Shown here: piece after piece, positions 1-34,024 of the stretch
Layout of the letters: each line of letters begins with the position of its first letter
How positions within the stretch are numbered: position 1 is the first letter of the stretch
NCBI RefSeq assembly: GCF_018709685.1
Contig: NZ_JABDHQ010000022.1
Coordinates: 1 to 34,024, forward strand
Length of the DNA stretch: 34,024 nt
From: Akkermansia muciniphila
GTDB taxonomy: Bacteria > Verrucomicrobiota > Verrucomicrobiia > Verrucomicrobiales > Akkermansiaceae
Direction: 5' to 3'
Notes under the pieces: model-generated
Databases searched by the model: none
What the model was told of the DNA's origin: nothing
Seen by the model: only the letters and a program-made list of their open reading frames with translations
Translations under genes and position numbers: made by a program

Positions 1-177
1 CGGATTTATAATCCGCCAATATGGGCTCATACGGAACGCGTAAAACGGAAATGAAGGCATATTCAGGAAGATTTTTAATAAAAACAAGAATGATTCCCAT
101 GTGTTAATATCATAAAGCAGGACGAAGAATTCCAAAATTTCTCCTACTCGGAAATCCCAAACGGAACCCTCCTTCAT
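1..177 (-). CDS. Possible partial hypothetical protein running off the left edge
   Basis: On the minus strand an ATG at 177 opens a frame with no stop for 59 codons up to base 1, so any gene here is cut by the window edge. A purine-rich stretch (GGGAGAG) lies about 6-8 bases before the ATG and could be a ribosome binding site. The translation begins MKEGSVWDFRVGEILEFFVL and is rich in Phe and Leu, with no motif I recognise. The stretch is AT-rich, so the open frame could be chance. The last codons contain a short palindrome found twice more nearby. Confidence 0.3.
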   Translation of the reverse strand, partial: MKEGSVWDFRVGEILEFFVLLYDINTWESFLFLLKIFLNMPSFPFYAFRMSPYWRIINP

Positions 178-411
178 GGCGTTCTCTCCCTTATCTACTG
201 TTTCTCAAACTGATTTAAACAACCCGGATTAGGAATCCGGCGTCAATACTAGTTTTTCATATCGAGTGCTTTTCTCCAATTACATCCAGTATTTTCCCGT
301 ATTGGAGCCTTGATTGAATATATTTGTTAGTACGATGCATAAATTCTTGAATATAATGATTGTTCATCTTATTTTGGCGCTGTTGGCTATTTCATCCGGA
401 TTCCTAATTCG
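1..411. repeat. Three copies of a short palindrome, CGGATT-NNN-AATCCG type
   Basis: CGGATT-TAT-AATCCG lies at 1-15, CCGGATT-AGG-AATCCGG at 224-240, and CGGATT-CCT-AATTCG at 397-411 (one imperfect pair). Each can fold into a 6-7 bp stem with a three-base loop, and copies two and three are also inverted repeats of each other over about 14 bases. None has a following T-run. This resembles a small intergenic palindromic repeat family rather than a terminator. No gene beyond the partial frame at the left edge is seen in 178-443. Confidence 0.5.
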
Positions 412-443
412 CTATTGAAACAACTGACCCCACCCCCTACCCC

Positions 444-1559
444 ATGAAATTGATAGATTGCTACCGCTATGCGGCCATGCTTTATGCATCCGCCTGTTGT
501 ACTGCGTCACCGCTGTACGGCCCTCTGGAAACAGGCTTGCAGGAATCCCAGCTTTTAAGCTCCCTGAAATCCTGCAAATCCCTGGAAGGACCTGGAACGG
601 AGGCCTACCTGAGCCGCACCGGGCTGAACGGCGCGTACAAGACGAAAAAGCCCATCGGCGGCCTCTTCTTTTCCCTTCATTTTGAATATAACAAGGACGG
701 AGGGCTGAGGGCCGTTTCCTTTTATTCCAACACCAAAGCAGGGAAAGATGAGTACGATACGCGCCTGAAATCCCTGTACAAGCGCATGCTGAACGGCCTG
801 ACGGGCCTTTACGGGCCGCCCATGAACCTGCCGGACTGGATAGAAAAGGATTCCCTGCCCACGGACCGCGTGCTGTACATGCACATGTGGCGCATCCAGC
901 CCGGCTGCTTCCTGATGGCCGGACTGGCTAACACGGGAGCCACCGGCTACATGCCCGTTTTCCGGATATCCCCGCCTGCCGGAATGCCTGCCAAGTCCAA
1001 GAAAGACAGGGACAAGCTCAAATCCGAGTGGGCCGCCATGCCCGAATTCTACGAGTTCACGAAGGCGGAACGCTTCCTTGCCAACGCGGTGTTCGCCATG
1101 TCCCATAAAAAATATCCGGACGCCCTCCAGCTTTTCCAAAAGGCCGCAGACCTGGGCAGCCCCAACGGCTACTGGGGGCTGGCCCACCTGTACCGCCTGG
1201 GACCGGCCGGCGTGGAAAAGAATCCCAGCCTGGCAGATGAATATACCAGAAAAGCGGCTCTGATGGGTTTTGCCCGCGCTGCCATGAAAATCGGAAAAAC
1301 ATGGGAGCAATTCTGCAAAAAACAGGATTTCAGCGAGGCGGAGGCCAAGGAATGGCATGACAGGAACCTTCGCGCCGCCAGAGCCGGCTACGCCTCCGAG
1401 CAATACAACCTGGGCATCATTTACCAGCACGGCTTCGGCGTGGAAAAAAATCTGGCTACCGCTAGAGAATGGCTGGAAAAAGCAGCCTCCCAGGACCACT
1501 CCCAGGCAAAAGCGGCGTTAAAAACGCTTCCGGAAGGCGGAACCGCCGAACCTTCCTGA
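444..1559 (+). CDS. Secreted Sel1-like repeat (SLR/TPR) protein
   Basis: This 371-residue protein has a probable N-terminal signal peptide: a hydrophobic stretch over about residues 8-22 (YAAMLYASACCTAS). The first 200 residues match no family I know. The C-terminal part carries Sel1-type helical repeats: ALQLFQKAADLGSPNGYWGL, then GVEKNPSLADEYTRKAALMG, and later YNLGIIYQHGFGVEKNLATA followed by REWLEKAA. The spacing of G, A and L residues is that of Sel1 repeats, which act as protein-protein interaction scaffolds. It probably works in the periplasm or at the surface; its partner is unknown. It stands alone, convergent with the hyp operon. The start has no clear Shine-Dalgarno but is the first ATG and leads straight into the signal peptide. 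Confidence 0.8.
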   Translation: MKLIDCYRYAAMLYASACCTASPLYGPLETGLQESQLLSSLKSCKSLEGPGTEAYLSRTGLNGAYKTKKPIGGLFFSLHFEYNKDGGLRAVSFYSNTKAGKDEYDTRLKSLYKRMLNGLTGLYGPPMNLPDWIEKDSLPTDRVLYMHMWRIQPGCFLMAGLANTGATGYMPVFRISPPAGMPAKSKKDRDKLKSEWAAMPEFYEFTKAERFLANAVFAMSHKKYPDALQLFQKAADLGSPNGYWGLAHLYRLGPAGVEKNPSLADEYTRKAALMGFARAAMKIGKTWEQFCKKQDFSEAEAKEWHDRNLRAARAGYASEQYNLGIIYQHGFGVEKNLATAREWLEKAASQDHSQAKAALKTLPEGGTAEPS

Positions 1560-1657
1560 CCAGTCTCCCAACAACCAGCTCCCCCCAAACCAAGCCGGCT
1601 GCCGCTTCCCCGGAAGCATATGCAGCCGCTCCGGCATTCCCTATGAAATGCCAGACC

Positions 1658-1690
1658 GGCAGGGAAGCGGCCCCAAACCGCTTCCCTGCC
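1658..1690. terminator. Strong hairpin between convergent genes
   Basis: GGCAGGGAAGCGG (1658-1670) and CCGCTTCCCTGCC (1678-1690) form a perfect 13 bp stem with a 7-base loop, between the 3' ends of the Sel1 gene and hypE. Neither strand has a downstream T-run, so it is not a canonical intrinsic terminator. Its position between convergent genes suggests a shared termination or mRNA-protecting structure. Confidence 0.5.
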
Positions 1691-1736
1691 AAAAAGCCGG
1701 AACGTATTCAGCCGCGCAGCGGAAGCGCCGGCAGCA

Positions 1737-2771
1737 TTAGCAGATGCGCGGGAGCTGCATCCCGGAAGGCATGCCCAGCACCCGCTCCACGCCCAGACGC
1801 CCCGTCATCAGGAGAGGGGCCGTTCTAAATTCTTCCACACGGCCTATGGCGCATGCCCCGGCGGAGACGGCGCAGCCGCGCATCAGGCGCAAAGCCTCTT
1901 CCTCATATTCCCGGGGCAGAATAGCCAGATAACGGCCTTCACAGGCCACCTGGAGGGGATCCAGCCCCAGCAGGCCGCAGGCCGCGCGAACATCCTCCCG
2001 CACGGGGATGGACGTTTCATTCAGCCGCACCGTCAGGCCGGAGGACTCCGCAATTTCCGAAAGGGTGGCGGTCAGGCCGCCACGGGTTACGTCACGCAGG
2101 CAATGCACGGGAATCCCCGCCCGGACGAGAGCCGCCACGGATTCATGCAGCGCGGCGGAATCGCTCGCCAGGCCATCCCCGAAGGACAATCCCGCCCGCA
2201 GGCTCATGATCGTCATGCCATGTCTGCCCAAGTCCCCGCTCAGGAGGACGGAATCCCCCGGGCGCACGGAAGAAGGGCTGATCTCCAGCCCATGGCGGAC
2301 CACGCCCACTCCGGCCGTATTAATGTAAATGCCGTCGCCCCTGCCGCGTTCCACCACCTTCGTATCCCCCGTCACAATGCGGACGCCGGCCGCGCGCGCC
2401 GCCGCGGCCATGTCCTGCACCACGCGGGCCAGCACCTCTAACGGAAGGCCCTCTTCCAGAATAAAGCCTGCCGTCAGGTACAGGGGGTCCGCCCCGCTCA
2501 TGGCGAGATCATTCACCGTGCCGTGCACGGCCAGGGAACCGATCGTTCCCCCCGGAAACTCCAGAGGCTCCACCACAAAGCTGTCCGTCGTCATCGCCAG
2601 CCGCCCCGGCGGAAAATCCAGCACGGCGGCGTCATTCTGCACGCCCCCCGCCGGGGAGCCAAAAGCCTCCAGGAACACGGAGCGGATCAGGTCATTCATC
2701 AGCCGCCCGCCGCCGCCGTGGGCCATCTGGATACGGTCGGAAACAGGTTCAGGAACAGGACATTCAAACAT
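1737..2771 (-). CDS. hypE: Hydrogenase maturation protein HypE (carbamoyl dehydratase)
   Basis: HypE uses ATP to dehydrate the carbamoyl group placed on its own C-terminal cysteine by HypF, giving the thiocyanate that becomes the cyanide ligands of the [NiFe] active site. The 344-residue length is normal. The sequence shows the AIR-synthase/PurM fold signatures: NDAAVLDFPPGRLAMTTDSF near residue 42, then GTVNDLAMSGADPLYLTAGF. It ends in the diagnostic PRIC, whose last cysteine (C344) carries the modification. It is the last gene of the hyp operon, three bases after the hypD stop. It works with HypF and the HypC-HypD complex. Confidence 0.96.
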   Translation of the reverse strand: MFECPVPEPVSDRIQMAHGGGGRLMNDLIRSVFLEAFGSPAGGVQNDAAVLDFPPGRLAMTTDSFVVEPLEFPGGTIGSLAVHGTVNDLAMSGADPLYLTAGFILEEGLPLEVLARVVQDMAAAARAAGVRIVTGDTKVVERGRGDGIYINTAGVGVVRHGLEISPSSVRPGDSVLLSGDLGRHGMTIMSLRAGLSFGDGLASDSAALHESVAALVRAGIPVHCLRDVTRGGLTATLSEIAESSGLTVRLNETSIPVREDVRAACGLLGLDPLQVACEGRYLAILPREYEEEALRLMRGCAVSAGACAIGRVEEFRTAPLLMTGRLGVERVLGMPSGMQLPRIC

Positions 2772-2774
2772 GGG

Positions 2775-3842
2775 TCAACTTCTTTTATAACGGTAATAGG
2801 CCGCGCAGGCCCCTTCCCCGGACACCATGGGCGCGCCCAGCGGAGCCAGCGGTGTGCAGGAGGCGCCGAAAAAGGGGCATTCCTCCGGACGGATAAGCCC
2901 CCGCAGCACCTGGCCGGCCAGGCAGCCGGAAGCTTCATCCGCGCCATGGGCGCCTCTCCGGCACCGGAAACGCAAGGCGGCGTCCATCCCCTCCCATGCC
3001 CGGCGCACCTTCATGCCGCCGGAGGGAATCAGCCCCAGACCGCGCCAGTGGCGGTCTTCCGGTTCAAAAACTTCCTCCATCCTTTTCCGCGCCGTCTTGT
3101 TCCCCTCCGGTTTTACATAGCGCGCATAGGCATTCTGCACGGCACACTTCCCGGCCTCCAGCTGGCGGACGCACATCAGGATGCCGCGGAGCAAATCCGG
3201 CGCTTCAAACCCCGTTACCGCCATCGGCACCCGGTAACGGGCGGCCAGACGGCCATAATCCCCCTCCCCCGTAATGGCGCAGACATGGCCGGGAGCCAGA
3301 AAGGCGTCCGGCCTCCCCTCATCCTGGTCCATGAGCCATTCCAGCGCCGGAGGAACCTGCACATGGGCGCAGAGCACGGAAAAATTGGCATACCCCAGCG
3401 CGCGGGCCTGCTGCATGGCCAGGGCTGTAGCCGGAGCCGTGGTCTCAAACCCAACGGCGAAAAACACTACTTCCAGCCCAGGATGGCTCCCGGCCAGGGC
3501 TACGGCCTCCAGCGGAGAATACATCAGCCGCACATCCCCTCCCCGCGCCTTGGCGGAAAACAGGTCACCACCGGAACCCGGCACCCTCATCATATCCCCG
3601 TAACTGCACAAGACCACGCCGGGCCTCAGGCTCAGCTCCACGGCCTGGTCAATCAAATCCACGGCGGTAACGCAAACCGGGCAGCCGGGACCGTGAATCA
3701 GGCGCAATTCCGGAGGAAGAAGCTCCTCCAGCCCCAGGGACGCGATGGCGTGCGTCTGGCCGCCGCACACCTCCATCACCGCCCACGGGCGCGTCACGGC
3801 ACGGCGCAGCTCTTCAAGCAACCGCTGAACTTCCTCCTGCAT
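2775..3842 (-). CDS. hypD: Hydrogenase maturation protein HypD (Fe-S scaffold)
   Basis: HypD, together with HypC, is the scaffold on which the Fe(CN)2CO unit of [NiFe]-hydrogenase is assembled. At 355 residues it is a normal length. The active-site motifs are present: EVCGGQTHAIASLG (Cys26) and HGPGCPVCVTAVDLIDQ (two cysteines, about residues 54 and 57). A C-terminal cysteine set supplies the [4Fe-4S] ligands (FRCRRG, SGCLAG, EECPFFGASC, GEGACAAYY). The gene sits between hypC (38-base gap) and hypE (3-base gap), so all are probably co-transcribed. Confidence 0.96.
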   Translation of the reverse strand: MQEEVQRLLEELRRAVTRPWAVMEVCGGQTHAIASLGLEELLPPELRLIHGPGCPVCVTAVDLIDQAVELSLRPGVVLCSYGDMMRVPGSGGDLFSAKARGGDVRLMYSPLEAVALAGSHPGLEVVFFAVGFETTAPATALAMQQARALGYANFSVLCAHVQVPPALEWLMDQDEGRPDAFLAPGHVCAITGEGDYGRLAARYRVPMAVTGFEAPDLLRGILMCVRQLEAGKCAVQNAYARYVKPEGNKTARKRMEEVFEPEDRHWRGLGLIPSGGMKVRRAWEGMDAALRFRCRRGAHGADEASGCLAGQVLRGLIRPEECPFFGASCTPLAPLGAPMVSGEGACAAYYRYKRS

Positions 3843-3880
3843 AAACCATTAAAACGTTTAATCCGGCAAACGGCGTTCCC

Positions 3881-4123
3881 TTACACGGGATCGGTATTCT
3901 CCACAATCTCCCGCATTTCCCTCCGGGTTTGCAGCGCGGTCTCCTCATTCAGCACGCTCAGGGCCATGCCCACATGCACGATGACGTAATCTCCCAGGGC
4001 GGCCTCCGGCACACACGCCAGGTTCACCTCACGGGTCACGCCGCCGAAGTCCACCACGCCCAGCCTGAACAGGGGGTCCGTTTCATTAACGCTCACAATC
4101 TTTCCGGGAACAGCCAGACACAT
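3881..4123 (-). CDS. hypC: Hydrogenase maturation chaperone HypC/HybG/HupF
   Basis: This 80-residue protein begins MCLAVPGKIV, the family hallmark; Cys2, exposed after removal of Met1, binds the iron and contacts both HypD and the hydrogenase large-subunit precursor. The second conserved block, GDYVIVHVGMALSVLNEETA, is also present. It starts three bases after the hypF stop, showing tight operon packing. Only one copy is seen here; some organisms have specialised paralogs for different hydrogenases. Confidence 0.95.
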   Translation of the reverse strand: MCLAVPGKIVSVNETDPLFRLGVVDFGGVTREVNLACVPEAALGDYVIVHVGMALSVLNEETALQTRREMREIVENTDPV

Positions 4124-4126
4124 ATC

Positions 4127-6454
4127 TTATCCTTTCCATTGGCGCACGACCGCCGCCGCCTGCCCCAGAGAGATTCCCCCGTCATTGCAGGGAACGCGCT
4201 GCGGCAGGGACAACCGACACTTTCTAGACTGGGCCATTCCCGCCAGGCCTTCAAGCAAAAAGGCATTCTGGAAACATCCTCCGCCCAGCACCAGACGGTC
4301 CAGGCAGAAATGCTCCGCCACGTCAAAGGCCAGGTTCACCAGGCTTTCATGAAACTTCCGGGCGATGCAGCCGCGGGAAACGCCGTTCAGCAGGTCATCA
4401 TCCACGGCTTTCAGCAACGGGCGCCAGTCCAGTTCCAGCAGCCCGCCATCCTCATGCATGATCCATTCATACGGATCTCCCTGAATCTCTTCCGTGACAG
4501 CCGCCGCGGCCCAGGACTCCAGCAACATGGCGGCATGTCCTTCACACCCCGCCACGCCGTCAAAGCCGCACCAGAAGGCCATGGCGTCAAACAGGCGGCC
4601 CATGGAAGAAGTGGCCGGGGCGTGGATATTCCGGTCCATCATGGCCTCCAGCGCCTCCCGCTTCTGCCGGGTCATTCCTCCCTCCAGACGACGGTCAAGC
4701 CCATCCGTCCTCCAGGGGGCCATCTGCCGCGCCAGGGAACAGGCGCACCGGGCAGGCTCCCGCACCGCTTCATCCCCGCCGGGCAGCAGAAACGGCCTGA
4801 GCCGCGCCACCCTCCGGGGTCCTCCCGCCTCCTCCATGACAAAAAACTCTCCGCCCCATACCGTTCCGTCCGTGCCGAAACCCGTTCCGTCCCAGGCCGC
4901 GCCCAAAGCGGGAAACGGAGTCTCATTCTCTGCGGCGCAGGCCAATACATGGGCCTGGTGGTGCTGCACGGGGACCAATTCCACATTCCATTCCCTGGCC
5001 AGCCGCCTGCCCAGGGCGAAAGAAGGGCCGTCCGGGTGGGCATCCACGGCAATCACCTGCGGCACTCCACCCAGCGTATGGCTCAGGGTCTCCACCGTCC
5101 GTTCAAAGGCATTCAAGGAAGCCGCGCTGTCCAGATCCCCCAGATGCTGGCTCATAACGGCCACGCCGTCCTTCAGCCAGCAAACGGTATTCTTCAGCCC
5201 GGAACCCAGCGCGAGCACATGCGGAGCCTCCGGAGACGTGCGCCATACAGGCCGGGGAGCGTACCCGCGGGCACGGCGCACCACCATGGCTTTTCCATCC
5301 GCCACGCGGACCACGGAATCATCCACGGGGCGCACGACCGGACGGTCGTGCACAAAAAAAACATCCGCCACATGACCCAGCTTCTGCAAACCCTCCTCCA
5401 CGGAAATGCACAGGGGCTCTCCGCTCAGGTTCCCGCTGGTCACCACTAGCGGCTTCTCCCACACATCCATCAGCAGGGCATGCACGGGGGAAGACGGAAG
5501 CATCACCCCCACAAAACGGCTGAACATGCACACGGAAGGAGCCAAATCCACATCCTTCCTTCCAGGCGCCAGCACAATGGGGGCCGCCGGAGAAACCAGC
5601 AGGCGTTTTTCCTCCTCCGACAAGCGGCACAGCTTTTCCGCCGCGGCCACATCCGGCACCATCACGGCAAAGGGCTTGGCGTCACGCCCCTTCAGCCGCC
5701 GGAGACGGCGGACGGCGGCTTCCGAAGAAGCGTCCGCCAGAAGCTGGAATCCGCCCACGCCCAGCAGGGCAACAATCAGCCCGTCCGCCAGCACCCACGC
5801 CACCTGCTCCGCAGGAGTATCAAACCCGTGGCCGAAGCCCAACTCCGCGCCATCCGAAAACAGCACCTTCATGGAGGGACCGCAGGACGGGCACGCAATA
5901 GGCTGGGCATGGAAACGCCTGTCCTCCACGTCCCCGTACTCCTTCAGGCACTCCGGGCACATCCGGAACTTCTTCATGCTGGTGCCCGCACGGTCATACG
6001 GCAGCTTCTCAATAATGGAATAACGGGGGCCGCAATGCGTGCAATTGGTAAAGGGATAATGATACCTCCGGGAAGAAGGGTCGCGCATCTCCTTCAGGCA
6101 CTCCGGACACGGGGCCAGGTCCGGCAGCATCATCGGAACGCCGCGGGGGGAGGAATCGCTCTCCACGATGCGGAACTCTTCAAACCCGGCAGGCTCGCAC
6201 ACGGTCCGCTCCACGCCGTACACACGGGCATGTTCCGGCAGGCTCTTCATCAGAGCGGCAAGAAAACGTTCCGGAACGCCGGGCTTCCCCTCCACATGGA
6301 TATCCACGCCGGACTCCGTATTGCGGACAAACCCCTTCAGCCCCAGCTGCGATGCCAAACGGTACACATGGGGCCGGAAGCCGACCCCCTGGACCATGCC
6401 GGCTATCTCAAACTTCAATGCCGCAGCGGCCTGTTCAATGGTGGTGGTGGCCAT
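4127..6454 (-). CDS. hypF: Carbamoyltransferase HypF
   Basis: HypF transfers the carbamoyl group of carbamoyl phosphate, via carbamoyl-AMP, to the C-terminal Cys of HypE. All four domains are visible: N-terminal acylphosphatase (GMVQGVGFRPHVYRLASQLG), a double zinc finger (CPECLKEM with CTHCGPRYS, then CPECLKEYGDVEDRRF with CPSCGPS), a YrdC-like nucleotide-binding domain, and a C-terminal Kae1-like domain with the metal-binding VQHHQAHVLACAA and LGGGCFQNAFLLEGL. A longer frame from 6508 is possible. I prefer the ATG at 6454 (MATTTIEQAAAALKF) because it leaves few residues before the acylphosphatase domain and overlaps hypB by only 20 bases. Length is then 775 residues, normal for the family. 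Confidence 0.95.
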   Translation of the reverse strand: MATTTIEQAAAALKFEIAGMVQGVGFRPHVYRLASQLGLKGFVRNTESGVDIHVEGKPGVPERFLAALMKSLPEHARVYGVERTVCEPAGFEEFRIVESDSSPRGVPMMLPDLAPCPECLKEMRDPSSRRYHYPFTNCTHCGPRYSIIEKLPYDRAGTSMKKFRMCPECLKEYGDVEDRRFHAQPIACPSCGPSMKVLFSDGAELGFGHGFDTPAEQVAWVLADGLIVALLGVGGFQLLADASSEAAVRRLRRLKGRDAKPFAVMVPDVAAAEKLCRLSEEEKRLLVSPAAPIVLAPGRKDVDLAPSVCMFSRFVGVMLPSSPVHALLMDVWEKPLVVTSGNLSGEPLCISVEEGLQKLGHVADVFFVHDRPVVRPVDDSVVRVADGKAMVVRRARGYAPRPVWRTSPEAPHVLALGSGLKNTVCWLKDGVAVMSQHLGDLDSAASLNAFERTVETLSHTLGGVPQVIAVDAHPDGPSFALGRRLAREWNVELVPVQHHQAHVLACAAENETPFPALGAAWDGTGFGTDGTVWGGEFFVMEEAGGPRRVARLRPFLLPGGDEAVREPARCACSLARQMAPWRTDGLDRRLEGGMTRQKREALEAMMDRNIHAPATSSMGRLFDAMAFWCGFDGVAGCEGHAAMLLESWAAAAVTEEIQGDPYEWIMHEDGGLLELDWRPLLKAVDDDLLNGVSRGCIARKFHESLVNLAFDVAEHFCLDRLVLGGGCFQNAFLLEGLAGMAQSRKCRLSLPQRVPCNDGGISLGQAAAVVRQWKG

Positions 6455-7181
6455 GATTCTGAATCCTGCCTTCCCGGACACGGCGCGCGCGTTCCACAAT
6501 CTCCTCACACCAGGCGTCCATGCCTTCTCCGGTCTTGGAAGACAACTCTATAACGTGCGCATGATGGGCTACCTTGTTCAGAGCCGCCAGAGCGGCGTCA
6601 CGGTCAAAATCCACGGCATCCGCCAGATCTGACTTGGTCACCAGGGCAATATCCGCGGAATGGAACATGGGCGGGTACTTCAGCGGCTTGTCCTCCCCTT
6701 CCGTCACGGAAAGCAAAACCACGCGCATGCCTTCCCCCAGGTCATAGGAAGCCGGGCATACCAGATTGCCCACATTCTCAATCACCAGCACGTCCAGTTC
6801 ATCCAGGGGCATCTTCTTCATGGCCTCCGCAATCATGCGGGCGTCCAGATGACACATGGTGCCCGTGGTAATCTGCACCACGGGAATATCTGCACGGCTC
6901 AGGCGTTCCGCATCATTATCCGTAGCCAGATCACCCACGATCACCCCCATGCGCACACGGTTACGGAGCATCTCCGCCGTCTTTTGCAGCAGGGAGGTTT
7001 TCCCGGAGCCCGGAGAAGAAAAAACATTGATGACCAGCAGGTTCTTTGCCGCAAAAAAACCTCTGTTCCGCTCCGCCAGCCGGTCATTGGCATCCAGCAC
7101 GGGAACATGGACGTCCATACCGTGGCCGTGACTTTCATGGGTGTGCTCACCTCCGCATCCGCATTCTTTACACATAATCAA
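6435..7181 (-). CDS. hypB: Hydrogenase nickel-incorporation GTPase HypB
   Basis: HypB is the SIMIBI-class GTPase that, with HypA, delivers nickel to the hydrogenase large-subunit precursor. The N terminus carries a high-affinity nickel motif (MCKECGCGGEHTHESHGHG), and an ATG two codons downstream of the annotated one would start exactly at MCKECG. The P-loop is FSSPGSGKTSLLQKT (about residues 54-68). Other landmarks are the switch metal site TMCHLDARM, ENVGNLVCPASYDLGE and TKSDL. The C terminus ends in NHGHHHH, encoded by the same bases that start hypF in another frame. It is the first gene of the operon; hypA is not beside it. Confidence 0.95.
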   Translation of the reverse strand: MIMCKECGCGGEHTHESHGHGMDVHVPVLDANDRLAERNRGFFAAKNLLVINVFSSPGSGKTSLLQKTAEMLRNRVRMGVIVGDLATDNDAERLSRADIPVVQITTGTMCHLDARMIAEAMKKMPLDELDVLVIENVGNLVCPASYDLGEGMRVVLLSVTEGEDKPLKYPPMFHSADIALVTKSDLADAVDFDRDAALAALNKVAHHAHVIELSSKTGEGMDAWCEEIVERARRVREGRIQNHGHHHH

Positions 7182-7641
7182 TACTGATATTAGATTCAGA
7201 AAAAGGGAATTTTTCTCATTTATCCTACGTCATACCGGAACTACGGCAAGAGGAATCTTTCCTTTTCCCGGCACATAATACCTCCCAGGAAAAAACCGCC
7301 CGGAACCGTTCTTCCAGCCAAATCCAGCCCGGAGCTCCTGCGGACAGCCGCTGTTCCCAACCCATCGGCAGCATCAAAAAAGGAAGGGGGACGCACCAGC
7401 TCCCGGAAAAAAGGGAGCAAAAAGAACAAGCCGTTCCGCTGCATCAAGAAGCACCACCAAAAAATAACTGGTTACCAATTAATTTTACCCGGTTCTTCCT
7501 TAAAAGAACGCCTGTCCTCCCTTGGATGGGCATACAGGCGCTTTTCCGTTGAACTTCCTTCATCATCAGGATGTGGGCTTGCCAAGGCATCAGAATCTTG
7601 TAAACTGTTTCGTCCTCAGTTAACATCCTTTAATTCAGGTT
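7182..7641. other. Divergent intergenic region between hypB and hisS
   Basis: About 460 bases separate the divergent hypB and hisS starts. Two short minus-strand open frames (60 and 68 codons) show no recognisable content and I do not call them. A small hairpin, CGCCTGT (7509-7515) with ACAGGCG (7534-7540) followed by CTTTTCC, lies about 100 bases before hisS in its direction and could be a leader or terminator structure. I looked for a T-box specifier and antiterminator and did not find a convincing one. Confidence 0.45.
7222..7249 (-). promoter_or_regulatory. hypB: Possible sigma-70-like promoter of the hyp operon
   Basis: On the minus strand TTGCCG (7249-7244) and TAGGAT (7227-7222) are separated by 16 bases and lie 40-70 bases upstream of the hypB start. 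This is a match by eye to a generic -35/-10 pattern only; no regulator site was recognised. Confidence 0.25.
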
Positions 7642-8916
7642 ATGCCAGACGCTCGCTTTCAACCACTTCCCGGATTCCGTGACTTTGCCCCGGCGGACTG
7701 CGCCGTGCGCAACTACCTCTTTAACGCTTGGAAGAGGGTGGCGCACCGCTATGGATTCCTGGAATGGGAAGGCCCTACTGTAGAAGCCACGGAGCTCTAT
7801 CTTAAAAAGAGCGGAGGAGAACTGCCCACCCAGCTTTTCCGCTTTACGGACCAGGGTGGCCGGGATATTACCATCCGCCCGGAACTTACCGCCTCCCTGG
7901 GCCGCATTGCCGCCGCCTACCAGCGGGAATACACCAAGCCGCTCAAGTGGTTTGAAATAGGCTCCTGCTTCCGTTATGAAAAACCCCAGAAAGGACGCCT
8001 GCGTGAATTCTACCAGTTCAACGCGGATATTCTGGGGGAAGGTTCCGTCTGGGCGGACTCCGAACTGATTGCCCTGGCCATCGACTGCATGAGGGAGCTG
8101 GGCTTTACGCAGAACGACTTCATCGTGCGTGTCTCCGACCGCGAAGCCTGGATCAGGTTTGCCGCGGAACACGGCGTTCAGGAACAGGGCATTCCCGCCT
8201 TCCTGGGCATTGTGGACAAATTTGAACGTGACCGCCCGGAAGAATGCCAGCGCAAGCTGGACGCCTTCAACATCAGCCGCGGCGACCTGGTCGCCTTCAT
8301 TGAGAACCCGCCCGCCGGAGCCTCCGAACGCTACGACCTCCTGCTGAAAGACCTGGAAGCCCGCGGACTGGACGGCTATGTGAAGCTGGACCTCTCCGTG
8401 GTGCGCGGTCTGGCCTATTACACCGGGCTGGTTTTTGAAATCTTCGATACGAAGCGCAGCCTGCGCGCCGTGGCCGGAGGCGGCCGCTACGACACGCTGG
8501 TGGGCGCCCTCTCCAACAACGCGGTAGACATGGCCGCCACCGGATTTGCCATGGGAGACGCCGTCATCACCCACCTCATTGACCAGACCCCGCATGCCAA
8601 GGCATTGAAAGACGCCGCCCTGGCCGCAGCGGGCTGCGACGTTTTCCTGGTGCAGGCTTCCGAAAACCGCCGTGCGGAAGTGCTCTCCATCGCCTCCGCA
8701 CTCCGGGACCAGGGTTACAGCGTGGACCTTCCCCTTACCCTCACCAAGGTCAACGGCCAATTGCAGAAAGCCGCCAAATCCGGCGCGCGCGCGGCCCTGA
8801 TTGTGGGGGACGACTTCCCTTCCCTGGAACTGCGCGACCTGGGCGCGCGCGCCTCATCCTCCGTCGCTATGGACGACCTGTTTGACGCTCTGGCCTCCAT
8901 GACGGGCCGCGACTGA
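7642..8916 (+). CDS. hisS: Histidyl-tRNA synthetase
   Basis: This is a class II aminoacyl-tRNA synthetase that charges tRNA-His in the cytoplasm. At 424 residues it is of usual length. Recognised elements: the N-terminal GFRDF block, ITIRPELTASLGR, motif 2 around FRYEKPQKGRLREFYQFNAD, the histidine-binding signature GLAYYTGLVFEIF, and motif 3 around AVAGGGRYDTLVGALSNN with GFAMGD. The C-terminal part (DVFLVQASENRRAEVLSIAS onward) is the anticodon-binding domain. It is followed after 33 bases by aspS in the same direction; the two are probably one transcription unit ending at the terminator near 10.78 kb. Confidence 0.96.
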   Translation: MPDARFQPLPGFRDFAPADCAVRNYLFNAWKRVAHRYGFLEWEGPTVEATELYLKKSGGELPTQLFRFTDQGGRDITIRPELTASLGRIAAAYQREYTKPLKWFEIGSCFRYEKPQKGRLREFYQFNADILGEGSVWADSELIALAIDCMRELGFTQNDFIVRVSDREAWIRFAAEHGVQEQGIPAFLGIVDKFERDRPEECQRKLDAFNISRGDLVAFIENPPAGASERYDLLLKDLEARGLDGYVKLDLSVVRGLAYYTGLVFEIFDTKRSLRAVAGGGRYDTLVGALSNNAVDMAATGFAMGDAVITHLIDQTPHAKALKDAALAAAGCDVFLVQASENRRAEVLSIASALRDQGYSVDLPLTLTKVNGQLQKAAKSGARAALIVGDDFPSLELRDLGARASSSVAMDDLFDALASMTGRD

Positions 8917-8949
8917 TATTTCCCTCCCCTCCTTCCATTTTCAACAAAG

Positions 8950-10743
8950 ATGAACTCATACCGCACTCATACCTGCAGCGAATTGCGCGCTGCGAACATT
9001 GGCAAGCCGACCACCCTCATCGGCTGGGTAGACTCCGTCCGTGACCACGGCGGCGTCATATTTATCGACTTGCGCGACCGTACGGGCATCACCCAGGTAG
9101 TCTTTCACCCGGAAGTCAACCAGGACGTGGCCAGGGCCTCCCAGCAGCTCCGCTCCGAGGACATGATCCAGATTTCCGGCTCCGTAGCGGCCCGTCTAAA
9201 AACGGACACGGTGGACACCACGAATGCGGACCTGCCCACCGGGGAAATTGAAGTCTCCGCAGACACTCTGAACGTCATCAACAAGGCGGAAGTGCTCCCC
9301 TTCCAGCTGGACCGGGCCCTCTCCAATGAAGACCTGCGGCTCAAATACCGCTTTCTGGACCTGCGGCGCCCCGCCATGGTCCGCAACATGCAGATCCGCC
9401 ACCGCGTGACCAAAACCACGCGCGACTATCTGGATGAACACGGCTTCCTGGAAATTGAAACGCCCATCCTTTCCAAATCCACCCCGGAAGGCGCCCGCGA
9501 CTTCCTGGTCCCTTCCCGCCTGGCACCGGGCAAATTCTACGCCCTGCCCCAGGCTCCACAGCAGTACAAGCAACTGCTCATGGTAGCAGGCATGGAACGC
9601 TACTTCCAGATCGCCCGCTGCTTCCGTGACGAAGACCTGCGCGCGGACCGCCAGCTGGAATTCACCCAGGTGGACATTGAAGCCTCCTTCATCACGCCGG
9701 AAGACATCTACAACCTGGTGGAAGGCCTGCTCAAACGCGTGTATAAGGAAGCCCTGGACGTGGACATCCCCACCCCCTTCCCCCGCATGACGTGGAGGGA
9801 AGCCATGGATCAGTACGGTTCCGACAAGCCGGAACGCCGCTTCGGCATGAAGCTGACGGACGTCTCCTCCATCTTTGAAAACAGCGGCTTCAAGGTATTC
9901 TCTTCTGCCGTAAAAAATGGCGGCGTGGTCAAGGCCATTAACGCCAAGGGCTTCGGCTCCGCCTCCGTCGGCCAGATTGACGCCCTCACGAAAACCGCCG
10001 TGGAAGCCGGAGCCAAGGGCCTGGCCTACATCAAGGTGCGGGAAGAGGACTGGAGAAGCCCCATCTCCAAATTCCTTTCCGATGAAGAAAAGCAGAAGCT
10101 CACGGAAGCCCTGAACATTGAAACGGGAGACCTCGTTCTCTTTGCGGCCGGCCCGTGGGAACCCTCCTGCGACATCCTGGGCCGCGTGCGCCTGCAATGC
10201 GCCGACTTCATGGAACTGCTCAAGGACAACACGGAACGCGACTTCCTGTGGGTCATTGAATTCCCCCTGCTGGGCCGGGATGAGGAAGAACAGCGCTGGG
10301 TGGCCATCCACCACCCCTTCACCCGCCCCGTCAAGGAAGACGAGGAAAAACTGCTCAAGGGAGAACTCTCCGCAGACCTGCGCGCCCAGGCGTACGACGT
10401 GGTGCTTAACGGCACGGAACTGGGCGGCGGCTCCATCCGGATTCATGAACGCGACTTGCAGTCCGCCATGTTCAAGGCCCTGGGCATCACGGAAGAACAG
10501 GCCCGCGAACAATTCGGCCATATCCTGGACGCGTTCAGCTTTGGCGCTCCGCCCCACGGCGGCCTTGCCCTGGGCCTGGACCGCCTGGTCATGATGATCT
10601 GCAATGCGGAATCCATCCGTGAAGTCATCGCGTTCCCGAAAAACAACCGTGGAGCGGACCTGATGAGCGACTCCCCCGCCGCGGCGGAAGAACGCCAGCT
10701 GCGCGACATTCACATCCAGGTAAAACTGCCCGCTAAAAAATAA
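8950..10743 (+). CDS. aspS: Aspartyl-tRNA synthetase (bacterial type)
   Basis: This class II synthetase charges tRNA-Asp. The 597-residue length and layout are those of the bacterial type: an OB-fold anticodon-binding domain (LIGWVDSVRDHGGVIFIDLR), a catalytic core with motif 2 (RCFRDEDLRADRQLEFTQVD), an inserted GAD domain between about residues 290 and 420, and motif 3 (GGLALGLDRLVMM). TPEGARDFLVPSR is a further family block. Whether the enzyme is discriminating or also charges tRNA-Asn cannot be decided here. It is the second gene of the hisS-aspS unit. Confidence 0.96.
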   Translation: MNSYRTHTCSELRAANIGKPTTLIGWVDSVRDHGGVIFIDLRDRTGITQVVFHPEVNQDVARASQQLRSEDMIQISGSVAARLKTDTVDTTNADLPTGEIEVSADTLNVINKAEVLPFQLDRALSNEDLRLKYRFLDLRRPAMVRNMQIRHRVTKTTRDYLDEHGFLEIETPILSKSTPEGARDFLVPSRLAPGKFYALPQAPQQYKQLLMVAGMERYFQIARCFRDEDLRADRQLEFTQVDIEASFITPEDIYNLVEGLLKRVYKEALDVDIPTPFPRMTWREAMDQYGSDKPERRFGMKLTDVSSIFENSGFKVFSSAVKNGGVVKAINAKGFGSASVGQIDALTKTAVEAGAKGLAYIKVREEDWRSPISKFLSDEEKQKLTEALNIETGDLVLFAAGPWEPSCDILGRVRLQCADFMELLKDNTERDFLWVIEFPLLGRDEEEQRWVAIHHPFTRPVKEDEEKLLKGELSADLRAQAYDVVLNGTELGGGSIRIHERDLQSAMFKALGITEEQAREQFGHILDAFSFGAPPHGGLALGLDRLVMMICNAESIREVIAFPKNNRGADLMSDSPAAAEERQLRDIHIQVKLPAKK

Positions 10744-10760
10744 CCGGATTCTTTAAACTA

Positions 10761-10797
10761 AAAACCCCGGATGGAGAACTTCCATCCGGGGTTTTTT
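10761..10797 (+). terminator. aspS: Intrinsic terminator after aspS
   Basis: AAAACCCCGGATGGA (10761-10775) pairs with TCCATCCGGGGTTTT (10781-10795) around a 5-base loop, with the T-run continuing to 10797. It begins 17 bases after the aspS stop. The A-run on the left arm means it could also stop minus-strand transcripts arriving from the gene at 10849. Confidence 0.93.
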
Positions 10798-10848
10798 CAT
10801 GCAGGGATATCCGGAACCATGCCTGTCCTGATGAATGGCAGGCCCTTC

Positions 10849-11619
10849 CTATGAACCTTGCCTGCCGCTCGTCAGACGGCGGCGGATATCCGCAATCTGC
10901 CGTAAATTCTTCATCACGGGCAAACGGTGGCCCTTGTCCAGCGGAGGCGGAGGAGGATTGCCCGTGGTCACCATGGTAAAACGCTGATACCCTTTTACCT
11001 CTGGATAACGCCCCCAGTAATAGGCCGTCCACCCGCTGTCCGGGGCATCCGGGCCAAAAGGGGGATAAATCATGTGCCGTTCCTCCCCCGGATACAAATT
11101 AAAAGCGCTGGTGCCGATTACAATATCCTCCGGCGCGTCCGGCAACAGCTCCAGCCCGCGGACATACTCACGGATTTTTACGGCCGCATGCGCCTTCACG
11201 GCATACAGACAGCCGTAAACGCGCTGTTCCACGGAACCGCTGCCCCAGAACACCATGTCCCTGCGCCTTGCAAAGCGCCGCAGGTCTTCGCCGGATATCA
11301 TCACCGTATCCGCATCTATCTTCACCAGCGTATCCCCATCATCACCTGCGCTCCGGAGCATTTCATCCAGCATCCCTTCAATGCAGGCCTTCCCCCGCAA
11401 ATTGCCGCCCCTTTCCCAGGAAGACACGCGCCATTCCGCCCCCAGCTTCTCCGCCTGCGCCCTCACCTCCTCCGGACACGGATGCGCCCCGTCGTCAATC
11501 ACGGCCAGCCGGGCCTCCGGAAGGGCATGATGGACGCACAGCAGATTCTCACCGACCAGGGCGGCATCTCCCGAATACACGAACAAATGCACGTGGATAT
11601 TTGCTTTTTCCTTCTTCAT
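10849..11619 (-). CDS. Small glycosyltransferase-like protein (GT-A fold, DxD)
   Basis: The 256-residue protein has features of a GT-A nucleotide-sugar transferase: a beta strand ending in an acidic pair (ARLAVIDDG, residues 37-44), then a DxD-type motif LVKIDADTVMI (D102 and D104) that usually binds the metal and nucleotide-sugar. There is no signal peptide or membrane segment, so it should be cytoplasmic. It is paralogous to the gene at 25355-26140: both share a PEA...(V/L)DD...CPE..(K/R) block and the following VEWKV/AEWRV. The start directly abuts the sufE stop (TAG-ATG), suggesting translational coupling. The acceptor and sugar are unknown. Confidence 0.6.
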   Translation of the reverse strand: MKKEKANIHVHLFVYSGDAALVGENLLCVHHALPEARLAVIDDGAHPCPEEVRAQAEKLGAEWRVSSWERGGNLRGKACIEGMLDEMLRSAGDDGDTLVKIDADTVMISGEDLRRFARRRDMVFWGSGSVEQRVYGCLYAVKAHAAVKIREYVRGLELLPDAPEDIVIGTSAFNLYPGEERHMIYPPFGPDAPDSGWTAYYWGRYPEVKGYQRFTMVTTGNPPPPPLDKGHRLPVMKNLRQIADIRRRLTSGRQGS

Positions 11620-12192
11620 CTAAACTCTATTGCTGGAATTCTTTTCCTGCCTGCATCCATCATGGCAGGAATCACCTACTGCCTCCATCCGCTGCAGCGG
11701 GCCTTGTTCCGGAAACTCCGGAAGGGGCCCCGGCTGGGAAAAAGGAGAAACGGACACCCCGTTCCCGCTGCGCGCTTCCTGCCTCAGCCTCAATGCGCCC
11801 AGCTTGATTCTGGAAGCCATATTGCCCAGGGCATTCGCCCGGGAAGGAATCAGCCATTTTCCAAAGACGCCTTGACGGAAAAAATCCGTATCCGCCGCCA
11901 GCGCCTCACCCGGCGTCAGGCCTGAAAACAGCCTCACCCACAAAGCCATCAATCCCCGGCTGATGCGGGAATCACTATCTGCATCAATCCTCAGCAGGCC
12001 ATCTTTCAGGGACAGGCGCAGCCATACCCGGTACTGGCATCCCCGCAGAAGACAGGCTTCCGTCTTCCATTCTTCCGCAAAAGGGGGCAATTGCTCTCCC
12101 TGGCGCATCAAAAAACCATACAGGGCGCCTTCTCCCGGCAGAGCATTTAACTCCTTCAGCAGGGCATTCCGCCTTCCTTCAAAACAATCCAT
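11620..12192 (-). CDS. sufE: SufE-family sulfur acceptor
   Basis: SufE proteins take persulfide sulfur from the cysteine desulfurase SufS for Fe-S cluster assembly. The catalytic cysteine is in LLRGCQYRVWL (C52), matching the position in known SufE proteins. Other family blocks are IDADSDSRISRGLMALWVRL, then FSGLTPGEAL and SRANALGNM. The domain is complete by about residue 140. A further tail of roughly 50 residues, Pro- and Gly-rich and ending with CHDGC, is not part of the standard domain. No sufS or other suf gene is in the window, so the partner desulfurase (SufS or CsdA type) cannot be named. Confidence 0.88.
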   Translation of the reverse strand: MDCFEGRRNALLKELNALPGEGALYGFLMRQGEQLPPFAEEWKTEACLLRGCQYRVWLRLSLKDGLLRIDADSDSRISRGLMALWVRLFSGLTPGEALAADTDFFRQGVFGKWLIPSRANALGNMASRIKLGALRLRQEARSGNGVSVSPFSQPGPLPEFPEQGPLQRMEAVGDSCHDGCRQEKNSSNRV

Positions 12193-12284
12193 ACATTTCT
12201 ATCCGTTATCTGTTAAAACAACTCGGGCCGTTCCTGAAACTACTTGAAAACCACTCCAAACGATATCTGCGACGGCCCGGGCAC

Positions 12285-12914
12285 CTACCCTTTCAGCACG
12301 CACTCGTCCCGGGACGCCACGACGGAACCGGACCCGATTTCAATATTCAAAATGCGGCAGGGATGCTGGCGCTGTTCCGAGGCGCAATGCTGCAATCCCT
12401 GAATCAATACCCTCAGGTCGCCCTCCCGGTCATTCAGCCTCCAGCCGGAAATAAGCAAACGGAGGCACCGGACTTTCTCATCTCCATTCGTCTGGAACCA
12501 GATGAACATCGTCTCATCCGTGACCATGCGGCAACCCTTTCCGGTAAGCCTGAACATCCTCGAATTCACCGGATACTCCATACTGTCCCAGAAAATCTCC
12601 TTCATGCCGCAATCGGCAGGCCCCTTCACAGTAATCTTTCCTCCGGGAAACCATCCCATGTGAAACAACAAATACCGCATCAGGGAGGCGCGCCTCAACG
12701 CACAATCCTCCTGGTGGGTACCTAGGCCGAGCGACTTTCTGGCCCCACAAAACTTGCTGCCCCGGTCAATGGTTAGCCTGACCTTATAACTTCCCGATGT
12801 ATTCTTCCTCAATTCGATTGATCTATAGATGGACATGCAAATATTCATACAATATCCAAAAACTATATATATAAAATCAAACGGGCCTAGAAGAAAAATG
12901 TTAGAAAACAACAT
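12285..12914 (-). CDS. Hypothetical protein
   Basis: I do not recognise this 209-residue protein. If translation starts at the first ATG, residues 2-30 form a hydrophobic segment (FSNIFLLGPFDFIYIVFGYC) that could be a membrane anchor. ATGs at 12848 and 12836 would remove most of it and start at MNICMSIYRS or MSIYRSIELR. The remainder is a soluble-looking mixed sequence with several Cys residues and no known motif. The upstream sequence is AT-rich while the body resembles the backbone, so it lies at the edge of the AT-rich island. The 92-base gap to sufE contains an inverted repeat (CGGGCCGT 12224-12231 with 12272-12279) of unknown role. Confidence 0.5.
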   Translation of the reverse strand: MLFSNIFLLGPFDFIYIVFGYCMNICMSIYRSIELRKNTSGSYKVRLTIDRGSKFCGARKSLGLGTHQEDCALRRASLMRYLLFHMGWFPGGKITVKGPADCGMKEIFWDSMEYPVNSRMFRLTGKGCRMVTDETMFIWFQTNGDEKVRCLRLLISGWRLNDREGDLRVLIQGLQHCASEQRQHPCRILNIEIGSGSVVASRDECVLKG

Positions 12915-13223
12915 AACATAAGTAAATGCAACAATATCAGAAAACTATGTCGTGAAGAAAAATCAAGATATTCAACGTTTTGGACGTTTTGGGGGCTGCA
13001 TGAAGGAATATCCCGTCCAATTTTTATCCCTTCCGGTAGCAGGAAAACAGAACATCCTTGCACATATCGTTACGGCAAGCTCCTGTAAAAATCCCACATA
13101 GCCAACCGGGGACGAATCGTCAAGCAACTTTCACACTATTTACGGGCACGCCAAAAGGCCACTCCTGTCTAACAGACAGAAATGACCCCAGCTCCTTTCA
13201 CACAACAGGCAGGAAAAGCTTCT
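12915..13223. other. Intergenic stretch without a supported gene
   Basis: About 310 bases separate the 209-aa gene from the lipoprotein gene at 13224. A plus-strand frame from 13058 to 13324 (88 codons) overlaps the neighbouring gene and shows no recognisable content. A 6 bp hairpin (CTGTCT-AAC-AGACAG, 13165-13179) has no T-run. It presumably holds the promoter of the 209-aa gene, but I cannot point to it. Confidence 0.4.
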
Positions 13224-13913
13224 TTACTTTTCCGGAACCGGATAGCCTGCCCCCTGAATGGCTCTTAATCCTGGAACGCTGGAGGGTTCCCAGGGAGCGC
13301 GCTTCAAATACCGGTGCAATATAAAAGTATCTTCCTTCCGGATGCCTTCCACGGATGTCCATGCATATTCTCCATATACCGTTCGGTGGGTCCGTGGGTC
13401 AAAAAACTCCACCAATGCCACAACATCACTCGAAGGGTGTTTAAGAGTACCGGTCCTTTTATCCACGGCATATTGATAGATGCCTTTGACGCCATGCACC
13501 ACAACCGTTGATCCCTTCGGCACGACCGGAAGACGGGCTCCTTTTCTCCAACTCTGTTCATCTTTCTGGTCCCACAATCCCTGAAACCTCAAGTATTGCT
13601 TAAAATCATCCCCATACAATTCACGCATATCCGGATTATAAATCACCGGGTAATAGCGCACATGCATATCACTTTGCAATTTCAATGGACGCTTCACATA
13701 ATCGCAATACGGCTTCTCCCCATTTAGATTGCGGCAGGCATAATAGGAAAAAACATGGGAGAAATTTTGTTCAGCCGTGTAATCTTCACAACACCATGTC
13801 TCCGGATTGAGCAGAAAATATCCTTCCGTTTGCTGCAGCCACTGGGAACAAGAACATAGCGTTATTCCGGCAAACGGTGCTAGCAACACTCTTAATCGGA
13901 AGAAAAACTTCAT
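13224..13913 (-). CDS. Putative lipoprotein of unknown function
   Basis: The likely start is the ATG at 13913 (MKFFFRLRVLLAPFAGITLC), 11 codons inside the longest frame, because it gives a classic lipoprotein signal: positive charges, a hydrophobic core and the lipobox-like LCSC. The mature part of about 205 residues is Tyr- and Cys-rich (NPETWCCEDYT, YYACRNLNGEKPYCDYV) and ends with a likely folded domain (VVPKGSTVVVHGVKGIYQYA, VALVEFFDPRTHRTVYGEYA). I know no family for it. It lies at the downstream end of the AT-rich array and may or may not belong to the toxin locus. Confidence 0.6.
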   Translation of the reverse strand: MKFFFRLRVLLAPFAGITLCSCSQWLQQTEGYFLLNPETWCCEDYTAEQNFSHVFSYYACRNLNGEKPYCDYVKRPLKLQSDMHVRYYPVIYNPDMRELYGDDFKQYLRFQGLWDQKDEQSWRKGARLPVVPKGSTVVVHGVKGIYQYAVDKRTGTLKHPSSDVVALVEFFDPRTHRTVYGEYAWTSVEGIRKEDTFILHRYLKRAPWEPSSVPGLRAIQGAGYPVPEK

Positions 13914-14113
13914 GGTTAACAACATCTTATACCATGTTACCAACATTTCCAGTAAAAAGGAAATGCCTTCAAATTTCCAATCATCTCTGAACCCAACTCT
14001 TTTTTCTCCTTATCCCCCTGCCGGATCACCACAAGTAGTCTCTCATATGGGCAACAAATACCGCCCTACAAAATTAATATCACATCCGAAGATTCTTCTT
14101 TCATAATAATATA

Positions 14114-14147
14114 AGATTCGCAGCAAGTTAATACCTGCTGCGAATCT
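14114..14147 (-). terminator. Hairpin downstream of the lipoprotein pair
   Basis: AGATTCGCAGCA (14114-14125) pairs perfectly with TGCTGCGAATCT (14136-14147) over 12 bp with a 10-base loop. It lies about 33 bases after the stop of the 152-aa lipoprotein gene and is followed on the minus strand by the AT-rich TATATTATTAT rather than a clean T-run. Nothing else was seen between 13914 and 14179. Confidence 0.6.
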
Positions 14148-14179
14148 ATAAATATCAACCTGTCAATCAGGAAGAAAAA

Positions 14180-14638
14180 TTATTGAAACGAATCTGTTAA
14201 AAAATAATTAGCCGTAAAAGGAGACAAATTTTGGCACTTGTTCCTCATTCTCTCATACAATTCATTCGCTTTTTCTGTCTTGGGAATAGATTGATCACCC
14301 ACAACATCCAACCAGGATGAATTGGCCGGTAAACGAGTACCGTGTTGCATGTACAAAACATTTACTCCATACTTTCTCGCCAACTGTGCACTGTATTCCG
14401 CTACATTCGGATGATCTTGAGGGCTCCATTCTTTTATTCCCATATTTATATACATGGAAGATTTTACATCATGCGCAAGGCGATTGCTATCCTCATTGAC
14501 TGAAGAAGAACGATATAATTGCTCCAATTTGCTGTACTTCTGGCCTAGTGTAGAGTTTTCTTTTATTTCGGAGGAACAAGAGATCAATCCTCCACATAGG
14601 CAAAAGAAACTTATTTTATATAACCATATATTGTTCAT
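14180..14638 (-). CDS. Small lipoprotein, paralog of the adjacent gene
   Basis: This 152-residue protein has a short hydrophobic N terminus and a lipobox, GGLISCSS, predicting a lipid-anchored protein after cleavage before Cys21. The C-terminal half shares a block with the neighbouring 147-aa protein: LARKYGVNVLYMQHGTRLPA here against LARKYGINLFYMQEGRKIPA there, followed by KTEKANELYERM against KTKGAQEIYEEQ. The pair is 11 bases apart and probably co-transcribed. The family is not known to me. Position downstream of the Rhs gene, in an array of small exported proteins, suggests an immunity or accessory role, but this is inference. Confidence 0.65.
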   Translation of the reverse strand: MNNIWLYKISFFCLCGGLISCSSEIKENSTLGQKYSKLEQLYRSSSVNEDSNRLAHDVKSSMYINMGIKEWSPQDHPNVAEYSAQLARKYGVNVLYMQHGTRLPANSSWLDVVGDQSIPKTEKANELYERMRNKCQNLSPFTANYFLTDSFQ

Positions 14639-14649
14639 AGTACATAATT

Positions 14650-15093
14650 TTAAATCTGATTTAATTTCCTGGCCATCCCATATTGTTCTTCATAAATTTC
14701 TTGTGCTCCTTTTGTCTTACGCACTGTTGGATCATGAATTGTTTCCATAAATATAAGGTAAGCAGGGATCTTTCTTCCTTCTTGCATATAGAACAAATTG
14801 ATTCCATACTTACGCGCCAACATATCCGTAAAGTCAGCCCCCCCAACCGGCATCTTTGTTTTTCCAGCCCAAAAAGGAACCAATGCTGCATAATATTCTT
14901 TCTTCAGTTGCCTATAGTATGCTTCATTCCGGGATTGCTCTGTATTCGTTAACCGAACATATAAATTTTCCAGCTTCTGATATTCTGGTGCCGTCGCTGT
15001 CAATTGATCCACGCTGGAAGAACAAGAAACGAGTATTCCTGTTATACCTGCTATGCACAAGCCATTTAAATAGGTAATTATTTTCTTCATCAT
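14650..15093 (-). CDS. Small lipoprotein, paralog of the adjacent gene
   Basis: This is a 147-residue lipoprotein: MMKKIITYLNGLCIAGITGI leads into the lipobox LVSCSSS. The mature protein resembles the 152-aa neighbour (see the shared LARKYG(I/V)N and YMQ block). Its ATG-ATG start sits immediately at the end of a decayed Rhs-core fragment (15097-15150), so the reading frame begins where homology to the Rhs gene stops. The insertion boundary therefore coincides with the start codon. Function is unknown; an immunity role is possible by position only. Confidence 0.65.
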   Translation of the reverse strand: MMKKIITYLNGLCIAGITGILVSCSSSVDQLTATAPEYQKLENLYVRLTNTEQSRNEAYYRQLKKEYYAALVPFWAGKTKMPVGGADFTDMLARKYGINLFYMQEGRKIPAYLIFMETIHDPTVRKTKGAQEIYEEQYGMARKLNQI

Positions 15094-15096
15094 TGT

Positions 15097-15150
15097 ACTC
15101 AGGAAGAACGGGATGCACGTGTTTTGGTACAGTGCATGCCTGCCTCATTC
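15097..15150 (-). pseudogene. Decayed Rhs-core fragment, copy R1
   Basis: On the minus strand this stretch aligns by eye with the Rhs coding sequence around 20635-20682: GGCATGCACTGTACC, AAAACACGTGCATCCC and CTGAGTACAATG against the Rhs segment encoding ASMDCTQNTSNPPLQGTW. It is in the same orientation as the Rhs gene and follows the T1 hairpin. It is too short and diverged to encode anything. Confidence 0.6.
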
Positions 15151-15154
15151 ATGA

Positions 15155-15183
15155 ACAAACACCAAGGCTCATATGAGCCCCGG
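15155..15183 (-). terminator. Hairpin terminator T1 after the 154-aa gene
   Basis: On the minus strand CCGGGGCTC-ATAT-GAGCCTTGG (15183-15162) forms a 9 bp stem with two G-T pairs, followed by TGTTTGTTC. It is about 45 bases after the stop at 15227 and is related in sequence and position to T2 and T3. Confidence 0.7.
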
Positions 15184-15226
15184 GTATAGTTATTTTGCAT
15201 CAAAATTCTAGATAAGTATATAATAT

Positions 15227-15691
15227 TTAATTTCTTTTGTTAACGGTAATTTTACTTTTATCCTTGTACATATCAAGCACTACAGTAATTACTGCATCAA
15301 TATATTCTCCCGCCGTATCAGATTTTGCATAATATATGAAACTTTTTCCCGGCATATTGACCGTTATTTCTTTTCTTTGCTGAAAATCAATCTTCGAACT
15401 TTTTACATTATTTATTAAATCATTCAATTTTGAAATAAATTCATTCGAATTTCCTTTTACATCAAATTCCAGTTTATCCTTGGAAGAATGGGCATAAATA
15501 TCAGGAATCATTTTTTTCACATTTATTGCATTACCATTTATTTGATAAAAATAATAATATGATGATGTACCTGGATCGACCACTCCCTTACAATGATAGA
15601 CATTAATTTCTTCCACCTCTCTTATGTTCTGACAAGAAACATTAGGAATTGAAGCTAAAATGATCAGCGCTATGATATTTTTAATTTGCAT
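15227..15691 (-). CDS. Exported protein of unknown function (154 aa), immunity-like by context
   Basis: The 154-residue protein starts with a clear export signal (MQIKNIIALIILASIPNVSC); the Cys could make it a lipoprotein, though Asn at -3 is unusual for a lipobox. The mature part is Lys- and Tyr-rich with no family I know. It follows the 284-aa exported gene by 75 bases on the same strand. A degraded copy of its 3' half lies at 18986-19165 just behind the Rhs gene, so this gene family has been placed at the Rhs 3' end at least once. Codon use is strongly AT-biased compared with the backbone. Confidence 0.7.
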   Translation of the reverse strand: MQIKNIIALIILASIPNVSCQNIREVEEINVYHCKGVVDPGTSSYYYFYQINGNAINVKKMIPDIYAHSSKDKLEFDVKGNSNEFISKLNDLINNVKSSKIDFQQRKEITVNMPGKSFIYYAKSDTAGEYIDAVITVVLDMYKDKSKITVNKRN

Positions 15692-15765
15692 ATTTCAGAT
15701 AATATTATTTTTTCTACAAAGATGCATCGTATCATTTCCTTAAATAATTCATGATGGGAAATTAA

Positions 15766-16620
15766 TCACCAACTTTGTTTAATAAATGGATCGTATTCCA
15801 AGCTTCCTATGTCAAAATGAGTTTTGAGATCATTTTCCTGAACGGTTGTATCACAGCCATAATCGATCAGATCATCCATCAGCCCTATCACTTCCCTCGC
15901 GGGTGTGCCTGGTACCGTAAAATCTCTAAAAGAAACACCAAATATTTTTGAATTCATTCCATAGTAAGAAAAGTATCCCGACGACATGAAAAATTCACTT
16001 AAAAGGAAAAATCCAGTGCTATCAATACCTTTGGAGGGCACTTGTAATTTCCAGAAACTCGTTAGGACCTTATAAATTGAATTCAAAACTCCTGTTGAAA
16101 TTGGATTTGAATATTCCTCTATTTCCCATGACGCTGATTTTAAATTCTTCCACTCTTTCACGAGCTCCATGAGAACCTCGGAATTTTTCTCTTCAAGCAG
16201 TTTCTCCTCCAAACATTTAATTTTCCCTCGGACGGCCAATTCAGAATACCATTTTTCCGATGAGCCGGGAACTTTCAAGTAAGGTTTCCAAACAAAAATT
16301 CTATTATTCTTAATAACTAAAAAAATGTATGATATTTCAGTATGTATACTTGCATAGAAAACGTCATACTGTCCATCACATTTTCTCAATATTTCTCTAT
16401 AAATATTTAAAGGAAGGCTTCCTGTCTCCAAGGCCGTATCATCAGAATAGGGTATGTAAGAGTATACTGATTTTTTCAATATACTCATATTATCATTTAA
16501 TAATTTTGCCCTGTCTTCAAAGACCTGCAGGCATATTGCTTCAAATTCTGCAGTAGACGCAGCAGAAGCATATTGAAAAAAAACACCAACAATTAATAAA
16601 TATAGTCTGTTCACAATCAA
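15766..16620 (-). CDS. Exported protein of unknown function (284 aa), intact copy of a duplicated gene
   Basis: The start is uncertain: the frame allows TTG at 16620 or GTG at 16614. Both have a GAGGA stretch nearby and both lead into the same signal peptide (NRLYLLIVGVFFQYASA), with cleavage after ASA. The mature protein is about 260 residues, Ser/Tyr/Phe-rich, with no recognised motif or membrane segment, so it is predicted to be periplasmic. A nearly identical but frameshifted copy lies at 17916-18771. The two differ by only a handful of residues over the last 225, so duplication is recent. It sits between composite elements T2/R2 and T1/R1 together with the 154-aa gene. Confidence 0.75.
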   Translation of the reverse strand: MIVNRLYLLIVGVFFQYASAASTAEFEAICLQVFEDRAKLLNDNMSILKKSVYSYIPYSDDTALETGSLPLNIYREILRKCDGQYDVFYASIHTEISYIFLVIKNNRIFVWKPYLKVPGSSEKWYSELAVRGKIKCLEEKLLEEKNSEVLMELVKEWKNLKSASWEIEEYSNPISTGVLNSIYKVLTSFWKLQVPSKGIDSTGFFLLSEFFMSSGYFSYYGMNSKIFGVSFRDFTVPGTPAREVIGLMDDLIDYGCDTTVQENDLKTHFDIGSLEYDPFIKQSW

Positions 16621-16810
16621 TCTATCCTCTTTTTTATAATTCTCATATGTATCCCTCCTGTTCCCCCTGCATTATATTCCATATGATAGAATACTACCAT
16701 CTCCCCTTTTAACTGTTGACATAATAATACCGCCAGACATAGCTACTTAAGAATTCGAATGTCTAAATCCCCGACTAGCAGCTTTTCTATCCGGACTAAA
16801 AATTAGAGAC

Positions 16811-16880
16811 GTCCCAGAGCTATTCATTCAGAAGGACGGGTGTAGGTGTTTTGTGCATAGAGTCCATGCTACCTCATTTA
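16811..16880 (-). pseudogene. Decayed Rhs-core fragment, copy R2
   Basis: This is the clearest of the three copies. GTCCCAGA (16811-16818) matches 20623-20630 in the Rhs gene, and TAGGTGTTTTGTGC (16843-16856) and AGTCCATGCT (16861-16870) match 20657-20670 and 20673-20682 in register with one or two small gaps. In the Rhs frame the aligned residues start SMD and end WD, with a stop between. The region between 16621 and 16810 holds no gene; it contains the upstream region of the 284-aa gene. Confidence 0.65.
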
Positions 16881-16884
16881 TGAA

Positions 16885-16912
16885 CAAAAACCGAGGCTCG
16901 TATGAACCTCGG
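16885..16912 (-). terminator. Hairpin terminator T2 after the 274-aa gene
   Basis: On the minus strand CCGAGGTTC-ATAC-GAGCCTCGG (16912-16891) folds into a 9 bp stem (one G-T pair) and is followed directly by TTTTTG. It is 39 bases after the stop at 16951. Stem changes relative to T1 keep pairing, so the structure appears conserved. Confidence 0.8.
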
Positions 16913-16950
16913 TTGATAGTTTATTTAACTAAGAGTATTCAGATTTTCAA

Positions 16951-17775
16951 TCATTCTTCTTCCAAAGCCATATCTTCATAGTAATGTAAATTACCAGATT
17001 CATTCAGAAAAGCATCAGGAAGATAATTCAAATAGTTCATTTCCTCATGACAAATACATCGGTTTCCTATCTCTTTCAACAAACGTTCTCTCAATGGTAA
17101 ATAATAATCCCAATAATCATACTCTTTTCCTCCGTTATTTCGATTGAAATGACGCCAGGATGGATATAGTTTTACAGGATGGCATATGTCCCCTTGAAGG
17201 CCTAGCGAGTACTGTGTAACATGATCAAATTTCAAAAAGAAATGTGTTGAGCGTTTTTCTGAAGCCATGAAAGATTTCCTTTTTTTAATTTGAGGCAGTA
17301 AATTCTCAATTACATTTTTTAATTTTCCCGCGCTGTCTTCCGTAAGCATCAAAATATATACTAGCCTTCCTGACTCAACATCTTCTTCATTTTCCAACAA
17401 ATAGACAGTACCAGAAAAACACCAGTTAGCACTTAACCCATACTGTTTCGCATCAACTTTAATCAAATAAATGGAAAATGCTGAATCAATTGTATATAAT
17501 TTCTTGAATTCCTTATCTTTCTCTATTATTTGTTCAAGCCCTTCAAGAAGGGCTTTCTGAACAGGTGAATCTTTACCCAGGATTAGTTGTATTTCAAATT
17601 CCGAACATCCTATTTTGTATCCAAACTTAATGTTCATTCCAGGAAGGTAATTCCAGTATCTATCTTTTTCCCTAATCATGCTAAGGTCTATATTCATACA
17701 GCATGCGTCTGCATAATTATCATAGGAGTTATATTTATCCCCATCCAGATATTCATATACGAGAATCTGGCGCAC
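16951..17775 (-). CDS. Unknown protein (274 aa), probably 5'-frameshifted
   Basis: The longest frame begins with GTG at 17775, just two codons after a stop, with no ribosome binding site. A better start lies in another frame at 17836 (see next feature), so this frame is probably the body of a longer gene of about 300 residues. There is no signal peptide, unlike the other array genes, and the sequence is acidic and Tyr-rich (YEYLDGDKYNSYDNYADACC, HYYEDMALEEE). No motif I recognise. It is followed by terminator T2. A cytoplasmic immunity-type protein is one possibility, from position and composition only. Confidence 0.6.
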   Translation of the reverse strand: MRQILVYEYLDGDKYNSYDNYADACCMNIDLSMIREKDRYWNYLPGMNIKFGYKIGCSEFEIQLILGKDSPVQKALLEGLEQIIEKDKEFKKLYTIDSAFSIYLIKVDAKQYGLSANWCFSGTVYLLENEEDVESGRLVYILMLTEDSAGKLKNVIENLLPQIKKRKSFMASEKRSTHFFLKFDHVTQYSLGLQGDICHPVKLYPSWRHFNRNNGGKEYDYWDYYLPLRERLLKEIGNRCICHEEMNYLNYLPDAFLNESGNLHYYEDMALEEE

Positions 17776-17836
17776 CTGTTAAGTTACTTCCATCATATTT
17801 CCGCACGGCAAACAAATAATCATATCTAAATTCCAT
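17753..17836 (-). pseudogene. Displaced N terminus of the 274-aa gene
   Basis: An ATG at 17836, preceded by GGTGTAAGA, opens a 27-codon frame reading MEFRYDYLFAVRKYDGSNLT then GAPDSRI before a TGA at 17755-17753. The adjacent frame continues VYEYLDGDKYNSY without interruption. Removing one base near 17759-17762 would join them into a single smooth protein, so I read this as a one-base frameshift near the 5' end. Confidence 0.55.
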
Positions 17837-17915
17837 TCTTACACCCAAGATTGGAGTATTCAATATCCTCCATTTACCGATTCTCTAAAAATTCATTATT
17901 ACTCAAAAAAATCAA

Positions 17916-18771
17916 CTACAAACTTTGTTTAATAAATGGGTCGTATTCCAAGCTTCCTATGTCAAAATGAGTTTTGGGATCATTTTCCTGAACGGTTGTA
18001 TCACAGCCATAATCGATCAGATCATCCATCAGCCCTATTACTTCCCTCTCGGGTGTGCCTGGTACCGTAAAATCTCTAAAAGAAACACCAAATATTCTTG
18101 AATTCATTCCATAGTAAGAAAAGTATCCCGACGACATGAAAAATTCACTTAAAAGGAAAAATTCAGTGCTATCAATACCTTTGGAGGGCACTTGTAATTT
18201 CCAGAAACTCGTTAGGACCTTATAAATTGAATTTAAAACTCCTGTTGAAATTGGATTTGAATATTCCTCTATTTCCCATGAAGCTGATTTTAGATTCTTC
18301 CACTCTTTCACGAGTTCCATGAGAACCTCGGGATTTTTCTCTTCAAGCAGTTTCTCCTCCAAACATTTAATTTTCCCTCGGACGGCCAATTCAGAATACC
18401 ATTTTTCCGATGAGCCGGGAACTTTTAAGTAAGGTTTCCAAACAAAAATTCTATTATTCTTAATAACTAAAAAGATGTATGATATTTCAGTATGTATGCT
18501 TGCATAGAAAACGTCATACTGTCCATCACATTTTCTCAATATTTCTCTATAAATATTTAAAGGAAGGCTTCCTGTCTCCAAGGCCCGTATCATCAGAATA
18601 GGGTATGTAAGAGTATACTGATTTTTTCAATATACTCATATTATCATTTAATAATTTTGCCCTGTCTTCAAATACCTGCAGGCATATTGCTTCAAATTCT
18701 GCAGTAGACGCAGCAGAAGCACATTGGGAAAAAACACCAGCAACTAATAAATACAGTCTGTTCACAATCAA
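17916..18771 (-). pseudogene. Frameshifted second copy of the 284-aa exported gene
   Basis: This is a near-identical copy of the gene at 15766-16620. The intact copy reads AAGGCCGTATC at 16430-16440, whereas here the sequence is AAGGCCCGTATC (three Cs at 18584-18586). The extra C breaks the frame after SYIPYSDDT, giving a 74-residue N-terminal piece (18547-18771) and a 225-residue C-terminal frame (17916-18593). The rest of the frame is still open, so the lesion is young. A sequencing or assembly error is possible but the homopolymer is only three bases long. The N-terminal piece keeps the signal peptide (NRLYLLVAGVFSQCASA). Confidence 0.85.
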
Positions 18772-18892
18772 TCTTTCTTTTTCATATAATTCTCATATGT
18801 ACCATCCTGCATTGTATTCATATGATAGATTACTACCATCGTTCCTTTCATTTGAATGCTAACCCCTGTCTAGCAACTTTTTCATCCGGACT

Positions 18893-18935
18893 ATTAAATG
18901 GATTGGAGGTATTTTGTGCCCAGTCCATGTCTGCC
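18893..18935 (-). pseudogene. Decayed Rhs-core fragment, copy R3
   Basis: TTGGAGGTATTTTG (18903-18916) is identical to 20654-20667 in the Rhs gene, and AGTCCATG (18922-18929) matches 20673-20680 at nearly the same spacing. Orientation is that of the Rhs gene. The sequence continues into the upstream region of the frameshifted 285-aa gene (18772-18892), where similarity to the Rhs gene fades. Confidence 0.65.
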
Positions 18936-18941
18936 TGATTA

Positions 18942-18974
18942 CAAACAAAACCCGAGGCCCCTGTTAGCCTCGGG
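18942..18974 (-). terminator. Hairpin terminator T3
   Basis: On the minus strand CCCGAGG (18974-18968) pairs with CCTCGGG (18957-18951), loop of 10 bases, followed by TTTTGTTTGT. It follows the decayed 154-aa-type gene and is the third member of the T1/T2/T3 set; its loop is longer than the others. Confidence 0.75.
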
Positions 18975-18985
18975 TTATAGTTTAT

Positions 18986-19165
18986 CTCACATTAAAATTC
19001 TTGGTAAGTATATGATATTTTAACTTCTCTTATTGACAGTAATTTTACTTTCATCTTTGTATATATCAAGCATCATATTAATCACTCATCAATATATTGT
19101 TCTAACCATTCAAATTTTATGTAATATATGGAATTTTTCTAGAATATTGATCGTTTCCCGTTATT
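18986..19165 (-). pseudogene. Relic of a 154-aa-type exported gene (3' part)
   Basis: This stretch aligns by eye with the 3' half of the intact 154-aa gene plus its downstream flank (about 15195-15370). Shared pieces include GGTAATTTTACTT-like and AGTAATTTTACTTT, CATATCAAGCA against TATATCAAGCA, and CATCAATATATT against the same. Gaps and stops remove any reading frame. It ends about 25 bases from the stop of the 183-aa gene, so it lies directly behind the current Rhs-immunity pair. Confidence 0.7.
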
Positions 19166-19189
19166 TTCAGATTTTTTTAAAAACAAGAT

Positions 19190-19741
19190 CTAGTTCTTTT
19201 TAACTTGTGTCATTATCTTATTGTAAAACCATTTTTGGAATTTTTTATATTCATCCAATGTCATAGTCTTTTTGATCTTATTATTATCGAATGTATAGAA
19301 ATCATGTATAATATTTGTATGATGATACTTTGTATCTTCAGTAATTCCAAGAGGATTACTTAACATTTCAGGATCAATCAATTCTTTTTCTATCAATTTT
19401 TTAAAAATACTATTCAATATATCAAATTGAACAAGATTTTCTCCATCAAATTCATATATTGAATTTATAATAACATTTCCCGTAATTTGATTTATAATTT
19501 CCTGTAAAAAAGGATCAAAAATAGATTTTTTGTTATCGTCTTTTCTTAAAATGGACATTTCAGCACTTAACGATGCAATATAGGATAATCTATCTACTTG
19601 TTCTTGATAGATTTGATTTTTATTAACATGCACTGAAGAATTGTATATAAATAATCCTCCTATCCAGATGATGTTAGTACACAGAAATACAATGGCTGCA
19701 CCCCTTATACTATATTTATTTATGATTTTATTTTTTTGCAT
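19190..19741 (-). CDS. Membrane-anchored small protein overlapping the Rhs 3' end; candidate immunity protein
   Basis: This 183-residue protein starts at an ATG inside the last codons of the Rhs gene, overlapping its stop by 22 bases, which suggests translational coupling. Residues about 13-33 (GAAIVFLCTNIIWIGGLFIY) form one membrane-spanning segment with a basic N terminus, so the remaining 150 Lys/Asn/Asp-rich residues should face the periplasm. No known family. A gene directly behind and coupled to an Rhs toxin tip is the usual place for the cognate immunity protein, and membrane anchoring fits a tip that may act on membranes. Function is inferred from context alone. Confidence 0.7.
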   Translation of the reverse strand: MQKNKIINKYSIRGAAIVFLCTNIIWIGGLFIYNSSVHVNKNQIYQEQVDRLSYIASLSAEMSILRKDDNKKSIFDPFLQEIINQITGNVIINSIYEFDGENLVQFDILNSIFKKLIEKELIDPEMLSNPLGITEDTKYHHTNIIHDFYTFDNNKIKKTMTLDEYKKFQKWFYNKIMTQVKKN

Positions 19742-20238
19742 TTATCGTCACATTCATTAAGTTTTTCCATATAAATTCTGTTAAGTTCATCCTGTTTTTT
19801 CTCCTCTAGCTTCCAGCCTTGAGGGACTTTATTAGCAATACCAAAACCATCCGTCAGTGTACTTCTTTGTCCAAAACTTCTACTAGTAACAGTGAATTCT
19901 CCGGTTATTGCACTGGTCGTCTCTCCAGTTAAAACACTCATCATTTTACATTTACATACACATTTACATGTAAATTCTACAGTTACATGAACCTGCATAG
20001 AAGTTAAAATTCCTCCAGCTGTATTGAATGCCAATCCTGAAGCAGCTAGTCCAGTGACTGCAGTCTTTACCGTCTTAGGATATTTAGTATACTCATCAAT
20101 TACTGCTTCAGAAATTTTGCGGACACGTCTTTCAGGTTCCTTTGTTCCATAAAACTCCACGGTTTCCTCTATATCACTAGGATCTTGAGATAGAATACAA
20201 TATTCTCCATATCTCTCTTCTTTAGATTTAAAAGAAAG
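19720..20238 (-). other. Variable toxin tip of the Rhs protein
   Basis: The last 172 residues follow the core motif. They contain a charged first part (ERRVRKISEAVIDEYTKYPK), a long weakly hydrophobic Ala/Gly/Val stretch (19978-20073, AVTGLAASGLAFNTAGGILT), then a cysteine cluster CKCVCKCK (19945-19968), a Ser/Thr-rich beta-like part and a charged tail with CDDKCKK. I recognise no nuclease, deaminase or ADP-ribosyltransferase motif. The hydrophobic stretch permits a membrane-acting toxin, which is only a hypothesis. Confidence 0.6.
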
Positions 20239-23200
20239 TCCTAAATATTCATAAATTAATATAGGATTGTTTTTTACAAAACCATATAGATTCCACCCTC
20301 CGTTTTCTTCAATTGGATCCCTGGAAATCCACCTTCCATCCTGCGGATTATAATGCCGATAATTGTAATAGATCAGGCCCAAGTCTTCTTCCCAGTATTC
20401 GCAGGAATAGCGGAACGGCATCGTTGACGTCCAATTCCCTTCCTCTTTGAGAGTTTCTCCATAGGTTGTGTATTCAAACTTCGCCTGCCGAGTTCCCGAA
20501 GAGTCAAACAGAGCGCTTACACTTTTGAGCAGGTCATGCGCTATGTACCGGGTAGAGGACACCCCCCTGTCCGCGTTATGTGTGCACATTGCCAACACAC
20601 GCGTTGCCTCCGGTTCCACAGGGTCCCAGAACCATGTACCCTGCAAGGGAGGGTTGGAGGTATTTTGCGTGCAGTCCATGCTTGCAACCATTAAGTATCC
20701 CCTATACACGAATCTGGTGCGTTTGGTCAAGGTGTTTCCATCATATTCCAGTTTTTCCATGCGCCGTCCAAGACAGTCATACACACATTCCACCTTTTTG
20801 CTTCCTTGTGTAAAGACCACTGGACGATTATCCGCATTATACTGGACAGCCCAGACTCCTGTGGAAGTTTTTACACTGGTCTGATTGCCATCGGTATCGT
20901 ATGTAGGTGTGAAGATCATACCGGAATGTGCCGAGCTCTCATACAGGCTCAGTTTGTTGCTATCATAAGAACTAGAAGCTCCACGTCTGACTGTAGCCAC
21001 ACGGTTACCAATGTTGTCATAGGTATAACTGAAGGAACCACCCGGACTCATCATATCTTCCGCCAATTCTCCACGCGCATTGTAGCCATATGTATGACGG
21101 CGCGAAAGAGTGGAGGAGCCTACATAATCTTCCCGTATAGAGGGACGCTGCATATTGTCCCAGGTATAGGCATGCTTAAGTAGAGGCTCAGAGGAAACAC
21201 CTTTTACATAGGCCAGGGACGAGACCAATGGAAGATTGGCATGGAACTCCGTTTTTCGGATCATTTCATTCGGATAGGTTAGTTCGTTCAGCCAACCTGT
21301 ATTTATATCATAGCCGTAAGTGAAGGATTTTCCATTAAGCGACACTACAGAAAGACGATCCAACGTATCATAACTCAATGAAACCTCCTGCACCGCCGTC
21401 CCATCCAGGGATAGTGCATAACCTGACGGACGCCCTAAAGAGTCACGCGAATAGGATAAGGTACTATCTACCAACCAATGGGAAGTTTCGGAGGCAACAT
21501 CTTCAAAACCGGAGTATTCCATGCTCCTGGAGCCGGAAGCATCCTGTATCGTGGCTATACGGTCTCTCTCATCATAGGTAAGGGATACGGACGGAGTTCC
21601 ATCACTATGTGTTATAGAGACTAATTTGCCTATAACTTCATCATACCGGTAAACGGATTCCACGCCCCGGGACTGCCTTCGTGTTACAAGACGCTCCCAT
21701 TCATCAAAACTATAAGAGGTTCTGGTACCGTCTGCATAAGTCTTATCCAATAAAAAACCGCTTACGTGATCATAGTTCCAGCGTGTTACATCGCCTCCGG
21801 ACTCTGGAACCGTATCCAGAATCCCATCAGGGGAACGATACGTGTAAAGCGCCACAACATGATCGCGGTCATCATATTCCCACTTCATCGGCTGAACGGC
21901 ACTTCCATATTGACAAATCAACCGGTTGCGGGAATCATACTCATAATATTTCTTTTTACCATCTGGAGTAGTCACGCAACTGGGAAGCTCGGTTACACCA
22001 TCATATGTAGTGACGGTTATCTGCCCATTTTGGTCTGTTCTCTGAATTTCTCTTCCAACAAGGTCATACTCAATGACCATGCTTTTTCCACGCGCATCCT
22101 GAATGGTAAGCGTATTTCCGGAAGAACCATAAGTACGTTTGTACTTGGTAATAGTGCCATCCGTTTCCTTTTTCCGGACAATATCTCCATTTAGAATAAC
22201 CGTCTCTTCCTCTTTATCACACCCATTCCTTCCCCTTAGAATACGGATATTCCCGCTCTCATTGTACGTTTTTTCCCAGGACCATCGTCCATATACATCC
22301 TTATGAAGTGTCAGGGAAACCAAAGACGAACTTTTACGGGAAACCAGTTCATAAGTATCCTCAGTCACATCGGAAGCATCCTGTCTGGGAAGAGTCTCCC
22401 TGGAGACCTTGAATACCATCTGGGAGGCTTCCTGAGGAACTCCGGATGGCACCACAGATAAAAGATGAAAGTACGTTTCAAACAAGCGGTCTCCGGGAAG
22501 GGTTGCATCCTCTGTAGACCACACCCTTCTGCTGAGGCGCAGATTGCCTAATTCATCATATTTGTACGTATAGTTGACGCTATCATCTCCGGTCCATTGC
22601 GCTACCTGTCCCTTTTCATTATACATGGTGAGATTTCTCGTGCTGATACCATAACCCGTTTTAGGAGAAATAGTTGCTTTCTCAACCATTCTAAAACGCC
22701 CACCACCATCTTCTACGGTGCTTTCCACTCTTACCCGACAATCAGGATCCAAATGGGCATTTTTTCTGATCCCAACATCCTCATTCGCCTCATACGCATA
22801 ATAACGTCCTTCCTGTCCCGTGCCGGATTCCTCCGCTACCAATCCCGACGGAAAAAGCCGGGTGGACAGGGTTGAACCAGTAAATGTAGTTTCTGTAGTC
22901 GTAAGACCGTCCGGAGAATAGGAATATGAAGTTAAACGCCCCAATTCATCAGTTCTTGAAATGATACGTCCCAATATATCATATTCATTTACTACATTGT
23001 TAATATGACTCCCCATGGAAGTAGTGATTGAAAGAATTCTTCCTGCGCCGTCATAAGTAAAATTCGTAACCGTATCGGGACAAGCAGCCGTCATTTCATC
23101 ACCATTCCAACTTTCTACAGGAACAGCAGCGTCCCGTTCCATGCGAACCAAACGCTTAACCCCATTATAAGTATACCGCGTTTGCAGCCCTCTTACATCC

Positions 23201-25260
23201 GTCTCCCACAAAGGACCGGCACAGCTCCACTCAGCAGAAGAATAAAGTCCATTGGCATAATCCGTACGAATTACCCGGTGAGATTCATCATAAGTCATCT
23301 GTTTAAAATCAACAGAAACAAAATTTCCCAATACATGGACCAGATAATCCGTCGCTATTTCATTACCGTTTTCTGCATAATAATGAACGGTTCTCGTAGA
23401 CTTTCCAGATACAATTCCATGCTCTCCTTGCAGTGTTTCCGTACATTTCCATAATGACTGATAATCAGAACACAGCGCATATTCATAATGAATTTCCGTT
23501 CCGTCAATTTCTTTTTTCTTTTTTATTTTCCCCTGTGCATAAACACAGGAAGGATGATTCACATACCATTCCGTTGATGCAGAATTGGTAGGTCTGGTCT
23601 GTCCACACCCGGTTTGAGAAGTTGTCTTTGATGCAGTCTCACCTGAATTTGAATAAACATTTGAAATAGCATACATTTGCACCGTCTTTTCACCATTGCT
23701 CAAATTCGCAACTTCCCGTATCACCCGCCTGTCATTAAATTTCTCAGTAGAATAAGTATAACTAATTTTCTTCTGAATGTTTCCATACCACGGCTCCGTC
23801 CGTTGAATCACGTTCCCGTTGGAATCATACTCCATCTCCACTACGGAACCGTCCGGGCGCGTTTCCCTGATGCGTTTGCCATAATTGGGGGAAGAAGGAT
23901 CACTGCCGTATCCGTATGTCCATGTCCTTTCCAGCGGGGTTTCATATCCTTCCGTGCGGGATAGAAGGACGTCTCCGTACAAACGGCGCTGGTACACTTC
24001 CTTCTCTGCGGAGCACAGCACGGCGTTTTCGGTTCCCGCTACACCGCTGTATACATACTTGAATTTTTCCTTTTTGTCCGTGTAATAGCCTCCCGCCACC
24101 ATGGACTGTCCGTTAACGTCCTTGGCTATCATGTTTTCATGGCCGTCCGCAGGGCGGCATCTGGTGACGATGCTGATGGCGTCTTCTCCCTCGCCTTTCA
24201 CCAGGGTCAGATCATCCGGGTAAAGGCCTGCGCGCCATTCACTGATAAAACCGCCCGGTTCTTCAATGCGCAATGTCTTCAGCATCATCTGAGTCACCTC
24301 CGGATTTTCTTCATCCACGGCACGGGCGATCATCGTCTCCGTATCCGAGAACGTCCAGGACAGCTTCCAAGTCTTGATGGGAACGGCTCCATTGCGGATG
24401 ATATACATTCCGTCGTTGCGCCGTCCCTCCACGTCTGCGGGGGCATACCATTTGATGTTCTGCACATCGTTCAGGTCCAGCAATCCGTCCGCCTTGTTCC
24501 ACACCTGTTTCAGCATGAATAGGGAAAGCGCATTGAACGCTTCTACCGCGCTGTTGGGCTCGTCATAGGCATCCTGCCGGACTACCTGAAGTTCCTCAGC
24601 CAATTCCGCAAAGGTGATTTTCACGCCGAGCGGCGTCACGATATGGTCAAATACGGCGGAATTGGGACGGAAGCGCATGGTCATGCCGCTTTCCTGAACT
24701 TCTTCCAGATAGGAAATGCCATCCACGGTAACGCGCCGCATCCTGTCCTGGAACATCTGGGTACCGCCAAGCACCTCTGCCCCGGAAACATTTGGAGAGG
24801 CAAAGCTGTAATAGCGCGGAAACCCTTTTTCCGTCTTCACCACCGCCCGGGAAACGTCTTCCGGTTCTTCCGGACGGCTGATGGACGCATTGGTGGTTTC
24901 AGTCACTTCCAGACGGCGCTGGGAAATGTGCTCGTACTGAAAGGCGGTCCCCCAGCATAACCCGGCATCCATCATGTTCAGGTTCAGCATCAGGCGGCCT
25001 CCACTCAATTCTGGCCATTTGGGAAAACGGCCGAATTCAATGGAGAAGTCCACACTGTTGTTGTTCGTATTTCCGGTACCGGAGTCTCCTTCGGAACACG
25101 GGCATGGGTATTCCGTCTCCGGCCCTATGGGAGTGACGGGGTACCAGGTATTGGGCCACGGCATCGGGGACGGTTCATCGTTGGAGACGAATGTCACGGG
25201 ATGGCTCGGCATTCCGCCGGGTTGTTCCGGAGCGGATAACTGATTATCAATTTCTTTCAT
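19720..25260 (-). CDS. Rhs/YD-repeat polymorphic toxin with variable C-terminal tip
   Basis: The protein has about 1846 residues from ATG 25260 (MKEIDNQLSAPEQPGG), or 1869 from an in-frame ATG at 25329; neither start has a good ribosome binding site. The N-terminal 130 residues are Pro/Cys-rich with no signal peptide, PAAR or other known secretion domain. From about residue 480 on there are roughly twenty YD repeats (for example YDSNGNVIQRTEPW, YDILGRIISRTDELGRLTSY, YDNIGNRVATV), which in known Rhs proteins build a shell around the toxin. The Rhs-associated core motif YNYRHYNPQDGRWISRDPIE, then NGGWNLYGFVKNNP, closes it near 20239. The tip beyond is unrelated in composition. Base composition falls from backbone-like at the 5' end to AT-rich at the 3' end, typical of exchanged tips. 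Confidence 0.92.
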   Translation of the reverse strand: MKEIDNQLSAPEQPGGMPSHPVTFVSNDEPSPMPWPNTWYPVTPIGPETEYPCPCSEGDSGTGNTNNNSVDFSIEFGRFPKWPELSGGRLMLNLNMMDAGLCWGTAFQYEHISQRRLEVTETTNASISRPEEPEDVSRAVVKTEKGFPRYYSFASPNVSGAEVLGGTQMFQDRMRRVTVDGISYLEEVQESGMTMRFRPNSAVFDHIVTPLGVKITFAELAEELQVVRQDAYDEPNSAVEAFNALSLFMLKQVWNKADGLLDLNDVQNIKWYAPADVEGRRNDGMYIIRNGAVPIKTWKLSWTFSDTETMIARAVDEENPEVTQMMLKTLRIEEPGGFISEWRAGLYPDDLTLVKGEGEDAISIVTRCRPADGHENMIAKDVNGQSMVAGGYYTDKKEKFKYVYSGVAGTENAVLCSAEKEVYQRRLYGDVLLSRTEGYETPLERTWTYGYGSDPSSPNYGKRIRETRPDGSVVEMEYDSNGNVIQRTEPWYGNIQKKISYTYSTEKFNDRRVIREVANLSNGEKTVQMYAISNVYSNSGETASKTTSQTGCGQTRPTNSASTEWYVNHPSCVYAQGKIKKKKEIDGTEIHYEYALCSDYQSLWKCTETLQGEHGIVSGKSTRTVHYYAENGNEIATDYLVHVLGNFVSVDFKQMTYDESHRVIRTDYANGLYSSAEWSCAGPLWETDVRGLQTRYTYNGVKRLVRMERDAAVPVESWNGDEMTAACPDTVTNFTYDGAGRILSITTSMGSHINNVVNEYDILGRIISRTDELGRLTSYSYSPDGLTTTETTFTGSTLSTRLFPSGLVAEESGTGQEGRYYAYEANEDVGIRKNAHLDPDCRVRVESTVEDGGGRFRMVEKATISPKTGYGISTRNLTMYNEKGQVAQWTGDDSVNYTYKYDELGNLRLSRRVWSTEDATLPGDRLFETYFHLLSVVPSGVPQEASQMVFKVSRETLPRQDASDVTEDTYELVSRKSSSLVSLTLHKDVYGRWSWEKTYNESGNIRILRGRNGCDKEEETVILNGDIVRKKETDGTITKYKRTYGSSGNTLTIQDARGKSMVIEYDLVGREIQRTDQNGQITVTTYDGVTELPSCVTTPDGKKKYYEYDSRNRLICQYGSAVQPMKWEYDDRDHVVALYTYRSPDGILDTVPESGGDVTRWNYDHVSGFLLDKTYADGTRTSYSFDEWERLVTRRQSRGVESVYRYDEVIGKLVSITHSDGTPSVSLTYDERDRIATIQDASGSRSMEYSGFEDVASETSHWLVDSTLSYSRDSLGRPSGYALSLDGTAVQEVSLSYDTLDRLSVVSLNGKSFTYGYDINTGWLNELTYPNEMIRKTEFHANLPLVSSLAYVKGVSSEPLLKHAYTWDNMQRPSIREDYVGSSTLSRRHTYGYNARGELAEDMMSPGGSFSYTYDNIGNRVATVRRGASSSYDSNKLSLYESSAHSGMIFTPTYDTDGNQTSVKTSTGVWAVQYNADNRPVVFTQGSKKVECVYDCLGRRMEKLEYDGNTLTKRTRFVYRGYLMVASMDCTQNTSNPPLQGTWFWDPVEPEATRVLAMCTHNADRGVSSTRYIAHDLLKSVSALFDSSGTRQAKFEYTTYGETLKEEGNWTSTMPFRYSCEYWEEDLGLIYYNYRHYNPQDGRWISRDPIEENGGWNLYGFVKNNPILIYEYLGLSFKSKEERYGEYCILSQDPSDIEETVEFYGTKEPERRVRKISEAVIDEYTKYPKTVKTAVTGLAASGLAFNTAGGILTSMQVHVTVEFTCKCVCKCKMMSVLTGETTSAITGEFTVTSRSFGQRSTLTDGFGIANKVPQGWKLEEKKQDELNRIYMEKLNECDDKCKKIKS

Positions 25261-25354
25261 TGTTTTATTGTCATTGACGCATCTGCCGGAAAGGAGGGAA
25301 ACGCCGCCATGGATTTTCCCCGGCTTCATTCCCGACAGATGCTTTGGGTTAAGT

Positions 25355-26140
25355 TCAGGCGGCAGGCCGGCGATCCACGGAGCCAGGACGGCTACAGATG
25401 GCGTTCCGCAGGCATCTCATGACGGAAAGGCGGACGGAACGCGCCACCTTGTCCTGATACCGCCGGCTCATGGATACCATGTCCATGTCCGCCAGGGATT
25501 CCGCAGACGGGAAAGACGTCCAGTTGTAATGTCCCCACAGGGGGCCTCCCGCGCCACGTGTCCAGGCTCTGGCAAGCAGCGGCGCGCCATCCGGAAACAG
25601 GGCGGTAAAGGCCCCCAGGATAACGGCGCCTTCCGGACATTTCATCACGGAGGAGGATTGCTCCAGATGCTGAAGAATGGCCCTCAGCACAGCAGGCTTC
25701 AGGGCGTAAAGTTCATTGCACAGCAGGCCGGACCGCAGGCAGGTCCCGCACAGCCCCGCACCGGAACGGGCAAATTCCCTCAGGAAAGCGGCATTCAGAA
25801 TGAGGTTGTCCGGTTTGGTGCGCACCAGCACATCATGTTCATGGCGCACCGTCTGAGCCATCAGCTCCAGAATGGCAGCTGCATGTTCGGAGGACGTCCC
25901 GGTCTTTTTCAGCACCTTCCACTCTACGGACATGTTCCGCAGCACTTCCTTCACAGTCTCCGGGCACCGTGCCCGGTCATCGTCCAGAACAATGACGGAC
26001 GCTTCCGGAACGGCACGGCGGATGCCCTGCACGGCTTCCACCAGCAGAGGCGCGTTGTTTGCCTTGCAGGGGATGAAAAAAACAATCCCCGGCTGCTCCG
26101 CAGAAACAGGCTGCGGAGAATTTGATATGGATTCATTCAT
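25355..26140 (-). CDS. Glycosyltransferase-like protein, paralog of the gene at 10849
   Basis: The probable start is ATG 26140 (MNESISNSPQPV), 25 codons inside the longest frame, giving 261 residues. It shares with the 10849-11619 protein the blocks AVPEASVIVLDDDRARCPET (ALPEARLAVIDDGAHPCPEE there) and VEWKVLKK (AEWRVSSW). A strand followed by an acidic run is typical of GT-A folds. Where the paralog has KIDADT, this protein has RTKPDN, so one acidic residue of the usual DxD is missing and the enzyme may be altered or inactive. It lies just upstream of the Rhs gene (26 bases to the earlier start) in the same direction and may share its transcript. No membrane segment. Confidence 0.55.
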   Translation of the reverse strand: MNESISNSPQPVSAEQPGIVFFIPCKANNAPLLVEAVQGIRRAVPEASVIVLDDDRARCPETVKEVLRNMSVEWKVLKKTGTSSEHAAAILELMAQTVRHEHDVLVRTKPDNLILNAAFLREFARSGAGLCGTCLRSGLLCNELYALKPAVLRAILQHLEQSSSVMKCPEGAVILGAFTALFPDGAPLLARAWTRGAGGPLWGHYNWTSFPSAESLADMDMVSMSRRYQDKVARSVRLSVMRCLRNAICSRPGSVDRRPAA

Positions 26141-26592
26141 ACAGATAATGGTTGAGTTGTAATGAAATGATGCTTTGCATCGGCGCCATTCTTTACTGCC
26201 ACCCTGAATGAACACACGTTATTTCAATGGGCCTTGAGTGTTGATTTCAAGATTATTGAGCAATATCCACGATGGCAGGAATGCCCCTGTTCCCCCATTC
26301 ATGAACACTTCCCGCCATCCATGTTTTTCAAATCCTTCCTGCCACAGAAAGAGGATGATTTCCTCTTCCCCTTTTCCCGGCACCACTTTCCTCTTCATCA
26401 TATTAAACAGCCAAAAGATTGGCATTCCCATCCCAATGGGCCTCACTCTGGACCGAGCCCCCGCTCCTATTAAAAATACAAGGCCGGTTTAAATGACAGT
26501 CATCATGCCATTTAAACCGGCCTGCCGGCAGGATGTTCATCCGGAGGGTGCCGGGCAGTGAATCCACCAATCCTGCCGCAAGATTTACCGCT
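26141..26592. other. Intergenic region without a supported gene
   Basis: About 450 bases between the glycosyltransferase-like gene and the membrane protein gene. Overlapping short frames on both strands (75-84 codons) have no recognisable content and are not called. The strong terminator at 26481-26523 lies here, and the promoter for the glycosyltransferase-Rhs unit must be between it and 26140. Confidence 0.5.
26481..26523 (-). terminator. Intrinsic terminator of the 183-aa membrane protein gene
   Basis: AGGCCGGTTTAAATG (26481-26495) pairs perfectly with CATTTAAACCGGCCT (26509-26523) around a 13-base loop. On the minus strand it is followed by TGTATTTTTAAT, and it lies about 70 bases after the stop at 26593. 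Confidence 0.85.
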
Positions 26593-27144
26593 TCATTTAC
26601 CGGAATCAGCCGGAGCAGGACCTTCCAGGACGGCCGTCGCGCCCCGTCTGGCCGGAGGAGCCACTTCAAGGAATTTCTCTTTAACCATCTCGTGCTCGTT
26701 CTCCGGATGGTCAATCAGGGAGATCACACGGTCCACCGCCTCGCACGCTTCCGGATGCATTTCTTCCCTGGCCTCTCTCACGGCGCTGCACGCCGTCCAC
26801 TTGAATTCCTCCGTATGGGCGTCCGCCTGCTTCATGACGGGCGCCAGAATCATGCCCTGGTAAATGGTGGCGCCAATAATAACCACCAGGGCAATGCACC
26901 CGCATGTCAGCGCCCCTTTGGCGGAACCATAGGTCCTGTCATCACTCCTCTTTACCGCCACCGCCCCCAGAATAATGGCCAGGATGGCACAGAGAAGACC
27001 GGGAACAATGGCCACCCATCCCAGACATGGCAAAAAGGCGAGCAACGCTAAAAACAGTCCTACAATGCCCAGAATTAATGCAAGGATAGCTGAAACGGTA
27101 TCGGGAACGGAACGGCGGGTATCCGAATAGTTTATTTTGTTCAT
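26593..27144 (-). CDS. Small multi-pass membrane protein (DUF4190-like)
   Basis: The 183-residue protein has three hydrophobic helices (about residues 18-40, 43-65 and 78-98). The loop between the first two carries FLPCLGWVAIVP, shared with the 152-aa protein at 27866 (FFPCLGWIALVP), so the two are paralogs. The pattern of paired helices around a PCLGW loop resembles DUF4190-type proteins. The C-terminal 85 residues are soluble, acidic and helical and end in a Pro/Ala-rich tail. Function is unknown. It stands alone with its own terminator. Confidence 0.7.
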   Translation of the reverse strand: MNKINYSDTRRSVPDTVSAILALILGIVGLFLALLAFLPCLGWVAIVPGLLCAILAIILGAVAVKRSDDRTYGSAKGALTCGCIALVVIIGATIYQGMILAPVMKQADAHTEEFKWTACSAVREAREEMHPEACEAVDRVISLIDHPENEHEMVKEKFLEVAPPARRGATAVLEGPAPADSGK

Positions 27145-27428
27145 CTTTCATTTTTTCATTGGATTTCCAGACACGGAAACATCCCAATGTTAAAGAAAGC
27201 GCGCAAAATCTGTCAAGGAACCTCCCTGTTGCCCCTTTCCCTCGTTTCCGCCAAAAACATCGCCGCCATAGGTCACAACGACGACCTGATACCTTTCAAT
27301 GTGCTAAAAATAAATGCCATGATTACATCATCCACCAAACTGCCTCCCCTCTTTCACACCTTTTCCGGCATACCGTCTTTATGACAAAAAACGCATGACA
27401 CAACCGTTCATCTACAGACGTCAGATAA

Positions 27429-27836
27429 TTATTTTCTCTGTTCCTTCCGCGGATTTTCCACTCCGGAGCACCGGTTCTCCTGTCTCAAGTGCATGCTCCT
27501 TTTCCGCCAGGACCATGCCAGATAAACCACGGCCGCTCCGCCATTCAGCAACCCGAAGATGAACCAGAACGGAGCGCCCCGGTTCCATTCCCACGCGGCA
27601 TGCACATCTCCACGGGCCATTTCCACATAACCGCGCGTCATGCCGCACAGTGGGCATTCCCGGTGCGGCACGGCAACGGAATGCGCCATGGATTTCATCC
27701 CATCCGGACTGGCCACCAGGGCCAGGACGGACGGCACCAGCAACAGGCAGGACAGGATAGTCCACACAGGCAACCCTACTTTCCTGACTATCCACTTATC
27801 ACGGCATGAACGCCACGCAGGCCGCACGTCATTCAT
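27429..27836 (-). CDS. DUF2752 family membrane protein
   Basis: This 135-residue protein has two membrane helices (about residues 22-43 and 88-108) flanking the hallmark CPLCGMTRGYVEMARGD, whose two cysteines and TR define DUF2752. Its function is not established. It follows the 152-aa membrane protein by 29 bases on the same strand and is probably co-transcribed. A 284-base gap with no gene separates it from the next gene on its downstream side. Confidence 0.85.
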   Translation of the reverse strand: MNDVRPAWRSCRDKWIVRKVGLPVWTILSCLLLVPSVLALVASPDGMKSMAHSVAVPHRECPLCGMTRGYVEMARGDVHAAWEWNRGAPFWFIFGLLNGGAAVVYLAWSWRKRSMHLRQENRCSGVENPRKEQRK

Positions 27837-27865
27837 CGCCGTACTTCTTGAAAGCCTCCCCTCTC

Positions 27866-28324
27866 CTACAGATCCTGGGAAACGTTTTCCTCATCCACTG
27901 TGGGGGAGTTTTCCACGTCCCGGAGCCTCTTTAATTGCTCCTGGTTCTGCTGTTCCATCTGCTGAAAATCCTTCTGAATTTCCTGCGCTTTCTTTTCCAT
28001 ATAGTCCTGGTGCTTTTCCACATAAACGGCGGCGGTACTGGCCATCCAGGCCTGTACAATGCCAGCTCCGGCAGATACAGCCAAAGCAATGATGGCAACG
28101 ACAAGGGCTCCTTTGGGAGAGCCCTTGCTCACGGCCACAATGCTCATGATCAGCGCAATAATGGCAAGCAGAACCGCAGGAACCAGGGCAATCCAGCCCA
28201 GGCAGGGGAAAAATCCGATCAACGCCAGGACCAGGGCAATAATGCCAAGGACCAAGGCCGCCGTGCAGGAGGGGGAACCGCTGCAGCAGGGCGGCGGGGA
28301 GGAAGAATCAGGAGCATTCATCAT
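27866..28324 (-). CDS. Small multi-pass membrane protein with coiled-coil tail, paralog of the 26593 gene
   Basis: The 152-residue protein starts with a Ser/Pro/Cys-rich segment (PPPCCSGSPSC), followed by three hydrophobic helices (about 22-44, 46-68, 75-95) containing the shared FFPCLGWIALVP loop. The last 50 residues are strongly helical and Gln/Glu/Lys-rich (KKAQEIQKDFQQMEQQNQEQ), a likely coiled coil on the other side of the membrane from the loop. The family is as for the 183-aa paralog; function unknown. It is probably co-transcribed with the DUF2752 gene behind it. Confidence 0.7.
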   Translation of the reverse strand: MMNAPDSSSPPPCCSGSPSCTAALVLGIIALVLALIGFFPCLGWIALVPAVLLAIIALIMSIVAVSKGSPKGALVVAIIALAVSAGAGIVQAWMASTAAVYVEKHQDYMEKKAQEIQKDFQQMEQQNQEQLKRLRDVENSPTVDEENVSQDL

Positions 28325-28345
28325 ATTATTCTTATGGAGTTCACG

Positions 28346-28368
28346 GAAGGTTCCCCTTTGGAACCTTC
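28346..28368 (-). terminator. Hairpin between the PepSY-like and membrane protein genes
   Basis: GAAGGTTCC (28346-28354) pairs with GGAACCTTC (28360-28368), loop of 5 bases. It lies between two minus-strand genes, 85 bases after the stop at 28453, but without a T-run on the minus strand; termination is possible but unproven. Confidence 0.4.
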
Positions 28369-28452
28369 ATCCTTTCCCATTACTGGAAGACAGCTTTCCT
28401 GTCAAGGTGCAAGCTCTGCCATTCCGGACATCCGGCTGTTATCCCACGCGCC

Positions 28453-28989
28453 TTACAGCATCAGGTATCCCGCCGCCACCGCGGCTGTTCCCAGCGCGGC
28501 GCTGAGCAGCATCAGTTTCCTCTTCCTCCGGTTTCTCCACATGAGCAGGATTCCGGTCACATAAAGCGCCGCCAGGGTAAGGGCGGCTCCATACCCCAGC
28601 GCAGTAAACAACCATCCCGCCTTTCCCTTGTGGGCCAGCATCAGCTTGGGATAGATGCCGGGCTCCACCACCTCCGCGCGGAGGGAAGCGCCTTCCCTGA
28701 GAAATAAAACATGCGTATCCGTCATGGACCCCAGAATGTGGTTCCCCTTGAACGGCCTTACCTTCCCTCCCGGCAATACTACTCCGCGGCGTTCCAGCTC
28801 CCCGCAGGAATCCGCATAGGGCGCCTGGTCGGAAGCATTCAGCTCATACACGGCCACACGGGAAGTAAAATTCTGGTCCACCCCGCCCATGTACAACAGG
28901 CCTGTCACGGCATACACCATGATCATGGGCAGGAAAAACAGGCTCAGGACCAAGTGAAGGGAATGGGAGGACAGCGCTTTCATCGTCAT
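28453..28989 (-). CDS. PepSY-like two-helix membrane protein
   Basis: The preferred start is ATG 28989 (MTMKALSSHSLHLVLSLFFL), which avoids overlapping bioF; it gives 178 residues. A first helix (LHLVLSLFFLPMIMVYAVTG) with a conserved-looking TGLLYMGG exit and a second helix near the C terminus (AALTLAALYVTGILLMWRNR) bracket a soluble domain of about 85 residues. The TGxLLMW-R-R ending and overall arrangement resemble PepSY-associated membrane proteins, but the assignment is tentative. An additional hydrophobic stretch at the very C terminus is present. It follows bioF by 13 bases. Confidence 0.6.
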   Translation of the reverse strand: MTMKALSSHSLHLVLSLFFLPMIMVYAVTGLLYMGGVDQNFTSRVAVYELNASDQAPYADSCGELERRGVVLPGGKVRPFKGNHILGSMTDTHVLFLREGASLRAEVVEPGIYPKLMLAHKGKAGWLFTALGYGAALTLAALYVTGILLMWRNRRKRKLMLLSAALGTAAVAAGYLML

Positions 28990-29002
28990 TTCAGGAATCG
29001 TC

Positions 29003-30166
29003 TCATGATCCGTGCAGCAGGTCCGCCAGCCCGCGGCCCAGCTGCTCAATTTGCCCGGTCCGGTGGGCTGCCGTCACCGTAATGCGCAACCGGGCAGTTC
29101 CGCGCGGCACGGTGGGGTAGCGTATGGCAGGGGCCAGAAAACCCCTTTCCAGTAAAGCTTCCGATGCCGCCAGGGCGGCCTCGTTCTCACCGATCACTAC
29201 CGGAAAAATGGAGGAAACAGGCCTGCCGGGCATTCCCAGCGCGGCGGACAGCGCATCCGCCAGCACGGAAACATGGCGGCGCAGCTCCTGCCCCTCCGCG
29301 CTGCGGATCACCTCCACCGCAGCCAGCGCGGCCGCAGCCAGCGCGGGAGGAGGGGCCGTGGAATAAATCAGGGACCGTGCGGAATTGACCATCACGTCCG
29401 CCCAGGCGCGGGAACAGGCCACATAGCCACCGCTCACACCGGCAGCCTTGCTGAGGGTGCCCATCTGGAAATCTATCCGGGAGGAAACTCCCAGCTCCTC
29501 CCCCAGTCCGGCCCCGTGTTCCCCCAGCACGCCAAATCCATGCGCTTCATCCACCAGCAGCAGGGCGCCGAATTCATCTTTCAAGCGCACCATCTCCCGG
29601 AGGGGGGCACGGTCCCCGTCCATGCTGAAAACGGATTCCGTCACCACCAGAATCCCGCGGGAAGGATTATTCTCCCGCAGGTACTCCAGCTTCTTCCTCA
29701 GTGACTTCATGTCATTATGCAGGAACGTGGCGAGGCGGGCGCCGGACAAACGCGCGCCGTCAATCAGGCTGGCATGGGACAGCTTGTCCATCAGCACCGT
29801 ATCCTCCCGGTCCACAATGGAGGTAATCACCCCTAGGGAGGTGGCATAGCCGGAGGAAAAACTAATGGCTGCTTCCGTTCCCTTCAACGCTGCCAGCGCC
29901 TCCTCCAGCCGGGAATGCGTCCGGCGCGTTCCCGTCACCAGGCGGGACGCCATGGCCCCCGCACCGCCATCACGCGCTGCGCGGGAAAACGCTTCCGCCA
30001 GGGCCGGATGATGCGCCAGCCCCAGGTAATCATTGCTCGCCAGGTTGACCACCTCGCGCCCATCCTCCATGCGGGCCATTCCGCCGGGCAGGCACTCCAC
30101 ATTCCGCAGAACGCGCAGCAGCCCCGCGGACTTCAATTCTGATAAAAACTGTTCAGGATTCTTCAT
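29003..30166 (-). CDS. bioF: 8-amino-7-oxononanoate synthase or related 2-oxoamine synthase
   Basis: A PLP enzyme of the alpha-oxoamine synthase family; BioF condenses pimeloyl-ACP or -CoA with L-alanine in biotin synthesis. The 387-residue length is normal. Landmarks: NLASNDYLGLAHHP, SRLVTGTRRTHSRLEEALA, SFSSGYATSLG, LLLVDEAHGFGVLG (D206, H209) and GTLSKAAGVSGG with the Schiff-base Lys240. Related enzymes (KBL, serine palmitoyltransferase) share these motifs, so the substrate is not settled by sequence. The preceding gene is a beta-ketoacyl synthase, 6 bases upstream, which fits supply of an acyl chain. No other bio gene is in the window. Confidence 0.88.
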   Translation of the reverse strand: MKNPEQFLSELKSAGLLRVLRNVECLPGGMARMEDGREVVNLASNDYLGLAHHPALAEAFSRAARDGGAGAMASRLVTGTRRTHSRLEEALAALKGTEAAISFSSGYATSLGVITSIVDREDTVLMDKLSHASLIDGARLSGARLATFLHNDMKSLRKKLEYLRENNPSRGILVVTESVFSMDGDRAPLREMVRLKDEFGALLLVDEAHGFGVLGEHGAGLGEELGVSSRIDFQMGTLSKAAGVSGGYVACSRAWADVMVNSARSLIYSTAPPPALAAAALAAVEVIRSAEGQELRRHVSVLADALSAALGMPGRPVSSIFPVVIGENEAALAASEALLERGFLAPAIRYPTVPRGTARLRITVTAAHRTGQIEQLGRGLADLLHGS

Positions 30167-30172
30167 AAGCGT

Positions 30173-31363
30173 TCACGTTGCAGGAATGCCCATATCCACG
30201 GCCAGACTCAGCACCACATTATGGCCGCCCATGGACGCGGCGGATTTGACCACCAGCCGTCTTCCCCGCAAAGGCAATTCCTCCGCAGCGGAAGCCCCGC
30301 CGCCGGGGGAACTCACCCATTCCGGATTGGGAGGCAGAACACCCTCCCTGGTAAAAGCCAGCATCAGGGCCAGCTCCAGAATGCCGCTGCCGCCAATGGC
30401 ATGGCCCGTCCACGGCTTCATCATCCTTAAATCCGGCAAACAGCTTCCAAAAACCCGTTTCAGCGCGGCACGTTCGGAAGCGGCATTACCCGCCGTCCCG
30501 CTGGCATGGGGACACACGGTCAGGGGGACGCTCCCATCCCAATTCCGCAGGGCGCCCTCCAGCAGGGCAGCCATGCCCTTTCCATCCTCCGGCATTCCCA
30601 AAGGGCTGTAGGCATCGGAATTCACCAGATAATCCTTTACGTAAATACCGGGTTTGTCAGACATCTCCAGCGCTATGGCCGCTCCCCCCTCGGAAATGCA
30701 CATGCCGTCGGCGCAGGGGCCATAGGGATCATTCACCCCGTTGCGGGAAAGCATGCCGGAGGCCCAGTACGTCCCCAGCAATTCCCGGCACAGGGGCAAA
30801 TCCAGGCCGACCGCCAGCGCCCGCCCGGCAATCCCCTGCCGTATCAGCATGGCGGCCATGCCCACCGCATCCAGCCCGGCGGCGCATCCGCTCGCCAGCA
30901 CATGATAAGGTCCGTGAATGCCCATTTCAATGCTGACGCAGGAAGCAAGCTCGCTGTGCAGGGAATTGGGAACCGCCAGAATCTTCATGGCCCGCCGCCC
31001 GGGCCACGGGCTCAGCCAGCCGGAGGCATTCCCGCGGGAACTCCCCACAATCAGGGCCGCGTCTTTCAGTTCCTCCCCACTCCACCCGGCTTCCTTCACA
31101 GCCTGCCGCGCCAGCAGCAATGCCAGTTGGGATGCAGGGCCGTTCCTGCGGCTGCATAAAAGTTTCCTGTCCGGAATCCATCCGCTCAACACCTCCGCCC
31201 AGGGATGACCCTCTCCCCACAATTCCCGCAACGGCCTCAATACCCTGCGCCCCTTCCTCACCCCGTCCAGATGGGCTGCCGCCCCCATGCCAAACCCGGA
31301 AGCCAGCCCCAGGCCGCAAACCCGCGGCTCCGAACTCCCGTGACTTTTACCCCCCTCAATCAT
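30173..31363 (-). CDS. Beta-ketoacyl synthase (FabF/KAS II-like)
   Basis: A thiolase-fold condensing enzyme. The frame is open from a TTG at 31402, but ATG 31363 (MIEGGKSHGSSEPRVCGLGL) is the better start, giving 396 residues. The catalytic set is intact by alignment to the family: Cys in LASGCAAGLDAVG (C160), first His in CPHASGTAGNAASERA (H286), and Lys and second His in MKPWTGHAIGGSG (K316, H321). CPHASGT replaces the more usual NAHGTGT, so it is a divergent member. Location immediately before bioF suggests it builds the acyl chain used by that enzyme. No acyl carrier protein or ketoreductase is next to it. Confidence 0.82.
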   Translation of the reverse strand: MIEGGKSHGSSEPRVCGLGLASGFGMGAAAHLDGVRKGRRVLRPLRELWGEGHPWAEVLSGWIPDRKLLCSRRNGPASQLALLLARQAVKEAGWSGEELKDAALIVGSSRGNASGWLSPWPGRRAMKILAVPNSLHSELASCVSIEMGIHGPYHVLASGCAAGLDAVGMAAMLIRQGIAGRALAVGLDLPLCRELLGTYWASGMLSRNGVNDPYGPCADGMCISEGGAAIALEMSDKPGIYVKDYLVNSDAYSPLGMPEDGKGMAALLEGALRNWDGSVPLTVCPHASGTAGNAASERAALKRVFGSCLPDLRMMKPWTGHAIGGSGILELALMLAFTREGVLPPNPEWVSSPGGGASAAEELPLRGRRLVVKSAASMGGHNVVLSLAVDMGIPAT

Positions 31364-31486
31364 GTTGACGGCCAGGCTACCTCCGCGCCGGGGCAAACTC
31401 AAGCCTGCGGTACGTCAGGAACAGAACGGAAATACGGCACCGCTGGCGCCTTGCAACAAAGCCTCCTCCTGTGGCAATCTGGCCTC
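31364..31486. promoter_or_regulatory. Divergent promoter region
   Basis: This 123-base gap lies between the divergent starts of the beta-ketoacyl synthase and the alpha/beta hydrolase and must contain promoters for both, but no clear -35/-10 pair or operator stands out by eye. Confidence 0.35.
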
Positions 31487-32764
31487 ATGACCCTTCAGGC
31501 CTCCGGATTTTTCTCTCTCCTCTTCACCGTCTTTTGCCTCCCTGCGTTCTGCTCCCCCGCCACACAACCGGAATTCCACGCGGCAGACTGGGCGGTACTC
31601 CGCTCTCCCCGGAATGACCAGCGGCACGTTTCCTCCCGGGGAATCGTTCAAACAATGCTGGAGGGCATCCGCCCGGCGTGCGGGTTTTCCCCGGAGATGG
31701 CCCCGGAAGCCTTCCCCGCCTGGCGGGACAAAGTGCGGGAAGCCATGAAAAAGCTGATGAAATTCCCCCTTCATGCCCACCTCCCGGCGCCCGTTCTCGT
31801 TGAAGCCGTACAGAGGGACCGCTACCGGGCAGAAAAATGGGAAGCCTACCCATTCCCGGGAGCCGCCGTACCGTTTCTGGTACTCATCCCGGATACGGCT
31901 TCAGCAGAAAACCCGGTTCCCGTGGTTTTCTGCATCCCCGGTTCCGATCAAACCAAGGAAGAACTGGCTGCGGAAACATCCACAGACCTCTCGCAGCCTC
32001 CCGTGGAGCAGCCGGGAAACAACGCCATGGCGTACCACTATGTGAAGCAGGGCTGGGCGGCCATTGTGGTAGATAATGCCGGGACGGGAGAGGAGGGAGA
32101 CGCCGAGCACGCCGCAGGCCGTTCCTCCCACGATTATGAAAACCTGGCCCGTTTCCTTCTGGAAATGGACTGGAGCTGGCTGGGCTACACCTCCTACACG
32201 GACCAATGCATTCTGGACTGGGTAAAAACACGCCCCTGGGTACGGAAAAACCGCATCATCCTGAGCGGCTTCTCCCTGGGCACGGAACCCATGATGGTGC
32301 TGGGCATCCTGAATCCGGACATCTTTGCATTTGTGTATAATGACTTCCTGTGCCGCACCCTGGAACGCGCCAAAGTCATGACCGTGCCGGACAACAGGGG
32401 CGTGCGCTCCGCGCCCAACTCCATCCGCCACCTCATACCGGGATTCTGGCGGCAATTCGACTTTCCGGACATTGTGGCCGCTCTCGCCCCCCGCCCCGTT
32501 ATCTGCACGGAAGGAGGGCTGGACAGGGATTTCAAACTCATCTCCGGCGCCTACCGTATGGCCGGGGCTCCGGAGCATTTCCAATACCGCCACCAGCCCA
32601 AATTTGCGGATGCGGGCCGCCGCTGGCAGGGCAGCCGCCTGCCGGCAGGGCTGGACCGGAACGCCTTTTTCCGCCTCGCCAATGTGGATCCCCGCAACCA
32701 CTTCTTTAAAAAAGACCTCGTCATTCCCTGGATCAAGAGCCTTTTGAGCAAAGAACAAAAATAG
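31487..32764 (+). CDS. Secreted alpha/beta hydrolase (dienelactone hydrolase/acetyl xylan esterase-like)
   Basis: Start ATG 31487 was chosen because it opens directly into a signal peptide (MTLQASGFFSLLFTVFCLPA); the frame is open for 94 more codons upstream, but these overlap the divergent gene. The 425-residue protein shows the hydrolase fold: VFCIPGSDQ as the oxyanion strand, IVVDNAGTGEEGD, the nucleophile elbow SGFSLGTEP (S263), an acidic stretch after the sixth strand (TEGGLDRD) and the final His in DPRNHFF (H405). It resembles periplasmic esterases acting on carbohydrate esters or similar small substrates; the substrate is not known. It is separated from the acyltransferase gene by only 63 bases, convergently. 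Confidence 0.78.
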   Translation: MTLQASGFFSLLFTVFCLPAFCSPATQPEFHAADWAVLRSPRNDQRHVSSRGIVQTMLEGIRPACGFSPEMAPEAFPAWRDKVREAMKKLMKFPLHAHLPAPVLVEAVQRDRYRAEKWEAYPFPGAAVPFLVLIPDTASAENPVPVVFCIPGSDQTKEELAAETSTDLSQPPVEQPGNNAMAYHYVKQGWAAIVVDNAGTGEEGDAEHAAGRSSHDYENLARFLLEMDWSWLGYTSYTDQCILDWVKTRPWVRKNRIILSGFSLGTEPMMVLGILNPDIFAFVYNDFLCRTLERAKVMTVPDNRGVRSAPNSIRHLIPGFWRQFDFPDIVAALAPRPVICTEGGLDRDFKLISGAYRMAGAPEHFQYRHQPKFADAGRRWQGSRLPAGLDRNAFFRLANVDPRNHFFKKDLVIPWIKSLLSKEQK

Positions 32765-32773
32765 GAGGGGCCA

Positions 32774-32811
32774 TTCCGGCCTAAACGCCATACGGTCAGG
32801 AGCGGCCGGAA
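32774..32811. terminator. Weak hairpin between convergent genes
   Basis: TTCCGGCC (32774-32781) and GGCCGGAA (32804-32811) form an 8 bp stem around a 22-base loop in the short gap between convergent genes. No T-run follows on either strand, so its role as a bidirectional terminator is uncertain. Confidence 0.35.
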
Positions 32812-32827
32812 CACGGCTTCCCTGCCG

Positions 32828-34012
32828 TTACGAATGCAGGAACATTCTGCGGTACATTTTCAGGCAGAGGCGGCCCAGTTTCCCGAAAAAGCCAACGACC
32901 GCCCGGGCACCCCTGTTGACGTCCACCATCTTGAATAAACAGCGCCGTACGGAATCCACGAGGGAACAGGCTAGATAAACCGCCACAGCCATCGCAATCA
33001 CCTTCACCACCATCATCACGGGGGAGGGAGACGCGCATTTGCTGAACAGATCCCATAAAAACAATCTGCCCAGCAAAAGGTTGCAATGGATCACATAAAC
33101 ACTGAACGAGGCCGCCGCCAGCCACGAGATACAGGTAATCGCCCTGCGGGAGGAAAAACGCATGCGGGAAAAAATCAGGAACAGGGAAACCGCCGTCCCT
33201 ACAATGAACGGAGAATTATAGGCAATAAACATCCCGCCTCCCCTCACCTGACCGATCAGGGAGGGGGATACCAAATCAAGAATCATCTTGAACGACCAGA
33301 CAAAAAAGACGCATCCGGCGTAAAGCGCCCACAGCGTGCCCGTCTTCATTCCTGTAAAAAAGCCATATTTCTTGATATACATACCCAGCATATAGAGAAT
33401 GCCCAGCCACCAGACGGAATACCCCCCGCTTACAGGAAAAACATCCTTGTGAATCAGGGTAGGAATTACGGAAAACAGAACCAGTACGGTGACAAGGAGA
33501 TATTGAAACTGAAGTTTGGTAAGCTGGCGCCCCAGGATATTAAGAAACGGAATAAAGAAAAACAGCCCCACATACGCCGTCACGTACCAGTACTGGCCCG
33601 TCAAAACAGGGAAAAACGAGCTCAAAATACTTTCAAGATGAACCGCCTGGGGAAGAAACAGCATCGCCAGCGCCAGACTGCCTGCCGTATAAAAAATTAC
33701 CTGGAACCATAAAGTGGCCACACGTTCATACTTGAATGATCCCTCACAGCACACATACCCCGTAATCAGCGCATAGCAGTTCACCCCGCAATAAGCAGCG
33801 ATCTCCAGCAACCATCCCACCCTGTGAAGGGCGGAATCATAATTCTCCAGCGGCAAAACATGAGTAGCCCCCACAAGATGAAGAATTAAAACCATCATCA
33901 TGGCGGCAATGCGCAAAGCGTCTATTCCATAATTTCTCGACAGGGGAATATCCAAACCAACATACGAAGGAGGGTTTTCTTTTCCTTGATTATCAGCCGC
34001 AGGCAAGCTCAT
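32828..34012 (-). CDS. Acyltransferase-3 family membrane protein
   Basis: This 394-residue integral membrane protein has about ten hydrophobic helices. It opens with the family signature NYGIDALRIAAMMMVLILHL, where the His is the presumed catalytic residue, and has the conserved GVNCYALITGYV and YWYVTAYVGLFFFIPFLN blocks. Such proteins O-acylate cell-surface sugars, lipopolysaccharide or exopolysaccharide from the cytoplasmic side. The C terminus extends beyond the last helix by a basic segment (RGARAVVGFFGKLGRLCLKM). It begins 12 bases from the window edge, so upstream context is missing and the start could be confirmed only with more sequence. Confidence 0.85.
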   Translation of the reverse strand: MSLPAADNQGKENPPSYVGLDIPLSRNYGIDALRIAAMMMVLILHLVGATHVLPLENYDSALHRVGWLLEIAAYCGVNCYALITGYVCCEGSFKYERVATLWFQVIFYTAGSLALAMLFLPQAVHLESILSSFFPVLTGQYWYVTAYVGLFFFIPFLNILGRQLTKLQFQYLLVTVLVLFSVIPTLIHKDVFPVSGGYSVWWLGILYMLGMYIKKYGFFTGMKTGTLWALYAGCVFFVWSFKMILDLVSPSLIGQVRGGGMFIAYNSPFIVGTAVSLFLIFSRMRFSSRRAITCISWLAAASFSVYVIHCNLLLGRLFLWDLFSKCASPSPVMMVVKVIAMAVAVYLACSLVDSVRRCLFKMVDVNRGARAVVGFFGKLGRLCLKMYRRMFLHS

Positions 34013-34024
34013 AAGGGCATTTCA

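Follow-up and report, generated by a model that had tools for sequence, protein, structure and literature searches.

Decayed Rhs core fragments among orphan genes of Akkermansia muciniphila as very probable leftovers of displaced Rhs modules

Next to an intact Rhs gene of Akkermansia muciniphila lies an array of small genes whose spacers resemble one segment of the Rhs core, which raises the question of whether this likeness is real and by which process it came about. The window considered here is the whole analysed stretch of 34,024 nucleotides. Its Rhs protein carries YD/RHS repeats (RHS_repeat match at 3.6e-33 in the domain scan) and the RHS-associated core (TIGR03696, 70.5 bits versus a cut-off of 32.5), followed by a variable tip, and thus belongs to the Rhs proteins with an RHS-associated core. 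The adjacent gene is probably the immunity gene of the present tip; a tip related at 58% and a gene related at 53% are found together in the relative G004.

19720..25329, minus strand: intact Rhs gene, 1869 aa, Rhs_assc_core at residues 1620-1697, then the variable tip
20623..20690, minus strand: Rhs core segment (codons about 1547-1569) matching the three reported scars by letter check, alignments and profile
19190..19741, minus strand: gene next to Rhs, probably encoding immunity to its present tip

The initial annotation had assigned three spacers to this one core segment, all in the Rhs orientation, and its letters and positions proved correct: TTGGAGGTATTTTG is found at 18903-18916 and, within the Rhs gene, from 20654, AGTCCATGCT is present in both the 16.8-kb spacer and the Rhs gene, GTCCCAGA is likewise common to these two, and the matches of all three spacers run on the minus strand. 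In the pairwise comparison proposed there, each spacer was aligned with the whole 5.6-kb Rhs gene against dinucleotide shuffles (n = 500); the sense score was reached by 4, 13 and 0 of 500 shuffles for R1, R2 and R3, respectively. In antisense, R1 and R2 scored nearly as high (28 vs 30 points; 12 and 18 of 500 shuffles), and the antisense control of R3 was reached by 74 of 500. R1 and R2 thus barely exceeded their shuffles and antisense controls, and the pairwise tests alone are weak for these two of the three spacers. Among the 5610 bases of the gene, the three sense alignments all settled on a single place. When both strands of the whole window were scanned with a profile built from eight orthologous Rhs cores, matches of at least 5 bits were limited to the Rhs gene itself (707.8) and four fragments of the array, all in the Rhs orientation, with scores of 9.1-23.6 bits vs a top score of 3.7 bits among 200 array shuffles (sense strand), none of which reached the fragments; chance likeness is ruled out by this comparison. 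The profile matches of R1, R3 and R2 start at positions 202, 204 and 205, i.e., at codon about 1548 (SMDCTQ), so that the start point hardly varies, the lengths being 37-67 nt and the identity to the core low. The three reported spacers are decayed Rhs core fragments.

15094..15146, minus strand: scar R1, decayed core fragment (profile 202-255, 11.1 bits), reaching the start of the next gene
16807..16873, minus strand: scar R2, decayed core fragment (profile 205-271, 9.1 bits)
18899..18935, minus strand: scar R3, decayed core fragment (profile 204-240, 10.2 bits)
17746..17835, minus strand: fourth core fragment (codons about 1513-1547, 23.6 bits), ending about where the other scars begin

The fourth core piece goes beyond the three spacers first described, and so do the remnants of toxin tip 3' ends that lie among the genes of the array.

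18985..19155, minus strand: decayed 3' end of a second YezG-like gene (239-nt match at 18921-19155, 76% to the end of the intact copy)
18772..18898, minus strand: remnant of the 3' end of the JAB-type tip carried by the working Rhs gene of G009, decayed (96/126 aligned nt)
17916..18771, minus strand: orphan immunity gene copy with a 1-base frameshift (98.7% to the attached gene of G009)
16951..17775, minus strand: orphan gene, 274-aa frame, perhaps an immunity gene, possible true start 17697
16621..16806, minus strand: JAB-type tip remnant next to scar R2, a decayed 3' end (153/186 aligned nt)
15766..16620, minus strand: intact orphan immunity gene, 284 aa (97.5% nucleotide identity to the Rhs-adjacent gene in G009; dN/dS about 0.18)
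15227..15691, minus strand: YezG-like gene (Pfam E 0.0026; 18.4 bits, under the curated cut-off of 21.7)
14180..15093, minus strand: two small genes of 147 and 152 aa, related at 32%, at the far end of the array

The toxins of the array are lost and its putative immunity genes are conserved, one copy being frameshifted, with dN/dS of 0.13-0.18 for the 284-aa gene (three pairs) and 0.23 for the 274-aa gene (one pair); judged from sequence, the orphan genes may act in immunity. The 274-aa gene occurs in 3 of the 76 genus genomes, and the YezG-like protein is equally confined to 3 of 76, every time at this locus. The G+C content of 1-kb windows is 27-38% at 14-20 kb, 44-47% at 20-24 kb, and 46-66% at 0-14 and 24-34 kb. 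The segments 16766-16795 and 18861-18890 were considered as a core end (DGRWISRDP) and rejected, the comparison with G009 identifying them as the 3' end of the tip of that genome.

The origin of the fragments was approached through the same-species comparison, which consists of one genome, G009. There, the orphan genes of the window (97.1-98.7% identity) are placed directly behind the working Rhs gene, whose tip is Prok-JAB-like and whose final codons correspond to the tip remnants of the window, the decayed 3' end of this tip being held by two scars, R2 and R3. The window segments 16920-18850 and 15759-16807 match the G009 Rhs 3' end with its immunity gene(s) at 95.9% and 93.7%, respectively, and the sequence beyond the array is 98.3% identical. 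From codon 1200 the two Rhs genes agree at 96.6% until codon 1531 and at 73.5% thereafter (log-likelihood gain 83), the break preceding the scar start by 17 codons, about 50 nt. The view of the initial annotation that the scars record past module exchanges is borne out by this arrangement, with the core break about 50 nt off. The tip remnants are 76-82% identical to the G009 tip, i.e., 18-24% different, and thus exceed in divergence the synonymous sites of the adjoining genes (dS of 0.065-0.079 between the window and G009); the scars and the orphan genes are therefore not of one age, which speaks against a simple displacement history.

On the whole, the spacers are very probably leftovers of Rhs modules displaced by C-terminal displacement. 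Incoming DNA bringing an Rhs core end, a new toxin tip together with its immunity gene, and a terminator would recombine with the resident Rhs core, and the resident tip and immunity gene would be shoved downstream, where core and toxin parts would undergo deletion and decay and the immunity genes would be retained, probably because they protect against neighbours still using the old tip. Repeated rounds would yield the order terminator, core remnant, (tip remnant) and retained immunity gene, the core stretch being short through loss of the remaining core and of most of the toxin. Homologous recombination would be the driver of such exchange. The window array would have arisen from a G009-like attached state, or, conversely, a front module may have disappeared from G009 and an older one been taken up again.

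The core pieces are preceded by terminator-like hairpins.

15162..15183, minus strand: hairpin of scar R1 (RNA fold -16.5 kcal/mol, z -4.25)
16889..16914, minus strand: hairpin of scar R2 (RNA fold -18.5 kcal/mol, z -6.4)
18949..18976, minus strand: hairpin of scar R3 (RNA fold -24.9 kcal/mol, z -5.9)

The hairpin is homologous in all five scars that were aligned, and in three genomes the scar starts cluster at one core position, to within about 25 nt. A hairpin search allowing at most two mismatches matched at this Rhs locus only, and the Rfam search gave no match. The 239-nt YezG-like match mentioned above takes in the R3 hairpin as well. The initial annotation had regarded each scar as the product of its own recombination at this segment, a view that the common hairpin does not support: a single boundary copied along with the modules is more likely, and the near-constant scar start is best explained by a boundary made once and then copied. 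The common start would thus represent one old terminator-core boundary handed on with the modules. Plain displacement predicts a G009-like core piece in R2 and R3, since both adjoin a G009-type tip; however, of the eight alleles, the G009 core gives the lowest score with R1, R2, R3 and the remnant in G004, and the second lowest with the remnant of the relative G008. With four of the five scars least like the G009 core, the core pieces probably arrived with the incoming DNA, or else the G009 core end has since been replaced.

Other processes might produce parts of this picture. Tandem duplication inside this genome, with no serial import and with the scars as decayed copies of one duplicated core end, would fit the two 97.2% identical window copies of the 284-aa gene as well as the one homologous hairpin in every scar aligned. 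It is nonetheless unlikely, as the copy nearest to the Rhs gene resembles the G009 gene (98.7%) more than it does the second window copy, the orphan genes differ between modules, and the present core end is about 27% different from the same-species allele, which suggests import. The narrow range of scar starts behind one hairpin, together with the fourth fragment ending about at the scar start as if a gene and terminator had been inserted there, might rather point to a site-specific, integron-like insertion point formed by the hairpin and core start, where a recombinase adds gene cassettes. Such a site is very improbable, given that the start points of extra core copies range from about codon 1038 to 1567 in other Rhs loci of Akkermansia, that no recombinase family was found in the 10 window proteins scanned, and that homologous hairpins favour common descent.

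The hairpins in all three spacers could also suggest kept regulatory elements (terminator or promoter) with an incidental core likeness. However, in G008 the same spacer boundary runs on into about 320 nt of decayed core (304 bits; 293/329 positions identical to the working core of G008 itself), in G004 the likeness spans 143 nt, two of the three spacers adjoin tip remnants, and promoter-like sites in 14000-20000 are not in excess (27 found vs 28.9 expected). A functional-element reading of the spacers is hardly credible and was rejected on the G008 and G004 alleles, being largely refuted by G008.

The distribution of the fragments agrees in part with displacement, the preferred explanation. 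For E values not above 0.001, the composite element was confined to this Rhs locus and its orthologues, and the occurrence at loci unrelated to Rhs that would have spoken against the initial annotation was not seen at this level; the search up to E = 1 adds short partial matches, giving 38 of 76 genomes in all, and strongly decayed copies escape it, R1 and R2 themselves being absent from its results. The G004 match in one element search is the working core. Less in favour of displacement, significant remnants (E below 0.001) are present in 4 of 8 orthologous loci, the stretches searched being unequal, and with the core of the window, a distant query, no clear extra core copy turned up at four further Rhs loci of the same genome. 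In its favour, among 12 other loci chosen for several core matches, 8 have core direct repeats of at least 400 nt at 84-97%, the pattern of core fragments of differing length that almost match the working core, as is typical of the published arrays (PMC2935791).

The composite scar had been taken as undescribed. This does not hold, because C-terminal displacement has been described for enterobacterial rhs, where the account of 2009, in its accessible part, reports fragmentary core and tip downstream of the intact gene and derives them from displacement (PMC2935791). As in those arrays, the intact gene is followed here by a GC-poor stretch with core and tip fragments in the same orientation, and the displaced module is attached in a related strain (G009, at the 95.9% and 93.7% given above). 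The accessible part further describes fragments with frameshifts or stops, a core fragment with no obvious tip in two E. coli strains, and core fragments of varying length, those of Serratia being almost identical to the working core; in contrast, the Akkermansia scars are short and heavily degraded, and a common hairpin precedes their almost uniform starting point (PMC2935791). Displaced effectors with old immunity genes kept in a row are also known from the T6SS immunity arrays of Vibrio cholerae, which consist of effector-immunity modules of T6SS clusters, and whose description, as far as its available text extends, does not mention an Rhs core scar (PMC5361080). Toxin-less orphan immunity genes lie downstream of the working Rhs pair of Serratia Rhs1, where protection was tested (PMC10539506, available text), whereas the Akkermansia array is known from sequence alone. 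Orphan cdiA-CT/cdiI modules similarly keep varying amounts of the parent gene ahead of the toxin part, but there the parent is CdiA, the border is VENN, and the toxin parts are usually retained (PMC3150448, available text). The literature on Akkermansia and Rhs held no title about this locus among the matches listed. The array is a well-preserved case of a process known from other bacteria.

A further tentative, rather doubtful suggestion is that the terminator-core boundary was made once, when a gene with its terminator was inserted near codon 1547 of a core remnant, whose left half would be 17746-17835, and has since served several Akkermansia species as a ready-made right homology arm for adding modules at the same core position. 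If true, a tip could be inserted with the old one left in place and with no need for the circular intermediate that the 2009 account proposed, and core pieces unlike G009 in front of G009-type tip remnants would be accounted for. The locus extends the history of Rhs toxin displacement to Akkermansia, with toxin remnants decaying beside conserved orphan genes, and, through its same-species pair, allows one module to be compared directly between its displaced and its attached state; it is also a place at which strain collections could serve to map the second crossover of tip displacement.

Decayed pieces of one Rhs core segment are present in three intergenic spacers of the downstream array, which extends leftwards from the Rhs gene to about 14.2 kb, with the letter matches that the initial annotation had described, and the best sense match of all three in pairwise alignment against the whole gene was the same 30-60 bases. 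Under dinucleotide shuffling the likeness stood for the scar near 18.9 kb, R3 (0/500 shuffles reached its score), and was weak for R1 and R2 taken singly (4/500 and 13/500, respectively), for which antisense alignments scored nearly as high as sense. Because the pairwise tests were weak for two scars, the core ends of the orthologous Rhs genes were combined into a profile; 8 of the 76 genomes of the genus have such an orthologue, with the core query matched at 72% identity or higher. Run over the whole window on both strands with a threshold of 5 bits, this profile matched the Rhs gene plus four fragments, which all lie in the array in sense orientation and one of which is absent from the initial annotation; the weakest fragment scored 9.1 bits vs. 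a top score of 3.7 bits in shuffled arrays (n = 200, sense strand).

Rhs gene and the core fragments found by the core profile
19720-25329, minus strand: Rhs gene
15094-15146, sense to the Rhs gene: core fragment R1
16807-16873, sense to the Rhs gene: core fragment R2
17746-17835, sense to the Rhs gene: fourth core fragment
18899-18935, sense to the Rhs gene: core fragment R3

In all five scars aligned (R1, R2, R3 and those of two relatives, G008 and G004) the core piece is directly preceded by a hairpin that is homologous among them and has a T-rich tail; folding z-scores are -4.25 to -6.41, and the three window hairpins were also found in the terminator scan. Across the 76 genomes the hairpin pattern with up to two mismatches, which does not capture the hairpins of R1 and G004, these being more diverged, occurs at three places, all of this locus (R2, R3, G008). 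The scar element searched as DNA at E ≤ 0.001 matched this locus and G008 only, the G004 match being its working core, while a search up to E = 1 also returned short partial matches, with 38 of 76 genomes in all. Another strong terminator-like hairpin is located at 14114-14147 of the window, and the stretch around it (14085-14193) matches at 89% a stretch directly behind the working Rhs pair of G008.

The nature of the spacers is explained by two relatives, G008 and the conspecific G009 (loci L037 and L036, whose coordinates run in the Rhs-gene orientation). In G008 the same hairpin and core start lead into about 320 nt of core with frameshifts, which shares 89% identity with the working core of G008 itself. 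In G009, genes found as orphans in the window stand immediately downstream of the working Rhs. Window 16920-18850 corresponds to the end of the G009 Rhs gene, the 284-aa immunity gene and the 274-aa gene (95.9%), and 15759-16807 to the Rhs end and the 284-aa immunity gene (93.7%); the tip of G009 has a match to Prok-JAB (28.7 bits against a cut-off of 25). Since the window modules match the G009 Rhs end and immunity gene, R2 and R3 are composites of the hairpin, a core piece, the decayed last part of a JAB tip and then the putative immunity gene; R1 is without a tip remnant and extends up to the next gene. The fourth fragment covers codons about 1513-1547, its end lying near the beginning of the other scars; the 274-aa gene and then a hairpin come after it. 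Fragment and gene are found in G009 and G008 as well. The fragment has the appearance of a left core half cut off by a gene and a terminator, at a junction that is heavily decayed. In G009 an IS1595-family transposase (Pfam 9e-43) lies in an insertion at L036 about 7881-10760, between the 274-aa gene and a terminator remnant; an 8-base direct repeat, read by eye, flanks the insertion.

Identity to G009 is 97.5% and 98.7% for the two window copies of the 284-aa gene (dN 0.012, dS 0.065 for the intact copy; the copy nearest Rhs has a 1-base frameshift) and 97.1% for the 274-aa gene (dN 0.018, dS 0.079), whereas the remnants of the tip next to the 284-aa copies retain just 82% and 76%, a contrast consistent with toxin loss and immunity retention. 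However, the remnants are more diverged than the synonymous sites of the adjoining genes, a difficulty for the retention reading, and therefore the orphan genes would have been homogenised later or the remnants would be older. A gene at 13224-13946 of the window may be an even older orphan immunity gene, because it shares 44% identity with the gene immediately downstream of the working Rhs of G008.

The core pieces ahead of the JAB-tip remnants should resemble the core end of G009 if they were once that tip's own, but its core gave the lowest score of the eight alleles for R1, R2, R3 and the G004 remnant and the second lowest for the G008 remnant, the window pieces scored being short (37-70 nt). 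Since the scars do not resemble the G009 core, either the core piece formed the right end of the incoming module and entered with it, or the core end of G009 was later replaced. The window and G009 Rhs genes are mostly 92-100% identical per 120-nt step up to codon 1520 (one step 88%) and 69-80% beyond it, followed by unrelated tips; a change point fits best at codon 1531 (support interval 1529-1531; 96.6% before vs. 73.5% after). The scars begin near codon 1548 (1541 in G004), so that the two alleles have different core ends, with the join about 50 nt away from the scar start. Other orthologue pairs switch at about codon 1626 (twice), 1589 and 1669 (weakly supported). The window gene has another mosaic border at about codon 520, a long way from the tip, where the identity of L037-L040 and L042 (other species) to it falls from about 81-95% to 38-69%.

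At 14 other loci of the genus, chosen for several core matches or short frames, the extra core copies begin anywhere from about codon 1038 to 1567, these being approximate local alignment starts, some near contig ends. When 12 of them (L089 and L093 omitted) were compared with themselves, eight contained direct repeats of the core, each ≥400 nt and 84-97% identical; three had longer repeats at 70-76% and one a 169-nt repeat at 93%. Displacement is thus widespread in the genus and its starts vary, and because of this variability the fixed scar start is a peculiarity of this locus, for which the best explanation is a single boundary that would have been copied along with the modules.

No title on the terminator-core composite as such was found in the open-licence literature. 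Core and tip fragments behind rhs genes, and displacement as their origin, were described in Enterobacteriaceae by Jackson et al. 2009 (PMC2935791). Effector loss with immunity genes kept is described in Vibrio cholerae (PMC5361080), and for Rhs of Serratia there are orphan immunity genes that lack their toxins (PMC10539506). The finding adds another bacterial group to an already known kind of array.
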